Position numbers and translations under genes: made by a program. The notes under the pieces were generated by a model that was not told the origin of the DNA, made no database searches, and was given only the letters and a program-made list of their open reading frames with translations. This document shows, piece by piece, positions 1 through 64,000 of a DNA stretch of 64,000 nucleotides; the first letter of the stretch is position 1; each line of letters starts with the position of its first letter. The DNA lies in assembly GCF_005405585.1 (NCBI RefSeq), contig NZ_BJEQ01000012.1, positions 62,001 through 126,000 on the forward strand, read 5' to 3'. The DNA comes from Agarivorans sp. Toyoura001. Its GTDB lineage: Bacteria; Pseudomonadota; Gammaproteobacteria; Enterobacterales; Celerinatantimonadaceae.

Positions 1-278
1 ACCGTTATCACTACTTTGAGGGTTTACGTTGCTTGGTGATAAAACCCAGCTTACTAGGACCTTGGCGAGTCTGCGCTAATTTGGTCGAGCAAGCTCATGC
101 AGACCAAGTAAGTTGTGTATTAAGCTCAGCTTACGAAAGTGAATTTGGTTTGCAATGGATAAACACCATGGCCAAACAATACACCCCAGACCAGGCACCA
201 GGTTTGGATACCCTAAAAGCTTTTAGCGAGCAAGCAGCCAACATCGAAGTACTGGAAACATTTCAGCATAAACTGTAA
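1..278 (+). CDS. menC: o-succinylbenzoate synthase, C-terminal fragment
   Basis: Only the last 91 codons are present; the frame is open to the left edge (first full codon at 3), so the gene starts outside the window. MenC dehydrates SHCHC to o-succinylbenzoate in menaquinone synthesis and belongs to the enolase superfamily. The fragment shows the family's C-terminal signature: the VIKPSLLG strand near the start, then LSSAYES about 30 residues later, and the PGLDT motif. No menE follows directly; a menE-like gene lies at 48502. The next gene, xylF, is a different function after a 426-bp gap. Confidence 0.85.
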   Translation, partial: RYHYFEGLRCLVIKPSLLGPWRVCANLVEQAHADQVSCVLSSAYESEFGLQWINTMAKQYTPDQAPGLDTLKAFSEQAANIEVLETFQHKL

Positions 279-347
279 ACAAGCTGTTAACTTTGCAGCT
301 TCATCAAAAAAACCTCTAATAGAGATCACCCGAGTCGTTTAAGGCTT

Positions 348-459
348 GTCACACTTTTATCTTTATTTTCAATAAATTAAATATACAAAAAGAGAAACAT
401 CCGCTGAAAGTGTTATTGTTTAAAGTGCTAAAAAACTCAATAAGCCATAAAAGTGTGAC
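348..459. repeat. 13-bp perfect inverted repeat upstream of xylF
   Basis: The left arm GTCACACTTTTAT (348-360) and right arm ATAAAAGTGTGAC (447-459) are exact reverse complements, with 86 bases between them. Each arm carries GTGTGAC, which overlaps the TGTGA half-site of CRP, but neither is a full CRP palindrome. The wide spacing fits two operator copies in opposite orientation, for example for a looping regulator. This is an inference. Confidence 0.5.
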
Positions 460-508
460 TCAACTATGATGCCAACTTTAAAGAAAATTTAACATTCCAC
501 AAAAACAG

Positions 509-520
509 GAAAACGTTTTC
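509..520. promoter_or_regulatory. candidate LacI-family operator
   Basis: The sequence GAAAACGTTTTC is a perfect palindrome with the central CG pair typical of LacI/GalR-family operators. It lies 185 bp before the xylF start. No LacI-family gene is in the window. Confidence 0.4.
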
Positions 521-704
521 TAGAGGCATGTCACATAGTGGTGCAGTAAGTGAATATTCATTATAGCCGTACAAAAAAGCGTCATTGGTGCTCAAGGATT
601 AAGCGCCTAGTCTGGTTGTCGAGGAATGAGTAATTGGGATTACCTCTTCAACCTAAAATTAGCTAAAACATTATAAAACAAGCTATATAGCAAGGAGCCA
701 AAAC

Positions 705-1697
705 ATGAAAAAACTGACCACACTATTGTGCGCAGTCGCATTAGCAGTTTCCGCCCCCGTTTTTGCCAAAACCGTTAAAATTGGTATGGCCATCGATGAC
801 CTTCGCCTTGAACGCTGGCAAAAAGATAGAGACTTTTTTGTCGAAAAAGCCGAATCGCTCGGTGCCAAAGTATTTGTACAATCTTCCAATAGCAATGAAA
901 CCGCCCAGATTTCACAGATTGAAAACATGATCTCTCGTGGTGTAGACGTACTAGTGATTATTCCTTACAACGGCAAAGTATTGTCTAACGTGATTGCTGA
1001 AGCCAAATCTGAGGGTATTCAAGTACTTGCCTACGACCGTTTAATTAACAATGCTGATATCGACTTCTACCTATCATTTGATAACGAGAAAGTGGGTGAG
1101 CTACAAGCCGAAGCGCTGATTAAGCATAAAGCTGACGGTAACTTTTTCTTGATGGGCGGCTCACCGGTTGACAACAACGCCAAACTTTTCCGCCAAGGTC
1201 AAATGAACGTACTGCAGCCGCTTATCGACAAAGGCGACATCAAAGTAGTGGGCGATCAATGGGTTGATGGCTGGTTAGCTGAAAACGCACTAAAAATTAT
1301 GGAAAACGCCCTAACCGCTAACGACAACAACATTGATGTAGTGGTTGCCTCTAATGACTCTACCGCTGGCGGTGCAATTCAAGCATTAGACGCACAAGGT
1401 CTAGCAGGTAAAGTATATATATCGGGTCAGGATGCTGATTTGGCTGCGAGCCGCCGCGTAGTAGCGGGTACTCAAACCATGACGATCTACAAGCCAATTA
1501 AACTACTGGCAACTACCGCCGCTGAACTTGCTGTACAAATGGGTAACGGCCAAATGCCAGAAGCTAACTCAAGCTTAAACAATGGCACTAAAGACGTTCC
1601 TTCATTCTTACTTACACCGATTCCAGTGGATAAATCTAACATCGACCAAACGGTAATTGCCGACGGTTTCCACACTAAAGCCGACGTTTACCAATAA
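705..1697 (+). CDS. xylF: D-xylose ABC transporter, periplasmic binding protein
   Basis: This is a 330-residue periplasmic protein with a clear signal peptide (residues 1-21, cleavage after VFA). It belongs to the sugar-binding periplasmic-binding-protein family of which XylF is a member, and length and pattern match XylF. The segments MAIDDLRLERWQKD near the N-terminus, NDSTAGGAIQAL and ISGQDAD are characteristic. It would bind xylose and deliver it to XylH/XylG encoded just downstream. A strong hairpin separates it from xylG, which usually lets the binding protein be made in excess. Specificity for xylose is inferred from family resemblance and operon order. Confidence 0.9.
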   Translation: MKKLTTLLCAVALAVSAPVFAKTVKIGMAIDDLRLERWQKDRDFFVEKAESLGAKVFVQSSNSNETAQISQIENMISRGVDVLVIIPYNGKVLSNVIAEAKSEGIQVLAYDRLINNADIDFYLSFDNEKVGELQAEALIKHKADGNFFLMGGSPVDNNAKLFRQGQMNVLQPLIDKGDIKVVGDQWVDGWLAENALKIMENALTANDNNIDVVVASNDSTAGGAIQALDAQGLAGKVYISGQDADLAASRRVVAGTQTMTIYKPIKLLATTAAELAVQMGNGQMPEANSSLNNGTKDVPSFLLTPIPVDKSNIDQTVIADGFHTKADVYQ

Positions 1698-1724
1698 AAA
1701 CGCAGCACTATTCACTATGCAGTA

Positions 1725-1756
1725 AAAAAGGGTGGGGCCAACGCCCCGCCCTTTTT
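1725..1756 (+). terminator. xylF-xylG intergenic hairpin (partial terminator)
   Basis: A 14-bp stem (1725-1738 with 1743-1756) with a CAAC loop contains a GC-rich core, one T-G pair and a run of five T at its 3' side. It lies between xylF and xylG and probably terminates part of the transcripts or protects the xylF mRNA 3' end. Confidence 0.8.
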
Positions 1757-1770
1757 ATTAGGAGTTAAAG

Positions 1771-3294
1771 ATGAGCCAAAGTAGCTTATTGATGATGTCT
1801 GACATCGTTAAAAAATTCTCCGGAGTGATTGCGCTAAATGGGGTTAATTTCAATTTAGAACGCGGTGAAGTGGTATCACTTTGCGGCGAGAATGGTTCTG
1901 GTAAATCCACCTTAATGAAGGTACTTACTGGCGTTCACCCCCATGGTAGTTACGAAGGACAAATTATTTACAAAGGCGAGCCACTGGTTTCGCATAGCAT
2001 TAGAGACAGCGAAGCAAAAGGCATCGCAATTATTCACCAAGAACTCACCTTGGTGAAAGAGCTGTCGATACTTGAGAATATTTTCCTGGGTGCTGAAATC
2101 ACTCACTATGGCGTGTTAGATCACAGCGCGATGTTTAAACTAACAGAAGAGCTGTTGAACCGAGTCAAGCTAGATGTGTCACCCGATACCGTGATTCGAG
2201 AGTTAGGTGTTGGCCAGCAGCAATTGGTTGAAATTGCTAAAGCCTTATCTAAAAACGCCGAAGTGTTGGTGTTAGATGAACCCAGCGCACCGTTAACTGA
2301 ATCCGAAACTCGAGTCCTGTTAGATATTGTAAAACAGCTGCGCAGCGAGGGCGTTAGCTGTGTTTACATCTCCCATAAGCTCACCGAAGTGAAAGAAATT
2401 TCCGATCGGATTTGTATTATTCGCGATGGCGAACACATTGGCACTCAAGATGCCGAACGTATGAGTACCGACGACATTATTAGCATGATGGTAGGTCGCG
2501 AGCTTAAACAACTGTTCCCGCGTGAAGAACACCCCATTGGCGAGGTTATTTTGAAAGTGGGGCCGGTAAACGCCCAACTCAGCAAAAGCGCCAACTTAAA
2601 ACAAGTCGATAATGTCAGCTTTAGCTTACACAAAGGCGAAATTTTGGGTGTTGCTGGTTTGGTAGGTTCTGGACGTACCGAGTTAATGCAGTGTTTATTT
2701 GGCTCTTACGAAGGCATCTATAAATGTCCGGTAGAGTTAGATGGTAAACCGATTAAAATTCGCCATAACCGCGATGCGCTAAACCACGGTATTGCCATGG
2801 TGCCGGAAGACCGAAAACGTCACGGTATTATCCCTATTATGGGGGTTGGCCAGAATATCACCTTAGCCGGTTTGAATATGTTTAGCGGCCTAGGTCAAAC
2901 GGTGAATGAATCGGCTGAACATGCCTCTATAAACCAATCAATCCAACGCTTAAAAGTAAAAACAGCTTCACCTGAATTAGCCATTAAAAGCCTCAGCGGC
3001 GGTAACCAACAAAAAGCCATTTTAGCTAAGTTTTTGTTGTTAGAGCCGCGCATTTTGATCCTCGATGAGCCCACTCGCGGCATCGACGTAGGCGCAAAGT
3101 ATGAGATTTATAAGCTGATGTACCAGCTGGTTAAACAAGGGATTAGCATCATTATGGTGTCATCTGAATTGCCTGAAGTACTGGGCATTAGTGACCGCGT
3201 ATTAGTGATGCACGAAGGAAAACTAAAAGGCCTATTAGACAATCAAGACCTGAGCCAAGAAATGGTGATGGACTGTGCATTGGCCGAGGAGTAA
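1771..3294 (+). CDS. xylG: D-xylose ABC transporter, duplicated ATPase
   Basis: This 507-residue cytoplasmic ATPase has two ABC domains, as in all sugar-type CUT2 importers. The first has Walker [10 protein letters not shown] (about residue 40), an atypical signature ELGVGQQQ and Walker [10 protein letters not shown]. The second has a degenerate Walker [10 protein letters not shown] and the canonical LSGGNQQK and [10 protein letters not shown]. It powers XylH. The start follows AGGAG with normal spacing and the stop lies four bases before xylH. Confidence 0.93.
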
Positions 3295-3298
3295 GCAA

Positions 3299-4477
3299 AT
3301 GTCGAGTCAAGAAACTACCATCACCAGTACCGAAGCTAAGGGAAGCCTGATGAGCAACTTAAAGAAAATGAAGTTACAAGTATTGGTGATGTTTGGCGCT
3401 ATTGCGGTAATCATGTTGTTCTTTTACTTCGCTACAGAGGGCAGCTATTTAACCCCACGTAACATTTCAAACTTACTACGCCAAACCGCCATTACCGGCA
3501 TATTGGCAATTGGCATGGTGTTTGTCATTATCTCCGCCGAAATCGATTTGTCGGTGGGTTCAATGATGGGATTATTGGGCGGCGCAGCAGCCATTATGGA
3601 TGTGTGGTGGGAATTACCGCTACCTTTAACCATTATTCTCACCTTAGGTGCAGGCTTTTTGCTAGGCCTTTGGAATGGTTGGTGGGTAGCCTACCGCAAA
3701 GTTCCTTCATTCATTGTGACGCTAGCAGGCTTGCTCGCCTTTAGGGGAATACTGATTGGAATTACCGGCGGCAGCACCGTTGCGCCAACCACCGCCGACA
3801 TGGGCATTATTGGCCAAAGTTATTTGCCTGATATGTTCTCAATGATTACCACGGTGGGCGCACTCGCGGTATTTTTTGCCTGGCAGGGTAAGCTGCGTAA
3901 AAATCGCACCGAGCACAAACTGACTAACTCACCAGTAAGTGGTGATATCTTTAAGTTTGGCTTAATCGCTATTTTTGCCCTGGGTACAGTGTTATTGCTT
4001 AATGACTATCGCGGCGTACCCACCCCGGTATTGTTATTAGTGGTACTGATGTTTATCGCCGCATTTATGGCTAAGAAGACCGCTTTTGGACGCCGTATTT
4101 ATGCCATTGGTGGTAACTTAGAAGCTAGCCGTTTATCGGGCATTAATGTAGAACGCACCAAGCTAAGCGTATTTGCCATTAACGGTTTGCTAGTGGGTGT
4201 AGCCGGGCTTATTTTGGCCTCGCGCTTAGGTGCTGGTTCACCATCTGCGGGTACGGTTGCAGAGTTAGATGCTATCGCGGCCTGTGTAATTGGCGGTACC
4301 AGTTTAGCGGGCGGTGTGGGTACTGTTTTTGGTGCGGTAATGGGCGCATTTATTATGGCCAGCTTAGACAACGGCATGAGCATGATGGACGTGCCGACCT
4401 ATTGGCAGTCTATTATTAAAGGCAGTATTCTACTGCTTGCTGTATGGATGGACGTTGCCAGTAAAAAACGCGCATAA
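3299..4477 (+). CDS. xylH: D-xylose ABC transporter, permease
   Basis: This 392-residue inner-membrane protein of the BPD_transp_2 (RbsC/XylH) family forms the xylose channel. The ATG at 3299 is chosen over an in-frame upstream codon because GAGGAG precedes it at good spacing and it leaves xylG intact. Conserved segments [12 protein letters not shown] and the C-terminal [20 protein letters not shown] are visible. A roughly 70-residue insertion with a charged stretch ([13 protein letters not shown]) in the middle is typical of XylH compared with the shorter RbsC. It is the last gene of the operon, followed by a terminator. Confidence 0.93.
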
Positions 4478-4788
4478 GATAACAAGCCAGAGCCTCGCTC
4501 TGGCTTTTCCATCATTAGTATCGGCTAAGCGATTAATTAGCCTGCAATAGAACAACACACTTAACTTAAGTTCCCCCTTCAACTTTACTCAAAGCCAAGC
4601 GATAAGCGCCTTTCATAGGGTGTCAGCAACAGCGTTTGTTATCTATTGGGAAACTCGGCCATAAATCAGAATGTCGCAGGAGAATGTGGCTTTTGGGGTG
4701 AGTAATACCAAGCTTGAGCAACGCAACTCTAGGCCGAGTGAAGGGCAAAGCAATAATGATTCAAGCATACTCAAGTGGCTGAGGTTAA
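4478..4788. other. convergent intergenic gap
   Basis: Apart from the xylH terminator I see no gene, strong hairpin or repeat in these 311 bases between the ends of xylH and the diguanylate cyclase gene. Confidence 0.6.
4484..4508 (+). terminator. xylFGH terminator
   Basis: A perfect 10-bp stem AAGCCAGAGC / GCTCTGGCTT with a three-base loop is followed by TT. It starts six bases after the xylH stop. Confidence 0.85.
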
Positions 4789-6507
4789 CTAACCAATAAG
4801 ATCCAAATCAAAATAACTATATTGATTTCGACCGCTAGATTTGGCTTTATACATCGCCGCATCTGCATTACGAATCAGCATTTCAGGGTCGGTGCCGTTA
4901 GCTGGGTAAAGACTAATTCCCACGCTGGCATACACCGGTTGAATATGTACACCTAAGCTCACTTCCTGGGCTAAACGGCGTAATACGGTGTCTACCACTT
5001 CAGAGGCTTCGTCTTCGTCGATAGACTCCAACGCTAACATAAACTCGTCGCCGGCAAAGCGGGCGACCGCATCTTCAGCGCGCACCACATCTCGTAATAC
5101 CTTTGCCACTTCTTGTAGCAGATGATCGCCAGCTTCATGACCGAGATTGTCGTTAACTTGTTTGAAGTTGTCTAAATCGATAAACACCACGGCTAGGCCA
5201 CTTTGTTTGCGCTGAGCGCGATTAATCGAGATTTTTAACTGCTCCAAAAACAAACCACGATTGGGCAAGCCCGTTAAGCTATCGTGGCTAGCCATGTGCC
5301 GCAGGTTCACCTCATTGCGCTTTAGCTCTTCAATTTGTTTATTAATTTGCTGCGACATTGCCCCAAAAGTTGTGGCAAGTAACCCTATTTCGTCTTTACG
5401 CTGGCTAGGCAGCAACCTTTTAGCAGGCAAATTCCCCGTGGAAAATGCCTTAACAGCCACCACCATATTACGAATGGGCTGAGACAATACCTTGGCGAAG
5501 AGTAATGAAGTCAGCAAACCCAATAAACTTAGGGCTAAACACACCTTAATCATTGAGCCGGCCAATGAATCGATAATATTGCTCAAGGTAGGCAAAGGGC
5601 TTACCAAAGCTAAAACCGCTAATTTTTGACTAGAAGCAGGACCGTAAAACAAAGGAGTAAACGATACAGCTCGCTCGTACCTAATCGCAGCAGATGGGTC
5701 CAAAACAAAAGTACGCGGCTGAAAATCACTAAACAACGCTTCCATTTGAGGGAAATCACGCTGCATCAAATAACGATGGCCATAGTGAAAACCAAACTGC
5801 TTGTCGGGATTGGGATTAACCAGATAATCGCCCTTCTGGTTCGCTAAATAGATTTCGACTCCAGAAGGTAAATCGGCTTGCAGCAAACTAAAGAGATTTT
5901 CTAAACCTACATTCACTACCACTAAGCCAAGAGCTTTACCGCCACTAAATACCGGCGATGCCACTTTTAAGGTTGGCTGATGCTGACCAAGCTCAACGCC
6001 TTTTTCGTTATGAATATCAACGTCAGACAAATAGCTGTCTCCGTCACCTAAACGAAGGGTGCGAAACACATAAGGGTAGTGGGCTTTTTCTTCTAGCTGT
6101 TCTGTTTCAATGGCAATTAAGCCATCACTTAAGCGATCCACCCTAATCAGCTCTTGTCCAAAATTGTCAGCACCAATAAAACGAAGTTGAAAGTAGGAGT
6201 TATTAAGTTTGAGTTTTTGTTTAAAGATATCGGTTAGTTGCTTCGCCAGCAGCGGTTTGTTTGAAGATTGAAAGTATCCGGCAGTTTGTGGAATTGAAGC
6301 CAGAAATAGTACATCTTTGGCGATCTCGTTAATGCTGTGATTAAACTCACGCGAGAGAATATGGGTAGTCGTAGCAAGTTCACGCTCAGCGCTTTCAGCC
6401 AATAGTTCTCTGCTTTCATGGTAACTAACGGTAGCGGTGACCACCGAAGCCAAAATACCAAACATCGCAAACCATAAACCAAAACGCAGCGAAATTGAGT
6501 TGATCAT
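4789..6507 (-). CDS. membrane diguanylate cyclase (dCache-HAMP-GGDEF)
   Basis: This 572-residue protein would make cyclic di-GMP in response to a periplasmic signal. It has a transmembrane segment at about 8-28, a large periplasmic dCache-type region (about 30-310), a second membrane segment (about 315-337), a HAMP domain and a C-terminal GGDEF domain. The active-site motif is AGDEF, a tolerated variant, and an inhibitory-site RAED lies five residues before it. No EAL domain is present. It overlaps the upstream binding-protein gene by four bases (ATGA), so translation is coupled. This suggests that the binding protein is its ligand receptor, as for NspS and MbaA in Vibrio cholerae, although MbaA also has an EAL domain. 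Confidence 0.9.
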   Translation of the reverse strand: MINSISLRFGLWFAMFGILASVVTATVSYHESRELLAESAERELATTTHILSREFNHSINEIAKDVLFLASIPQTAGYFQSSNKPLLAKQLTDIFKQKLKLNNSYFQLRFIGADNFGQELIRVDRLSDGLIAIETEQLEEKAHYPYVFRTLRLGDGDSYLSDVDIHNEKGVELGQHQPTLKVASPVFSGGKALGLVVVNVGLENLFSLLQADLPSGVEIYLANQKGDYLVNPNPDKQFGFHYGHRYLMQRDFPQMEALFSDFQPRTFVLDPSAAIRYERAVSFTPLFYGPASSQKLAVLALVSPLPTLSNIIDSLAGSMIKVCLALSLLGLLTSLLFAKVLSQPIRNMVVAVKAFSTGNLPAKRLLPSQRKDEIGLLATTFGAMSQQINKQIEELKRNEVNLRHMASHDSLTGLPNRGLFLEQLKISINRAQRKQSGLAVVFIDLDNFKQVNDNLGHEAGDHLLQEVAKVLRDVVRAEDAVARFAGDEFMLALESIDEDEASEVVDTVLRRLAQEVSLGVHIQPVYASVGISLYPANGTDPEMLIRNADAAMYKAKSSGRNQYSYFDLDLIG

Positions 6508-7544
6508 GGTAGCGCCATTGTTTGTAAGGTTTTACCACTTAAAATATTTTCCCAATAATCAGTTCTACGCTGGTTATCCTCTACTTGCTCTAGCCAAATA
6601 ATCTTATCTTCAGCCACACTGCGAGTATCTTGCACAATGGTATTGGCTAAACCTTGGCGCTCGGTAAGCAACTCACTCACCCAAGGCTCTAGGGTAAAAT
6701 TAATCCACTGATGGGCTAAATCTCGGTTTTGTACACCATTCGACAATGCCCAGCAGTCTAACCAAGCTAAAGCGCCCTCTTTGGGAATGGTGTAACCAAT
6801 GTCTGCGCCTGAATCTTGCAGCTTTTTGAGCTGTTGAGCGCCGTAGTTGGCAAACACGAGTGCCACAGATTCTTGGCTAAAGTAATCGAGCGCTTCTTCT
6901 GGTGAGCTATAAAAGGTGAGAGCATTACGACGCAATGCTAATAAACGCTCGGTACTAGACGTAAACTCTTGATTGGTTTGCTGAAAAGGGTTGCTAACAC
7001 CGGCAACCAGACCTGCTAAGGAATAGTTATGTGCGCTGCCATTATAAGCTAACACCTTTCCTTGATATTGCGGATCCCATAATACCTGCCAAGACTCTGG
7101 CGGTGTATCGAAGTAATTTCGATTATAAATCAAGCCCATTTCAGAATAGGTATAAGGAATGGCATAAACTTTATCACCACGTGTTGCTCCGGGGATGTCA
7201 CTTAAACGACTAAAGCGAGGGAGTTGCTTGGTGACGTTATCAATACTGCTTGGCTCGATAGCCACAGCCAAATTAGCATCAATATAACGTTGTAGTTCGG
7301 CGGTATTTACCGCAAAAACGTCGTAATCAGCACCTTGTTTATTGCCCATTCTCAGCCACATTTCATCATCATTGGTGATGTAACTCACCTTAACTTTCAC
7401 TTTGTGGCGTTTTTCAAAGGCAGCAACCATGTCTGCGTCGGCATAACCCGGCCATGCCAGTACTCGCAAATCAACTTGTTCTGCCGCAATCGGTAGGCTA
7501 ATTAAACTGAACCATAAACCCAAGGTAGATAAAACTCGCAACAT
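6504..7544 (-). CDS. orphan PotD/NspS-type polyamine-binding protein
   Basis: This 346-residue periplasmic protein has a signal peptide (residues 1-21, cleavage after IAA) and belongs to the spermidine/putrescine-binding family. VLAWPGYADADMVAAFEK near the N-terminus, AIPYTYSEMGLIYN and the C-terminal ALSNGVQN region are typical. No permease or ATPase gene is nearby. Instead the stop codon overlaps the start of a diguanylate cyclase. This arrangement matches the NspS-MbaA norspermidine sensor of Vibrio cholerae, so a sensing rather than transport role is likely. The ligand cannot be told from the sequence. Confidence 0.85.
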   Translation of the reverse strand: MLRVLSTLGLWFSLISLPIAAEQVDLRVLAWPGYADADMVAAFEKRHKVKVKVSYITNDDEMWLRMGNKQGADYDVFAVNTAELQRYIDANLAVAIEPSSIDNVTKQLPRFSRLSDIPGATRGDKVYAIPYTYSEMGLIYNRNYFDTPPESWQVLWDPQYQGKVLAYNGSAHNYSLAGLVAGVSNPFQQTNQEFTSSTERLLALRRNALTFYSSPEEALDYFSQESVALVFANYGAQQLKKLQDSGADIGYTIPKEGALAWLDCWALSNGVQNRDLAHQWINFTLEPWVSELLTERQGLANTIVQDTRSVAEDKIIWLEQVEDNQRRTDYWENILSGKTLQTMALP

Positions 7545-7792
7545 TCCCTGTTCCCTAACGTACGTTGAGCTGCTAGCTAATGAGCTTCTTGCTACTAAGC
7601 TAATGGAGTGACCGTTAAGTATACGATCTCAAACAAAATAGTGAACCAAAAGTTAAACCTAAGTCAAAATATCGTGAACCACTTTGGTGGGCTAATTCAC
7701 TGCGTTTAGCGCTGTAGATAGTTGATGAACTCAACACTTAACTACTCGGTCAAATACTGCCAATCCAATAGTTATTTTTCAAGTTTTCTGCT

Positions 7793-8599
7793 TCAACTTT
7801 GCGAGTTCAACGCTTGACCTAATAGCGTAAAGTAATCAACCATTGCCTCGCCTATCAGGCTTAGATGTGCAGCGTCTGGGTATCCACCAGCCTTCGCTAA
7901 ATCAGTTTGCTTGGTACCATTAACTAAATAGCTATTTTTTAGCTCGTCTCGGCTTTGCACCCACGCCTCAAAAGCACGTGCCATCATTTCGGTAGGTAAA
8001 CTAAAGTAATGCAGCCCGCGTTTCTTGTCTAAGGCGACAGAGCGCGCTACATAAGGATGTAAGTCAGTTCCTTCATGACTTAACAACACCACCTTAAACA
8101 ACTGACTTAAACGCTGATTAAGGGGATGCCGGCGCTGTGGATCGTCAACTAACCAGCGGGTTGCGGCAAACTCGTTGGGCCTGGCTGCGCTAATAAACAG
8201 TTTATCGGCCATGTAATGATCAAAAGCGTGCCACCACTCATGAGCCAAAGCCCCTGCTCCAGCATTTTTTGCAAGGGCTAAGGTTTGGCTACCCGGAGCA
8301 TAATGCGCTTGCACATTACGCTGGCCGCCAGTGCCAAAAGCTAAATTTAGGCTATTGCGCAAGCCCAAGGCCTTAGGCGGCAAATTTAACAAAAATGCTA
8401 AATCTGCCAAGGCATCAAATACTAAACTGGCCGCGCGCTGCTTTTCTGCTTTGGTCACCCACGCGCCAATCGCTAACCCAGCAAAGCCAAAAGTGTGTTT
8501 TACATCGGCAAAATCCACTTCATCCCCATGCCGATAATCTGGGCCACGACGATAGTATTCACGCTGTAAGCCGGTACCTTTGTTGTCATTCAAAGACAT
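7793..8599 (-). CDS. putative zincin-like protein (CLCA_X type)
   Basis: This 268-residue soluble protein without a signal peptide contains HEWWHAFDHYM, an HExxH-like zinc motif followed by an Asp-His, in the middle of the chain. The next conserved part, YFSLPTEMMARAFEAW, has a glutamate that could be the third ligand, as in metallopeptidase-like domains of large polyvalent proteins. I recall similar proteins being named CLCA_X family; the substrate is unknown. HEWWH keeps the HExxH spacing. It stands 19 bases downstream of the DUF805 gene and may be co-transcribed with it. Confidence 0.65.
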   Translation of the reverse strand: MSLNDNKGTGLQREYYRRGPDYRHGDEVDFADVKHTFGFAGLAIGAWVTKAEKQRAASLVFDALADLAFLLNLPPKALGLRNSLNLAFGTGGQRNVQAHYAPGSQTLALAKNAGAGALAHEWWHAFDHYMADKLFISAARPNEFAATRWLVDDPQRRHPLNQRLSQLFKVVLLSHEGTDLHPYVARSVALDKKRGLHYFSLPTEMMARAFEAWVQSRDELKNSYLVNGTKQTDLAKAGGYPDAAHLSLIGEAMVDYFTLLGQALNSQS

Positions 8600-8618
8600 C
8601 AGTAAGCACGTGCTTGCA

Positions 8619-8990
8619 TTAAGCGTGAGTCAATTTGGGGTTAGCACCGTACTGGTTGCTCTCAGATTGGCTGTCTGAACAAAAGAAGTACAACAACACC
8701 AGTACTCCAATGATTGGCACTAACACTATCCATAACCACCACCCTGTACGACCAGTATCGTGTAAACGACGCATCGCAACGCCAATAGAAGGTAGCAACA
8801 CCGCAATACCATAAATACTGCCTAATATGCCCATTCCAGATTCTACGTTCACCGAGCCAATAGCTTGGTCAACAACACTCAGTAACACGCTCACAATGCT
8901 GTTAATAAGCACAAACATCCAATATTCTTTGCGACGAGAACGGCCTGAAAAAACCAAATATTGCTTAAGTACGCCAATGTACCACTGCAT
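8619..8990 (-). CDS. DUF805 membrane protein
   Basis: This 123-residue protein of the YhaH/DUF805 family has three or four hydrophobic segments. The family's N-terminal pattern WYIGVLKQYLVFSGRSRRKEYW is followed by VAMRRLHDTGRTGWW and a cytoplasmic tail with the GANPK motif. The function of the family is unknown. It has its own gap from modF and sits just ahead of the zincin-like gene. Confidence 0.88.
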   Translation of the reverse strand: MQWYIGVLKQYLVFSGRSRRKEYWMFVLINSIVSVLLSVVDQAIGSVNVESGMGILGSIYGIAVLLPSIGVAMRRLHDTGRTGWWLWIVLVPIIGVLVLLYFFCSDSQSESNQYGANPKLTHA

Positions 8991-9036
8991 AAATCTGCCT
9001 CTATATAAACGGTTAAAACTTGCTAGGCACTCAGTG

Positions 9037-10482
9037 TTATTGAGTAAGCTCTCTGGTGGTTGAACTAACCCGCACTACGCCATCATCAAAATCTACAAAG
9101 TGCTTAATGCTGGGTAGCGCATCCTCTTGATGATGAGTCACATACACTAAGTGACTCAGGGTATTTTTAGCCACTAATTCTAGAGCATTAATCACCGTGC
9201 TGCGATGCAAAAAGTCTAAGCCTTGGCAGGGTTCATCTAACAACAGCAAACTAGGCGCTTTTATCATCGCTCGTGCAATAATCAATAAACGCTGCTGACC
9301 ATAGGATAAAGATTTGAAATACTGTTTCTCTAGCGCTTGCATACCAAAAAGTTGCAGCCATAACCGGGCTTGAGCCAGCTCTAATTCGCTGGGCTGTTGA
9401 TAGATACCAATAGAGTCATAAAGCCCAGACAACACCACCTCTATGGCGCTACAGTTGACTCGGTATTGTAAATGCAGCGCAGCTGATACCATGCCAATAC
9501 GCTGCTTAACCTGCCAAATGCTCTCGCCAGAGCCACGCTGGTAACCCAAGACCTGAATGTGATTACTGTAACACTGTGGGTGGTCACCAAAGATCAGATT
9601 TAATAACGTGCTTTTACCACAGCCATTAGGTCCTCGTACCTGCCAATGCTGGCCTCGGCTTATTTGCCAGTCCAAACCACTAAAAATCGTCTCGCCAGCG
9701 TAACTCACACTCCCTTGAGTAATACAAAACAATGGTTCTGGAATATCTTGTTGCTGATGTTGCCGCAGCGCTTCCACTATTGCCATTGACTGCTTCGCGG
9801 CCAATCTCTCCAACATTTTCCGTTCTGGATGCTCCTGCCACTGCTCAATGGTGAGTTGTTGGCTTAAACCCTCCTCATCTAACACCGCTACATGGCTAAT
9901 CGCCGCTGGCAACTCTTCGTCTCGCGAGGTAATAATCACCAGTTGGCAGTACTTGGATAACACCTCTAGCAGCTGCAATAAGCGTTGCTGATGAGCAATA
10001 TCTAGCCCTGCAAAGGGTTCATCAAGGATCAATAACTGAGGATCGGTTAACAAGGCACGCGCTAGCATTAAGCGGCGAGTTTCACCGGTAGACAACATTC
10101 TAAAACCGCGTTCAAGCAAGTGGCTTAAGTCGCATTGCTCAAGCACTTCACTTATCTTTTGCGAATCGCTGCCGCTTATTGCTAATAGCTCGGCCACACT
10201 GTGGCCAGCATCACTTTCATCGCTAAAGTCGCTGTCATCTTCTGCCAATTCATTTTCTAGCAACGCTTGCTGTAGCTCTAAGGATACCAGCGCTACTCGC
10301 TCTGGTCGGCCTTGGCACTCGCCTCGCTTTGCGCTTAACTCACCATTTAACCAGGCACCAAACAAAGATTTACCACTGCCGCTATGGCCAAAAATAGCCC
10401 AATGCTGACCTACGGCTAATTCCCAATGCTTTATGTTTAACTGTCGCTCACCTACCACCAACAGTAAATCTTCAACAATCAT
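9037..10482 (-). CDS. modF: ModF-like duplicated ABC ATPase
   Basis: This 481-residue protein has two ABC ATPase domains and no membrane part. Walker A motifs are GHSGSGKS (about residue 33) and GPNGCGKS (about 280). Signatures are LSTGETRR and LSYGQQRLL, with Walker B LLILDEPFAG and LLLLDEPCQG. Length and organisation match ModF, an ATPase linked to molybdate handling in enterobacteria and once described as a photorepair protein. No molybdate permease genes are adjacent, so its role here is unproven. It may matter that the window contains a molybdoenzyme, TorA. Confidence 0.8.
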   Translation of the reverse strand: MIVEDLLLVVGERQLNIKHWELAVGQHWAIFGHSGSGKSLFGAWLNGELSAKRGECQGRPERVALVSLELQQALLENELAEDDSDFSDESDAGHSVAELLAISGSDSQKISEVLEQCDLSHLLERGFRMLSTGETRRLMLARALLTDPQLLILDEPFAGLDIAHQQRLLQLLEVLSKYCQLVIITSRDEELPAAISHVAVLDEEGLSQQLTIEQWQEHPERKMLERLAAKQSMAIVEALRQHQQQDIPEPLFCITQGSVSYAGETIFSGLDWQISRGQHWQVRGPNGCGKSTLLNLIFGDHPQCYSNHIQVLGYQRGSGESIWQVKQRIGMVSAALHLQYRVNCSAIEVVLSGLYDSIGIYQQPSELELAQARLWLQLFGMQALEKQYFKSLSYGQQRLLIIARAMIKAPSLLLLDEPCQGLDFLHRSTVINALELVAKNTLSHLVYVTHHQEDALPSIKHFVDFDDGVVRVSSTTRELTQ

Positions 10483-10666
10483 TTCGCCTGCCTATCCTAA
10501 AGTCTTACATTTAATCGTAACTATCTTCGCTTAGACTGAAGGATTAATACACCGTATTGGGTTAATCATTGAGCTGAACTAGACTAAATCTAACGGAGTT
10601 TGAATTATTTATCAGCTTACGCAGGTCTGATAAGACAGATAACATGCAACAGGAAGTGCCGACACT

Positions 10667-11794
10667 GTGACCGAACAATTAAACAACCAGTCTTCTAGCC
10701 CCTACGTATCGCCGGGCATGCCCGCGCTAGATATGAACGGTAAAACCACTTCTTTTTTTGAATTTTGGCCTACTTGGGCTGTTTATATTCCGGTTGTACT
10801 GCAATGGCTAGTATTAGGTTTACGCCACCGTTCGTTTACCCTTCCTTTGTTAGCCAACCCTAAACTGCCTCTGGCAGGTATGGTAGGAGTGGGCAAAAGT
10901 GAACTATTGGCCCAAGCCACCGGCCACTGCGATGCCGCGGTATTATCTTGGATGAAGGTCAACCGCACTGGCGCGCCAATAGAACATCAAGTAGAAGATT
11001 TACAGCAGCAAATGCAACAACGCGGGTTGGCATTTCCGCTGGTAGGTAAACCAGATATTGGCTGTCGTGGTGCAGGCGTAAAACTGCTGCATAACCAGCA
11101 GCAGCTGCGAGACTGTTTAGATAACTACCCGATTAATTCAGCGTTAATGCTGCAGAAATTGGCCACTTATGAAGCCGAAGCAGGGGTGTTTTTTGTTCGC
11201 CATCCCGATAAACCAGAGGGCGAAATCATTTCGCTGGCACTTAAATACACACCTTATGTAGTCGGTGACGGCAAATCCACCCTCAAGCAATTGATTCAAG
11301 CCGATCCCCGCGCCAGTGAGTTACAGCACTTATATTTAAGTCGTCATCAAGACAAGCTTGAACAGGTTATTGAAGAGGGCAGCCCCTATAAATTGGTGTT
11401 TGCTGCCAGCCATTGCCGCGGCGCTATTTTTAGAGATGCCAATGCCTTAATTACCCCAGAGCTAAACAACGCAGTTAATCAAATGATGGCTGATTTGCCG
11501 GAGTTTTATTACGGACGTATGGACATTAAATTTGCCGACATTGACCACCTACAGCAAGGAAAGAACCTAGAGATTGTTGAAATAAACAGTGCCAGCTCAG
11601 AGTCCTTACACATTTGGGATAGAAAAACCCCTTTTCTCGAGGCCATGCGCTCTTTGTTATTTCAATATAAAACGCTATTTGAACTTGGTGCAGCTAACCG
11701 CAAGCGCGGCTATCAACCACCCAAGTTTAAAGAGCTGCTAGTACGCTGGAAACACGAACGTGAGCTCACTGCCTGTTATCCAGAAACGGATTAA
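10667..11794 (+). CDS. ATP-grasp carboxylate-amine ligase-like protein
   Basis: This 375-residue protein starts with GTG at 10667. It has a hydrophobic stretch (about 38-53, WAVYIPVVLQWLVLG) and then an ATP-grasp fold: LVGKPDIGCRGAGV resembles the nucleotide-binding loop, and GRMDIKF followed by LEIVEINSASSE supplies the acidic/Asn metal ligands of the D-Ala-D-Ala ligase superfamily. It would join a carboxylate to an amine with ATP; substrates are unknown. It is ten bases upstream of the olsF-like gene, so a role in making or decorating an aminoacyl lipid is possible. The ribosome binding site is weak and distant. Confidence 0.75.
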   Translation: MTEQLNNQSSSPYVSPGMPALDMNGKTTSFFEFWPTWAVYIPVVLQWLVLGLRHRSFTLPLLANPKLPLAGMVGVGKSELLAQATGHCDAAVLSWMKVNRTGAPIEHQVEDLQQQMQQRGLAFPLVGKPDIGCRGAGVKLLHNQQQLRDCLDNYPINSALMLQKLATYEAEAGVFFVRHPDKPEGEIISLALKYTPYVVGDGKSTLKQLIQADPRASELQHLYLSRHQDKLEQVIEEGSPYKLVFAASHCRGAIFRDANALITPELNNAVNQMMADLPEFYYGRMDIKFADIDHLQQGKNLEIVEINSASSESLHIWDRKTPFLEAMRSLLFQYKTLFELGAANRKRGYQPPKFKELLVRWKHERELTACYPETD

Positions 11795-11804
11795 GGAGTA
11801 ATCC

Positions 11805-13586
11805 ATGCAGAATAAGAAAAATCCCTTTCGGCTCAGTATGCGCCCGCAGTGGCTAGCACGCATCATTGAAAAAGGCTTGGCACTAAGCCAACTAGCCAAG
11901 CACTACGATGAGCGCCCTCGTTTTGCAGATGATGGCAATACTGCCTTACATTTCTTACGTCACACCATGCGCTGTTTAGATTTTTCATTACTGGCCAACA
12001 ACCCAGAGGTACTAAAAGACATACCGCAACAAGGCCCGCTGTTAATTGTGGCTAATCACCCACTGGGTGGTTTAGAAGGCGTTGCCATGAGCGAGTTATT
12101 GTTGCAAGTACGCCCCGACTTAAAAGTACTCACTAATGAGTTACTGGCGAATATTCCTGAATTTGAAGACTTGTTTATTGGCGTAGATGTGCTGTCAGAA
12201 AAAGCCGCCAAGAAAAATGCCCGTGGGATTAGAGTGTCTTGCCAGCACCTTTCTAAAGGCGGCGCATTAATGATCTATCCTGCAGGCATGGTGTCGGCGA
12301 TTAATACTGAAAATGGCCAGATTGAAGACCGTGACTGGAACAATTTGGTGGGCCGTTTAGCAAAACGTTATAAAGCGCATGTATTGCCCTGTTTTGTAAG
12401 TGGCCGTAATTCTAAGTTATTTTATTTAGCGGGTTTAATACATCGCCGCCTGCGTACCGCGATGCTACCACGTGAGTTGATAAACAAACGCGGCCGTGAA
12501 TTTACCATGCAAATTGGCGAGTTAATAAAACCCAAAGATTACCAAGACTTAAGTGATCAACAAGCGGTCACAGACTACCTTCGCGTAGCCACCGACTTGC
12601 TGAGTTTACCGCTCAACCCTCAAGCTAAAGTCCTCCCTAAACATCCTCCGCTGCACTTAGTGGAATGTTTACCCAATGGCCGACAAAACTTACGCGACCA
12701 GCTAGACACATTAGAAGATTGTGCATTGGTGACTCATCGTAATTTTACCGTTTACTGTGCCCCCTACCAACGGCTTGGCCCAATTATGGACGAGATAGCC
12801 TTAGCGCGAGAGGTCACCTTTAGAGCCGCTGGCGAAGGTACCGGTAAAAATCTAGATAGTGACCAGTTCGATCCTCACTATCTACATTTATTTGTGTGGG
12901 ATAACGACACTCACTGCTTGGTGGGAGGATACCGACTCGGTCACGCCAACGAAGTGGTAGAAAAACATGGTATTAACGCCTTGTACAGCCGTTCGCTTTA
13001 CGACTTTGATCAAAACTATTTAAAACGGATGGGTGATTGCTTAGAAATGGGCCGCTCGTTTGTTGTACCTAAATATCAGCGTCATCCTCGAGCACTGGAT
13101 TTGTTATGGCAAGGCATTGGCCATTACGTGGCTAAAAATCCGCAATACCACACCTTGTTTGGCTGTGTGAGCATATCTCAAGAGCACTCCGAGCTCGCTC
13201 AAGCCTTTATTTCAGACTCAATGATCTCTGCATTTCGTGCCGAACAACGGTATTTAAATGACGTAAAACCCATTGTGCCCCTTAAGGTAAAAGGCAAAGT
13301 GTGGACCAGCAAAGTCCTAGCGTCGTTAAGTAACATAGCCATATTAAACAAGCTGGTCGGCCAATGTGAACCGGGGAAATCGATCCCCATTTTACTTCGC
13401 CATTATTTGGCTCTAAATGGCCGCTTTGTCTGTTTCTCAGTGAATAACAGCTTTAACCAATCTTTAGACGGTTTGATTATTGTTGATCTAAGAAAAACCC
13501 CTGAGAAATATTTACGCCGTTACCTCGGTCAAACTGGTAGCAAGATATTTTTAAGTAAATGGAGAAAAAATGAAGCAGCTGCGTGA
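11805..13586 (+). CDS. olsF: bifunctional acyltransferase, ornithine-lipid synthase OlsF type
   Basis: This 593-residue protein has an N-terminal PlsC-like acyltransferase domain (about 60-260, with VANHPLGGLEG in place of the NHxxxxD box). Its C-terminal half is a GNAT-like N-acyltransferase (about 290-590, with AREVTFRAAGEGTG, VGGYRLG and LEMGRSFV). This order is that of OlsF, where the C-terminal part N-acylates ornithine and the N-terminal part adds the second acyl chain. It acts at the inner membrane. AAGGAG precedes the ATG at 11805. It overlaps the following DinB-fold gene by 17 bases. Ornithine as substrate is inferred from the family. Confidence 0.82.
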   Translation: MQNKKNPFRLSMRPQWLARIIEKGLALSQLAKHYDERPRFADDGNTALHFLRHTMRCLDFSLLANNPEVLKDIPQQGPLLIVANHPLGGLEGVAMSELLLQVRPDLKVLTNELLANIPEFEDLFIGVDVLSEKAAKKNARGIRVSCQHLSKGGALMIYPAGMVSAINTENGQIEDRDWNNLVGRLAKRYKAHVLPCFVSGRNSKLFYLAGLIHRRLRTAMLPRELINKRGREFTMQIGELIKPKDYQDLSDQQAVTDYLRVATDLLSLPLNPQAKVLPKHPPLHLVECLPNGRQNLRDQLDTLEDCALVTHRNFTVYCAPYQRLGPIMDEIALAREVTFRAAGEGTGKNLDSDQFDPHYLHLFVWDNDTHCLVGGYRLGHANEVVEKHGINALYSRSLYDFDQNYLKRMGDCLEMGRSFVVPKYQRHPRALDLLWQGIGHYVAKNPQYHTLFGCVSISQEHSELAQAFISDSMISAFRAEQRYLNDVKPIVPLKVKGKVWTSKVLASLSNIAILNKLVGQCEPGKSIPILLRHYLALNGRFVCFSVNNSFNQSLDGLIIVDLRKTPEKYLRRYLGQTGSKIFLSKWRKNEAAA

Positions 13587-14082
13587 GGCTACCGTGGACG
13601 CACTTCAACAAGTGCAGCAACTAGTAGAAGCGAGTGAAGGAACACTCTATAACCAGCCTTCCATGCATAGTGAGTCGGGCATTGGTCGCCATGTACGACA
13701 TATACTGGACCATTTTTTAGCGCTACAACAGGGTCTTGATAAAGGCAGTATTGATTACAATACTCGCCATCGAGATAGTGATATTGAAAATAACCCTAGC
13801 CTTGCGCTGCAGTTAATTCAGCAGCTATCGAACTGGTTTTTGCATCCACAATCGGCAATTGATGAGCAGGCGATTAAAGTGGAATCAGAGATTTCGCTAA
13901 AGCAGCAACAAAGTATGCAGTTTGATAGCAGCCTAAGTCGCGAGCTTTGTTATCTCATCAATCATACTGTGCACCATGTGGCTTACGCCAAGTTAGTCGC
14001 CAAAGAGCTTGGTCTATTGGTAGACGAAAACATGGGCATTGCCCCTAGCACTGCCAGTTACTTGCGCCAACAGGGTTCTTAA
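13570..14082 (+). CDS. DinB-fold protein
   Basis: This 170-residue soluble protein has the histidine pattern of the DinB/YfiT four-helix metalloenzyme fold: HVRHILDH at about 33-40 and NHTVHH at about 128-133. Such proteins bind a divalent metal and some are thiol-dependent transferases. The reaction here is unknown. GGAGAAAAA precedes the start, which lies inside the end of olsF, and the NRDE gene begins on the base after its stop. This strict packing argues for one transcript. Confidence 0.8.
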   Translation: MKQLREATVDALQQVQQLVEASEGTLYNQPSMHSESGIGRHVRHILDHFLALQQGLDKGSIDYNTRHRDSDIENNPSLALQLIQQLSNWFLHPQSAIDEQAIKVESEISLKQQQSMQFDSSLSRELCYLINHTVHHVAYAKLVAKELGLLVDENMGIAPSTASYLRQQGS

Positions 14083-14874
14083 ATGTGTACGCTTAGCGTG
14101 TTGCGCCTTAATGAGCGCACCCTTGTCACCATGAATCGCGATGAAGCTCGCTTGCGCCATGAAGCAGGTTTAAAACAACAAGCTTCAGCGCTGACCGAAA
14201 CCATCTATCCGGTAGACGGCCAAGCAGGGGGAACGTGGTTTGGCATTAATAACCATGGTGTGGTGCTAGCCTTACTCAATCGCTACCAAGATCCACAACA
14301 TAGCCCTGCGCCTACCCGTGGGCAAATCATCCCTCAGGCCTTATTACTTGGCGCGCCAAGCAAAGTAAGTGAACATTTAGCAGAGCAATGCTATCAGGGC
14401 TATAACCCTTTTGATCTAGTGTTAGTGGCCAATAACACGAGTGAGCATTTCACCTGGAATGGTCAGCTGCTCAGTCGAACTCATATCAAACAAGCAGCCT
14501 TTCAGTTAAGTTCGTCTGCCCTCAATACCGAGCAAGTATTGGCAATTCGTAAACAACGCTTTGAACAATGGCTACACAGTACCCAAACCCGCAGCGCCGG
14601 CGCCGTGCTGCAAGATATTCACCTACAACAATGTCGGGATAATCGCGATCACTCAGTATTAATGGATCGCGAAGATGCCCACAGTAAAAGTATTTGTCAG
14701 GTAGTACTTAGCTCACACACCTGCGAGCTTAATTACTACCCCGAGGCGAGCTTACAGATATGGCGAGAGCAGCTTCACCAAGCCAACGCTAAGCCACTCG
14801 TTACAACGCTAGATAAACAACACCATCAATATTCACTGCTTAACCGCATATTCAGCGAAGAGGTATCATCATGA
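14083..14874 (+). CDS. NRDE/TANGO2 family protein
   Basis: This 263-residue protein begins MCTLSV and carries TMNRDEAR at residues 16-23, the signature of the NRDE (TANGO2) family. The N-terminal Cys2 is conserved and recalls N-terminal nucleophile hydrolases. GGTWFGIN and ALLNRY are further family marks. In eukaryotes TANGO2 has been connected with membrane traffic and haem or lipid handling; bacterial function is open. It starts immediately after the DinB-fold stop and its stop overlaps the YHS gene by four bases. Confidence 0.85.
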   Translation: MCTLSVLRLNERTLVTMNRDEARLRHEAGLKQQASALTETIYPVDGQAGGTWFGINNHGVVLALLNRYQDPQHSPAPTRGQIIPQALLLGAPSKVSEHLAEQCYQGYNPFDLVLVANNTSEHFTWNGQLLSRTHIKQAAFQLSSSALNTEQVLAIRKQRFEQWLHSTQTRSAGAVLQDIHLQQCRDNRDHSVLMDREDAHSKSICQVVLSSHTCELNYYPEASLQIWREQLHQANAKPLVTTLDKQHHQYSLLNRIFSEEVSS

Positions 14875-15302
14875 GAAAACTGCTATTAGCGCTTTTGTTT
14901 GTTTCTGGTTACAGTTTTGCCGCCGCCCCCATTTACACTCCTTGGTTTAATAACCTAGCGATAAAGGGTTACGACAGTGTGGCCTACTTCACCGAAAACA
15001 AACCAGTAGAAGGTAAAGAAAGCTTTGAATATGAATGGCAAGGGGCGACTTGGCGCTTTAGCAGCGCCGACAACTTAGCTAAGTTTAGCGCCGAGCCTGA
15101 AAAATATGCTCCGCAATATGGAGGTTATTGCGCCTACGCAGTGGCCAAAGGTAAGACAGCCAGCATTGAACCAGAGCAATTCACCGTGCTAGACGGCAAG
15201 CTTTACCTCAATTACAACGCGAGTGTGCAAGAAAAATGGCTAGCCAAACGCGATGACTATATCCAAAGCGCCGAAAACAACTGGCCAAGCGTTATAGAAT
15301 GA
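14871..15302 (+). CDS. exported YHS-domain protein
   Basis: This 143-residue protein has a signal peptide (residues 1-19, cleavage after SFAAA). A YHS domain follows, recognisable by AIKGYDSVAYF, then TWRFSSADNLAKFSAEPEKY and PQYGGYCAYAVAKG. YHS domains are thought to bind metals. Such periplasmic versions are common in marine gammaproteobacteria but have no known reaction. Start and stop codons overlap with both neighbours by four bases. Confidence 0.85.
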   Translation: MRKLLLALLFVSGYSFAAAPIYTPWFNNLAIKGYDSVAYFTENKPVEGKESFEYEWQGATWRFSSADNLAKFSAEPEKYAPQYGGYCAYAVAKGKTASIEPEQFTVLDGKLYLNYNASVQEKWLAKRDDYIQSAENNWPSVIE

Positions 15303-15697
15303 TTGAACGCTACCGCCAGCTAGTTAACCAGCTAAGTCCTTGGCAAATAGCGCTGTTAGCCGCCTTGGTATACGGCGCTTGGGCCGCTTTTGTTAATAGC
15401 GAACATGGCAATGGCGTGGCGATTAAAGCCGGTTTAGTGCAAGGCAGTTATGCTTTCGTTTCTACTTGGCTAATAAGCTTTATTGCTAAATGGATGTTAC
15501 TGCGGTGGGGCTTTAGTCAAACGGTGCGCTGGTCTGCCATGTCGGTAAGTTGGTTGGTTATGTTGGCCATTCCGGTGGTATTGCATACTTGGCAAAATAC
15601 ACCCGACTTAGTCGAGGCTATTTTACCTGGGCTAGCGATTGGCAGTTTGTATTTATGGAGTTATTGCCAGCAATTACAAGCACCGAAGCCCGAGTGA
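15299..15697 (+). CDS. small integral membrane protein
   Basis: This 132-residue protein has about four hydrophobic helices (about 17-32, 48-68, 78-98 and 108-125) and short charged loops. I do not recognise a named family. It is the last gene of the run that starts at 10667; its start overlaps the YHS gene stop. Its TGA stop directly abuts the stop of the convergent gene at 15698. Confidence 0.75.
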   Translation: MIERYRQLVNQLSPWQIALLAALVYGAWAAFVNSEHGNGVAIKAGLVQGSYAFVSTWLISFIAKWMLLRWGFSQTVRWSAMSVSWLVMLAIPVVLHTWQNTPDLVEAILPGLAIGSLYLWSYCQQLQAPKPE

Positions 15698-16204
15698 TTA
15701 TTGCTCGTGTTGGGATTTTTTAGCCCCATGTTCTGGCGGCGGGATGACCGGGTTTAAATACGCAAAATCTATTTTGTCTTGCTCTTCTTTGGCTCTGCGG
15801 CGCTGCTGCTGATAGGCCTGTAAACGCTTAACTTTATGAGATTGAGGGTTGGTCCATGCCACATACAGCAGCAAACCCAAACTCAGCATACTGGCGGTAC
15901 TCAACAAAGCAGCAAAGGCTGACTCCACTAAGCTGGTAGCAAAAATCATATTGAGAATGTGTACCACCGCTACGCCGGTCAACATCAAGCGACCATGAAA
16001 ACTATTATGCAACAAGGAATACGCAGCGATGAGGCTTAAAAACAGCAATACTAAGGCGAATTCAAAACGTAGCGGAAATATCCAAATCCGTTGCAGCAGC
16101 AAATTATCGGCATAAGCGTCACTAAAAGCCGTCGCCAAAAATGCCAGTAAAGCACAGATGACATAAGCCGTAATGGCTAATTTTAAAAATTTGGTATGAC
16201 TCAT
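15698..16204 (-). CDS. hypothetical membrane protein
   Basis: This 168-residue protein has four predicted membrane helices (about 8-28, 42-62, 72-95 and 100-120). A basic cytoplasmic tail ends in HGAKKSQHEQ, with KRLQAYQQQRRRAKEEQDK before it. No family is recognised. It converges end to end with the upstream operon without a spacer, so neither gene has room for its own terminator. Confidence 0.7.
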   Translation of the reverse strand: MSHTKFLKLAITAYVICALLAFLATAFSDAYADNLLLQRIWIFPLRFEFALVLLFLSLIAAYSLLHNSFHGRLMLTGVAVVHILNMIFATSLVESAFAALLSTASMLSLGLLLYVAWTNPQSHKVKRLQAYQQQRRRAKEEQDKIDFAYLNPVIPPPEHGAKKSQHEQ

Positions 16205-16308
16205 ACGCAGGCACTCACTCCTAGTCAGCCAATATTTATAGTATAAAACATATACGCCTATTAACTGATAAACAAGCTACTAAGTGGCTAGCCTGCGTAA
16301 TAAGCCCG

Positions 16309-16455
16309 TTACTCTTGGCTTTCCATACCCAAGAAAAGCATCAGCTCTGCCGCCAGGGCCGCAGAACTAAGTGCTAAACCAGTCACAATAAAAATGCCGA
16401 TGTATTTGCTTAACACTATACTTAACGCGAGAACCCGTAATAAACGTTCGTTCAT
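16309..16455 (-). CDS. 48-residue single-span membrane protein
   Basis: A short frame starts at ATG 16455 and stops at 16309. It encodes a basic N-terminus (MNERLLRVLALS), one hydrophobic segment of about 20 residues (YIGIFIVTGLALSSAALAA) and a short acidic end. The strong ribosome binding site AAGGAGAGGA lies just before the start. It sits alone between two minus-strand genes. No known small protein was recognised; the strong site and helix make it a likely real gene. Confidence 0.6.
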   Translation of the reverse strand: MNERLLRVLALSIVLSKYIGIFIVTGLALSSAALAAELMLFLGMESQE

Positions 16456-16632
16456 CTTCCTCTCCTTGCAACACGCTATAGTGACCCATTGTTGTAAAAT
16501 TGTTCGCTAATAGATGCGACCAAGCTCACCGCTTTACTCATGAATAATCAGATCAGCTAAGACCATGATCAGTAACAACAAGTATCAAGATAGAAGAAGT
16601 AATTGTAGGAATTTTGAACTGAAACAGAGTCG

Positions 16633-18459
16633 CTATACGTCGAGATCAAGTACCGCTCTATTGCGCCCTTGGTGCTTGGCTTTATACAAACATGTATCGG
16701 CCATTTCCAGTAAGTTGGTTGGGTCCAGCACATCATCTGGCTCCACCAATATACCGCCAAGGCTAATGGTTAATACTTCAGAAATCTGCGAGCCTTGGTG
16801 CTCAATATTTTGCGCCGATACCTCTTGTACTATCCGCTCTGCCATTTGCGGCAAATCTTGCTGATTAACATCGGAGAGCAATATCGCAAACTCTTCCCCA
16901 CCGACTCGCGCCACACAATCTTCACTGCGTTTAACTACGGAAGATAGCGCTTTAGCTACCAGCTTTAAGGCCTCATCACCTTGCAGGTGACCATAGCGGT
17001 CGTTATAGGCTTTAAAGTAATCAATATCGGCCATCATTACTGCAATTTGCGAGCGATGACGCCTAGCACTAGCAATAGCGCGGTTTAATTCCCGTTTAAA
17101 CGGTCGGCGATTCACCAAGCCTGTGAGTTCGTCGGTTTCTGCTAATACTTGCAAGCGCTCATTCACTTGCAGTAACTCATTTTGTAGTCGTGCCATGGCT
17201 AAGGCATTTTTCTCTTGAATTAACAAACCGCTAATTGCCGCGGCAAACTGCCCAAGTAGCGCAATTTGGTGCTCGTCCCACAGCGCGCAGTAGCTCAAAC
17301 TGACACAATTAAGCAGGCCAAAGGCTTTGTTGCCATCACTTAACGGAAAACCGGCAAACGACTTAATACCATGCTGTTTAAGCAGCTTATATTCTTCTTT
17401 AGCTTGGCGCTTAATCTTCTCTACATCGTTCACAACAATCGGCGCAACATTCACTAAACGCCGCTTAAGTTCACTTAATTGGCTTAGATCTATCGGCTCT
17501 ATAGGCGCTAAATGACCGGGCACACTCCATACGTCTCGGTAAATAGCCTGCTGGCGTTCAAACTCTAATATCACCACTCGCTCCACTGAGAACAAACTGC
17601 CAATCGCCGACGTTGCGCGCTGCAGTAGAGCTTTAGAATTTCTTGGGGTTTGATTAAGAAATGATAGCGATATCTCAGACAGCAACTGGTTGGCTTCGGT
17701 TTGCCAATTTAACAGTGCGGTACGTTGTTCTACAGTTTCTTCTAGTATCTGACGGTGCTGATGAAGCTGTTGCTCGGCTTCTAGCCGGGCATCTAAACCA
17801 CGTTGCAAACGTTGCTGCAATTGCTGCATTGAGCTGGCCACTAAACCAATCTCATCATTACGCTGAATCAGCTTGCTAGGCAACTGTACTATTTGTTGCT
17901 CTTCGGTAAATATTTGATCGGCTGCCTCAGCCAAGCGGCGTAAGTCGCCAGTCACTAAGCGCCCAAGCAAAAGCAATATAATCAGGCTCATCAAAAAGGT
18001 TTTTAAGCCGTTAGTTAACAGTATCACCAAGGCTTGTTCGGCGATGTCTTGCTTTATTAACGACAAGTCTAAACCAACGGTTAATTGGCCAATATCTCGT
18101 TCACGGTAACTAAGCATATAAACGTAGAATTTTTGGTTTAAATTGGCATCTCCAATACCCAAACTAATGCCATCGCCAGAGCTAAGGTTAACCGTGGCAA
18201 CATATTGCTGCTGTACAAACCCCTGCAGTAGCTCATCTAATAGCTGATAGTCTACATCCCAAATAGCCCGTTCTATGGCCGCCATATTGGCTTGATTGTA
18301 TTCATCAACCCAGCGCTCTGCATTTTTCACCGCACCAGAAAAATTGAATGCAAGTTGCACTGCCACCGAGACCAGCGCAAATAGGGTGCTGGCACCCACA
18401 ATTAAAATGAGTAATCTTTTGGCAATGGGAGTGTGTAGCTTGAAAGAACCTTTCACCAT
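16633..18459 (-). CDS. membrane diguanylate cyclase (periplasmic sensor-GAF-GGDEF)
   Basis: The chosen start is ATG 18459, because GAGGTG lies seven bases before it; an in-frame TTG at 18477 lacks this. The 608-residue product has membrane segments at about 14-36 and 150-172 around a short periplasmic domain. A HAMP-like/coiled-coil linker, a GAF domain (about 265-410) and a C-terminal GGDEF domain follow. The active site reads GGEEF and an RSED inhibitory site lies five residues earlier, so it should make cyclic di-GMP and be product-inhibited. It begins seven bases after the stop of a periplasmic binding-protein gene, its probable sensory partner. Confidence 0.9.
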   Translation of the reverse strand: MVKGSFKLHTPIAKRLLILIVGASTLFALVSVAVQLAFNFSGAVKNAERWVDEYNQANMAAIERAIWDVDYQLLDELLQGFVQQQYVATVNLSSGDGISLGIGDANLNQKFYVYMLSYRERDIGQLTVGLDLSLIKQDIAEQALVILLTNGLKTFLMSLIILLLLGRLVTGDLRRLAEAADQIFTEEQQIVQLPSKLIQRNDEIGLVASSMQQLQQRLQRGLDARLEAEQQLHQHRQILEETVEQRTALLNWQTEANQLLSEISLSFLNQTPRNSKALLQRATSAIGSLFSVERVVILEFERQQAIYRDVWSVPGHLAPIEPIDLSQLSELKRRLVNVAPIVVNDVEKIKRQAKEEYKLLKQHGIKSFAGFPLSDGNKAFGLLNCVSLSYCALWDEHQIALLGQFAAAISGLLIQEKNALAMARLQNELLQVNERLQVLAETDELTGLVNRRPFKRELNRAIASARRHRSQIAVMMADIDYFKAYNDRYGHLQGDEALKLVAKALSSVVKRSEDCVARVGGEEFAILLSDVNQQDLPQMAERIVQEVSAQNIEHQGSQISEVLTISLGGILVEPDDVLDPTNLLEMADTCLYKAKHQGRNRAVLDLDV

Positions 18460-18466
18460 AGTCACC

Positions 18467-19498
18467 TCATTGCACAACGGGGAAATTAAAAGACTTGTCC
18501 CGCTCTAGCAACAAGGTATCAAAGGAGATATCGCTCCAGTTTTTGTCTTTCAATTGCTGGTACTCCTGGGTTCCCGGAACCAGCAGTTGAAACATATTGG
18601 AATTAACGGTAGCTGGAATAGGTTTGCCCAACTGATGTAAATAGATAAGATTTAAAGCTAAACCTGCAGCACTAAAATGGCCACCGCCTAAGGCACTTAT
18701 CTCGCCAGTTTCACGCAGCTCTAAGGCTTTTGCTGAGGTATTCACGGTGCCAACAAATATATCTTTTCCTGCTTGTTTACCCGCTTCTTTAATGGCTTTC
18801 AGGCTGCCAAATGCCATATGGTCGTTGGCCGCCCACAAAAAGCGTAGCTGCGGATAACGCTGCAATAACACTTTGGTTTGGTAGTAGCTACGTTGTTCGT
18901 CCCATTGCCCATAAACAATTTGGCGCATATTGATCGATGTTTGCTGCAGAAAAAACGCCTCTGCCCCCGCTTCTCTGGCCACGGAGGCGGGAGTGGCCTT
19001 GTCACCGGAAATAATCACTGCATCACCCCCGCCTCCCTCCGCGGCAGCATGCATGGCTTGAGCGGTCGCATAGCCAATCGCGTAGTTGTTAGGGACTAGG
19101 CTACTTAATAAGTATTTTTGCCAATGTGGATTTAGCTTGCGCAAGGCCAGCTGCTCTTCATCCAAATCGTTTAATATCACGACCACATAAACCGCATGCC
19201 CTTCTAACAAACTAAGCATACGCGGCAAGGCTTGGCGCTCGTTTACTAACATTAAATAGTCGGGTAATTGCTGGTTCTCAATCATCCATTCAATATACTT
19301 GAGCTTAGAGTAGTGATTACGTTCACTATGAAAAGTTTGTAAATCTAGGTCCAGCTGTTTAGCAGCAACGGCTGCAAAGGTGTCTACGTCCTGCCAAAAA
19401 CTTTCATCTGCTTTACCAGGGTTCAAAAACACCACAGAACCTTGCCCCCATACCAACGGGCAAAACACTAACAATAAAATAACCACGTCTCTTTTCAA
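18467..19498 (-). CDS. orphan sugar/AI-2-type periplasmic binding protein
   Basis: This 343-residue protein has a signal peptide (residues 1-18, cleavage after VWG) and the fold of RbsB/LuxP-like receptors: VVFLNPGKADESFWQDV at the N-terminus, AVIISGDKATPASVAREAGAEAF, LRFLWAANDHMAFGSLKA and FVGTVNT. No ABC permease or ATPase is nearby. The next gene, seven bases downstream, is a diguanylate cyclase, so it probably acts as a ligand receptor for signalling, as LuxP does for LuxQ. The start is TTG with no strong ribosome site; no ATG is available upstream before a stop. The ligand is unknown. Confidence 0.82.
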   Translation of the reverse strand: MKRDVVILLLVFCPLVWGQGSVVFLNPGKADESFWQDVDTFAAVAAKQLDLDLQTFHSERNHYSKLKYIEWMIENQQLPDYLMLVNERQALPRMLSLLEGHAVYVVVILNDLDEEQLALRKLNPHWQKYLLSSLVPNNYAIGYATAQAMHAAAEGGGGDAVIISGDKATPASVAREAGAEAFFLQQTSINMRQIVYGQWDEQRSYYQTKVLLQRYPQLRFLWAANDHMAFGSLKAIKEAGKQAGKDIFVGTVNTSAKALELRETGEISALGGGHFSAAGLALNLIYLHQLGKPIPATVNSNMFQLLVPGTQEYQQLKDKNWSDISFDTLLLERDKSFNFPVVQ

Positions 19499-19608
19499 AT
19501 TAAGGCAACCAGCAAGTATTGGTTTTGCTTAGTTAAAACTATAAACCACCCTGCGGATTTAGCCTGTTTAGTTTGTTAAAACTCGCCCTAACCACCCTAA
19601 TAAACGCA

Positions 19609-19630
19609 AAAAGCGCCAAGTGGCGCTTTT
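19609..19630 (-). terminator. terminator of the Bcr/CflA pump gene
   Basis: A perfect 10-bp stem (19609-19618 with 19621-19630), AAAAGCGCCA / TGGCGCTTTT, lies 29 bases beyond the pump gene stop. It has A and T runs on both sides and could work in both directions. Confidence 0.8.
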
Positions 19631-19658
19631 AAACAAATAACTCAACAAATTCAAATAA

Positions 19659-20834
19659 CTATTTGTAAGCCTGATTATTTAGTGGTGAGCCAAACAAACC
19701 AGCAAACATCAATACGCAAGGTAAGGCCATTAACAAGGCCAGCTGTTCGCTACTGGCTAATCCACTCACGCCTAATATGCCTACTAAACAGGCGGAGCCA
19801 GTCATTTGAATAAAGCCCAGCAACGCAGACGCAGTACCCGCTTTATTGCCAAACGGCGCTAAAGCGCTGCCCGTTCCTACTGCGATTAATAAACAAAAAC
19901 CAATGCTTGATACAAATACCGGTGCCATAAACGCCAAGGGATGCAAAATGCTTTGTGCCAGCACCAAGGCGACTGCCGCGCCAGCCATCAAACTAGCCCC
20001 AAGCCACAAGCCCACTGTTTGGCCAAGCCACTTAATCACTTGCGGCGCTATAAATGCGGCAACGATGTTAATCGCCGCATTGCTACCAAACCAAAAGGCG
20101 TAATCACTGCTTGAGAGCTGCATATCCACCATTAAACGACTAGGTGATTGAGACACATAAGCGATAATCATTGCCATGCCTAGCATCACCAATAACGAAT
20201 AAAAACGAAAACTGGCCACCCGTAGTACGCTGCTATAACGGCTTAGTGAATACAAACGCCCACTAAAAGTATCACTTTGTGGTTTGGTTTCTTTTAGTGC
20301 CAGCAGCATGCTCAAAAACACCAGCACGGCAAAACCCACCATGAACCAAAAGTTAGCCGACCAAGACCACCAATGAGTTAACACACCACCCAGCAAAGGG
20401 GCTAGTGCCGGCACGATGCAAATCACGCCATTGAGATAACTAAACATACTTTTGGAGCGCTCAGCGCCAAAGTGGTCTCGTACTCCAGCAAATGCAGCCA
20501 CCGATAAACAGCTGGCCGCAATGCCTTGGCCCAAGCGGGCAACCATTAATACTTCATAACTGTTGGCTAGCGCTGCAAGTGCAGAGGTAACCAGGTAAAG
20601 CAGCGCACCGACCAAGGCGATGGGTCGGCGGCCAAAGCGATCCGCTAAAGGCCCCACAAATAGCTGACCAATGCCAAAAGCAAACAAAAATACCGGAATG
20701 GTTTGCGCTATCCACGCCACCGGCACATTAAAGGCTTCGGCCATTTCCGGTATAGCAGGCAAAAAGATGTCGATGGCTAAGGGAGAAAACAGCACCATTA
20801 GCATGAATATGGGTAAAGGGTTAGACAAACGCAT
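19659..20834 (-). CDS. Bcr/CflA-family drug efflux transporter
   Basis: This 391-residue major-facilitator protein has 12 predicted helices. GPLADRFGRRPI between helices 2 and 3 is the MFS motif. IDIFLPAIPEMAEAF in helix 1 and the LGQGIAASCLSVA segment are typical of the Bcr/CflA subfamily, which exports bicyclomycin, chloramphenicol, sulfonamides and other small molecules by proton antiport. The actual substrate is unknown. It is divergent from a LysR regulator whose likely binding site lies 12 bases ahead of this start. Confidence 0.88.
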   Translation of the reverse strand: MRLSNPLPIFMLMVLFSPLAIDIFLPAIPEMAEAFNVPVAWIAQTIPVFLFAFGIGQLFVGPLADRFGRRPIALVGALLYLVTSALAALANSYEVLMVARLGQGIAASCLSVAAFAGVRDHFGAERSKSMFSYLNGVICIVPALAPLLGGVLTHWWSWSANFWFMVGFAVLVFLSMLLALKETKPQSDTFSGRLYSLSRYSSVLRVASFRFYSLLVMLGMAMIIAYVSQSPSRLMVDMQLSSSDYAFWFGSNAAINIVAAFIAPQVIKWLGQTVGLWLGASLMAGAAVALVLAQSILHPLAFMAPVFVSSIGFCLLIAVGTGSALAPFGNKAGTASALLGFIQMTGSACLVGILGVSGLASSEQLALLMALPCVLMFAGLFGSPLNNQAYK

Positions 20835-20845
20835 TAATCACTCCT

Positions 20846-20870
20846 AGTTCTAGTTGAATATTGTAGAACT
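20846..20870. promoter_or_regulatory. LysR-type binding site candidate
   Basis: AGTTCTA (20846-20852) and TAGAACT (20864-20870) form a perfect 7-bp inverted repeat with an 11-bp spacer, a usual geometry for LysR-family recognition sites. It lies in the 94-bp gap between the divergent pump and regulator genes. Confidence 0.55.
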
Positions 20871-20928
20871 GCAGTAATATGAATGATAATGATAGTTTGG
20901 ATTCACGCTAAGTCCTTTAAGGAATATT

Positions 20929-21882
20929 ATGTCACAGCAATATGACCTAAATTTACTGCGAGTGTTACTCACCTTGCTAGAAGAGCAAAGTGTATCGCGC
21001 GCGGCAGAAAAACTATTCCTCACCCAATCTGCCGTTAGCAAACAATTAGCCAAGTTAAGACAACAACTTAACGACCAACTATTTGTTCGCCATGCCGGAG
21101 GATTAAGCCCCACGCCGCGAGTGCGTAACCTTGAACCCAAACTGAGGCAATGGCTGCAAAGCGCCAATGACATGATTGAAGCGGAAGGTTTTGAGCCAAG
21201 TTCCAGCCAACGAAACTTTCGTTGTTGCTTGAACGAAACCTGTTTTACGACCTTACTGCCGCGCTTTTTTGGCAAATTAATGCAACAAGCACCGGGCTTA
21301 AAACTCGATACTCACCGTTTAGACAGTGACAGTATTGATGGCTTAATTAAGGGTGAATTTGATCTTGCGATTATTGCTCGAGACAACGATGAACGCGCCC
21401 CTAGTACCTTTCAAACGCGACAAATCCCCGAGCAACTGCAAACTGTAGAACTGTTTACCGAAGACCATGTATGCTTAGTTCGCAACAACCACCCAGTGCT
21501 ACAAAAACCATGGAACTTGCAGCTCTATTTAGCGCAAGCGCATGTAAATTGTGAATGTGAAGTGGGCGACCGTTGGCTATTACACAGTGTCTTGGCCGAC
21601 CAAGGCTTACACATTGAAAACAGCACTCTTACTGCGGATTTTTTTGCAGCATCCTTATTATGTAAATCCAGTGATTTAGTGTTTACCTGTACCCGCAGCT
21701 TCGCCACTGAAGTGATGGATACTCACCAGCTCACCATGTTGCCCTTACCGGTAGTAATGGCGCCGTTTAGCTATTTACTGGCTTGGCCGCAACATTTAGA
21801 GCACGACCAAGCACATCGCTGGTTACGTCAATTCATTATTGAGCATTGCAGCAAAACCACCAAGCCCGTTAATCCTGGTTAA
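20929..21882 (+). CDS. LysR-family transcriptional regulator
   Basis: This 317-residue DNA-binding regulator has an N-terminal winged helix-turn-helix (about 6-65: SVSRAAEKLFLTQSAVSKQLAKLR) and a C-terminal ligand-binding domain. The DNA-binding part is of the NodD/LeuO-like kind (YDLNLLRVLLTLLEEQ). It is divergent from the efflux pump and probably controls it through the inverted repeat between them. Its 3' end overlaps the convergent antiporter gene by 14 bases. Confidence 0.92.
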   Translation: MSQQYDLNLLRVLLTLLEEQSVSRAAEKLFLTQSAVSKQLAKLRQQLNDQLFVRHAGGLSPTPRVRNLEPKLRQWLQSANDMIEAEGFEPSSSQRNFRCCLNETCFTTLLPRFFGKLMQQAPGLKLDTHRLDSDSIDGLIKGEFDLAIIARDNDERAPSTFQTRQIPEQLQTVELFTEDHVCLVRNNHPVLQKPWNLQLYLAQAHVNCECEVGDRWLLHSVLADQGLHIENSTLTADFFAASLLCKSSDLVFTCTRSFATEVMDTHQLTMLPLPVVMAPFSYLLAWPQHLEHDQAHRWLRQFIIEHCSKTTKPVNPG

Positions 21883-23056
21883 GTTTTAACTTCTTAGCCA
21901 AGGGTTCAATGGCTGCGCCTTGGATAAATACCGAATAGAGGACCACAAAAAACACCATGTGCATCATCTCTAAAGCACCTTCTACTCCAGCGGCGGCTGG
22001 GATGAGGGCAAACACAATTGGAGTGGCCCCTTTCAAACCAATGGAGGAAATAAATAAACGCTTTTTCCAAGACGCTTTGGTAAAAGGTAAATAGCAAAGC
22101 TGCACCGCTAGCGGCCTTGCTACCAACATGAGCAACACACTAGGGATAAGGGCTAGCCATACCACCTCAAGCAACTGTTGAGGGAAGATCTGCAAGCCCA
22201 AGATAATAAACATGATGGCTTGTGCCAGCCAAGACACACTATTAAAGAAGTGTTTATTTACTTCTTTTCCTCGCTTCAAACCATTACCAATCACTACACC
22301 AGCAACATACGATGCCACCAAAATATTACCGCCCGCCAATTCGCTGCCATAGGCCGCCAGAATGAAACAGGCTAATACAAAGACTGGAATCAATCCGTAT
22401 TCTTGCAAGCTAATTTGGCGCAGAGCAATAACACATAATTTACCCACTACATAACCAATGGCGAGGCCACCAACAATTTGCAGAGTTAAGGTTTGGCTTA
22501 TTTCTAGGGCCGATACACCGCTATCAGGCGCTAACGACAAGCCCGTAAGAATCACTACCATAATCAGTGCCACCGGGTCATTGGTGGCCGATTCAAACTC
22601 CAGCACCGTATCGGTACTTTCTTTAAGTTTGAGCTTTTTTGATTCAAGAATAGAAAACACTGCTGCTGCATCGGTAGAGGACACCACCGCAGCAAACAAC
22701 AAACAGTATACAAAGTCGTAGTCGCTAACTAAGTGAAAGATAATCGCAAAAATAAATGAGGTAAACAGCACGCCCAGCGTAGATAGCACTCCGCCTTCTT
22801 TATACGCCAGCTTAATATTGCTTATTGGAGTATTAATGCCACCAACAAACACAATAATGTTCAGCGCAAATGACCCCACCAATGAAGTCACTTGCAAGTT
22901 GTCGTAAACAAAGTTGAATTCACCGTTACCAATCGACAAACCTACCCCCATAAAAATCAGCAACGAGGGAATACCCAAAGTACGCGAGGGGTGGTGTAAT
23001 AAAATGCCTACGGCAATCAAGCCGGCGAGGCCAAGTAAAACCAACTGGTAGGGCAT
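21869..23056 (-). CDS. CPA1-family cation/proton antiporter (short NhaP2-like)
   Basis: This 395-residue membrane protein has about 12 helices. SSTDAAAVFSILES and ESATNDPVALI are the ion-binding motifs of CPA1 antiporters. It resembles the membrane part of NhaP2/CvrA (about 575 residues) but ends right after the last helix with EPLAKKLKLNQD, so the cytoplasmic TrkA-C regulatory domains are absent. I see no frameshift, and the start is a normal ATG. Ion preference (K+ or Na+) is not decidable. Confidence 0.85.
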   Translation of the reverse strand: MPYQLVLLGLAGLIAVGILLHHPSRTLGIPSLLIFMGVGLSIGNGEFNFVYDNLQVTSLVGSFALNIIVFVGGINTPISNIKLAYKEGGVLSTLGVLFTSFIFAIIFHLVSDYDFVYCLLFAAVVSSTDAAAVFSILESKKLKLKESTDTVLEFESATNDPVALIMVVILTGLSLAPDSGVSALEISQTLTLQIVGGLAIGYVVGKLCVIALRQISLQEYGLIPVFVLACFILAAYGSELAGGNILVASYVAGVVIGNGLKRGKEVNKHFFNSVSWLAQAIMFIILGLQIFPQQLLEVVWLALIPSVLLMLVARPLAVQLCYLPFTKASWKKRLFISSIGLKGATPIVFALIPAAAGVEGALEMMHMVFFVVLYSVFIQGAAIEPLAKKLKLNQD

Positions 23057-23204
23057 GGCAACTCCAAAAATTTTGCACTATTTTAGCATAGCTAAGACTT
23101 TGAATTAGTACTGCAAATACACTTTAACAACGCAATGAGACACAACACTTAGTTGGGTCTGCTATGGTTTATTTTATTACTTAGTTTATAACCATGGAGT
23201 CATC

Positions 23205-25169
23205 ATGCAGGGTTTAAAATTTTTAGTTTTTTCCAGCCTATTTTTATCAATCAGTGCTCATGCCCACGATTCAACCTTAACACTGAGGATCATTGAAACC
23301 ACCGACATTCACGCCAATGTGATGGATTTTGATTATTACAAAGACAAACCCTCGGCAAAAATTGGCTTAGTTCGCACTGCTAGCTTAGTGAAACAAGCAC
23401 AAGCAGAAGTCGCTAACAGTGTATTGGTGGATAATGGCGATTTAATACAAGGTAGCCCTATGGGTGACTACATTGCCAATAGGGGCTTGAATAAGCAGCA
23501 AGTTCATCCGGTTTACAAAGCCATGAATACCTTAAATTACGAGGTGGGTAATATCGGTAATCATGAGTTTAACTATGGCTTAGCCTTTTTGGACAAAGCC
23601 TTGAGTGGCGCTACTTTCCCCTATATTAACGCCAATGTTATTCGAAGTGACAACCAGCAAAACTACTTCTCCCCTTACTTGATTAAAAGCTATAGCTTTA
23701 ACGATAAGGCTGGCCAAGCTCAAGCACTGAAGATTGGTTACATCGGCTTTGTGCCGCCGCAAATTATGATTTGGGATAAAGCTAACTTAGAAGGAAAAGT
23801 CAGCGCTCAAGACATTAAGCAAAGTGCCGAATTTTGGGTGCCAAAAATGAAAGCAGAGGGAGCCGATATTATTGTCGCGATTCCTCACTCAGGTTTATCT
23901 ACCGACCCGTATAAACTGATGGCAGAAAACTCGGTCTATTATCTTTCTGAAGTCCCCAATATAGACGCTATTGCCTTCGGCCATGCCCACAGCGTATTTC
24001 CAGGTAAAGGCTTTGATAACTTACCAGGAGTAGACAACCAACTTGGCACTATTAATGGAGTGGCTGCGGTAATGCCTGGTCGCTGGGGCAGCCATGTGGG
24101 CATTATCGACTTAGAGTTAACACACACCGAAAGCGGTTGGAAAGTTAGCAAAAGCCAATCGTTCAATCGGCCTATTTTTGATAACAGCAGCCAGCAAGCC
24201 CTCGCTAAACCAGACCCTAAAATTGTTGCCGCGGTGGCGTCCGATCATCAAGCCACTCGTGATTATGTTAATCAACCTTTGGGCAAGTCGAGTGATTTGA
24301 TGTACAGCTTCTTGGCCTTAGTGCAAGACGACCCAACCATTCAAATTGTTAACCTAGCACAAACCGATTACGTGCAAACATTGATTCAAGGTGACCCAGA
24401 CTTAGCCGACTTACCGGTGTTATCTGCTGCGGCGCCATTTAAAGCTGGAGGGCGAAAAAACGACCCAAGTAATTACACTGAGGTGGAAGCCGGCGAGCTT
24501 ACCGTTAGAAATGCCGCCGACTTATATCTTTACCCTAATACTCTGGTGGTACTTAAAGTAAGCGGAGCAGAGGTTAAAGACTGGCTTGAATGTTCAGCCG
24601 GACAATTTAATCAAATAGACCCAATGCAAGCCACCCCGCAAGCCTTAATTAACTGGGGCGAGTTTAGAACCTATAACTTTGATGTGATTGATGGAGTCAA
24701 TTACCAAATTGATGTGAGCCAGCCAGCGCGCTTTGACGCCGATTGCAAACCGTTTAATCCTCAGTCTGAGCGGATTAAACAACTTACTTATCAAGGCAAA
24801 GCGATTGACCCTTCACAACAGTTTTTAATTGCCACTAACAACTACCGCGCCTATAGCGGAGGCTTTGCAGGCACCGGCGAAGATAAAGTAGTGATTCAGG
24901 CCCCCGATGAAAACCGCACCGTATTGGCCAATTACATTAGTCGAGTGAGCAAAAGCCAAGGGGAAATAAACCCTACTGCGGATAACAACTGGACATTTGC
25001 GCCCTTGCAGTCAAAAAGCAAAGCCAAAATAAACATCTTTTTCGAAACCTCGCCCAGCGACAAAGCCGCCAAATTTATCGCTGATAACGCTATTTATCCG
25101 ATGCAGAAAGTCGGCTTAGATGATAGCGGATTTGCCCTCTATCAAATCGATTTACAAAGCCATCCTTAA
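23205..25169 (+). CDS. cpdB: 2',3'-cyclic-nucleotide 2'-phosphodiesterase/3'-nucleotidase
   Basis: This 654-residue periplasmic enzyme has a signal peptide (residues 1-20, cleavage after AHA). Its N-terminal metallophosphatase domain shows [27 protein letters not shown] and the later [10 protein letters not shown]. The C-terminal 5'-nucleotidase domain follows, with the substrate-stacking region near [10 protein letters not shown]. Length matches CpdB of enterobacteria (about 650). It releases nucleosides from 2',3'-cyclic and 3'-nucleotides outside the cytoplasm. It forms a single-gene unit, with GGAG before the ATG. Confidence 0.94.
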
Positions 25170-25176
25170 TCAAGGT

Positions 25177-25212
25177 TGCGGCCAGCAGCTTAACCCGCTA
25201 GGCCGCAGTTTT
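25177..25212 (+). terminator. probable cpdB terminator
   Basis: TGCGGCC (25177-25183) pairs with GGCCGCA (25201-25207), the inner AGC/GCT can extend the stem, and GTTTT follows. It lies eight bases past the cpdB stop. Confidence 0.6.
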
Positions 25213-25227
25213 ACTTTACCATGCCAA

Positions 25228-25266
25228 CAGTTTTAGATATCGCTCACTGCACGGCATCTAAAACTG
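25228..25266. repeat. 11-bp inverted repeat before the chemoreceptor gene
   Basis: CAGTTTTAGAT (25228-25238) and ATCTAAAACTG (25256-25266) are exact reverse complements around a 17-base loop. It lies about 100 bases upstream of the chemoreceptor start. It may be an operator or an RNA hairpin; no regulator can be assigned. Confidence 0.5.
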
Positions 25267-25364
25267 AACTTTTTTGCTTGTTCATCAACAATATCCAAGG
25301 AAAATAGAGCGCAAAATTCAAAAGTATGCGATTGTATCCGCAGACGCATTCACGGAGGATCAGA

Positions 25365-26612
25365 ATGGCGAATCTGTCGTTTAAATTTAAACTACTTATC
25401 AGTATCACTGTATTATTTATTGTTGTGTTAACCAGCATGTTAATGTTTGGCGGAGCCTCGCTCAGTGCCGAACAAGCGGCAGCCGCTAGCCAGCTAAGTG
25501 CTGCAGAATTGCAGGCACTATTTGCTCAAACGGCAGCTGACGCAAAAGGCAAGATGATCATGATTTCTGCGGTTGTGGGAATCATCGCGCTATTTATTGT
25601 ATCTCGTATTGTGCAGGGCTTTTTGGAGCCACTCAACGCCATAACGCGTCGCATTGGCTACCTTGCCGGCAAAGATGGTGATTTAACCTTAAAGTTAGAT
25701 ATTCAAAGCCACCAAGAACTGCTTGAAATGTCTACGCAGTTTAATGCCTTCACTGAAAAGCTACGCCTGATGATTACCCAACTGCAACAGCAGTCTGGCC
25801 AACTCACTGAAGGCTCAAAAACTCTCGCTAAAAATGCAGAATCTGCCGGAGAAGCTAGCCGTTTACAACGCAACGATACCGACAACGTAGCCGCTGCCGT
25901 AAACGAAATGTCTTCTACGGCTAGCGATGTTGCCGGCCTTGCTCAAGGCACTGCCAATAACGCCCAACAAGCTGAACAACAGCTCAGTAAAACTCAGCAA
26001 GAGTTTCAAAACTCGGTTGAGCAAATTCGCGGTGTATCCACCAGCATGGAAGGCATTAGCGAACGTATCACTAAAGTGGCCGGACGCAGCCAAGACATTA
26101 ATAGCATTCTAGAAACCATTCGCGGCATTGCCGAGCAAACCAACTTATTAGCACTGAATGCAGCGATTGAAGCAGCGCGAGCAGGTGAGCAAGGGCGTGG
26201 TTTTGCAGTTGTTGCTGATGAAGTGAGAAACCTAGCAGGTAGAACACAAAGCTCAACTGAAGAGATTAATCAGCTCATTCAAGCGCTACAAAGCGACGTG
26301 AACGCAACGGTTGATTTAATTGCCACTAGCCGTGAGCAAGTGAACACCACCGCTGTAGATACTGAAGCCAGCTACGAGCAGCTACACACTGTAGTAGCAA
26401 GCATTACCGCAATTAACGACAATGCCGTTCAAGTAGCAACAGCTGCCGAACAACAAAGCCAAGTCAGCGAAGAAATTAATCGCAACATTACCGGCATTGG
26501 CGAAGCGGCTGGCGTACAGAACTCATTAGCGCATGACATAGAAACCATCAGTACTGAGTTGTCGCAAGTGGCTAAGTTAATTGATAGTCAGCTTTCTACA
26601 TTAAAAGCGTAA
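25365..26612 (+). CDS. methyl-accepting chemotaxis protein with minimal periplasmic loop
   Basis: The start is ATG 25365, preceded by GGAGG at good spacing; an in-frame ATG 39 bases upstream has none. The 415-residue product has membrane helices at about 10-30 and 62-82 with only about 30 Ala/Gln-rich residues between them, so no usual ligand-binding domain is present. A HAMP domain follows, then the kinase-control hairpin, nearly invariant around [20 protein letters not shown]. It should signal through CheA/CheW. The stimulus may be sensed through the membrane, HAMP or a partner protein. Confidence 0.9.
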
Positions 26613-26630
26613 ACCTAGTTCTAGATGATA

Positions 26631-26656
26631 AAAGGCTGCCATTGGCAGCCTTTTTT
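26631..26656. terminator. bidirectional terminator
   Basis: A perfect 10-bp stem AAAGGCTGCC / GGCAGCCTTT with loop ATT ends in six T. It lies between the convergent chemoreceptor and RDD genes and has an A run on its other side. Confidence 0.9.
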
Positions 26657-26669
26657 GTATCAGCATGGC

Positions 26670-27146
26670 TTAATCTTGATTCTTTATCACAATGGTATTG
26701 GCCATACGGTCGCCTAAACGGCGTTTTCCTTGAAACAAAATAAAAATCGCGTCAATCCAGCCAATAAATGGACTCAAAATATTCCGTCCAAAAGACTGAA
26801 AGTAACTACAATATGCGCCGCTGTCCTTATCAATGACCGTGATCCTTAAAAACCTTTTGGCAATACTTTGGCCTTTAGGCAAACCATCAGATAACAAAAA
26901 ATAGCTCGCAGCAGCGAATAGCGCTATCCAGCTAGCATTCTCCGTATCGTTAACCACATAGCTGGCCAACTTTAAACAAACTAAATACAGCAAAACACTG
27001 ATCAAGCCATCAATCACCTGTCCGACATATCTACGCCCAACAGACGCTAATTTTGTTGAGCTTAAATGTTGAGGCTTAGCCGCTAAAGAGTTTCCGTAGG
27101 TATCTGCGTCATCTATGTCTGATAAGCTCGGTTCAATTCTACTCAT
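26670..27146 (-). CDS. RDD-family membrane protein
   Basis: ATG 27146 is preferred to an in-frame GTG at 27206. The 158-residue product has an acidic N-terminus, then the RDD signature (GRRYVGQVIDGLI), two hydrophobic segments, and the family's AKRFLRITVIDKDSG and ILSPFIGWIDAIF. RDD proteins are small membrane proteins of mostly unknown function; some act in Na+ transport. It is a single-gene unit converging on the shared terminator. Confidence 0.85.
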   Translation of the reverse strand: MSRIEPSLSDIDDADTYGNSLAAKPQHLSSTKLASVGRRYVGQVIDGLISVLLYLVCLKLASYVVNDTENASWIALFAAASYFLLSDGLPKGQSIAKRFLRITVIDKDSGAYCSYFQSFGRNILSPFIGWIDAIFILFQGKRRLGDRMANTIVIKNQD

Positions 27147-27384
27147 TGTTATTCCATTAACTAATACACTATTGATATTTATACCACTTATAAGCGTTAT
27201 CTTCACTTAACATCCCGCTAGCACATGCTTTTGCCAATCCAGCCAATACCTCTTATCTCAGTGCTCTTTTACCCAACTAACTGTCACGATTTGCTATGGC
27301 GCACAAAATACCCACAAACGCTGGTCTATCCTTACAGTGAAGACGTCTAAATAAGACGCCAAAGAACTGAAAAGAGGACCCAAC

Positions 27385-28824
27385 ATGACCATGACTCTGC
27401 AGTTTTTAGGTGCCACCGAAGAAGTCACCGGCTCTTGTCACTTACTCACGCTAGATCAACACCAAATATTATTAGATTGTGGGCTTATTCAAGGCAGCAA
27501 AGCCGATGCTATGCGCAATTATCAAGACTTCCCCTTTGATCCCAGTAGCATCGACGCGGTCATTCTTAGCCACGCTCATATCGATCACTCTGGGCGTATT
27601 CCCCAGCTAGTCAAAGCGGGTTTCACCGGCCCTATATACACCCATAAAGCCTCGGCAGAACTTTGCGAAATCATGCTTAAAGACACTGCAATGCTGCAAG
27701 CCCGAGACACTCAAAGGCTTAACAAAAAGCGTATTCGCAATAACTTGCCTGAACTTGAAGCCTTGTTTGATGACCAAGATGTTGCACAAACCGTAAAACA
27801 ATTTGTGCCGCTAAATTATGGCGAAAAGGTAGCGCTGTTTCCGCAACTCAGTGTGCGGCTTTCTGATGCCGGGCATATTCTAGGGTCGGCGATTGTCGAG
27901 TTATGGCTAAGTGAAATAGGTACTCGCAAAAAACTCGTCTTTAGCGGTGACTTAGGCCGAGAAGGCATGCCTATTTTGAATGACCCTGTAGCCATTGAGC
28001 AAGCCGACTTGGTGCTAATGGAAAGCACTTACGGCAATCGCTTCCACCGCTCGTGGGACGATACCATTAGTGAGTTGGAGCAGATATTTTCCGCCGCCAT
28101 TAGTGGCAGCCAAGGCAATATACTACTGCCCGCATTCTCGGTAGGGCGCGCCCAAGAATTGCTGTATTTATTCCATCTTTATGCCAAACAATGGGACTTA
28201 TCACGCTGGAAGATTTGCTTAGACAGTCCCATGGCGATTGAAGCAACCAAAGTGTATATCAACAATTATCCGGTGATGGATGATGACTTCAAACGCTTCA
28301 CTCGTCAGCACCCTGGCGAACATCCACTGTTGTCCAATGTAGAATTCATTCAAAGTACTGAGCAATCAATGGAGCTAAACGAGGTAAGTAAAGGCTTAAT
28401 CATTATTGCAGGCAGTGGCATGTGTAACGGCGGCCGGATCCGCTGTCATTTAGAGCACAATTTGTGGCGTAGCGAATGCGATGTGATTATTTGTGGCTAC
28501 CAGGCAATCAGTACACCTGGGCGTATGTTAGTTGATGGTGCCGACCACCTCACCATCCGCGGTAAGCCTGTAAAAGTTGCCGCAAAATTACATACCGTGG
28601 GCGGTTTATCGGCCCATGCCGATCAAGCCGAGTTAATTAGCTGGTATCAACAATTTGTAGATTCTCCACCATTAATATTAGTGCACGGCGAGACCAGCGC
28701 TCAGCAAGGACTTATTGATGCTATACGGGAATCACCGGCCTGTCAGCCACAGGCTTTAGTCGCAGCCAAACGAGGTGACAAGTTAGATTTAGGCGCTCTA
28801 CCCGAGCTAGTCTGGTTGCCTTAG
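27385..28824 (+). CDS. beta-CASP metallo-beta-lactamase ribonuclease-like protein
   Basis: This 479-residue cytoplasmic protein has the zinc site HAHIDHSG in its metallo-beta-lactamase domain (about 1-200, with LLDCGLIQG and SDAGHILGSA). A beta-CASP domain follows, and the C-terminal RNA-specificity region has GGLSAHADQAEL and VHGE. The family includes archaeal and bacterial endo/exoribonucleases related to CPSF73. The RNA target is not known. AGAGGA lies seven bases before the ATG; the gene stands alone. Confidence 0.9.
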   Translation: MTMTLQFLGATEEVTGSCHLLTLDQHQILLDCGLIQGSKADAMRNYQDFPFDPSSIDAVILSHAHIDHSGRIPQLVKAGFTGPIYTHKASAELCEIMLKDTAMLQARDTQRLNKKRIRNNLPELEALFDDQDVAQTVKQFVPLNYGEKVALFPQLSVRLSDAGHILGSAIVELWLSEIGTRKKLVFSGDLGREGMPILNDPVAIEQADLVLMESTYGNRFHRSWDDTISELEQIFSAAISGSQGNILLPAFSVGRAQELLYLFHLYAKQWDLSRWKICLDSPMAIEATKVYINNYPVMDDDFKRFTRQHPGEHPLLSNVEFIQSTEQSMELNEVSKGLIIIAGSGMCNGGRIRCHLEHNLWRSECDVIICGYQAISTPGRMLVDGADHLTIRGKPVKVAAKLHTVGGLSAHADQAELISWYQQFVDSPPLILVHGETSAQQGLIDAIRESPACQPQALVAAKRGDKLDLGALPELVWLP

Positions 28825-28963
28825 CGAACAAAAGTGTTACCTAGTAAAAAGGTGCGTTAGCAAGCAGTTATTGGCTGTTGTGAGAGGTTTAACGTTGACC
28901 TTCCCCAGCTTAAATGATAATTAAGTCACTTTGATTTCCCATAACTATAAACGTAATTTTTCT

Positions 28964-29398
28964 ATGAATCTCAGTACATTAGCTATTTCGATTATGAGCT
29001 TAAGCATTATTGCATGCTCATATGTAGAGCAAGCGGCGGTAACCAAAGCAACATCACCCCCTCCTTCGTTGGTAGGCCTTTGGGGGAACTCTGACGACCA
29101 TGGTCAGTCGGTATGGGGCTTCGATCAATTTAATGCTGACGGTACAACGCTGAGTTGGGGAGTGATTCCAGATACCTATGCTGACTTTAGAATTGATGGC
29201 ACCTATGAGATAAGCGACACCACCGATAAAACGCTTTGCACCACCATTACTAAATCAACTATTCCGCAAATTATGCCTATTGGCAGTATTTGGTGTGATC
29301 AGATCATTTCAATAAACGAAAACGAGCTATTGTACATAGATGGTGAAGGTCAACAAAACATACTGTACCGACAAAAAGTAGGTAAAGCTTATTACTAA
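28964..29398 (+). CDS. hypothetical lipoprotein
   Basis: The start ATG at 28964 gives 144 residues beginning with a lipoprotein signal (MNLSTLAISIMSLSIIACSY); the lipobox cysteine is at about residue 18. The rest is a compact domain with the WGVIPDTYADFRIDGTYEI pattern and two further cysteines (LCTTITK and WCDQI) that could form a disulfide in the periplasm. No known family was recognised. Its end is 17 bases from the convergent hemolysin-III gene. Confidence 0.7.
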   Translation: MNLSTLAISIMSLSIIACSYVEQAAVTKATSPPPSLVGLWGNSDDHGQSVWGFDQFNADGTTLSWGVIPDTYADFRIDGTYEISDTTDKTLCTTITKSTIPQIMPIGSIWCDQIISINENELLYIDGEGQQNILYRQKVGKAYY

Positions 29399-29415
29399 TA
29401 AGCCTTTGGCTGAAC

Positions 29416-30042
29416 TTAAATAACATAGCCATACACCGTGGCAAAGTGGCATGCGCATCCGGCCACAACAAACAGATGCCAAATGGCGTGAGTATAGGGT
29501 TTATGCTTAGCGACATAAAACATCGCGCCCACGCTAAACAGCAAGCCTCCGGCCGCTAACAGCCACAACCCTTCCGCTGCTATATGTTGATACATAGGGT
29601 ACGCCAAGGCTAACGATAACCACCCCATGGATAAGTAAGTGGTAAGCGAGACTTTAGGGAAACGAGTACCAGTGAGTAACTTAAAGCCCACGCCAAAAGC
29701 CGCTAAGGTCCATATCACTATCATCGAAATAAGCGATAACAAACCGTCAAACGACACCAGTAAAATCGGCGTATAGGTGCCCGCTATCAGTATATAAATA
29801 GCCGAATGATCAAACAGTTTTAAGCCGGCTTTCCAAGTGTGTTGGGCCACAGCGTGATACAAAGATGAGGCCAAAAATAACAATATCAGTGAACCGCCAT
29901 AAATACTCACCGCGGTTAATTCCATAACGCCATCCGCTTTAGCAACTAACATCACTAAACCCACAATCGCTATCAGTAAGCCCAATACATGAGAGATCAC
30001 ATTGAGTTGTTCTTCTCTAGCGCTATAGCTAGTAGCCAGCAT
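29416..30042 (-). CDS. hemolysin III/PAQR-family membrane protein
   Basis: This 208-residue protein has seven predicted helices. The family marks are N-terminal SYSAREEQLNVISHVLG, then SSLYHAV and FDHSAIYILIAGTYTP, and the C-terminal HAIWHLFVVAGCACHF. The conserved Ser/His/Asp/His residues would form the metal site of PAQR proteins. It resembles YqfA/TrhA, involved in membrane energetics in E. coli. Despite the name, haemolytic activity is not implied. An imperfect 32-bp palindrome lies 39 bases upstream of its start. Confidence 0.9.
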   Translation of the reverse strand: MLATSYSAREEQLNVISHVLGLLIAIVGLVMLVAKADGVMELTAVSIYGGSLILLFLASSLYHAVAQHTWKAGLKLFDHSAIYILIAGTYTPILLVSFDGLLSLISMIVIWTLAAFGVGFKLLTGTRFPKVSLTTYLSMGWLSLALAYPMYQHIAAEGLWLLAAGGLLFSVGAMFYVAKHKPYTHAIWHLFVVAGCACHFATVYGYVI

Positions 30043-30358
30043 TTAATTACCCAAACTATTATCTACTTTTTATCACCATAATATTTCAGCGTACACATGT
30101 ACACTGAAATATCATAACCATTTTCTTTCACCACGATAAAGCCGCCAATAAGCACCTCTAAACAAGGATTTAAAAGCAAAGCTAAACCAATGAAAGTAAG
30201 TTAATTAATCAATCTTTATTGTTTAAACCGCTATCTTGATAGCTGCTTTAGACGCCTAGAAAAACATTCTGTTTAAAGCAGTGCCAACAAATTCACTCAG
30301 CTTGCCTATACTCAAATTGCACAAAAGTGATAGTTATTCACCCTGTTAAGGCAACGAG
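30043..30358. other. divergent intergenic region
   Basis: These 316 bases separate the divergent hemolysin-III and GalT-like genes and should hold promoters for both. The only clear structure is the palindrome at 30081-30112. No gene was seen. Confidence 0.6.
30081..30112. promoter_or_regulatory. 32-bp palindromic operator candidate
   Basis: Arms 30081-30095 and 30098-30112 are 15 bases each and match in 14 of 15 pairs. The centre reads GTACACATGTAC. Size and symmetry suit a TetR-family dimer site close to the promoter of the hemolysin-III gene. No such regulator is in the window. Confidence 0.5.
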
Positions 30359-31501
30359 ATGAAGCATCAGTTACCCCTAGAATTAGCGCAATCTTTGGCA
30401 CTAAGCAAGGACGTTAGCCAGCTGCAATTTCACCAGCTACTGCAAAACATTAGTGACGACCCGCAGCTCAAACAATTTGCCCCAGATGGTATTTGCCAAA
30501 TTGATCCACGCAATGGCAACTTAGTAATCTACAATTCGGCCCGGGCAAAACGGGTGCACACCACCACTAAACCTAGCCACCATCAAAACGATACACAGTG
30601 CCCAATTTGTGAGGGGAAAAGCGCCGATATATTAGATATTGCCGAACACAGCGAAGGCTTTACCTTTATCAATAAAAACCTCTATCCCATCTTCCACCCG
30701 ATTCAAGATATTCCTCAGGAAGAAGCCGACTACTTTCTGCATCAAGATCCAGAGCACCAAGGCCGCGCATCTTATGGCTTTCACTTACTGCAATGGACCT
30801 CATCTTTACACGATAAAGATTGGCAAAACTTGCCTTATGCCGACGCCCTTATCAGTTTTGAACGCTTGGCAATATTAGAGAAAAGTTTGCTTTGCCAACC
30901 TACCGACTTTATGGCGCGTTCAGAAACTCAGCTTAACCAAGAAGTGGTGAGCGGCTATGTGTCGATCATTAAAAACTATGGAGCGAGCGCTGGCGCGTCT
31001 TTGGTGCATGGGCATCAGCAGATCGCTTACAGTAATATTTTGCCGCAGCACTTTTTCAACAATTTGCGTTTTAGAAAACGCCATAACAAATCCTTTAGCC
31101 AATACATGATTGAAGAAAACCCGCCAGAATTGCTGATCAAAGATTACGGCGAGTGGCAATTACTGGTGCCTTATTTTATGAAACGACCACTAGACATGTT
31201 GCTCATTTTAAAAGACGCCGACAAACGCTATTTACATCAGTTAAATCAAGATGAACAGCAGCAGGTGGTGTTGGGATTACAGCAAGCCATTCAAGCGATT
31301 TTGGCTTTAATGGAGCAAATGAACATATTGCCTGCTTACAACATGATCATTAACAATGGGCCAGGCTGTGGCTTATATGTGGAATTTCTGCCTAAAACTC
31401 AAATGATGGGGGGTTATGAGCAAATTGGCTTATTTGTTTGCCAAGATAATGCCGCTCACTCCGCCGAACGACTCCGTGAGTATATAAATGCGGCAGACTG
31501 A
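30359..31501 (+). CDS. GalT-like HIT-superfamily nucleotidyltransferase
   Basis: This 380-residue cytoplasmic protein recalls galactose-1-phosphate uridylyltransferase. CPICEGK (about 81-87) resembles the zinc/structural part, and NYGASAGASLVHGHQQIAYS contains the HxHxQ active-site motif, with HGH in place of the HPH of GalT. A second HIT-like half follows, with YNMIINNGPG and VEFLPK. No other galactose genes are adjacent, so the true substrate may differ from galactose-1-phosphate. It is a single gene with AAGG before the ATG. Confidence 0.75.
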   Translation: MKHQLPLELAQSLALSKDVSQLQFHQLLQNISDDPQLKQFAPDGICQIDPRNGNLVIYNSARAKRVHTTTKPSHHQNDTQCPICEGKSADILDIAEHSEGFTFINKNLYPIFHPIQDIPQEEADYFLHQDPEHQGRASYGFHLLQWTSSLHDKDWQNLPYADALISFERLAILEKSLLCQPTDFMARSETQLNQEVVSGYVSIIKNYGASAGASLVHGHQQIAYSNILPQHFFNNLRFRKRHNKSFSQYMIEENPPELLIKDYGEWQLLVPYFMKRPLDMLLILKDADKRYLHQLNQDEQQQVVLGLQQAIQAILALMEQMNILPAYNMIINNGPGCGLYVEFLPKTQMMGGYEQIGLFVCQDNAAHSAERLREYINAAD

Positions 31502-31729
31502 GCAGGGCAACTTCACTTATTCACGCCTAAATAAACGGGCAAATAACAAACAAGAAAGGCAAGTAAAAATAAATTAAATCAATCATCTATAAATAATTCA
31601 AATAGATTCGTTAAGTTACGAACCACCGCATTGTTAGTGTAATAATCTTCCCGCAAAATCTGCGCAAATGGGCAACTTATAGCCCATTCCTTTTGTATTA
31701 AATAGACCAATTGCAGTAGCGAGAACAGT

Positions 31730-32500
31730 ATGGAAATATCTCACCCAACCACCATAAGAGTGGGTAAAAATGACTATGACTTCGACATTATTTCAATAAC
31801 AAAAACCTATGGTGGTTCTAAACACTTTAGTGATGGTATCAACATATATCTAGAAGATAACAATGGCAAAGTAGAAACAATGGGCGTTGATTTTAAGCCT
31901 GATATTCCGCCAACTACTCAGCATATTTCAACCCTATGGGGTGAAGACAAAAAAACTAAAAAAACCTTTCGTTTTGGCTACTACCTGCATTCCAATGACT
32001 TCTTGGGTTATACCTCTCAAGCTAATCTATTAAACGCTGCCAAGCGCATCATTCCACTGCAAGGCTTTGCCGCAAAACTAGAGAAGTGGAAGCCGTTAAT
32101 CACTGGCTTTTTAGCACTACTGTTTGCTTGGAGTGCATTCTGGGCTGGCGCCAGTATCAGCCGCTACGGAATAATGTCTTTCTTTCAATCAATACCTTAT
32201 ATATTGATCGACACCCCTCATTTAATTAGCAACTTTTCTGATGCCGCGCGCTACAACAATGTTAGCTACGGTTGGGCATTCATGGGCGCTATTGCCGGTT
32301 TTGTGCTCAGCAAATTATTCATTGGTATTCCGCTTGGTCGGCTGCGCAACAAGATGCGCTTAGCCTTTGCTGGCTCGCTAAAACAAGAGCTTATCAAAGC
32401 TTTTGAGAATACTAAGCAAGCAGCACCTGCAGCTCCGGTTTCTGGCAAGCCTAGCTCAGATGCAACAACCGACGCCGACGGCTACCAAACTCTTATTTAA
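31730..32500 (+). CDS. unrecognised two- or three-span membrane protein
   Basis: This 256-residue protein begins with a soluble beta-rich domain of about 115 residues (ITKTYGGSKHFSDGINIYLEDN). Hydrophobic segments lie at about 118-140, perhaps 150-165, and 178-200. The cytoplasmic tail is low in complexity (PAAPVSGKPSSDATTDADG). No family was recognised. The next gene starts 26 bases later, so the two are likely one operon and perhaps one complex. Confidence 0.7.
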   Translation: MEISHPTTIRVGKNDYDFDIISITKTYGGSKHFSDGINIYLEDNNGKVETMGVDFKPDIPPTTQHISTLWGEDKKTKKTFRFGYYLHSNDFLGYTSQANLLNAAKRIIPLQGFAAKLEKWKPLITGFLALLFAWSAFWAGASISRYGIMSFFQSIPYILIDTPHLISNFSDAARYNNVSYGWAFMGAIAGFVLSKLFIGIPLGRLRNKMRLAFAGSLKQELIKAFENTKQAAPAAPVSGKPSSDATTDADGYQTLI

Positions 32501-32526
32501 TCCAAGATATCGATTAAGGAAATAAC

Positions 32527-34506
32527 ATGTCTTTTGAACATGGTTCTCTCAATTTAGGGATCCGCAATCCCTTTCGCTTTGAAGGTACCTTGCGTGCCAT
32601 TCGCGGTGGTATTACCGCATTTCTTGGTTTACTCGCGCTACTAAACGTTGCGAGCGCAGTGCAAACCCACCCTATTACTGGCTGGACCTACGCACTGATT
32701 GGCTTTTTATTAATGGCTAATGGCTTATGGACCTTAGGCCGCGGCTTAATGCAGGTTATGCGCTTTTACGTTGGACGCTCAGCGCCTACTTCGCTGTCGT
32801 TTAACCATGCTAAGTCTGAGCAAGATAGCGCCAGCCGAGAAAAAAGAGATGTGGCCTACGACCAGCAACAAATAGAATCTATGTTGGTTGGCAGCAAAAA
32901 CTACACCTTTAAAGAGCCGGTTGGCTTAGTGGCGCGCTTACTGCACACCTTGTTCCCCAAAATTACTTTTGTGCCTTACCCAATTCAAAACCTAGCACAG
33001 CGAATTACCGGCGCCTTAACGCAAACCCTCGTCGCCTTATTCATCTTCGCTATTTTAAGCTTTGTCACCTCGGTAGGTTTAGCGGGTGGAAACGCTACCT
33101 TGCTCATGCCATTTTTTGCTTTCACCTTGTTATGCTACATCGCCTTAGTATGGTTTAGAGCAGGCAGACCGCTTAATCGCCAGCTTGGTCGCGGCATTGA
33201 AACCGTCAGTGCATTGGGTTTTGTAAAAATGGTGGTGATCTGTAGCTTAGTCCCGGTCATTGTAAACTCTTTACTAAACAAACTGTTTCAATACGAAGAC
33301 ACTATGAAAGCCGCGATTATCGACAGCTTACGCGGCGTAGAACTAGCACCAGAGCTATTGAACCGTGCCGAAGCTGAAGTCGCCAACATGGTTAACCTTG
33401 CCTATAACAGTTATAGCAACTCAACCTGGTTAGGTTTGATCTTTGTCTTCTCAATTATCAGCTGCGCGCTGGTTCTTGGCCTTACCGCTTTGCGTGCCAG
33501 AGAAGCCAATCCAAGCACCGAGATTACCGACAAACTGCCTCGCACCAGTGAAGTAGGTGCGCGACCAATGGACATTTTCAACGAGTTCACTCACCAAGTG
33601 ATGGAACGTCGCCGCTACATGAAAGTGCCCAACCGTGTATATAAACCTTTAAGTGCTCGTCAAAACCCAAACAATGGTGAATTTGACGGAGAAGTCATTC
33701 AGGAAACCCAGCCTAAAACACTGGATAAAAATGATGAGCCCGTCGCTAAAAAGCTGCGCATTATTACCACCAGTATCGCTCAAGCATTATTGCTGCTAGC
33801 CACCTTGTTAGTGTTTTACAGCCTAACGCCTGTAACAACCTTTACCGATTACTTTGATGGCATTGATTTCGATGCCTTAAGCAATGAACAAGGTAAAGAG
33901 TTGGCGCTTATCAGTATTGAGAGCTTTTTCTCAGTATTAGGAGTATTAGCAGCCGCTGCCGTATGTGGTATTTTTGGCCGCTTACTAAGCAACCTAAGTC
34001 ACCCCTTCTGGAGTGAGATTCAGTTTGAATCAAGCTTGGTTTATTTCAAGTGTAAGGGCACAGTTAAAGAAGATACCCGTACCTTTGGTAAAGGCTATAA
34101 CGACAGCACCAGCCTAGAAACCAGCGTATTCACCTCTACTATTCAGCCACGCTTGTTTGTTACTCGTGTCATCAGCTCTACCTTTGCAGGTATTGGTAAC
34201 ACTAATCTAATGTTCCCACGCCACATTATGACCATGCATGGCGACGAGAACTTAGCCGACGAGTTACATCACGAACTAATGCACAGCATTACTGGTCGAG
34301 CAGGCACAGCCGCCATGAATGATGAACAGCGCAAAGTGATTGACGAGTACAACAGCTCAAACCTAGAGATGAAAGCAGAATCAGCACCAGAGCGTTTAGC
34401 TAATCGCAGCAGCGAATTAAGCTTAGACGCACCTAAAGCACAAGCTGCTTTAGCGCAAAAAAACGATGCTGAAGATGAGTTAGCCACCGAGGCCGATACT
34501 CACTAA
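32527..34506 (+). CDS. unrecognised large multi-span membrane protein
   Basis: This 659-residue protein has hydrophobic segments at about 30-46, 58-80, 155-180, 188-205, 230-248, 296-318, 414-433 and 464-483. Between helix pairs are soluble regions with many charges, and the C-terminal 170 residues are hydrophilic with an acidic end. The last soluble part has LADELHHELMHSITGR, a His/Glu cluster that might bind a metal but is not a full HExxH site. I do not recognise the family. AAGGA precedes the ATG; a terminator follows. Confidence 0.72.
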   Translation: MSFEHGSLNLGIRNPFRFEGTLRAIRGGITAFLGLLALLNVASAVQTHPITGWTYALIGFLLMANGLWTLGRGLMQVMRFYVGRSAPTSLSFNHAKSEQDSASREKRDVAYDQQQIESMLVGSKNYTFKEPVGLVARLLHTLFPKITFVPYPIQNLAQRITGALTQTLVALFIFAILSFVTSVGLAGGNATLLMPFFAFTLLCYIALVWFRAGRPLNRQLGRGIETVSALGFVKMVVICSLVPVIVNSLLNKLFQYEDTMKAAIIDSLRGVELAPELLNRAEAEVANMVNLAYNSYSNSTWLGLIFVFSIISCALVLGLTALRAREANPSTEITDKLPRTSEVGARPMDIFNEFTHQVMERRRYMKVPNRVYKPLSARQNPNNGEFDGEVIQETQPKTLDKNDEPVAKKLRIITTSIAQALLLLATLLVFYSLTPVTTFTDYFDGIDFDALSNEQGKELALISIESFFSVLGVLAAAAVCGIFGRLLSNLSHPFWSEIQFESSLVYFKCKGTVKEDTRTFGKGYNDSTSLETSVFTSTIQPRLFVTRVISSTFAGIGNTNLMFPRHIMTMHGDENLADELHHELMHSITGRAGTAAMNDEQRKVIDEYNSSNLEMKAESAPERLANRSSELSLDAPKAQAALAQKNDAEDELATEADTH

Positions 34507-34513
34507 GCCACTT

Positions 34514-34550
34514 AAGCCAGCAGCCTTTTCGGGCTGCTGGCTTACTTTTT
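34514..34550 (+). terminator. terminator of the two-gene membrane operon
   Basis: A stem of 12 bp, AAGCCAGCAGCC (34514-34525) with GGCTGCTGGCTT (34532-34543), is followed by ACTTTTT. It lies eight bases past the stop. Confidence 0.9.
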
Positions 34551-34665
34551 ACTTCGCTCCTCCCTAAACCAGTAATCCCTATTGGCATCATCTAAGGCTT
34601 GAGTTCGCTGGCATACTTCAGGCAAACTCTAAATAAGTCTTATTTAACCACAGAGTTGCTTTCCT

Positions 34666-35478
34666 TTGTCTCAGCCTAGCAATCAATTACAAACTCAATT
34701 TGAACGGCTAAAACGTAACAAGCTGTTTGAGCTATTTGTTATCTCGGTGATCTTGGTATCTGCTCTACTGATTGGTGCCAAAACCTACCCGCTGCCACCT
34801 CAAGTAGTTACAGCAACGGTGATTCTCGACTACCTCATCACCTTGTTTTTCCTGATTGAGCTTACTATTCGCTTTATCGCCGAGCCCCACAAAAAGCGCT
34901 TCTTTAATAACTTCTGGAATGTGTTTGATACGCTGATTGTATTGGTGAGCCTCGTCCCGATAGAAAACTCTGAACTAGCGGTTATTGGCCGTTTAATTCG
35001 CGTATTTCGGGTGCTGCGCATGGTGTCGATTATTCCCGAGTTACGCATTCTGCTTACGTCTTTGGTTAAAGCATTACCGCAACTAGGTTATGTAATGCTG
35101 CTAATGTTTATCATCTTCTATATTTATGCCGCCATTGGTAGCACCTTGTTTGAGCAAATAAACCCTAATCTTTGGGGCGATATTGCCATCTCAATGCTTA
35201 CGCTGTTTAGGGTAATGACCTTTGAGGATTGGACCGACGTAATGTACGAGACCATGGCGGTGTACCCCTTAAGCTGGAGTTACTTCTTAAGCTTTATCTT
35301 CCTCTCGGCTTTTGCCTTTCTCAACATGGTAATTGGCATTGTGGTGAATGTAATGGAGCAAGAACACGCTAAAGTAAGAGAAGAAAACAGTGTGGCAGAA
35401 GGCACCAACGAGCCTTCGTTACGCGAGTTACAGCAAGAACTAAAAGAGATAAAAACCCTACTCAAGCAACAAAAGTAA
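34666..35478 (+). CDS. BacNav/Cav-type voltage-gated cation channel
   Basis: This 270-residue protein has the six-helix plan of the NaChBac family. S4 (about 107-121) carries four arginines at every third place (R109, R112, R115, R118), and a pore loop lies between S5 and S6. The selectivity filter reads TFEDWTD (185-191), with acids at 187, 188 and 191. NaChBac itself has TLESWAS. The C-terminus ends in a predicted coiled coil (about 250-269) that would hold the tetramer. The start is TTG with a weak ribosome site; no ATG is available near the N-terminus. It forms a single-gene unit between two terminators. Confidence 0.88.
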   Translation: MSQPSNQLQTQFERLKRNKLFELFVISVILVSALLIGAKTYPLPPQVVTATVILDYLITLFFLIELTIRFIAEPHKKRFFNNFWNVFDTLIVLVSLVPIENSELAVIGRLIRVFRVLRMVSIIPELRILLTSLVKALPQLGYVMLLMFIIFYIYAAIGSTLFEQINPNLWGDIAISMLTLFRVMTFEDWTDVMYETMAVYPLSWSYFLSFIFLSAFAFLNMVIGIVVNVMEQEHAKVREENSVAEGTNEPSLRELQQELKEIKTLLKQQK

Positions 35479-35489
35479 ACCGCTTAGTT

Positions 35490-35525
35490 AAAGGCTTAAC
35501 AAGCTATGTTGTTAAGCCTTTTTTA
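35490..35525 (+). terminator. channel gene terminator
   Basis: A perfect 13-bp stem (35490-35502 with 35509-35521) has a six-base loop and a run of T continuing to 35524. It starts 11 bases after the channel stop. Confidence 0.92.
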
Positions 35526-35625
35526 TACGCCAAACAGAATTTTCGAACAAATACTAAACCGACACTTGCTCTAACCTAAAGGCTGGTTAATGATAACTAT
35601 TCGCAACAAGTGTTTGGAGAGGACT

Positions 35626-35859
35626 ATGGCTCATCAATCGGCAACACCACCTAGAATCCACATGAGCTTGTCGGTCGACAAACTACAACAGCTGCTGGCC
35701 TCAGGAGCGATTTGCATTAACGACTTGTCAGACATTCAAGCAGAAGCAAAACCCATTCTGTGGAAAATGTGCCTGCAAAACTGTAAATCAGGCGCTTGTG
35801 AACGACGACCAAAAGCAGTCAACGATGGTGTGACTCTCAAAGTTAAGAATTTAGACTAA
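35626..35859 (+). CDS. small cysteine-containing hypothetical protein
   Basis: ATG 35626 is preceded by GGAGAGG at 35616-35622, giving 77 residues; an in-frame upstream ATG lacks such a site. The chain is soluble and has a CLQNCKSGACERRP segment (three cysteines, C-x3-C-x4-C) in its second half, which could bind a metal. The middle part (LSVDKLQQLLASGAICINDL) looks helical. No family was recognised. Confidence 0.65.
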   Translation: MAHQSATPPRIHMSLSVDKLQQLLASGAICINDLSDIQAEAKPILWKMCLQNCKSGACERRPKAVNDGVTLKVKNLD

Positions 35860-36190
35860 ACAAAATGTTAGTCCCTAAGCTGAAATTCAAGTTGCTTTAG
35901 TTAACTTGTTATCATCCCTTTACCGCCTACCCCTCTAATACATGCTTTAGATTTGTTAGCAGGCAAAGCACAGGGGTTATTAATACCTGTATTCAAAGGT
36001 ACTTGTATAACTCGCCACCAACCACTAATAATTTATTTATCATTTTATACCGTAGGTAGCTGATGGCAATATTAAAAAGTGATATTCTTGCATTGTTAAA
36101 ATAAACCTTAATAGGAAAAACGCCTTGTTTAAACAAGGCGTTTTTCCTATTAAGAAGCTGTTATATTTCAATCAACAAAAGGACTTTTAA
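35860..36190. other. intergenic region with a 48-bp palindrome
   Basis: In these 331 AT-rich bases the only structure is the perfect palindrome at 36107-36154. A promoter for the 36191 gene must lie here, but I cannot choose one with confidence. Confidence 0.6.
36107..36154. repeat. perfect 48-bp palindrome
   Basis: Arms 36107-36130 and 36131-36154 are 24 bases each and exact reverse complements with no loop. The inner core has a GC-rich stem (ACGCCTTGTTT) flanked by A5/T5 runs, so as RNA it could act as a bidirectional terminator. The outer nine bases per side exceed what a terminator needs. It ends 36 bases before the next start codon. Confidence 0.9.
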
Positions 36191-36511
36191 ATGAAAAAAA
36201 TCACACAGTTTATTATAGCGTTGACCCTATCAACCTCTGCATATGCAGCCGACTTAAGTGAAAGTACATTACAGGGAGAGTGGCTAGTAGTTGAGTTTAT
36301 GGGTAGTCCTGATGAGGATAATACTAAATGGCAGTTTGAAGGGAATCAGTTCTATCAAAAAATGGGAAATTCTAGAATGAGCCCAGACCAATTTGAAATA
36401 AAAGAAGGGACAATTGATCTAGATTACGCGAAAATTGAAGTAACAAGCTTCGATGGTAAAAATATGGAAGCAATAATGGCTGACTTCAAATATCGATTGA
36501 TTAAGCAGTAA
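36191..36511 (+). CDS. small exported lipocalin-like hypothetical protein
   Basis: This 106-residue protein has a signal peptide (residues 1-19, cleavage after AYA). The mature part has the pattern of small lipocalin-like domains: LQGEWLVVEFMG, then KWQFEGNQFYQKMG, and an even strand pattern to the end. Ligand and function are unknown. AAAGGA precedes the ATG. The 48-bp palindrome sits in its leader region. Codon use is more AT-rich than in the neighbouring urt genes. Confidence 0.7.
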   Translation: MKKITQFIIALTLSTSAYAADLSESTLQGEWLVVEFMGSPDEDNTKWQFEGNQFYQKMGNSRMSPDQFEIKEGTIDLDYAKIEVTSFDGKNMEAIMADFKYRLIKQ

Positions 36512-36593
36512 ATTTGGCAATACATTAATACCCTCCTTGATAACACGCTTTGTTAAAAAAGGTTAGAAATTTAGCAATAAGCTACCAGAACAT

Positions 36594-36621
36594 ATAAAAA
36601 AAGCCGCTCAAGTGAGCGGCT
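36594..36621 (-). terminator. urt operon terminator
   Basis: Read on the minus strand, a 9-bp stem (36613-36621 with 36602-36610) with a two-base loop is followed by seven or more T. It lies about 25 bases beyond the urtE stop. Confidence 0.88.
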
Positions 36622-36645
36622 ATAACATTAACGCGAGTTAACTTT

Positions 36646-37341
36646 TTAAACGCTCATCCAACGTTTTACGTCGGCTTCATCTACTTCATCTTTGCTGCCT
36701 TGCAACACTACGTTGCCGCGATCTAACACGGTGTAGTGGTCAGCTAAAGCTACCGCAAAATCAAAGTACTGCTCTACCAATACAATCGCCATTTCGCCGC
36801 GATCGCGCAGTAGTGCTAATACCTTTTGAATGTCTTTAATAATTGAGGGTTGAATACCTTCGGTGGGTTCATCCAACATCAGCAACTTAGGGCGCATGAT
36901 TAAAGCTCGCGCAATGGCTAACTGTTGTTGTTGGCCACCTGACAAATCACCGCCACGGCGCGCTAGCATTTGCTTTAACACTGGAAACAAACGGAAGATT
37001 TCATCGGGAATAAAACGCTCCGATTTTGGCAATACCGAAAAACCCGTTTTAAGGTTTTCTAATACCGTAAGTTGGCCAAAAATCTCACGCCCTTGCGGCA
37101 CTATTGCTATACCTTGTTTGGCACGTTGCGCCGCCGACATTTTGCTTATGTCTTTGCCGTTAAACATGATGCTGCCCGCGCTAATACTTTGCTGGCCAGC
37201 TAAGGCTTTAAGCAAGGTGGTTTTACCCACACCGTTACGCCCTAGTACACAGCTAATTTTACCGGGCTCGGCACTTAGGCCTACATTGTAAAGCGCTTGG
37301 CTTGCCCCGTAATGACTATCAACTTGAGAAAGCTCTAGCAT
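36646..37341 (-). CDS. urtE: urea ABC transporter ATPase
   Basis: This 231-residue LivF-type ATPase has Walker A GRNGVGKTT (about residue 34), signature LSGGQQQQLAIARAL and Walker B LLMLDEPTEGIQPS. With UrtD it drives high-affinity urea uptake. GAGGT lies seven bases before the ATG. The gene is the last of urtABCDE and is separated from urtD by 82 bases that hold a 25-codon frame duplicating its own first nine codons. Confidence 0.93.
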   Translation of the reverse strand: MLELSQVDSHYGASQALYNVGLSAEPGKISCVLGRNGVGKTTLLKALAGQQSISAGSIMFNGKDISKMSAAQRAKQGIAIVPQGREIFGQLTVLENLKTGFSVLPKSERFIPDEIFRLFPVLKQMLARRGGDLSGGQQQQLAIARALIMRPKLLMLDEPTEGIQPSIIKDIQKVLALLRDRGEMAIVLVEQYFDFAVALADHYTVLDRGNVVLQGSKDEVDEADVKRWMSV

Positions 37342-37412
37342 TGGCTTACCTCACTGCAAAGCTGGCTCAAACCACAAATCACTTGGCTATCAACCTGAGA
37401 AAGTTCTAACAT
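37335..37412 (-). CDS. 25-codon open frame duplicating the UrtE N-terminus
   Basis: Read on the minus strand from ATG 37412, this frame has AGGAG nine bases upstream and encodes MLELSQVDS, identical to UrtE residues 1-9, then 16 unrelated residues to a TAG at 37335-37337. That stop lies within codons 1-3 of urtE, so the two reading frames overlap. Between the two copies of the 27-base start region four positions differ, and all four are synonymous. It may be a relic of a partial tandem duplication, or a leader peptide coupling urtE translation to urtD. Expression is unproven. Confidence 0.5.
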   Translation of the reverse strand: MLELSQVDSQVICGLSQLCSEVSQC

Positions 37413-37423
37413 TAATTCTTCTC

Positions 37424-38182
37424 CTAACGCCCTAAGTAAACTTCGATGACTTGCTGATTTTGCTGTACTTGCTCAAGGGTGCCTTGGGCTAATACCGAGC
37501 CTTCATGCAATACCGTTACTGGGCAATCGAGGGCTTTAACAAAATCCATATCATGCTCTACCACAACTAAGGAGTGCTTTTTAGCCAGCTCCTTAAACAG
37601 TTCAGCAGTAAGGGCGGTTTCTTCGTCGGTCATGCCTGCGGCAGGCTCGTCAATGAGCAATAGCTGCGGTTCTTGCATAATTAACATGCCAATTTCTAAC
37701 CACTGTTTTTGCCCATGAGACAACGAGCCCGCTAGCCAATCTTGTTTATCGGCTAAACGAATCAGCGCTAAGGTGTCGTTGATTTGTTGATTATCGTTAG
37801 ACGATAACTTATGGATCAGTGATTCAAATACACCACGGCGACCAGCAAGGGCTAACTCTAAGTTTTCAAATACGCTGAGGTTTTCAATCACCGAGGGTTT
37901 TTGAAACTTACGTCCAATGCCAATGTTGGCAATTTCGGCTTCATCATGTTGGGTAAGGTCGATGTCGTTGTTAAAAAATACCGTGCCTTCATCGGGGCGC
38001 AGTTTCCCAGTAATTACATCCATCATGGTGGTTTTACCGGCGCCATTAGGGCCAATAATGGCGCGCATTTGGCCCGGCTCTAGAATCAATGACAAGCTGT
38101 TTAAGGCTTTAAAACCATCAAAGCTTTTGGTTACACCATCTACATACAAAATGGTGTCTTGAGGAATATGTACACTACGCAT
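37424..38182 (-). CDS. urtD: urea ABC transporter ATPase
   Basis: This 252-residue LivG-type ATPase has Walker A GPNGAGKTT (about residue 41), the less usual signature LSHGQKQWLEIGML characteristic of UrtD, and Walker B LLLIDEPAAGMT. It pairs with UrtE. Its start overlaps the urtC stop by eight bases. Confidence 0.94.
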   Translation of the reverse strand: MRSVHIPQDTILYVDGVTKSFDGFKALNSLSLILEPGQMRAIIGPNGAGKTTMMDVITGKLRPDEGTVFFNNDIDLTQHDEAEIANIGIGRKFQKPSVIENLSVFENLELALAGRRGVFESLIHKLSSNDNQQINDTLALIRLADKQDWLAGSLSHGQKQWLEIGMLIMQEPQLLLIDEPAAGMTDEETALTAELFKELAKKHSLVVVEHDMDFVKALDCPVTVLHEGSVLAQGTLEQVQQNQQVIEVYLGR

Positions 38183-39389
38183 TTACTGCTCCTTCTGCCG
38201 AGTCAGCTGAATCCGTTTTAGCTGCGGTTGCCGCTTCTTCACTGGCTTTTAGCTGAGCAAGTTCCGCGTTCTTTTTAGTGGCTGCACGTTCTTGCAGCTT
38301 AGCTTTAATGCTGCCATATAAACCCACCACACCTTTAGGTAACCACAACGTGGTAATCACAAATAAGGCGCCTAAGAAGAACAGCCAAAGCTCTGGGAAT
38401 GCCCCAGTAAACCAAGACTTACCAAAGTTAACCAACAAAGCGCCAAATACCGCACCAAATAAGGTTCCACGACCACCTACCGCTACCCATACAATGCTTT
38501 CAATAGAGTTAAGCGGAGCAAATTCGCCGGGGTTAATAATGCCTACTTGCGGCACATATAAAGCGCCAGCAACGCCGGCCAACATGGCCGATACTACAAA
38601 TACAAATAGCTTAAAGCGCTCTACCCGATAACCAATAAAACGAGTACGGCTTTCGCTATCACGTACCGCAATAAGCACTCGACCTAGTTTTGAATTAACA
38701 ATCCAGCGACACAAGACATAGGCACCAGCCAAGGCCAGGGCACTTAAAGCAAATAGCACGGCGCGTGTGGTATCGGCTTGTAAACTAAAGCCAAGAATAT
38801 CTTTAAAATCGGTTAAGCCGTTGTTGCCACCAAAACCCATGTCGTTACGGAAAAACGCCAGCATTAGCGCGTAAGTAAGCGCCTGAGTAATAATCGACAG
38901 ATATACCCCAGTAACACGTGAACGGAAGGCTAAGTAACCAAAGATAAAGGCCAAAATACCTGGTGCTAAAAACACCATCAGCATGGCAAAGGGGAACATA
39001 TCAAACCCCATCCAATACCACGGTATTTCAGACCAATCTAGGAACACCATAAAGTCGGGTAACTCTGGGTTGGCATACACACCACGGTCGCCAATTTGGC
39101 GCATCAAATACATGCCCATGGCGTAACCACCTAAGGCAAAAAATGCCCCGTGTCCCAAACTCAAAATACCGCAATACCCCCAGACTAAATCTACCGCTAT
39201 CGCTAATAAGGCATAACACAGGTATTTACCCAGTAAGGTTACCCAGTAAGAGCTTAAATGCACTGGGTTTTCTGGGCTAAGCGCTAGGCTCATAATCGGC
39301 ACTAAAATCGCCGACAATAACAAAGCCAGCAACATCGCGTTGCCCACTTTATCTTTCACTAAAAATCGAACTAATAATGACTTAGGCAT
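38175..39389 (-). CDS. urtC: urea ABC transporter permease
   Basis: This 404-residue LivM-type inner-membrane permease has about ten helices. DLVWGYCGILSLGHGAFFALGGYAMGMYL near the N-terminus and VAVGGRGTLFGAVFGALLVN near the C-terminus are the family signatures. The C-terminal tail after the last helix is alanine-rich and charged. It forms the channel with UrtB. Three bases separate it from the urtB stop. Confidence 0.94.
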   Translation of the reverse strand: MPKSLLVRFLVKDKVGNAMLLALLLSAILVPIMSLALSPENPVHLSSYWVTLLGKYLCYALLAIAVDLVWGYCGILSLGHGAFFALGGYAMGMYLMRQIGDRGVYANPELPDFMVFLDWSEIPWYWMGFDMFPFAMLMVFLAPGILAFIFGYLAFRSRVTGVYLSIITQALTYALMLAFFRNDMGFGGNNGLTDFKDILGFSLQADTTRAVLFALSALALAGAYVLCRWIVNSKLGRVLIAVRDSESRTRFIGYRVERFKLFVFVVSAMLAGVAGALYVPQVGIINPGEFAPLNSIESIVWVAVGGRGTLFGAVFGALLVNFGKSWFTGAFPELWLFFLGALFVITTLWLPKGVVGLYGSIKAKLQERAATKKNAELAQLKASEEAATAAKTDSADSAEGAVNA

Positions 39390-39392
39390 GGT

Positions 39393-41000
39393 TTAGTCCT
39401 CCACTGTACGGCCTTTCAAGGCAAACAAGCCTCGAGGACGTTTTTGAATAAACAGAATGATGAAAACTAACACCAAGATTTTGGCCAATACTGCCCCAGC
39501 AAAAGGTTCCATTAGCTTATTGGCAATACCCAAAGTAAGGGCACCAATCACGGTACCAAACAGGTTGCCTACACCACCAAATACCACCACCATGAACGAG
39601 TCAATAATGTAGTTTTGACCTAAGTTAGGGCCTACATTGGTAAGCTGACTTAAGGCTACGCCTGCGATACCCGCAATGCCCGAGCCTAAACCAAAGGTCA
39701 TGGCGTCTACCCAACTTGAGCGGATCCCCATTGAGTTGGCCATTGGGCGGTTTTGAGTAACAGCTCGCATTTGCAAACCAAAGAAGGTTTTACGCAAAAT
39801 AGTCCATAGAGTGGCAACGACCATAAAACTGAAAATAATGATGTATAAGCGGTTATAGGTAAGCGACAACACGCCGTTTATTTCTAGCGAACCACTCATC
39901 CATTGCGGAGTAATTACCGCTTGGTTTAAGGGGCCAAAAATACTGCGTACTGCTTGCTGCAGCACCAAACTTAAACCAAAAGTCGCCAGCAAGGTTTCCA
40001 ATGGGCGACCATACAAAAAGCGAATCACACCACGTTCAATAAGAATGCCCACTAAACCCGACACTACAAAGGCCGCCGGAATTGCCACCAGCAGAGACCA
40101 TTCAATATTGTTAGGCATTAATTGTTGAACCACATAAGTAGTGTACGCGCCCAGCATTATCATTTCGCCATGGGCCATATTAATCACGCCCATCACACCA
40201 AAGGTAATCGCCAAACCTACTGCGGCCAGTAACAGCACTGCACCCAAACTAATACCGAAGTACATATTCTCGGCAACGGTGTTAATTTGCAGTAGTTGTT
40301 GATTAGTGGCGATAGCTTTATCAATGGCAGCCAGAACCTGCGGGTCTTGTTCAGCTGATTGCTGTTTTACCAATACGTTTCGTGAAGCGGGATCAAGCTT
40401 ACCAGCGAGCAGTTCAGCTGCTGCTTCTCTTGCTGCTGCATCTCCGTCTTGCAAGTTAATGATCGCCTGCATTTCTTTTAGTTTGGCGATCACGTCTTTG
40501 TCTTGCTCAGCTACCAAACGTTGCTCAATAATTGGTGTATACGAGGCATATGCGGTATTCATTAACGAGCGGATCGCAGCAATACGTTCGCTTGCATCGT
40601 CGGCGTTTAAACCCACTAGCGCCAAGCCATTACGTAATTGGCGACGAATTTTATTGTTAACCGAAATTTTTTTAATTTTAGATTTTTTAACTGTACCTAA
40701 ATCGGCGCCATCTATAACCGAACTTAAACGATAAAGACTGCCTTCTTTAATCGCCACAACCACTTGCTTATCAGATTTTTGATAGTACAAATTTGCTTCT
40801 AGCAAGCTGTTAAAAATAAGACTATTACGCTTATCACCTGTGGCAATAAGCTGTTCGATTGCTTGTTGTTTTTGATTATTTTTTTTAGCAGTTAAGGCCT
40901 GCACTGCCTGTTCCCAATCGCTAGCTGCCGCAGGTAATACCCATAATACGAGTAATACACTGGCGATAAAGCGAGAGAAACGAGATATGTATATGCTCAA
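39393..41000 (-). CDS. urtB: urea ABC transporter permease with periplasmic N-terminal domain
   Basis: This LivH-type permease is 535 residues long when started at TTG 41000, where AGGG lies six bases upstream; the open frame extends further without a better site. As is usual for UrtB it has a signal-like helix (to VLPAAAS) and a helical repeat-like periplasmic domain of about 230 residues before the permease part (GVMGVINMAHGEMIMLGAY onward). VVFGGVGNLFGTVIGA near the end is a second family mark. A hairpin lies between urtA and this gene. Confidence 0.9.
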   Translation of the reverse strand: MSIYISRFSRFIASVLLVLWVLPAAASDWEQAVQALTAKKNNQKQQAIEQLIATGDKRNSLIFNSLLEANLYYQKSDKQVVVAIKEGSLYRLSSVIDGADLGTVKKSKIKKISVNNKIRRQLRNGLALVGLNADDASERIAAIRSLMNTAYASYTPIIEQRLVAEQDKDVIAKLKEMQAIINLQDGDAAAREAAAELLAGKLDPASRNVLVKQQSAEQDPQVLAAIDKAIATNQQLLQINTVAENMYFGISLGAVLLLAAVGLAITFGVMGVINMAHGEMIMLGAYTTYVVQQLMPNNIEWSLLVAIPAAFVVSGLVGILIERGVIRFLYGRPLETLLATFGLSLVLQQAVRSIFGPLNQAVITPQWMSGSLEINGVLSLTYNRLYIIIFSFMVVATLWTILRKTFFGLQMRAVTQNRPMANSMGIRSSWVDAMTFGLGSGIAGIAGVALSQLTNVGPNLGQNYIIDSFMVVVFGGVGNLFGTVIGALTLGIANKLMEPFAGAVLAKILVLVFIILFIQKRPRGLFALKGRTVED

Positions 41001-41064
41001 AACAATCCCTACTCTTGATTGATTCAATACAAAAAGGCGCCACCGAACCACTTCGATCGCGCCT

Positions 41065-41088
41065 TTAAAAAAGTGCCTTTCGGCACTT
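41065..41088 (-). terminator. urtA-urtB intergenic hairpin (partial terminator)
   Basis: On the minus strand a 7-bp stem AAGTGCC / GGCACTT with a four-base loop is followed by six T. It starts 21 bases past the urtA stop. It would reduce transcription of urtBCDE relative to urtA, giving surplus binding protein. A second possible pairing (AAAGGCGC with GCGCCTTT) lies next to it at 41033-41066. Confidence 0.85.
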
Positions 41089-41108
41089 AACTGTGTACGC
41101 GAACTAAA

Positions 41109-42404
41109 TTAGTAGTTCTGGCCAGAACATTGGCCGGTTTTAATGTTGAAGTTGCCGCACTTAATCGGGGCAGTCCAGTCAGCTACAATCAAACCAGACT
41201 CTTCAAGATGGTCAGTCCATGCATCACCAATTACGCCACCAGCAGTTTGCCATACTGTGTCGAATTGACCGTCGGCTTGGATTTCACCAATAAGAACTGG
41301 TTTAGTGAGGTGGTGGTTAGTGTTCATTACCGCGTAACCGCCAGTTAGGTTAGGCACAGTGATACCGTACATTGCTTCACGTACTGGGTCTGTATCTGTA
41401 GTACCAGCTTTCTCAACCGCTTCGGCCCACATTTGGAAACCAATGTAAGTGGCTTCCATTGGGTCGTTCGTTACGCGCTTGTCGTCACCGGTGTAAGCTT
41501 TCCAAGCAGCAATAAATGATTCGTTCGCTTCGCTGTCAGCGCTTTGGAAGTAGTTCCAAGCAGCTAAGTGGCCAACAAGAGGGGCAGTATCAAAACCAGA
41601 TAACTCTTCTTCACCTACTGAGAAGGCTACTACAGGAATGTCTTCAGCCGAGATGCCTTGGTTAGCTAACTCTTTATAAAATGGTACGTTTGCGTCACCG
41701 TTAATGGTTGAAACAACCGCTGTTTTCTTACCAGCACCACCAAATTTTTTCACATCAGAAACAATGGTTTGCCAATCAGAATGACCAAACGGTGTGTAAT
41801 TGATCATGATGTCAGCTTCAGCCACACCTTTAGACTTAAGGTAAGCTTCTAAAATTTTGTTAGTGGTACGTGGGTAAACATAATCGGTTCCCGCTAATAC
41901 CCAACGTTCAACACCTTCTTCAGCCATTAAGTAATCCACTGCAGGAATCGCTTGCTGGTTTGGCGCAGCACCGGTGTAGAATACGTTTTTAGAACTTTCT
42001 TCACCTTCATATTGAACCGGGTAAAACAACATACCGTTCAACTCTTCAATTACTGGTAATACTGACTTACGAGATACCGAGGTCCAGCAACCAAAAATTA
42101 CGTCTACTTGTTCTTTGTCTAGTAGCTCACGTGCTTTCTCAGCAAACAAAGGCCAATTTGACGCAGGGTCAACCACTACTGGCTCTAACTTCTTACCTAA
42201 CAAACCACCCTTTTTGTTTTGCTCTTCAATCATCATAAGCACAGTGTCTTTCAGTGTGGTTTCACTAATCGCCATGGTGCCAGACAAAGAGTGTAAAACA
42301 CCTACTTTGATGGTTTCAGCGGCTTGCGCTGCGTTAAGAGAGAACGCAAGGGCTACACCACTTGCTACCGTTGCTAACTTCTTCCATTTGCTATGTTGTG
42401 TCAT
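41109..42404 (-). CDS. urtA: urea-binding periplasmic protein
   Basis: ATG 42404 is chosen because AGGAAA precedes it and a Sec signal peptide follows at once (residues 1-28, to NAAQAAE); the frame itself is open for 33 codons further. The 431-residue product has the Peripla_BP_5 fold: IKVGVLHSLSGTMAISE, VFGCWTSVSRKSVLPV, LFYPVQYEGEE and YTPFGHSDWQTIV are typical of urea-binding UrtA. A sigma-54-type promoter lies about 70 bases upstream, divergent from the urease genes. Confidence 0.95.
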   Translation of the reverse strand: MTQHSKWKKLATVASGVALAFSLNAAQAAETIKVGVLHSLSGTMAISETTLKDTVLMMIEEQNKKGGLLGKKLEPVVVDPASNWPLFAEKARELLDKEQVDVIFGCWTSVSRKSVLPVIEELNGMLFYPVQYEGEESSKNVFYTGAAPNQQAIPAVDYLMAEEGVERWVLAGTDYVYPRTTNKILEAYLKSKGVAEADIMINYTPFGHSDWQTIVSDVKKFGGAGKKTAVVSTINGDANVPFYKELANQGISAEDIPVVAFSVGEEELSGFDTAPLVGHLAAWNYFQSADSEANESFIAAWKAYTGDDKRVTNDPMEATYIGFQMWAEAVEKAGTTDTDPVREAMYGITVPNLTGGYAVMNTNHHLTKPVLIGEIQADGQFDTVWQTAGGVIGDAWTDHLEESGLIVADWTAPIKCGNFNIKTGQCSGQNY

Positions 42405-42474
42405 TGCTATATTTCCTATTTTTTTATAGTCCTTTAGAGCATGCGGTACCTCATGCAGTGCTGAAGGGACTACA

Positions 42475-42489
42475 GCATTGACTGTGCCA
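42475..42489 (-). promoter_or_regulatory. sigma-54 promoter for urtABCDE
   Basis: On the minus strand the sequence TTGGCACAGTCAATGCT has the -24 GG and -12 GC exactly ten bases apart and matches the consensus TGGCAC-N5-TTGCT except for one base. Transcription would begin near 42463, about 59 bases before the urtA start. Confidence 0.7.
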
Positions 42490-42585
42490 AACACAAAAAA
42501 CACAGCAATAACAACAAGTTAATTTATAAACATTTAGCTCAATAGATTTTAACTGCACACTTTACGAGCGTTAGCCTCAGAAAAA

Positions 42586-42695
42586 CGCACCAAAATGATC
42601 GAATAGATAATAATCCCCAAACTGATGCACTAACTTGAATCGCTCGCACCAAATTGATCCACCAATGAACCAAATAAAAGCACCAATATGTAACA
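42586..42695. promoter_or_regulatory. cluster of NtrC-like binding sites
   Basis: Compared with the NtrC consensus TGCACCAAAATGGTGCA, the segments 42586-42602 and 42645-42661 match at 13 of 17 positions and 42679-42695 at 12 of 17. A fourth, weaker box begins at 42626 (TGCACTAAC). They lie about 120-230 bases before the urtA start site and 55-165 before that of ureD, as expected for enhancer sites. Confidence 0.6.
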
Positions 42696-42724
42696 AAACC
42701 GCGCCCCTAGTAAGGCCAAAAAAC

Positions 42725-42740
42725 TGGTTTAGTTCTTGCT
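42725..42740 (+). promoter_or_regulatory. sigma-54-like promoter for ureDABCEFG
   Basis: TGGTTTAGTTCTTGCT has GG and GC ten bases apart and a good TTGCT -12 element; the -24 part lacks CAC. Transcription would begin near 42750, about 44 bases before ureD. Confidence 0.5.
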
Positions 42741-42793
42741 GTATATAGCTAATGAAACACAGCCGAAAACAAGCAGTTAACTAAAGGAGCAAT

Positions 42794-43678
42794 GTGAGCC
42801 AGCTTATTCAAACTCAGCACAGCAAAGCAGCAGTGCCAATCAAACAAGGTTGGTTAGCAAAGCTTGAGCTTGGTTTTGCCCCCATTGCCAACAAAACGCG
42901 CTTAACCCTAAATAAGAGCATTGGCCCTTTAAGGGTGCAACGCCCCTTTCATCCAGAACTTGGTGCACCCGACTGTTGCCACGTTTATTTATTGCACCCA
43001 CCCGGTGGATTAGTGGCCGGTGATACATTGCTGATGAATGTGGAATGCCTCGAAGGCAGCAAAGTGGTACTTACCACGCCAGCCTCAGGCAAGTTATACC
43101 GCTCTAACTTAGCCCGCCAAGAACAGTGTCAGCAGCAACGTTTTCATCTGCAAGACAACAGCAGCCTTGAATGGCTTCCACCAGAAACCATTATATTTAA
43201 TGGCGCCCAGGGGCGCCTCGACAGTCATTTCATGTTGCAAGGCGATGCTCAGCTTATCGCCTGGGAAATCACCTGCTTGGGGCGTAAAGCCAGTGACGAA
43301 GATTTCGATCATGGCGAGCTAATGCAGTCAATTAAAGTCTACCGCGAACAACGTCCACTACTGATTGAAAACACTCGTATCGACAACGCACAAACGGCGG
43401 CTAACCCAGCGGCACTAGCTGGCAAGCATGTTTATGCCTGCATGTTGGCCACGGTAGATAAGCTAGATGAACAAGCGCAAAAACAGCTACTAGAAGAACT
43501 ACGCGAACAACTGGCTTGCCCAGATATTGGCATCACCTTAGTGCGCGGTTTAGTGATATTGCGCTACCTCGGCGACAACGCAGAAACAGTACGAGAAGAG
43601 TTTGAAGCGGCTTGGGCAGTGATTCGCCCACGTACATTAGGGCATGCAGCTGTTCGCCCACGCATTTGGAATACCTAA
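42794..43678 (+). CDS. ureD: urease accessory protein UreD
   Basis: This 294-residue protein starts at GTG 42794 after AAGGAG. UreD binds apo-urease and, with UreF and UreG, delivers nickel. Conserved parts are QRPFHPEL, VYLLHPPGGLVAGDTL, TTPASGKLYRS, WLPPETIIFN and GRKASDE. The last residues LGHAAVRPRIWNT are also typical. It heads the urease operon, 21 bases before ureA. Confidence 0.95.
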   Translation: MSQLIQTQHSKAAVPIKQGWLAKLELGFAPIANKTRLTLNKSIGPLRVQRPFHPELGAPDCCHVYLLHPPGGLVAGDTLLMNVECLEGSKVVLTTPASGKLYRSNLARQEQCQQQRFHLQDNSSLEWLPPETIIFNGAQGRLDSHFMLQGDAQLIAWEITCLGRKASDEDFDHGELMQSIKVYREQRPLLIENTRIDNAQTAANPAALAGKHVYACMLATVDKLDEQAQKQLLEELREQLACPDIGITLVRGLVILRYLGDNAETVREEFEAAWAVIRPRTLGHAAVRPRIWNT

Positions 43679-43699
43679 TTTTAACACTACGAGGCAAAC

Positions 43700-44002
43700 A
43701 TGGAATTAACCCCAAGAGAGAAAGACAAGTTATTGCTGTTTACCGCGTTTTTGGTCGCCGAGCGACGCAAAGACAAAGGGCTAAAACTCAACTACCCAGA
43801 AACGGTTGCTTACCTCTCTGCCAGTATTGTTGAAGGCGCGCGTGAAGGCCGCAGTGTTGCCGAACTAATGAGTTGGGGGCGCACCCTATTGAGTCGCGAT
43901 GAGGTGATGGATGGTATTGCTGAAATGGTGCATGAAGTTCAAGTTGAAGCCACCTTTCCAGACGGTACCAAACTGGTCACCGTGCATAACCCAATCCCTT
44001 AG
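43700..44002 (+). CDS. ureA: urease gamma subunit
   Basis: This 100-residue subunit begins [16 protein letters not shown] and ends [13 protein letters not shown], the invariant ends of UreA. It has the normal length for the separate gamma subunit of bacterial three-chain ureases and assembles with UreB and UreC. Confidence 0.97.
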
Positions 44003-44023
44003 GCCACCACAGAGGAACCACCA

Positions 44024-44347
44024 ATGATACCTGGAGAATTGATTGTTGAAGACGGTTGGATAGAACTAAACCCTGGTTTAGCCACTATCACCGTTGATGT
44101 AGCCAATAGTGGTGACCGCCCAGTACAAGTAGGCTCCCACTACCATTTTGCCGAAACGAATCCGGCTTTACATTTTGACCGCAAAGCCGCACTGGGTTTT
44201 CGCTTAAACATTGCCGCTGGCACTGCAGTACGTTTTGAACCTGGCCAAAGCCGCAAAGTAGAATTGGTCGCGCTAAGCGGTAAACGCGAAGTGTACGGAT
44301 TTAGGGGCGAAGTAATGGGCCCACTAAGTGATAAGGAACAAGCATGA
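44024..44347 (+). CDS. ureB: urease beta subunit
   Basis: This 107-residue subunit begins MIPGELIV and has [18 protein letters not shown] and [17 protein letters not shown], hallmarks of UreB. Its stop overlaps the ureC start by four bases (ATGA). AGAGGAACC lies before the ATG. Confidence 0.97.
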
Positions 44348-46050
44348 GCAAGATGGATAAACGCGCCTACGCCGAAATGTTTGGCCCCACTGTAGGTGAC
44401 AAAGTACGCCTAGGCGATACCGAACTGATCATTCAAGTAGAAAAAGACTACGCCCAATACGGCAGCGAAGTAAAATTTGGTGGCGGTAAAGTGATTCGTG
44501 ATGGCATGGGACAAAGCCAAGCTAGCTGCGCCATGGTGCCTGATACGGTTATCACCAACGCGTTAATTCTCGATCACTGGGGCATTGTTAAGGCCGATAT
44601 CGCACTTAAAGAAGGCCGTATTCAAGCCATTGGTAAAGCCGGTAACCCAGATATTCAAGACGATATCGACATCGAAATTGGTGCCGGTACCGAAGTCATC
44701 GCTGGCGAAGGCCAAATTATTACCGCTGGCGGCGTAGATTCGCACATTCACTATATTTGCCCTCAGCAAATAGAAGAAGCCTTAATGTCGGGTACTACCA
44801 CCATGTTAGGTGGCGGTACCGGCCCAGCAACGGGCACTAACGCAACTACTTGTACTCCTGGGCCTTTCCACTTAGGAAAAATGCTTCAATCGGCCGACAG
44901 TTTCCCAATGAATTTGGGCTTTCTAGGTAAGGGGAACGCCAGTTTGCCGCGCCCGCTTGAAGAGCAACTCATGGCTGGTGCCATGGGTTTGAAGCTGCAC
45001 GAAGACTGGGGCACTACGCCAATGTCTATCGATAACTGCTTAAGCGTGGCCGAGAACTATGATGTTCAAGTAGCGATTCATACCGATACTTTGAACGAAT
45101 CAGGGTTTGTTGAAGATACCATTGCAGCCTTTAAAGGCCGCGTGATCCACACCTATCACACCGAAGGTGCGGGGGGCGGACACGCTCCCGATATTATTAC
45201 CGCCTGTGGTTTAGATAACGTTCTGCCGTCGTCAACCAACCCTACTCGACCGTATACCATTAACACCGTTGATGAGCATTTAGATATGTTGATGGTGTGT
45301 CATCACCTTGATCCTGCCATTCCTGAAGACGTGGCTTTTGCGGATTCTCGAATTCGCAAAGAAACCATTGCCGCTGAAGATATTCTGCATGATTTAGGCG
45401 CATTCTCGATGATTGCCTCAGATTCACAAGCCATGGGTCGAGTTGGCGAAGTGATTACCCGCACCTGGCAAACCGCCCACAAAATGAAAGTACAGCGTGG
45501 TTTGTTGCCAGAAGATAAAGACATTGGTTGTGATAACTTTCGCGCTAAACGTTATATCGCCAAATACACTATCAACCCGGCAATTACTCATGGCATCGCC
45601 CATGAAGTAGGTTCGGTTGAAGTGGGGAAATTAGCCGATTTAGTATTGTGGAAGCCAGCCTTTTTTGGCGCTAAGCCCTCATTAATTATTAAAGGTGGGG
45701 CGATTGCTGCGGCGCCAATGGGCGACCCTAATGCGTCTATTCCTACACCACAACCGGTGCACTACCGCCCAATGTTTGGTGCCTATGGCAAAGCCATGAC
45801 CGAAACTCGCGTCACCTTTGTTAGCCAAGCCGCCATAGATGCAAAAATTGATGAGACCCTAGGTTTATCGAGTCGCCTAGTGGCCTGTAAAAATACCCGC
45901 AACATCAAGAAGCAAGACATGGTGCATAACCATTATCAGCCGCATATGGAAGTTGATTCACAAACCTATGAAGTGCGTGCCGATGGTCAATTGCTTGAGT
46001 GCGAACCCGCTACCGAGCTACCGCTCGCTCAGCGTTACTTTTTATTTTAA
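44344..46050 (+). CDS. ureC: urease alpha (catalytic) subunit
   Basis: This 568-residue amidohydrolase splits urea into ammonia and carbamate. The nickel ligands are all in place: SHIH in [14 protein letters not shown], the carbamylated lysine in GLKLHEDWG, histidines in [12 protein letters not shown] and [13 protein letters not shown], and the aspartate in [12 protein letters not shown]. The mobile-flap cysteine and histidine are in MVCHHL. Length is normal, so an active enzyme is expected. Confidence 0.98.
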
Positions 46051-46061
46051 GGAGAGAATGA

Positions 46062-46508
46062 ATGTTAAAGGTGTATCAAACCCTCCATCACTACCACGGC
46101 CCGGTGCATCACCAGGTGGTATTGAGTTACGAGCTGCGCAAAAAAGCCCGCATCAAGGCGCAAACCGAGGATAAGCAAGACATAGGCTTTTTCTTGGAGC
46201 GTGGCCAAGTGCTGCAAAATGGACAGTTTTTAGAAGCTGAAAATGGCGAAGTGGTGGAGATTAAAAGTGCCGACGAGCTGGTGACTACCGCCTACAGCGA
46301 CAACCCATTAATGTTTGCCAAGGTCTGTTACCACTTAGGCAACCGCCATACGCCGCTACAAGTAGGCAAAGGTTGGGTGCGCTTTCAACCCGACCACGTA
46401 TTGCAAGACTTGGTTGAGCTATATGGTTTGCGAGTGGAGCAGCATCAAGGCCCCTTTGACCCAGAAACAGGCGCTTACCATAGCCACTTGCCGGCGCACA
46501 GCCACTAA
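46062..46508 (+). CDS. ureE: urease nickel metallochaperone UreE
   Basis: This 148-residue protein has the UreE N-terminal peptide-binding domain and a C-terminal metal-binding domain with FAKVCYHLGNRH (the nickel histidine). The tail GAYHSHLPAHSH is a short histidine-rich end, less rich than in Klebsiella. It donates nickel for the urease centre. Its stop shares one base with the ureF start (TAATG). Confidence 0.95.
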   Translation: MLKVYQTLHHYHGPVHHQVVLSYELRKKARIKAQTEDKQDIGFFLERGQVLQNGQFLEAENGEVVEIKSADELVTTAYSDNPLMFAKVCYHLGNRHTPLQVGKGWVRFQPDHVLQDLVELYGLRVEQHQGPFDPETGAYHSHLPAHSH

Positions 46509-47176
46509 TGTCTAGCATGGCGCAACTGCAACTCATGCGTTTGGTTAGCCCAAGCTTGCCAGTGGGGGGCTTTGCCTATTCGCAAGGTTTGGAATACGCC
46601 ATAGAAAACGGCTGGGTGAATAACCCAGAGCAACTGGCAGCGTGGATAAGTGGTTGTTTAAACGCGGGCTTGGCTTGTTTAGACATCCCTATGTTAGCGG
46701 CGCTGTATAAAGCGTGCGCAGACAAAGATTTTGCCCAATTTGAAAGCGTAAACCTAGAGCTAATCGCCAGTCGCGAAACGCTTGAGCTGGAGCTAGAAGA
46801 TGTGCAAATGGGCAACGCATTGCGCACCTTATTAAGCCAACTCGATGAGAGCATCACTGCGCATTTAAGCGATAAACCCATGAGCTGGACCAGTATGTTT
46901 GCCTTGGCCGGTGTTCATTGGCAAGTTGAGCTAGATGAACTGGCCGACGGCTATCTATGGACCTGGCTAGAAAACCAACTGGCCGTGGCAGGTAAAACGC
47001 TGCCCTTGGGACAAACCGCCTGCCAAAAGCTATTGAGCGAATTACTGCCCTTACTGCCACCAGCACGAGAAGCAGGGCTAGCCTTACCTTTTAACCAAAT
47101 TAGCGGGTCGCTGCCAGCATTAAGCTTGGCCAGCGCCTTACACGAAACCCAGTATTGTCGGCTGTTCCGCTCTTAA
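46508..47176 (+). CDS. ureF: urease accessory protein UreF
   Basis: This 222-residue helical protein has the UreF pattern LMRLVSPSLPVGGFAYSQGLEYAIENGWV at its start, then LELEDVQMGNALRTLL and a C-terminal LPALSLASALHETQYCRLFRS. It forms the UreD-UreF-UreG complex and controls the GTPase of UreG. It starts inside the stop codon of ureE. A region of 27 bases with AGAGGAATAAC separates it from ureG. Confidence 0.95.
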   Translation: MSSMAQLQLMRLVSPSLPVGGFAYSQGLEYAIENGWVNNPEQLAAWISGCLNAGLACLDIPMLAALYKACADKDFAQFESVNLELIASRETLELELEDVQMGNALRTLLSQLDESITAHLSDKPMSWTSMFALAGVHWQVELDELADGYLWTWLENQLAVAGKTLPLGQTACQKLLSELLPLLPPAREAGLALPFNQISGSLPALSLASALHETQYCRLFRS

Positions 47177-47203
47177 GCGCTGCCACAAATAAGAGGAATA
47201 ACA

Positions 47204-47839
47204 ATGAGTATTAAACAAACCTTACGCGTAGGTGTTGGCGGCCCAGTAGGCTCTGGCAAAACAGCATTACTCACCGCTTTATGTCGTGAACTAAAAGATC
47301 GTTTCAACTTAGCGGTAGTGACTAACGATATCTACACCAAAGAAGACGCCCAGTTTTTGTTACGTAACGATGCCCTAGCAGAAGATCGTATTTTGGGTGT
47401 AGAAACTGGCGGCTGCCCACATACTGCTATTCGCGAAGACGCTTCAATGAACTTAGCAGCAATTGCCGAGCTTAACCGTCGCCACAAAGGCCTCGATTTG
47501 GTCTTAGTAGAAAGCGGCGGCGACAACCTAAGTGCCACTTTTAGTCCTGAGTTAAGTGACCTCACACTATACGTGATTGATGTAAGCGCTGGTGACAAAA
47601 TTCCCCGCAAAGGCGGCCCAGGCATCACTAAGTCAGACTTATTAATCATCAATAAAACTGACTTAGCACCGCATGTAGGTGCCTCGCTTGAAGTGATGGA
47701 TCGCGATGCGAAAAAGATGCGCGGCGAGCGCCCGTTTGTATTCAGTAACCTAAAAACCAATAAAGGTTTACAAGACATCATCACCTTTATTATTGAGCAA
47801 GGCATGCTGGAAGAAACCAGCCCAGCCGCTGCTAACTAA
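47204..47839 (+). CDS. ureG: urease accessory GTPase UreG
   Basis: This 211-residue SIMIBI GTPase shows P-loop [14 protein letters not shown] (residues 10-23), the metal motif [13 protein letters not shown] with Cys-Pro-His, VLVESGGDN and the base motif [10 protein letters not shown]. It binds and delivers nickel in the urease activation complex. It is the last core gene of the operon. Confidence 0.98.
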
Positions 47840-47862
47840 ACTATTTTATAAGGATATCAAAC

Positions 47863-48426
47863 ATGAAAAAGCTACTTACTTTAGCCGCAGGCTTACTATT
47901 TTCGTTACCGAGTTTTGCTCACGAAGGTCACCACCACGGTTTGTCAGAAGGTTTATTACACCCCCTAACAGGCCTTGACCACCTTATCGCCTTAAGCCTA
48001 ATTGGTTTACTGGCTAGCCAAACCGGAAAGCTAAAACTTAGTCTTGCTCAAAGCGTATTTGCTTTAATACTAGCGGCAGTAGTGGCAAGCATGGGTTTTG
48101 TACCACCAATGCTAGAAACAGGCTTAGCCATTTCCTTGCTAGTAATGGCAGTGTTAGTGGCTAAAGTGCTACCACGCTCAACCGGTGTTGTAGGTTTAGT
48201 GGTATGTTTAGTGGCGGCTCTACACGGCGCAGCTCACGGTAACGAGGTACCCGCTGGCGCAGACATGAAATTGTTCTTCGCTGGTTTCATTGCCAGTTCA
48301 GTAGCGCTAATTTGTGCCGGATTCGCACTAGGTAAGGCAGCTCAACAATCTCAATATACGCAAAAAATCACTCGCACCATTGCAGGCCTAGCAGGTGCGT
48401 TTGGCATTAGTGCCTTAGTCGCTTAA
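47863..48426 (+). CDS. ureJ: HupE/UreJ-family nickel permease
   Basis: This 187-residue membrane protein has a signal-like first segment (to SFA), the metal motif HEGHHHGLSEGLLHPLTGLDHL and six further hydrophobic segments with ALHGAAHGNE. HupE/UreJ proteins are secondary nickel or cobalt importers. Its place directly after ureG (23 bases) implies nickel supply for urease. Confidence 0.9.
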   Translation: MKKLLTLAAGLLFSLPSFAHEGHHHGLSEGLLHPLTGLDHLIALSLIGLLASQTGKLKLSLAQSVFALILAAVVASMGFVPPMLETGLAISLLVMAVLVAKVLPRSTGVVGLVVCLVAALHGAAHGNEVPAGADMKLFFAGFIASSVALICAGFALGKAAQQSQYTQKITRTIAGLAGAFGISALVA

Positions 48427-48443
48427 TTCTTACGTAATGATAC

Positions 48444-48468
48444 GCCGCTGGCGCATAGCAACAGCGGC
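48444..48468 (+). terminator. hairpin after the urease operon
   Basis: GCCGCTG (48444-48450) and CAGCGGC (48462-48468) form a 7-bp stem. No T run follows, so it may be a weak terminator or only an mRNA end structure. Confidence 0.45.
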
Positions 48469-48500
48469 GACAAACTTCACAGTTTGCGGCATAATGCCGC
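48467..48500 (+). promoter_or_regulatory. candidate menE promoter, possibly leaderless
   Basis: GCGACA (48467-48472) and CATAAT (48490-48495) are spaced by 17 bases. The start point would be near 48501-48502, i.e. at the menE ATG. The -10 element lies in the hairpin GCGGCATAATGCCGC (48486-48500). No Shine-Dalgarno sequence precedes the ATG. Confidence 0.4.
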
Positions 48501-48501
48501 T

Positions 48502-49908
48502 ATGAGCATCAATTCTTTGTCAACCCAGCCCCTGCAACAGCAAAGCCAGCTTAGGCCCAAGCACATTGCTCTAAGCATTGGTGAGCAGCATATTAGTTAT
48601 CAGCAGCTTTATGCCATGGTAAGTGCTACCGCTGAGCAATTGCGCATGCAAGGAATCAGCAAAGGTTCGCGAGTATGTTGTTTTGGCGAAGACCCACTGC
48701 GCATGCTGCTATTACAACTCGCCAGTTTGCAGCTAGCTTATGTTTTTTGCCCGCTCAATCACCATAACCCGCTCAGCCAATTACAAGCCTTAAGCGAAAC
48801 CGTAGATAGTCAGTTTTATTGGAGCGATTTAGATCTCTGTTTAACAACACCCAAGCGCGTAGAGTTTAACCCCCATCAAGCACAAAGCTTTAACGCCGAA
48901 GCAGAACTCGATAGCGAGTTACCGCAAAGCATGGTATTTACCTCTGGCAGCAGCGGCCCACCAAAAGCAGTGGTGCATTGTTGGCGTAATCACTTCTTTA
49001 GCGCACTAGGCTCACAAGCCGTTGTTCCATTAGATGAAAACGGCCAATGGTTGCTGTCTTTACCGCTGTATCATATTGGCGGCCAAGCCATTGTATGGCG
49101 CTGTATTTTAGCCGGTGCACGGATTGTAGTGGCACAGAACAAAGGTCGCGTTTTCCCCGACTTGCTAGCAAGCCAAACCACCCATGTATCGCTGGTGCCC
49201 ACTCAACTGTACCGTTTGCTCACACAAGCCAAATTTTGGGCAAGCGCGCTTAGCCTAAAACACATTTTGATTGGCGGCGCAGCGTGTAACGATAGCTTAT
49301 TAGAAGAAGCCATTAGTCGCGGTTTTCAGGTTTATAGTTCCTATGGCAGTAGCGAAATGAGCTCACAAATTGCTACTCGCCACCACCGCCTAGGGCAAGC
49401 AACTTACCAATTGCTGCCGCACCGGCGCGCTAAGATTCATCAGGGTGAAATCTATTTACGCGGAAAAACCTTATTTTTAGGCTACTGGAAAAATGGCGAC
49501 ATAATACGCGCTTGCGACCCCGATGGTTGGTTTAACAGCGGTGATTTAGGCCGTATTGAAGGCGCGCAGCTGTTTACCTTAGGCCGCAGCAACAATATGT
49601 TTATTTGCGCAGGCGAAAACATTCAGCCAGAAGAAATTGAATTGGCCTTGTTACAGCACCCACAGATCAACCAAGCGATAGTTGTACCGCAGCAAAACAG
49701 CGAATATGGTCAACGACCGGTGGCGTTTATTAGTAGCGAACAGGACGTTAACCCACAGCAGTTAAATAAGTTTTTACGCCAGCAGCTAGCGGCAATCAAA
49801 CTGCCGATTGCCTATTTTGATTTACCCGAGCAAAACTCACTAAAGCCATCGCGAAGTGAGCTAAGCACAGTAGCTAATCACAAATCGAGCTGTTGCGACC
49901 AATGTTGA
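48502..49908 (+). CDS. menE: o-succinylbenzoate-CoA ligase
   Basis: This 468-residue adenylate-forming enzyme fits MenE of menaquinone synthesis. The P-loop-like FTSGSSGPPKAVVH, the A5 motif YSSYGSSEMSS, GWFNSGDLGRIEG and the A10-like SLKPSRSEL at the end, with the catalytic lysine, are visible. menC is at the left edge, 48 kb away, so the usual men cluster is divided here. The ATG is preferred to an in-frame TTG 18 bases upstream, yet neither has a ribosome binding site. Confidence 0.82.
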   Translation: MSINSLSTQPLQQQSQLRPKHIALSIGEQHISYQQLYAMVSATAEQLRMQGISKGSRVCCFGEDPLRMLLLQLASLQLAYVFCPLNHHNPLSQLQALSETVDSQFYWSDLDLCLTTPKRVEFNPHQAQSFNAEAELDSELPQSMVFTSGSSGPPKAVVHCWRNHFFSALGSQAVVPLDENGQWLLSLPLYHIGGQAIVWRCILAGARIVVAQNKGRVFPDLLASQTTHVSLVPTQLYRLLTQAKFWASALSLKHILIGGAACNDSLLEEAISRGFQVYSSYGSSEMSSQIATRHHRLGQATYQLLPHRRAKIHQGEIYLRGKTLFLGYWKNGDIIRACDPDGWFNSGDLGRIEGAQLFTLGRSNNMFICAGENIQPEEIELALLQHPQINQAIVVPQQNSEYGQRPVAFISSEQDVNPQQLNKFLRQQLAAIKLPIAYFDLPEQNSLKPSRSELSTVANHKSSCCDQC

Positions 49909-50087
49909 AATTCAGAAATGTTAATCCAAGACTGTTGATAGGCGTGTTGTAAGGCACAATGTTGCTGCTCTTTTAAGTTTTGGTGGGAATCAGGAACAAA
50001 GCAGCATGCCCCTTTAAAGAATTGTTCTCTTTCTGCCAAGTAACGGCCTAGCAAACCGGTTTTTGCAAAATCTTGTTCTCTTCTCAT
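49878..50087 (-). CDS. small hypothetical protein
   Basis: ATG 50087 is preceded by AAGGAG at five-base spacing, a strong ribosome site. The 69-residue product is soluble, with two adjacent cysteines (KGACCFVPD) and a third further on. I do not recognise a family; a weak likeness to ribosome-modulation-factor-type small basic proteins is not good enough for a name. Its 3' end overlaps the convergent menE by 31 bases. Confidence 0.5.
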   Translation of the reverse strand: MRREQDFAKTGLLGRYLAEREQFFKGACCFVPDSHQNLKEQQHCALQHAYQQSWINISEFQHWSQQLDL

Positions 50088-50329
50088 AAGCACTCCTTAC
50101 GACTATTAATAGCTAGCGCTCAAGGGTGGCAAGCCAAACAAAATGCCACCACTTACCTTACATTTAGCACGCATTTTCGCCCTCAACAAGTACTATTTAT
50201 CTGCAAATATCCAAACAAGCTAGGCTGTCACGATAAATGCGCAGTGGTGCCGATAAAAGCAGCAGCGGTTTTGTTTACCTTATTGATAAGCCTCTTTAAA
50301 ATGCCCAGCAAATAATAAATGAGGTGACT

Positions 50330-50713
50330 ATGAAAATTGCAGTAATTGGCGTGAGCCTACTGAGTGTGGTGGCGTTATCTAGCCAAGCAAACCCTGAAGT
50401 GGGTGTAATGGTAGGTAGCGACAATGGCTTAAGTGCCCAATTTGATGACATTCGCGTAAATCTAGGGTTTAGCGAATTTTCGCTAAGTGGCGACAAAATC
50501 ATTGGCTTTCCCGACCAAGAACACTTTTATTATGGTTTTGGCGGTAAGTGGAGTGACCACCATCATAACAAGCTGGGTGCTCGAGCAGTATTTGGCGCGC
50601 ATACTGTGGTTGAGCAATTTCGCTTTTTTGCCGAAATTCAGCCGATTGTGTACGTGATTGACGACTTAGAAGTAAAACTTGAGGCTAGCGCAGGGGTTCG
50701 TTACCTGTTCTAA
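50330..50713 (+). CDS. small exported beta-rich protein, outer-membrane type
   Basis: ATG 50330 follows GAGG by five bases, giving 127 residues. A signal peptide (residues 1-20, to SSQA) is followed by alternating strands and a final AGVRYLF; a C-terminal Phe is typical of outer-membrane beta-barrels. The chain may be too short for a full barrel of eight strands. HHHN in a loop could bind metal. Its function is unknown. Confidence 0.65.
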   Translation: MKIAVIGVSLLSVVALSSQANPEVGVMVGSDNGLSAQFDDIRVNLGFSEFSLSGDKIIGFPDQEHFYYGFGGKWSDHHHNKLGARAVFGAHTVVEQFRFFAEIQPIVYVIDDLEVKLEASAGVRYLF

Positions 50714-50775
50714 AACCGCTCGCTTCGCCATTATCTGCTAGCCTTATAGAAGAACTGCAATCATGGCGAAGGCGA

Positions 50776-51627
50776 ATGCAAGAACCGGATATTGATTTGC
50801 TCAACCGGTTTGTTAATGCCTACGAGCAACGTCACCATTACCCAGAAACGAGTAGCCCCAGCAGCCGTAAAAAAGTGTTTGCCGCCCTTGAGCAATCGCT
50901 AAGCTGCAAACTATTTGATGGTGATTACTCAAACCTTAACTCACAAGGTCAGCTGCTCTACCAACGCGCTAAACAACTGCAACTGCAGTTAGATAATTTC
51001 TTGCAAAGCCCATTAGAAAAACCTCAGCCACAGCAAATCATTATTGGTTTAGATGAGTTTGTACCAAGCCAAAGCTTACTGCATTACTACCCACGCTTTA
51101 TTAGCGAACTGCCACTGCAACAACTCAAGTTAGTGCAACTCAGTAGCGCTCAATTACAGCAACAACTCTGTGCCGGTGAAATAGACATCGCCTTGCGTGT
51201 TGCTCAGCAACAAAAGCCGCCAAAAACCCACTCGCGCCGTTACTGTAACCTTAATCTGGCTTTGGCGTGTGCTGCGCGCCATAGCCTGAGTAAACATCAG
51301 CAACTCTGCGCCGAACAACTGCAGCGCCATCGTCAGCTTTGTTTAAATCACCTTCCTGTCGAGCTACAGCTTAATCGGGTAAATTGCTGGCAACTGGCCC
51401 ACCGAGAAATGCTGCATGATTTATTAGTTTTGGGTATGGGATGGGCTTTTGCGCCACGCCATTGGCTGGAGTCCAGCTTTAGAAACGGGAGCTTGATTGA
51501 GCTGCACTTAAGCAATTACTTTTCCCCCACAAAATTAGAAATAGAAATACTGTGGCTAAATAGCCAGCACGATAGCCAAGTCGCCCAATGCTTAAATTTA
51601 TTAGGTTTGAGTGCTTATGATGGATGA
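50776..51627 (+). CDS. divergent LysR-type regulator
   Basis: This 283-residue protein has the size and plan of a LysR regulator. The N-terminal region shows KKVFAALEQSLSCKLFDGD and LNSQGQLLYQRAKQLQLQ, which match the second helix, wing and linker helix of the family. The first helices are poorly conserved. The rest looks like an effector domain (IIIGLDEF, IDIALRVAQQ, LLVLGMGWAFAPRH). It overlaps the next gene, a second regulator of the same kind. The target is unknown. Confidence 0.65.
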   Translation: MQEPDIDLLNRFVNAYEQRHHYPETSSPSSRKKVFAALEQSLSCKLFDGDYSNLNSQGQLLYQRAKQLQLQLDNFLQSPLEKPQPQQIIIGLDEFVPSQSLLHYYPRFISELPLQQLKLVQLSSAQLQQQLCAGEIDIALRVAQQQKPPKTHSRRYCNLNLALACAARHSLSKHQQLCAEQLQRHRQLCLNHLPVELQLNRVNCWQLAHREMLHDLLVLGMGWAFAPRHWLESSFRNGSLIELHLSNYFSPTKLEIEILWLNSQHDSQVAQCLNLLGLSAYDG

Positions 51628-52408
51628 GAATACTAAGCAACAAGCACTTGCCGCTTTTATATGCCTGGCCAAACATGCCGACTTAGCCAGATGCGCTGCG
51701 CAGCAACAATGCTCGCCTCAGCAAATACTGACACGGATAGATGCACTTCAGCAGCAGCTAAATTGCACACTGTTTAGCCAGCATAATCCGGCCTATCAAC
51801 TGAGTAGTGCTGGCCTCGCGTTGGTGGAGCAGGCAGAGCTTATTGTAAGCCGCTATCAGGAACTACAACGGCACTGCCGTCATCTTCAACTCGGCAAAAG
51901 CTTAAGCTTAAGTATTAGCTTTCAAGCCTGGTTTCCTAGCCCATGGCTCACGTTGTTGGCCAACCAACTACAACGCTTTGATCCTTTGCTAGAGTTGCAC
52001 TTTAGCTGTACTTCTCAGCAGCCGGTTCACTTTAGTTTCTCTGCCAGCTCGTCAAAGCAGCAGGTAGACACGCTTAAGTGGAAACCCGCGAGCTTAATCA
52101 AGGTGGCTCATCCTAAGTTGGTAAACCATCAGCAACGGTTCGACGGGCATCTCAAGCTATTTGACGTGCGTGAAGCCGAACAGAACAACCTGTTTAATGG
52201 TGAGACTTTACTGCTAGATGCCCTAGAAGCGGGCTTAGGCTGGGCAATCCTGCCACAAATTAGTGTTGAGTCTCGCCTAGCTGAAGGAATACTTAAAGCC
52301 TGGCCAGAGCCTAGTGGTGAGTTACCTACCTATTTACACCTCGCTCAGCGGTGCCCTGACGATATCAGCGCTTGGCTCAAGCAACAGCAGGCTGAGTTTT
52401 GTGACTAG
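51617..52408 (+). CDS. second divergent LysR-type regulator
   Basis: The frame begins ATGATGG at 51617/51620, inside the end of the preceding regulator, giving about 263 residues. LARCAAQQQCSPQQILTRIDALQQQLNCTLFSQ and LSSAGLALVEQAELIVSRYQE match the LysR DNA-binding layout, although weakly. The C-terminal part has LDALEAGLGWAILPQISVE, as in effector domains. Overlapping genes for two related regulators suggest a duplication and possibly a heteromer. Confidence 0.65.
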   Translation: MMDENTKQQALAAFICLAKHADLARCAAQQQCSPQQILTRIDALQQQLNCTLFSQHNPAYQLSSAGLALVEQAELIVSRYQELQRHCRHLQLGKSLSLSISFQAWFPSPWLTLLANQLQRFDPLLELHFSCTSQQPVHFSFSASSSKQQVDTLKWKPASLIKVAHPKLVNHQQRFDGHLKLFDVREAEQNNLFNGETLLLDALEAGLGWAILPQISVESRLAEGILKAWPEPSGELPTYLHLAQRCPDDISAWLKQQQAEFCD

Positions 52409-52462
52409 GCTATTTAGGCAGGTTATACTCGGCGTTCATTATTGCCACTGACAAATCGTTAA

Positions 52463-53086
52463 ATGAGTCGAGCCCGCTGTCAGCGTTGTTTGCGCCCGCA
52501 AACTCACTGCTTATGTAAGCACATTAATCCATGTGAGCATCACCACTCGGTGATTATTTTGCAGCACCCTAGTGAGCAAAAACACGCCAAAGGCACCGCT
52601 CAACTGGCTTGTTTGGCACTGAATAAAGCGCAGATTTTGGTGGGAGAAACGCCACTTGATTTTGCCATGCTTAAACAGCAAGTGTTAGCCCACCCAGAGC
52701 GATTTTATTTGATTTACCCCAGTTCACAAAGCCGAGCTATTGAAGAGGTGTTTTCCTCAATAAAAACTCAAGAGCCGCCCCTCAACGATCCACCATGCCC
52801 ACCTAGCCTCATTTTTTTAGATGGCACTTGGCGAAAAGCTAAGCGGCTTTGGCACCTCAATCCATGGTTACACAATTTAGATCAATTTCACTTTACCAGC
52901 GCACCAAGCGGGCAATATAAAATACGGAAAACATCGGTAGATAAAGGCCTTTCAACTATTGAAGCTATCGGATATTCACTTGAGCAGATAGAAATGTTTG
53001 ACCCTACTCCCTTAGTGGGTATACTACGCGCCCTTGCTAACCAGCAACTTTCCGCAATGCCTGAAAAAGTGAAACATCGCTATTGA
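52463..53086 (+). CDS. tapT: DTW-domain tRNA aminocarboxypropyltransferase
   Basis: This 207-residue protein has an N-terminal cysteine cluster CQRCLRPQTHCLC (zinc-like), then the DTW-family patterns ILQHPSEQKHAKGTA and FLDGTWRKAKRL. E. coli TapT (YfiP), of this family, puts the acp group on tRNA uridine 47 using S-adenosylmethionine. Closeness to TapT or the TuaA branch cannot be fixed by eye. It stands alone between the regulators and torE. Confidence 0.82.
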   Translation: MSRARCQRCLRPQTHCLCKHINPCEHHHSVIILQHPSEQKHAKGTAQLACLALNKAQILVGETPLDFAMLKQQVLAHPERFYLIYPSSQSRAIEEVFSSIKTQEPPLNDPPCPPSLIFLDGTWRKAKRLWHLNPWLHNLDQFHFTSAPSGQYKIRKTSVDKGLSTIEAIGYSLEQIEMFDPTPLVGILRALANQQLSAMPEKVKHRY

Positions 53087-53202
53087 TGTGTTGTTGATCC
53101 TTGCCACAGGTTAGCTCAAAGATCTAAGCACAAACTGGTCAAAATTAAGTAACAAGACTAAGTTAAATTGTATGCATAACATAAATGTAGGAGTGCATTT
53201 GC

Positions 53203-53373
53203 ATGTCTAGTAACAATGTCGTGGATGACAAACCCAGTAAGTCTGACGAGTGGAAAGTATTCCTGTTTATCGCAGTTATTCTGTTTCCTATTTTGGCCGT
53301 AGCTTTTGTCGGTGGTTATGGCTTTATCGTTTGGATGCTGCAAATACTTACCGGTCCCCCAGGACACGGCTAA
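53203..53373 (+). CDS. torE: TorE/NapE-type small membrane protein
   Basis: This 56-residue protein has a charged N-terminus (KPSKSDEWKVF), one hydrophobic helix (about 20-46) and ends TGPPGHG. This form and its place ahead of torC match TorE of the Shewanella torECAD operon and the NapE family. Its role is not known exactly. TAGGAG lies about ten bases before the ATG. Confidence 0.88.
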   Translation: MSSNNVVDDKPSKSDEWKVFLFIAVILFPILAVAFVGGYGFIVWMLQILTGPPGHG

Positions 53374-53431
53374 TCGCCCTAAGAATACACTTTAGAAAAC
53401 GAACTAATTCGCAGTAATGTGAGATACCACG

Positions 53432-54613
53432 ATGAAAAATATGCTGAAGAAATTTTGGTTAATAGTGAGCAAACCAAGCGTCCATTTAAGCTTTGGTTTT
53501 TTGACTATTGGCGGCTTTGTTGCCGGTATTATTTTCTGGGGCGGTTTTAACACCGCTTTAGAGGCAACCAATACCGAAGAATTTTGCATTGGCTGTCATG
53601 AAATGGCCGACAATGTTTATGTAGAACTCCAAGACACCGTGCACTGGAAAAACAACTCTGGGGTACGCGCCACCTGTCCAGATTGTCACGTACCACATAA
53701 TTGGACTGACAAAATTGCCCGTAAAATGCAGGCTTCAAAAGAAGTGTACGGCAAGATTTTTGGCACCATTAGTACCCGTGAAAAATTCTTAGAAAAACGC
53801 GGCGAGCTGGCTCAACATGAGTGGGACAGGTTCACAGCTAATAACTCTTTAGAATGTAAGAATTGTCACGACTACAACAGCATGGACTTCGATTCAATGT
53901 CGGAACGTGCCCAAGTACAAATGAAAATGGCTGCCGAGCGCGACCAAAGCTGTATTGATTGCCATAAAGGCATTGCCCACCACCTGCCTGACAATATGAA
54001 CTCTGGTGAGGGCACCTTAGCTAAACTAGAAGAAATGGCCACCTCAGGGTACAAAAAGGGCGAAAGCTACTTTAGCGTGCGCCAATTGCCCTTGTTCACT
54101 AATTCTGAGTTAAACGAAGAAGCCGGCCAGTTAAACGCTGCCACTGAAGTGAAGATTCTAGAAGTTAAAGGTGATGCAATTAAAGTTGAGATTGATGCTT
54201 GGCGTAAAACTAAAGGTTTTGGCCGGGTATTGTTTGAAGACTTTGCCATGAACATTAACGATGGTTACCTGACCAAAGAAGTCGCGCAAGCCGAAGGCAG
54301 CATGACAAAGGGGGAAACCAAAGAAGACGATTTAACCGGTTTACCTTGGCAAAAAGTGTCAGTGGAATTGTGGATGCGTAACGGCTCCTTAACCGATTCT
54401 CGCGATACCTTATGGACCTTCGCCAAAACCACTTACGATAGCGCCTGTAGTGTTTGTCATACTCAACCCGCCGAAAACCACTTCGACACCAATACCTGGC
54501 CAGGTATGTTCAACGGCATGTTGTCGTTTGTGAATTTAGACGGCGATACTCAAGCGCTGGTATTAAAATACCTTCAAAAACATTCTTCAGATTTTTCTGA
54601 CGCTGGCCACTAA
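53432..54613 (+). CDS. torC: pentahaem c-type cytochrome TorC
   Basis: This 393-residue membrane-anchored protein passes electrons from menaquinol to TorA. After one N-terminal membrane segment (about 16-38) come four haem sites of NapC/NirT type, CIGCH, CPDCH, CKNCH and CIDCH, and a fifth, CSVCH, in the C-terminal domain. Five CxxCH motifs and length agree with TorC (390 in E. coli). Fifteen bases separate it from torA. Confidence 0.95.
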
Positions 54614-54627
54614 TTAAGGAGATTAAC

Positions 54628-57096
54628 ATGGCAATTACTCGTCGCGGTTTTCTCAAAGGCATCTTAGCCACCAGCGCTAGTACTTTGATCGGCCCAAGTT
54701 TATTGGCAGTAGCTAACGATGCAGCCGCCGCTGAAACAGCTGGTACTTGGAAAGTATCAGGCTCTCACTGGGGCGCATTTAGAGCTCGAGTGTATGGCGG
54801 TAAAGTGCAAGAGATTAAAGCATTTGAAGCTGATAAATACCCTACCGATATGCTTAACGGCATTAAGGGAATCATCTATAGCCCATCACGTATTCGTTAC
54901 CCAATGGTGCGCTACGACTGGTACCTAAAACGTAATAAAAGTGACACCACTCAGCGTGGTGACAATCGCTTTATTCGAGTCACCTGGGATGAAGCATTAG
55001 ATCTGTTTTATCAAGAACTCGAGCGTGTGCAAAAAGATTACGGGCCGTGGGCACTGCATGCTGGCCAAACCGGCTGGCGCCAAACGGGACAAGTACACTC
55101 CTGTGGTAACCACATGCAGCGCGCGGTATCCATGCACGGCTTCTCGGTAAACAAAGTGGGTGACTACTCGACCGGTGCAGGGCAAACCATTATGCCTTAC
55201 GTACTAGGAACCACCGAAGTTTACGCACAGGGTACCTCATGGCCACTGATCCTCGATAACAGTAAAACCATCATATTGTGGGCCACCGATTTGGTGAAAA
55301 ACCTACAAGTAGGTTGGGCATGCGAAACCCACGAGTCTTTCGAATACCTTGAACAGTTGAAAGACAAAGTCGCCAGCAAACAAATTAGAGTAATTAGTGT
55401 TGACCCAGTGCGCACTAAAACTCAAAAGTATTTAGACTGTGAGCAACAATATGTGAACCCGCAGGCCGACGTGCCGTTCATGCTGGCGATTGCGCATACC
55501 TTGTACAACGAAGAGCTTTACGACAAAAAATTCCTCAGTACCTATGCCTTAGGGTTTGAAGAGTTTATTCCTTATGTCACCGGTGAGAGCAAAGACAAGG
55601 TAGAGAAAACACCAGAATGGGCCGAAGCTATTTGTGGCGTACCTGCCGAAGACATTCGCGAGTTTGCTCGCTTGCTGGCTAGCGACCGCACTCAGCTAAT
55701 TTTTGGCTGGTGTATTCAACGCCAACAACACGGCGAACAACCTTATTGGATGGGCGCGGTAATAGCGGCAATGTTAGGCCAAATTGGCTTACCGGGTGGC
55801 GGCGTGTCTTACGCTCACCATTACAGCTCAATTGGTGTACCCTCTACTGGTGCAGCCAGCCCAGGTGCCTTCCCGCGTAATCCAGACAAGCCTAATGAAC
55901 GGGTTCATATGAACCAAGATTTCAAAGGTTATAGCAGCACCATTCCGGTAGCACGCTGGATTGATGCGATTCTGGAGCCGGGCAAAGTGATTAATGCTAA
56001 CGGCGCTAAAATAACCTTACCCGATATAAAAATGATGGTGTTCTCAGGATGTAACCCTTGGCATCACCACCAAGATCGCAACCGTATGAAGAAGGCTTTC
56101 CATAAGCTAGAAACCGTGGTGTCGATAGACTTTACTTGGACAGCCAGCTGTCGCTTCTCAGACATCGTATTGCCTGCATGTACCCAATGGGAACGTAACG
56201 ATATTGATTTATACGGCTCGTACAGTAACCGCGGCATTATTGCCATGCATAAGCTGGTAGACCCGCTGTACCAATCTAAAACTGACTTTGAAATTTTCAC
56301 CTTACTGACTCAACGTTTTGGCAAAAGCAAAGAATATACCCAAGGTAAGAGTGAAATGGACTGGGTTAAACAACTCTATGATGAGTGTGCCGCAGCCAAC
56401 AAAGGCAAGTTTGATATGCCAGATTTCATGACCTTCTGGAAAGAAGGCTGGGTAGACTTTGGCAAAGGACCTAACTGGACACGCCAAGCAGCATTCCGCG
56501 AAGACCCAGAGATTAATGCCTTAGGTACACCATCAGGCTTTATTGAAATATTCAGCCGTAAGATTGATCGTTACGGTTATGACGACTGCCAAGGCCACCC
56601 AATGTGGTTTGAAAAAGCCGAACGCTCTCATGGCGGCCCTGGCTCAGAAGAGTTTCCTATTTGGCTGCAGTCTTGTCACCCCGACAAACGCTTGCACTCA
56701 CAAATGTGTGACTCTGAGGAATTCCGTGCAACTTATGCTGTTCAAGGCAGAGAGCCACTGTACATCAATCCAGAAGATGCCAAGAAACGTGGCATTAACG
56801 ATGGCGACTTAGTGCGTGTATTTAACAAACGCGGTCAGCTATTAGCTGGAGCGGTGGTATCAGAGGATTACGCCAAAGGTGTAGCCCGCTTGCAAGAAGG
56901 TGCGTGGTACGGCCCAGTAGATGAGAGCATTGGTGCACTCGATACCTATGGCGATCCAAATACCTTAACCATGGACATCGGTAGCTCACAATTAGCTCAA
57001 GCCACCAGCGCCAATACCTGCTTAGTGCAATACGAGAAGTTTGAAGGTAAAGCGCCTGCTGTAAGCTCTTTTGGTGGCCCTAAGGAGATGGCGTAA
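54628..57096 (+). CDS. torA: trimethylamine-N-oxide reductase, catalytic subunit
   Basis: This 822-residue periplasmic molybdoenzyme starts with a Tat signal (TRRGFLKG at 4-11). It belongs to the DMSO-reductase family and lacks an N-terminal iron-sulfur cysteine motif, as TorA does. The likely Mo ligand is Ser181 in GDYSTGAGQ. Later marks are [24 protein letters not shown] and [12 protein letters not shown]. It reduces TMAO to trimethylamine as terminal electron acceptor. AAGGAG precedes the start; torD starts just after the stop. Confidence 0.95.
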
Positions 57097-57717
57097 ATGA
57101 TAGAAACGCCAAATATTAGCGAAGAAAACGAAACCCGTGCCAGCATCTACTGGTGGTTTGCTACGGTGTTCACTAAAGAGCTAGATAAGCAACAATTAGC
57201 TGCCTACACCACTGGTGAAGGCGCGCAGTTATTGAAACAATTAGCCGACACCGCTGAGCTAAGCCCTGCGGTGAAGTTGGTTAACAACAGTCTTGCTAAA
57301 TGTATGGCGCTGCAACACCCAGAGCTGGAATTAGCGGCAGATTTTTGCCAGCAGTTTCTGAGTGACAGCAAAGTTGGTGCACCACCTTACGCGTCTATTT
57401 ATTTATCTAGCAGTAAGTTGATGTATCAAGAGCCGCACGAGCAAATGCTCGCATTGCTGGTTGCACAAGGTCTGCGAGTAGATCCTGAATTTAACGAACC
57501 CGCAGATCATCTTGCCATTCAGTTAGATTATCTAGGTAATCTCATCATGCGCGAAGATGATAACCCGCAACAACAAGCCGAGTTTATTCAACAACACTTG
57601 TTATCGTGGCTACCACAATGGTTAGAGGTGCTAAGTAAAGTCAGTAAGGGTGGATTTTACCAAGGCTTTGCAGAGCTACTGGTTGCTTATCTTCGCTTAG
57701 AGCTGCAACATCTTTAA
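57097..57717 (+). CDS. torD: TorA-specific chaperone TorD
   Basis: This 206-residue all-helical cytoplasmic protein of the TorD/DmsD family has ASIYWWFATVFTKEL near the start and PPYASIYLSSSKLMYQEPHEQM, the family's central motif. It protects the TorA signal and helps insert the molybdenum cofactor. It begins on the base after the torA stop. No torS/T/R sensor genes are in the window. Confidence 0.92.
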   Translation: MIETPNISEENETRASIYWWFATVFTKELDKQQLAAYTTGEGAQLLKQLADTAELSPAVKLVNNSLAKCMALQHPELELAADFCQQFLSDSKVGAPPYASIYLSSSKLMYQEPHEQMLALLVAQGLRVDPEFNEPADHLAIQLDYLGNLIMREDDNPQQQAEFIQQHLLSWLPQWLEVLSKVSKGGFYQGFAELLVAYLRLELQHL

Positions 57718-58115
57718 CATTTAAGCTAATCGCCATTATGCTCTGCGTAATGGCGATTAGAGCCCACGATAGTGCATCAATCTCTCTAATACTCCGCTGA
57801 ATTTAACATTTTTTCGCTGTAGCTTAATTCAATCACTTAGCGACAAAATAAACATTTAGTTAACATTATTTAAACATAACACTGGCGTTTTTCACCTGCT
57901 GTTTTATAGTTATATTAAGTCGGTTGTCGCTTCTAGATGCCCGGGCGGTAATACCTCATCTGTTAGGCGTTACGCCCCTCCTATCTGTTAGCGGTGCCGG
58001 CTGGCCTATTTCTGGGCCACCTAGATTCAACATTTCCCCAACATTTCAGCATGACCTAACACCAAATTTGTGAAAAAATACCTCTCTTGTTTGCCCTAGT
58101 TAAAGATCTAATCAC
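57718..58115 (+). other. torD-maeA intergenic region with GC-rich leader
   Basis: These 398 bases contain the torD hairpin, an AT-rich stretch that could hold the maeA promoter (57780-57920), and a GC-rich block at 57920-58024. The block has small hairpins (GGCGTTACGCC at 57966-57976; TGGCC with GGCCA near 58002-58019) and a direct repeat ATCTGTTAG at 57958-57966 and 57983-57991. It does not match a riboswitch class I can name. Confidence 0.5.
57726..57760 (+). terminator. hairpin after torD
   Basis: A perfect 13-bp stem (57726-57738 with 57748-57760) has a nine-base loop and lies eight bases past the torD stop. No T run follows, so it may be a factor-assisted terminator or an mRNA stabiliser. 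Confidence 0.65.
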
Positions 58116-59804
58116 ATGGATGATAAAAAACGCCCGCTCTACATTCCTTATGCTGGTCCTGCTTTACTTGAAACTCCACTGTTAAATAAAGGCAGCGCCT
58201 TTAATCAAGAAGAGCGTATTTTCTTTAACTTAGAAGGGCTACTGCCAGAAAACATCGAAAGTATTGATGAGCAAACAGAGCGCGCTTATTTACAATATCA
58301 AAGCTTCACTAACGATTTAGATCGCCATATTTACCTTAGGAACATTCAAGACACTAACGAGACCTTGTTTTATCGCTTAGTTGAAGATCATATTAGCGAA
58401 ATGATGCCGATTATTTATACCCCTACTGTGGGTGCAGCCTGTGAGCAATTCTCTAATATTTACCGCCGCTCACGGGGCTTATTTATTTCTTATCCAAACC
58501 GTCACCGTATCGATGAACTGCTAAACAACGCCACCCGTCATAATGTGAAGATCATTGTTGTTACCGATGGTGAACGTATTCTTGGTTTGGGCGACCAAGG
58601 CATTGGTGGTATGGGCATTCCCATTGGTAAGCTCTCTTTATATACAGCCTGTGGCGGTATTAGCCCAGCTTATACGCTACCAATAGTGCTAGATGTAGGC
58701 ACCGACAACCAACAGTTGCTTAACGACCCAATGTACATGGGCTGGCGTCATGAGCGAATTAGTGGCACCGAATACGATGAGTTTGTAGAGCTATTTATGC
58801 AAGCGGTAAAAGTGCGCTGGCCTGATGCGCTTATTCAGTTTGAAGACTTTGCTCAGAAGAATGCTATGCCCTTGCTACAACGCTATAAAGATCAATTTTG
58901 TTGCTTTAACGATGATATCCAAGGCACGGCGGCAGTTACCGTGGGTTCACTATTAGCGGCTTGTAAAGCTGCTGGCTCTAGCCTTGCTGAACAACGCGTC
59001 ACCTTTGTAGGTTCGGGATCAGCGGGCTGTGGTATTGCCGAAGCCATTATTAGAGCAATGGTCGAGGAAGGCATTAGCGAAGCTCAAGCTCGTAGCCAAA
59101 TTTTCATGGTAGATCGCTGGGGCTTATTACAAAACAACATGCCCAATTTGCTAGATTTTCAGCAAGCCTTGGCACAACCAGCCCAACTTCAGCAGCAATG
59201 GGGCTTAAACTCAGACAGCTTGTCATTACTCGACGTCGTTGAAAATGGCAAACCCACGGTGCTTATTGGTGTGTCGGGTGCACCAGGAGTGTTTACCCAA
59301 CAAGTTATTGAAAGCATGCATCAGCATTGTTCTAAACCTATAGTTATGCCGCTTTCTAACCCCACCAGCCGCGTGGAAGCGCTGCCTGAAGATATACTCC
59401 GCTGGACCAATGACCAAGCCTTAGTCGCCACTGGCAGTCCATTCCCACCGGTAAAACTGGGCGAGCAAACCTTTCCTATTGCCCAATGTAACAACAGTTA
59501 TATCTTTCCAGGTATTGGCTTAGGTGTACTGGCTTGCCAAGCCACCCGCGTGAGCGATGAAATGCTGATAGCCAGTAGCCGAGCGTTGGCCGAATGCTCG
59601 CCACTAGCGAACGACGGCGAAGGAGCGTTATTGCCGCCATTAGAAGAAATTCAGCTTGTCAGTAAACACATTGCCTACGCTGTAGCTACCACTGCGATGC
59701 AACAACAACTAGCGGTAAAAACCAGCGATGAAGTGCTGATGCAAGCCATTGAAGCGAGCTTTTGGAAGCCTGAGTATCGTCACTACAAACGTACTTCTTT
59801 TTAA
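58116..59804 (+). CDS. maeA: NAD-dependent malic enzyme
   Basis: This 562-residue cytoplasmic enzyme oxidatively decarboxylates malate to pyruvate. It has [12 protein letters not shown], the catalytic and metal regions [15 protein letters not shown] and [11 protein letters not shown], and the dinucleotide loop [15 protein letters not shown]. Length equals E. coli MaeA/SfcA (565). NAD preference is inferred from the subfamily. The ribosome site is weak, and a structured GC-rich leader lies about 100 bases upstream. Confidence 0.94.
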
Positions 59805-59851
59805 CTACACTTATTAAGTTACTCATTGTAATAATTCGAATTTAGATGTTT

Positions 59852-59879
59852 AGCTGACCTAATAATTAGGCCAGCTTTT
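59852..59879 (+). terminator. maeA terminator
   Basis: AGCTGaCCTAAT pairs with ATTAGGcCAGCT around one A (59852-59876), with one A-C mismatch, and TTT follows. Confidence 0.65.
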
Positions 59880-59935
59880 CATCGTTTCTCAATAGCTGTG
59901 CTAGCTGCTGCCTTTTGGCGATCCTAGGAGGGATA

Positions 59936-61849
59936 ATGTTCTTTAACCAACTTACCATTCGTAAGAAACTCACCATCACCATCGTATTAGCCGTGCTTGC
60001 GTCTACCAGTATTATTGGCCTGGTTAGCCAGCGCCAAGCGCAAACCATTATCGAAAACAGAATGGTAAACAACGAGCTACCAGCCTTACTTAAACAAATC
60101 CGTAATAGAATCGACAAAGAAGTGACCGTGCTGCTGCAATCAGCCGAGCAACTAGCAAACAATGTTTTTGTTGAAGAGCGCACCCTAAAATCAACCAAGC
60201 CAAACTCAGAGACTCAGTTGATTGAAATGCTGGGGCGTTTAAAAGAACAATATGGCCTGGCTGATGCCTCGGTCTCTAACCGAAAAACCGCCAATTACTG
60301 GAATCAAAAAGGATTTTTACGCCAATTGAACCCTGATCGAGACAGCTGGTTTTTTGCCTTTCGTGACTCAGGCAAAGAAACCATGGTCAGCGTTTATTCC
60401 TCCACCACAGAAGAAACCAAATTGTTTTTAAACTACCAACAGGTGAATGGCCACACCATGTCTGGTGTATCTAAACCTATGGATGAAATGATCGCCTTTC
60501 TCGACAGTTTTAAAATCGAAGAAAGTGGCTTTGTTTTCCTTAGTGACGGCGAAGGTATGATTCGTTTACATCGTAATAAAGAGCTCGTAGGAAAGGTGTC
60601 ACTCGCCCAAGAATTTGGCGACGCCACCAGTTCGCTGTTTAATAAACAAGGCTTTAGTTTGGTTGAAGTGAACCACCAAGGTAAACAGCTATTTCTAGGC
60701 TCAAGTTATATTGAGTCCATGGAATGGTACTTGATTGCACAAGTACCTAAAGACGAGGTATTTGAAGAACTATATCAATCTCGTTATTACATGATAGTGA
60801 CCACACTCATTGTTATTGGCATTTTCTTGCTGGTCGCAGTGTGGCTGGCAGGTACCATTACTCGCCCCATCGCTAAACTCGCCGACGTTTTTCAAGATTT
60901 AGGTGAAGGTGAAGGCGATTTACGCCAGCGTTTAGATGCCGACAACAAAGATGAAATGGCAAAACTGGCGATGGGCTTCAATAGCTTTATTGAAAAAATT
61001 CACCGCTCAGTAAGCTCTGTAGCTGAAACTGGCGACCACCTCGGTGAAGCTTCTCGCTCTGTGGCAAGCCAATCTCAGCGAACTTTGGAGAACACCCAGC
61101 ACCAGCAAGATCGAGTAACTCAAGTGGCTACCGCCATCAATCAAATGGGTTCGACGGTAAATGAAATAGCCAACAATGCTTCACAAGCGGCCGACGCAGC
61201 TCAAGATGCTGAAAAAGAGTCAGACAAAGGCCAGCAAGTAGTGTTAAAGGCGCGAGACAATATCATGCACTTGGCCGAAGAGATGCAACAAGTAGCCACC
61301 GTTGTCGCGTCACTCGCCGAAAGCAGCCAATCTATTGGCAGCATCTTGGACGTTATTCGAGGTATTTCTGACCAAACTAACTTGTTGGCACTAAACGCCG
61401 CTATTGAAGCAGCCAGAGCCGGAGAGCAAGGGCGAGGATTTGCGGTAGTTGCCGATGAAGTGCGTAGCTTAGCAGGGCGAACTGCCGAGTCTACAGACGA
61501 GATTCAGCAGATGATTAACAACCTGCAAGAACAAGCGGCCCGAGCAGTAAACGCCATTGAACAGAGCAGTGGAATGAGTACCCAAGGCGCTGAAGAAGCC
61601 GGTCACGCTTATTCTGCCTTGCAAGAAATTTCTAATCGAGTCACCTTGATTTCGGATATGAATATTCAAGTGGCCACCGCCACCGAGGAGCAGTCATCGG
61701 TCGTTAGTGAGCTAAATGGCAACGTAGAAGAAATTAACCTTAGCACTCAAGAAGCTACCGACACTGCAGCTGAGTTGTCGGAAGCCAGTAAGTCACTCAA
61801 GCAACTGGCTGATAAGCTGGCTGAATTGGTGGGCAGCTTCAAACTGTAA
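59936..61849 (+). CDS. methyl-accepting chemotaxis protein with dCache domain
   Basis: ATG 59936 follows AGGAGG by four bases; an in-frame ATG 21 bases upstream is not so served. The 637-residue receptor has membrane helices at about 13-32 and 285-307 with a dCache-type periplasmic sensor between them. HAMP (about 308-360) and the signalling domain with [20 protein letters not shown] follow. dCache receptors bind amino acids and other small metabolites; the ligand here is unknown. No C-terminal CheR/CheB pentapeptide is present. Confidence 0.92.
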
Positions 61850-61866
61850 GGCTAGCCACTAGATAC

Positions 61867-61895
61867 AAAAAAGAGGCCGTATAGGCCTCTTTTTT
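61867..61895. terminator. bidirectional terminator
   Basis: A perfect 12-bp stem (61867-61878 with 61884-61895) has a five-base loop and A6/T6 ends. It serves the convergent chemoreceptor and TRAP transporter genes. Confidence 0.92.
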
Positions 61896-61936
61896 ATTAC
61901 TCTACAAAGGTTTACCCAATGGTTTATTTTATGGCT

Positions 61937-63229
61937 CTACATACCAAAGCCATAAAACTCAGGGAATACCAATATCGACGCTAACACCATTATTTGTAAG
62001 ATAATAAAGGGAACCACTCCCTTATAGATGTCGGTGGTTTGAACCTCGGGCGGGGCCACCCCTTTTAGGTAAAATAAGCTAAACCCAAAGGGCGGCGTAA
62101 GGAACGAGGTTTGTAAGTTCATCGCAATCAAAATAGCAAACCACGTTAAATCAATGCCAAGTAACTCAGCCACTGGGTACAACATTGGCACCACAATAAA
62201 TGAGATTTCTACGAAGTCGATAAAAAAGCCCAGTATCAAAATCACAATCATGGTTAAGATTAAGAAGCCCCATTTCTCACCCGGAAGGCTGGTCATCACT
62301 TCTTCAATCACTTCTTCACCGCCGGTATAAGAAAACACCATCGAGAAGGCAGTTGCACCAATAAAGATAGCAAATACCATTGAGGTGACTTTTACTGTCT
62401 CAATTGATGCTTCGTAAACAATTTTCCAAGAAAACTGACGGTAAATAATCGATAGAATAATCGCGCCAATGCCACCAATTGCTGATGACTCCGTTGGCGT
62501 AGCTATACCGTAGAAAATAGACCCTAATACTGCAATCATTAGCGCTAATGGCGGAGCGATAGCTTTAAAGGCATTCCAACATGGTTGCACACCATGACCA
62601 GCAGCTTCGTCTTTAGGTAAAGCAGGGGCTGATTCAGGTTTAAAGTAAGAAACCCCTAGTACATAGAGGATGAAGGCTCCCACCAATACAGCACCAGGCA
62701 GTAGCGCAGCTTTAAACAAATCGCCCACCGGCACCCCCATCACATCACCCAAAATAATCAAGATGATAGAAGGAGGAATAATTTGTCCAAGCGTGCCCGA
62801 AGCACAAATGACCCCAGAGGCTAAACGCTTGTCATATTTATATTTAAGCATCACTGGCAACGAGATTACGCCCATGGCGACAACCGACGCACCCACCACC
62901 CCAGTAGAGGCGGCCAACAAGGCGCCCACTAAAATGGTAGATACCGCCAAACCACCACGAACCCGGCCAAACAGTTGGCCCATCGCTTCTAGTAGTTGCT
63001 CAGCCAAACGGGTTTTCTGCAACACAATGCCCATGAAGATGAACAACGGTACCGCCATTAACACCGAATTTTGCATAATGCTCATTATGCGATACGGCAT
63101 AAAGGCAAACAGATCTATGCCTTCTGCAAATACGCCAAAAACCAGCGCGACACCACCAAAGATAAAGGCTACTGGAAAACCAGTAAGCAGCATTAGCAAG
63201 GCCACGAAAAACATGACTATCCCAATCAT
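61937..63229 (-). CDS. dctM: TRAP transporter large permease
   Basis: This 430-residue membrane protein of the DctM family has about 12 helices. LTGFPVAFIFGGVALVFG near the start, VPLFIFMG, STGVVGASVVAMGVISLPVML and GQIIPPSI(I)LIILGD are typical. It takes up organic acids or similar solutes with Na+, using the binding protein encoded upstream. A 26-base gap separates it from dctQ. Confidence 0.92.
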   Translation of the reverse strand: MIGIVMFFVALLMLLTGFPVAFIFGGVALVFGVFAEGIDLFAFMPYRIMSIMQNSVLMAVPLFIFMGIVLQKTRLAEQLLEAMGQLFGRVRGGLAVSTILVGALLAASTGVVGASVVAMGVISLPVMLKYKYDKRLASGVICASGTLGQIIPPSIILIILGDVMGVPVGDLFKAALLPGAVLVGAFILYVLGVSYFKPESAPALPKDEAAGHGVQPCWNAFKAIAPPLALMIAVLGSIFYGIATPTESSAIGGIGAIILSIIYRQFSWKIVYEASIETVKVTSMVFAIFIGATAFSMVFSYTGGEEVIEEVMTSLPGEKWGFLILTMIVILILGFFIDFVEISFIVVPMLYPVAELLGIDLTWFAILIAMNLQTSFLTPPFGFSLFYLKGVAPPEVQTTDIYKGVVPFIILQIMVLASILVFPEFYGFGM

Positions 63230-63255
63230 GACAACTTCCTTTTTGTTATTACGAG

Positions 63256-63756
63256 CTAGGCGGTATTTCGCAGCTGAATAAGATTTTTAAGCAACATGCC
63301 TAAGCCACTTATAGCTAAACATATCGCGGAGATGGGAATCATAGATTTGATGATCCAACGATAGGGCAAGCCACCTGGGTCACCACTGGTTTCACCCAAA
63401 TTGTAAGATTCCAAGGCAAAGTCGTAGCCATACCAAGCAATTAATCCACAAAAGGGAAACAGAAAAAATACTACGCCCAAGCTGTCTATCCAGGCGCGCT
63501 TGCGACTCGACAACTTGTCATAAATAATGTCTACACGAACATGCCCCTCGGCCTGCAAAGTAGAAGCAATACCTAATAAAAACATTGCTGCAAATAAATG
63601 CCACTCTAGCTCTTGCATACCAATTGAGCTGGAGCGAAAAAAGTAACGCATGATCACGTCATAAAAGATGTTTACCAACATTAACAGCATCAGTACCGCT
63701 GTTAGGCCCGCTATGGCCTTGGAGAATCCATCTACTGCTCGTTGCAAACGCAACAT
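63256..63756 (-). CDS. dctQ: TRAP transporter small permease
   Basis: ATG 63756 is chosen because GGGAGG lies six bases ahead; an in-frame TTG 18 bases further upstream has no such site. The 166-residue protein has four helices and the DctQ marks DVIMRYFFRSS, ELEWHLFAAMFLLGIA and HVRVDIIYDKLS. It forms the membrane complex with DctM. Confidence 0.9.
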   Translation of the reverse strand: MLRLQRAVDGFSKAIAGLTAVLMLLMLVNIFYDVIMRYFFRSSSIGMQELEWHLFAAMFLLGIASTLQAEGHVRVDIIYDKLSSRKRAWIDSLGVVFFLFPFCGLIAWYGYDFALESYNLGETSGDPGGLPYRWIIKSMIPISAICLAISGLGMLLKNLIQLRNTA

Positions 63757-63801
63757 CCCTAGCCTCCCAAGCAATCCACTTGCTTATTCTGGTTTAGCTG
63801 A

Positions 63802-63827
63802 TGGAGCCGCAATACTCTGCGGCTCCA
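63802..63827 (-). terminator. dctP-dctQ intergenic hairpin
   Basis: A perfect 10-bp stem TGGAGCCGCA / TGCGGCTCCA with a six-base loop lies between dctP and dctQ. No T run follows, so it is more likely an mRNA end-stabiliser or attenuator than a full terminator. Confidence 0.7.
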
Positions 63828-63835
63828 ACTATGCT

Positions 63836-64000
63836 CTACAAACCTTCGGTACTGTTTAAGTAACCTTGTTCTGAAATCGCGGTATAAGCGCGAACTTGTT
63901 GCATGTACTGTTGTTGAGACTCAATGATTTTAGCGGCCATTGGGTCAGCTGCTGCTTTCTCTTTTAACAAATCATCGTTAGCGGTTTTAAGCGCTTTAAT
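63836..64000 (-). CDS. dctP: TRAP transporter solute-binding protein, C-terminal fragment
   Basis: Only the last 54 residues are in the window; the gene continues beyond the right edge. The fragment (KTANDDLLKEKAAADPMAAK, then SQQQYMQQVRAYTAISEQGY) matches the end of DctP-type binding proteins, and the order P-Q-M is the standard one. The stop is TAG at 63836-63838. The solute cannot be inferred. Confidence 0.82.
   Translation of the reverse strand: MKALKTANDDLLKEKAAADPMAAKIIESQQQYMQQVRAYTAISEQGYLNSTEGL

Follow-up and report, generated by a model that had tools for sequence, protein, structure and literature searches.

What does a periplasmic solute-binding protein (SBP) do when the gene behind it encodes a membrane diguanylate cyclase? 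To our knowledge, input signals are known for few such cyclases. The question is raised by a gene pair in a 64,000-nucleotide stretch of Agarivorans sp. Toyoura001 DNA (the window, meaning the whole stretch analysed), for which an earlier note, made from the letters alone, had proposed an orphan polyamine-type binding protein feeding a pure cyclase, a variant of the NspS-MbaA system of Vibrio cholerae.

Organisation of the locus

The open reading frame coordinates and the 4-nt ATGA overlap were confirmed, both genes lying on the minus strand (Table 1). No transporter for the SBP adjoins the pair at this locus, and the neighbouring Xyl-type ABC genes have a binding protein of their own, which makes the SBP an orphan as the earlier note meant the term.

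Table 1 Features of the SBP-cyclase locus (window coordinates)
Feature	Position	Strand	Basis
D-xylose-type ABC genes	705-4477	+	NCBIfam scores over cut-off for XylF and XylG; monosaccharide permease match; genes run towards the pair
Membrane diguanylate cyclase, 572 aa (TM, dCache-type sensor, TM, HAMP, GGDEF)	4789-6507	-	ORF, Pfam, AlphaFold
GGDEF domain, residues 406-562	4822-5292	-	Pfam, E 5e-50
Active-site motif AGDEF, residues 485-489	5041-5055	-	Sequence
Product-inhibition site RxxD (RAED), residues 476-479	5071-5082	-	Sequence
HAMP linker, residues 336-389	5341-5502	-	Pfam
Periplasmic sensor, residues 24-310, PF21623/double-Cache fold	5578-6438	-	Pfam, structure match
ATGA overlap, 4 nt (SBP stop/cyclase start)	6504-6507	-	ORFs and sequence
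Periplasmic SBP, receptor-linked subfamily, 346 aa	6504-7544	-	ORF, Pfam, AlphaFold, PDB match
Signal-peptide-like N-terminus of SBP, about residues 1-21	7482-7544	-	Boundary by eye; low-pLDDT helix 2-14

The SBP matched the Pfam family SBP_bac_8 (E 5e-31), and its single-chain AlphaFold model (pLDDT 93.7, pTM 0.88) was compared with known structures by Foldseek, followed by a second look at the matches. The top PDB match was YdcS (6nlp; Z 33.5, 310 residues aligned, rmsd 3.2), with PotD (4eqb; Z 31.9, 306 aligned, rmsd 2.6) and PotF also matched, in agreement with the PotD-like fold expected earlier.

In the cyclase, hydrophobic segments at residues 5-23 and 311-329 frame a periplasmic part that scored over the PF21623 cut-off (E 6e-19), while its dCache_1 match remained below cut-off (36.9 bits vs 45). 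Within the single-chain model (pLDDT 90.1, pTM 0.58) the sensor resembled the Vibrio double-Cache domains 2p7j_A (Z 25.3, 254 aligned, rmsd 2.3) and 3lid (Z about 25). The proposed dCache-HAMP-GGDEF architecture therefore holds, as do the intact inhibitory site and, no EAL domain being found by Pfam in the window protein, the pure cyclase output. All invariant GGDEF-domain columns, including the catalytic residues, are present; by these residues the protein is assigned to the diguanylate cyclase (GGDEF) class, with c-di-GMP synthesis as its predicted activity. A further GGDEF domain (window positions 16654-17160, minus strand) was seen as a local profile match only.

Distribution and pairing

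The pair is kept in all seven Agarivorans genomes searched. Gene-pair conservation, suggested as a check at the outset, was examined in 394 genomes of the host order: the SBP was detected at E 1e-40 in 12 of them, its partner bearing the same sensor. That partner was GGDEF-only in ten carriers, and in G016 and G023 the sensor is joined to GAF-GGDEF-EAL.

Scanning 84,980 species genomes returned 320 SBP relatives, the best 80 of which, from Beta- and Gammaproteobacteria, were kept. Among these best 80 of 320, a receptor with a PF21623-type sensor directly follows the SBP in 76; of the other four, L081 stops at a contig end, and L097, L123 and L125 have SBPs lacking such a neighbour. The sensor match begins 3-57 nt past the SBP stop in 75 of the 76, the exception (L093) having a broken SBP frame. 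By local profiles, 60 of these 76 partners scored as GGDEF-only (L111 being cut by a contig end) and 16 carried EAL; the GGDEF-only form is thus the commoner one in this set and not an odd version of NspS-MbaA. Of the 73 partners in the same set whose site was readable, 70 have RxxD and 72 the GGDEF signature; those of L122 and L129 are broken or cut short, and the motif of L066 (AGDAF) is degenerate. Evenly drawn class-wide searches located the family in 1 of 369 genomes and, for the class of G764, in 4 of 289; an evenly drawn phylum search gave 16 of 398 genomes with 17 places, partners being looked at for all places except those in G800, G970, G1031 and G1076.

The distribution of the module is patchy. 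Its presence in every genus member searched, together with the same gene order in 76 of the best 80 (of 320) loci, nevertheless confirms that the pairing is a real, widespread module and not chance. On the SBP tree described below, EAL presence changed at least four times, two of the changes being forced by starred branches, which suggests that the output domain was exchanged while SBP and sensor seemingly stayed together. As a separate observation, the cyclase-less family SBP of L097 (5947-8700) lies tail to tail with a probable PAS chemoreceptor.

The binding pocket compared with polyamine-binding proteins

According to a study of PotF, its first-shell residues D39, E185, D247 and D278 are at least 96%, and W37 100%, conserved in 250 homologs (PMC8666671). 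We read the corresponding positions in 88 receptor-linked SBPs, 74 of them from the scan's best 80 (of 320) and 14 from elsewhere (L081, L093, L096 as a copy of L054, L097, L123 and L125 were left out); many are near relatives, so that the counts are not independent. In all 88 the D39 position is Gly, the E185 position His and that of the aromatic-box W244 Asn; the D247 position is acidic in none, and the D278 position (D263 in the window SBP) is Asp in every one. N80, H172, N233 and D263 are likewise present in 88 of 88, and the window SBP retains W31, W261 and D263, which belong to the polyamine pocket. Relative to the PotD/PotF class, the window SBP thus has the fold and, of the four carboxylates, D278 only. 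The loss of the D39, E185 and D247 carboxylates and of W244 throughout the set argues against the polyamine-type ligand of the original proposal.

The suggested comparison with NspS and PotD turned out against that proposal as well: only 3 of 12 pocket residues of the window SBP are identical in PotF (about 23% identity overall), PotD and two NspS homologs. The latter (L168 and L171, so called by gene order, SGDEF motif and size, not from a named V. cholerae sequence) adjoin SGDEF-EAL genes and keep most of the amine-contact carboxylates, being acidic at positions 185 (Asp or Glu), 247 (Asp) and 278 (Asp). PotD has Ser at the D247 position. Of the host's own PotF-like proteins, those encoded on contigs C3 and C19 are acidic at all four carboxylate positions, and a more distant one on C26 keeps D278 alone. 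Two polyamine-utilisation probes found no match near 12 relatives.

Nearest relatives and their gene context

An SBP tree was built by a quick method from 85 of 106 sequences; 28 of its 82 inner branches were unresolved, the outgroup did not form one side of a branch, and one sequence (Avit) was placed near the ABC-linked rows. The receptor-linked family formed one group (SH-aLRT 99) of 70 SBPs, 67 with a partner and three without, which joined five ABC-linked SBPs (95), with PotD and PotF outside. These nearest relatives are alphaproteobacterial SBPs whose genes precede those of an ATPase and two permeases, with no cyclase; G1075 (25% identity, with a transporter) was excluded from the ABC-linked group. 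Four of the ABC-linked SBPs (L159, L160, L162 and L164) are identical to the window SBP at 9 of 12 pocket positions and at 42-45% of positions overall, and N80, H172, N233, Y234, Q237 and W265 are common to at least four of the eight ABC-linked SBPs. Position 135 differs, being acidic in 82 of 88 receptor-linked SBPs and Ser in seven of the eight ABC-linked ones, so that ligand specificity may have shifted.

The ABC-linked loci L159, L160, L162, L164, L174 and L177, drawn from two families only, carry genes for an IlvD/EDD dehydratase, GguC/AraD1 and an SDR (XylB-like) dehydrogenase at the SBP, and five of the six also an aldose 1-epimerase. Where scored, the dehydratase reached 870.6 bits for L-arabinonate dehydratase, close to the cut-off of 882, GguC exceeded its cut-off and the dehydrogenase was near D-xylose 1-dehydrogenase (354.9 bits, cut-off 400). 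Gene clusters of this type that include sugar ABC transporters are described as pentose pathways in PMC6336799. Five more distant loci gave weaker signs: L142 has genes for altronate dehydratase and RbsD/FucU, L143 a member of the mandelate-racemase family with a gluconolactonase, L163 a gluconolactonase, L161 a GFO/IDH/MocA gene and L176 GMC oxidoreductases.

As part of the explanation favoured below, the receptor-linked SBPs and those of the aldose-oxidation operons would descend from a common ancestor. Shared ancestry and a shared pocket would make a sugar-like ligand the most likely one, and with moderate confidence we propose a monosaccharide or close derivative, for example a pentose or an aldonate, and not a polyamine. 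IlvD/EDD, GguC, epimerase and XylB-like genes were found near none of 87 family loci outside the genus, so that the ligand is argued from the sister group only. An aldehyde dehydrogenase match occurred near one of these 87 loci, and a tyramine oxidase gene lies upstream in a Phaeobacter locus.

Two other potential clues to the ligand were set aside. XylG stands beside the pair in all seven genus genomes and XylF in six (the stretch L033 ends short of it), but XylF and XylG were matched in none of the 87 loci outside the genus, and we therefore treat the XylFGH adjacency as one lineage's arrangement. Clustering of neighbouring open reading frames, judged by looking over the listing, returned mainly lineage-specific synteny (e.g. 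ten Pseudomonas-like loci). At L175 (5442-8440), an SBP 80% identical to that of L159 is flanked by two similar small proteins that look secreted, and no transporter or cyclase was found in its neighbourhood.

Co-variation of SBP and sensor

In 65 pairs of the GGDEF-only form, chosen without EAL forms or broken loci, SBP distances correlated with those of the sensor at r 0.90 and with those of the GGDEF domain at 0.74. The partial correlation was 0.78 for SBP and sensor given GGDEF and 0.30 for SBP and GGDEF, the former exceeding the latter in 300 of 300 taxon resamplings; with the sensor cut to GGDEF length the values were 0.76 vs 0.35. Conserved pairing and co-variation, as looked for in an SBP-coupled receptor, are thus both found for the family of the window pair. 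The co-variation fits contact between SBP and sensor, although it is no proof of it.

Proposed mechanism and rival explanations

The explanation we favour, judging it a little more probable than all others combined, is that an ABC-type SBP with a sugar-like ligand was captured, docks on the dCache sensor and gates a feedback-inhibited cyclase. The secreted SBP would close on a small ligand and, once loaded, dock on the dCache-type periplasmic domain of the co-encoded cyclase, a physical contact that we infer. Docking would alter the sensor dimer, and HAMP would relay the change to the GGDEF dimer, which would make c-di-GMP under RxxD product inhibition; the ligand-loaded SBP would presumably raise cyclase activity. 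More tentatively, and with confidence falling somewhat short of even, the locus may represent a widespread receptor family in which a dCache cyclase captured an ABC-type sugar-binding protein, c-di-GMP synthesis is set directly by a monosaccharide or sugar acid in the periplasm, and the sensor was joined to EAL outputs more than once.

Against the captured-SBP explanation stand the three family SBPs with no such receptor adjoining (L097, L123 and L125) and the ability of dCache domains to bind ligands unaided. Should the dCache domain itself bind the signal, as such sensors of c-di-GMP enzymes do directly in the examples SpdE and rpHK1S-Z16 given in PMC8846402, the SBP would be unliganded or merely a stabilising subunit; this we consider very improbable, since a pocket that is intact and so highly conserved (N80, H172, N233 and D263 in 88 of 88) argues that the SBP still binds something. 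A receptor of the same build might instead bind another small ligand (an opine, amino acid, GABA-like compound or organic acid), its pocket having shifted after capture. Agropinic acid, mannopine-type opines and GABA are ligands of SBPs with the same fold, position 135 is unlike that of the sugar-operon group, Methylomonas is among the hosts, and the tested sugar genes are not nearby save for the one aldehyde dehydrogenase match; this reading is nonetheless rather unlikely given the 9 of 12 pocket identity with the aldose-oxidation-operon SBPs and the six residues common to at least four of the eight ABC-linked SBPs.

For an NspS-MbaA-type polyamine receptor with pure cyclase output speak the PotD/PotF fold, the retained W31, W261 and D263, and the V. 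cholerae precedent as described in PMC8967002 and PMC9993111. We hold it to be improbable: the D39, E185 and D247 positions, whose conservation in PotF homologs is at least 96% (PMC8666671), are acidic in none of the 88 SBPs and W244 is Asn in all, the two NspS homologs keep their acidic residues, both utilisation probes stayed without a match near the 12 relatives, and the host genome has separate PotF-like systems. A PotD-like fold alone should hence not be taken as the mark of a polyamine sensor. With one identifiable ligand-binding partner in the periplasm and just one output enzyme, and with natural variants that either carry a phosphodiesterase or lack it, the module offers a clean way to ask how an external nutrient sets c-di-GMP; the variants also let the effect of an output swap on the response be asked.

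Comparison with known systems

Like NspS-MbaA of Vibrio and Sinorhizobium, the window pair places the gene for a PotD-fold SBP immediately ahead of that for a membrane c-di-GMP enzyme with HAMP and GGDEF. It differs in an SBP only 17-22% identical (22% by BLAST with L171; 17% and 19% aligned), below the at least 30% used in an NspS ortholog search as given in PMC8967002, and in its pocket. The sensor is unlike that of MbaA, as the earlier note had held: the MbaA periplasmic part gave BLAST E 0.7 against it and matched neither PF21623 nor Cache. An EAL domain is present in MbaA and RxxD absent, the reverse of the window cyclase with its RAED. Searches of G000 and eight further carriers found no MbaA-type sensor. 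From these sequence differences the window pair is classed as not a member of NspS-MbaA.

LuxP-LuxQ, in which an SBP docks on a periplasmic Cache/PAS-like receptor domain, works by description as the window pair would, its output being a hybrid histidine kinase, unlike the cyclase here. PotD, PotF, SpuD and YdcS have the fold in common with the window SBP, which differs from PotF in overall sequence and in pocket as given above. In Salmonella, the dCache diguanylate cyclase STM1987 needs the periplasmic binding protein ArtI for its L-arginine response; we liken it by the description in PMC8846402, and both binding protein and ligand are different. In that paper, a review of inputs to c-di-GMP signalling, SBP_bac_3 is the only member of the binding-protein clan studied in c-di-GMP proteins, and the sugar input named is EIIA-Glc with PdeS. 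No paper on this SBP-cyclase pair was found in the open-access literature (most subscription journals lying outside that scope), and the family is apparently uncharacterised, SBP-coupled c-di-GMP receptors as a kind being already known.

Several further arrangements were recorded. L053 (5303-8073, genome G105) holds a pair whose output is GGDEF-only; G105 gave no match to an MbaA-type sensor, and two genus relatives of G105 carry NspS-MbaA-like pairs. At L169 (4541-8002) an NspS-like SBP directly precedes a GGDEF-EAL protein whose motif is seemingly degenerate (GGNQF). In L170 (4149-7166) and L173 (4107-7179), from two genomes of genus g24, a GGDEF match comes after a Pot-type transporter operon that has two binding proteins in tandem.

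Follow-up and report, generated by a model that had tools for sequence, protein, structure and literature searches.

A periplasmic solute-binding protein gene conserved beside that of a CHASE5-like diguanylate cyclase: a probable two-protein sensor

The window that we analysed, a 64,000-nucleotide stretch of the genome of Agarivorans sp. Toyoura001, carries on its minus strand a gene for a predicted periplasmic solute-binding protein (SBP; 18467..19498, 343 amino acids, TTG start) and, directly behind it, a gene for a membrane diguanylate cyclase (16633..18459, 608 amino acids, ATG start). We consider it likely that this SBP is a detachable ligand-sensing subunit of the cyclase, such that two proteins make up one sensor. 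As far as comparison of sequences can carry the argument, there is good support for receptor and cyclase being functionally coupled: gene order is conserved, the two genes are co-inherited, outputs have been swapped and a natural fusion exists. The combination of this SBP family with this receptor type is what appears to be new here; the control of c-di-GMP by an SBP is a design already known from Vibrio.

The spacer between the SBP stop codon and the cyclase ATG at 18459 is exactly 7 nt. This agrees with the initial annotation, which had described an SBP seven bases ahead of a cyclase; both reading frames were found where it had placed them. A mechanical reading-frame call starts the cyclase at TTG 18477, and ATG 18459 is the start that fits its relatives. 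The SBP has a hydrophobic N terminus that we read as a signal peptide (MKRDVVILLLVFCPLVWGQ; 19442..19498, minus strand), its start being aligned in relatives, and the protein is therefore predicted to be secreted. No ABC transporter genes adjoin the pair in the window. An MFS gene lies upstream on the same strand, and a terminator-like hairpin (19609..19630, minus strand; a consensus match only) parts it from the SBP gene, which suggests that the pair is a transcription unit of its own.

The SBP matches Pfam Peripla_BP_4 at 1.5e-22 (80.8 bits; cut-off 35.1), and its AlphaFold model (pLDDT 89) aligns with SBPs of the CUT2 type at Z 28-38. By fold it is a Peripla_BP_4 member of the type I / CUT2 kind, which does not make it a proven sugar binder. 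The closest solved structure is 3h75 from Pseudomonas fluorescens (Z 38.4, 31-32% identity), titled 'periplasmic sugar-binding protein', followed by binders of ribose, allose, galactofuranose and arabinose at Z of about 29-32. 3h75 keeps most of the positions that are invariant in the SBP family, and in the family tree it sits next to unpaired members, with weak support for that position; in the open literature, which our search covered in part, we did not find a paper on it. LuxP is not among the matches listed, so the label 'LuxP-like' in the initial annotation could not be upheld. That annotation had also suggested a sugar as ligand, and here the evidence divides: the nearest folds are those of sugar binders, but the usual sugar contacts are replaced. 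The contact residues of RbsB, which we take to be D89, R90, D215 and Q235, correspond to L109, N110, N253 and G272 in a profile alignment to YtfQ; by the same alignment R175 and N225 are kept, and the usual Asp/Asp/Gln set is not. The ligand is likely to be a small polar solute.

The cyclase is built, in order, of a transmembrane helix, a CHASE5-like domain, HAMP, GAF and GGDEF (all on the minus strand). Its short CHASE5-like periplasmic domain (18049..18342) lies between two transmembrane helices, which enclose helices and beta strands in the predicted structure; the Pfam CHASE5 match (1.9e-5) scores 25.0 bits, just below the cut-off of 27, a threshold exceeded by the relatives L048, L102 and L106. 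We propose this domain as the docking site of the SBP. A weakly matching HAMP domain (17803..17970) and a GAF domain (17230..17631; Pfam 1.7e-11), the latter optional in the family, lead to the GGDEF domain (16657..17142; Pfam 2.1e-50). The GGEEF active-site motif (16888..16902) is invariant in the family, as are the catalytic residues, all of which are present in the window cyclase. Five residues upstream of GGEEF is an RSED inhibitory site (I-site, RxxD; 16918..16929), which is kept in congeners and in L054/L055 and is absent from Shewanella-type sequences. Pfam and motif reading agree with the initial annotation of a cyclase with a short periplasmic domain, GAF, GGEEF and RSED, and the GGDEF profile, the GG[DE]EF motif and the metal and substrate residues place the protein among predicted diguanylate cyclases. 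A fold search with the whole cyclase returned GGDEF and GAF cyclases only and is uninformative on the periplasmic domain; likewise, an NCBIfam match to DgcN spans GGDEF only.

The initial annotation had staked its reading on the two genes being neighbours in related genomes as well, and adjacency does hold, across genera and in two orders. A cyclase gene directly follows the SBP gene in seven of seven congeneric genomes (the window genome and six others), frameshifted in one of them (G164). A scan of GTDB genomes turned up the same order and strand in four further genera: Shewanella (S. decolorationis, S. xiamenensis, S. oncorhynchi, S. indica, ANA-3 and others), Vibrio (V. mediterranei, V. 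maritimus, V. hangzhouensis, V. thalassae, V. variabilis and V. barjaei), Salinivibrio and Mangrovitalea. Homologues of the SBP occur in 46 of the 296 genomes of the order that we searched; in a second gammaproteobacterial order the family is present in 19 of 349 genomes, and in 16 of the 19 the next gene after that of the SBP encodes GGDEF. A phylum-wide draw added five further pairs, of which three (from one genus), and possibly all five, lie outside the class. At three loci (L036, L083 and L095) apparent frameshifts, possibly sequencing errors, split the cyclase gene beside an intact SBP gene.

Distinct paired loci number over 50, in a sample that is partly biased. Before the phylum-wide draw, 71 distinct loci had an SBP scoring at least 250 bits: GGDEF is encoded next door in 50, an input module with a degenerate GGDEF in a further three, and neither in 18, whereas a separate GGDEF gene is next door in none of the 25 loci whose SBP scores below 250 bits; the sample behind these counts is not random, the patterns for the contig scan having come mostly from paired members and the bit-score profile containing many of them. 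That contig scan found 36 loci with a nine-row alignment and no matches with a single protein sequence. The input module of the cyclase starts mostly 8-62 nt past the SBP stop. A 4.65 Mb genome has about 50 GGDEF matches, or some 1% per neighbouring gene at usual gene density; against this expectation, GGDEF behind the SBP in every congener searched and in many other genera puts the adjacency beyond chance. The signature of SBP-controlled c-di-GMP receptors, a conserved SBP gene beside the gene of a membrane c-di-GMP enzyme, is seen here.

The two genes also share a history. When 97 SBPs of the family and an outgroup are placed on a tree, 9 changes suffice to explain the paired state, compared with 33 in shuffles; the pairing seems ancient and the cyclase to have been lost several times, bearing in mind that the change count alone cannot separate gain from loss. 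For 54 pairs, distances in the SBP tree and in the tree of the cyclase N-terminal module correlate at 0.86 (the best of 999 permutations reached 0.14), and the two trees have 32 of 38 supported splits in common, with 3 conflicts. As judged from these trees, such congruence shows that partners have not been repeatedly exchanged; it is no proof of contact, and common descent of the genomes contributes to it.

Another line of evidence comes from the reciprocal search, in which the cyclase input module was compared with the 296 genomes. All 15 of the best input-module proteins (at least 263 bits) adjoin an SBP. Two proteins from the genus with degenerate GGDEF (L157 and L158, at 174 and 242 bits) have the module without an intact SBP; at L157 we read an SBP remnant that consists of a signal peptide and a few residues. 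A large second tier, at 155 bits and below, comprises kinases and cyclases whose modules are similar, and none of the 18 that we examined adjoins an SBP of this family. The link to an SBP is thus limited to one branch of the module and does not extend to CHASE5-like sensors generally.

Behind the SBP, the output varies. The transmembrane sensors that follow family SBPs have either GGDEF with GAF or GGDEF alone, and relatives of the SBP precede a GGDEF-EAL output (L248) and two hybrid histidine kinases: at L253, which lacks a Pfam CHASE5 call, and at L251, which has one and where another gene intervenes. In one genus (L048-L050) the SBP is kept with a cyclase whose GGDEF catalytic motif is lost; an 'EAL' tag on the preceding gene at these loci was rejected as a loose-motif artefact, the sequence reading as Mfd. 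A Vibrio relative encodes a single-chain fusion of the order Peripla_BP_4 - SBP_bac_3 - TM - GGDEF, which includes a distant SBP of the family (L113, 5229-7694), and at L112 the fusion partner of a similar SBP is a hybrid kinase. Output swaps and fusions are what would be expected if the SBP feeds a receptor. The L113 fusion also supplies one cyclase with two different SBP folds.

On the other side are SBPs with no such neighbour. In a Pseudomonas-like genus (L238, L239 and L241-L246), eight of eight positive genomes have a 3h75-like SBP with no GGDEF gene nearby; together with the 18 unpaired loci of the 71, this suggests that the SBP may act without a cyclase neighbour, or that its partner is encoded elsewhere. 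The order of G398, used in seeking a partner for 3h75, comprised three genomes only. In one genome a chemoreceptor gene is divergent from the SBP gene (L206, 5959-7869) and weakly matches the cyclase input module.

We hypothesize that the SBP, once exported to the periplasm, would close around a small solute and dock on the short CHASE5-like domain of a cyclase dimer. Docking, or a change in docking upon ligand binding, would then reach the GGDEF domains by way of the transmembrane helices, HAMP, a coiled coil and GAF, altering their synthesis of c-di-GMP, with the I-site providing product feedback. The phenotype governed by this output could be attachment or motility. A broader proposal, which we advance tentatively and rate somewhat short of even, is that a distinct SBP subfamily without a transport role serves as an exchangeable ligand-sensing subunit of CHASE5-type receptors, in which the output (cyclase, cyclase-phosphodiesterase or hybrid kinase) swaps and the contact is kept; CHASE5, at least in this branch, would then be a protein-docking domain and not a direct ligand binder. 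We know of no description of CHASE5 ligands. The inputs of most c-di-GMP enzymes are unknown, and the pair suggests a possible role for a CHASE5-type domain; furthermore, with a soluble receptor in a conserved two-gene unit of Shewanella, Vibrio and other genera, the ligand could be found by an SBP screen and the output read.

Could the SBP instead be an orphan transport protein for a sugar importer encoded elsewhere, next to a cyclase that senses independently through CHASE5 or GAF? We regard this as improbable. Many relatives do carry the SBP alone, its nearest fold relatives are SBPs of ABC importers, and other ribose-type importers are encoded elsewhere in the window genome; yet ABC genes are absent beside the window pair and the listed paired loci (the exception, at L054/L055, is an ABC gene that is divergent and of another type), the pair is co-inherited in at least two orders, the sugar-contact positions are not kept, and nature has fused SBP and GGDEF. 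An AI-2 receptor, with the pair as a LuxPQ-like system of cyclase output, is very improbable, and the furanosyl signal offered as a ligand in the initial annotation is without specific support, LuxP being missing from the matches listed. The genome does encode LuxS, the type I fold would suit, and the silence of the LuxQ periplasmic family is weak evidence because the control of that search was silent too. Nevertheless, the sequence matches at E 0.01 include no LuxP chain, nor do the 60 best hits of the profile search or the top 50 structures, and the partner is CHASE5-like, not of the LuxQ-periplasm type.

The direction of control within the docking model is a separate matter. We lean towards a ligand-loaded SBP that raises cyclase activity over one that lowers it. 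A sub-case of opposite sign is modelled on YfiR-YfiN, in which a periplasmic partner is combined with a HAMP-GGDEF cyclase that has a short periplasmic domain: free SBP would repress the cyclase and ligand would release it. The resemblance to YfiN extends to the short periplasmic domain and the HAMP-GGDEF layout (the DgcN match, as noted, is confined to GGDEF), and the genus in which two species lost the SBP retains a catalytically degenerate cyclase. However, YfiR is not an SBP and its system has no GAF; the partner here is a two-lobed ligand-binding SBP, and what sets activity in known SBP systems is the ligand-bound SBP in complex with the enzyme. On balance, repression by the free SBP seems to us unlikely, if a more serious contender than either of the preceding alternatives.

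Signalling by an SBP through a membrane protein has precedents, and for two that act on c-di-GMP, NspS-MbaA and ScrB-ScrC, the mechanism has been tested. In LuxP-LuxQ, TorT-TorS and ChvE-VirA, a type I SBP signals through a membrane sensor with a histidine kinase output. Their partner domains are of other types than CHASE5-like, and the window SBP is not close to LuxP in sequence. NspS of Vibrio cholerae is a free-standing periplasmic SBP that governs the membrane c-di-GMP enzyme MbaA (PMC8967002); NspS is a polyamine (PotD-like) SBP and MbaA combines GGDEF with EAL, whereas the window pair has a Peripla_BP_4 SBP, a CHASE5-like domain, GAF, and GGDEF without EAL. We rejected the pair as a member of that system on account of its unrelated type I SBP and lack of EAL. 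In ScrABC of Vibrio parahaemolyticus, the SBP ScrB docks on the membrane enzyme ScrC (PMC11315295); that operon includes a signal synthase gene, scrA, and its ScrC is bifunctional, while the window pair has no synthase gene. Activation of receptors by SBPs, diguanylate cyclases included, has been called a general, widespread mechanism (PMC9602780), and according to a 2022 census of c-di-GMP sensing, SBP_bac_3 domains alone of the periplasmic-binding clan have been studied in these networks (PMC8846402). In the part of the open literature that we covered, we found neither a Peripla_BP_4 SBP family with a CHASE5-like receptor type nor anything relevant on CHASE5 with cyclases.

The design recurs in the window genome. 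A second operon in the window (4789..7544, minus strand, 4-nt overlap) joins an SBP_bac_8 gene to a dCache/HAMP/GGDEF gene, and, as the initial annotation had it, the two pairs are unrelated outside GGDEF: the cyclases align in GGDEF and a scrap of HAMP (40% over 189 amino acids), and the SBPs do not align. At least a third SBP-GGDEF operon, besides these two, lies on contig C18: 39500-50000 (L119, 3343-6632), where an SBP_bac_8 gene overlaps by 4 nt a gene for a 706-residue GGDEF protein. The initial annotation spoke of a general and little-described design; it recurs, as this third operon shows, but it had already been described in NspS-MbaA and ScrB-ScrC and called widespread, as cited above. 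Single-chain versions of an SBP with a c-di-GMP enzyme occur as well: one on contig C32: 1-9500 (L122, 1372-4149) is a GGDEF-EAL protein with a weak N-terminal match to ABC_sub_bind, a part that is presumably periplasmic, and another is L123. Adjoining the pair at 4789-7544 is a complete xylose ABC operon (705-4477; XylF equivalog match, ATPase and permease).
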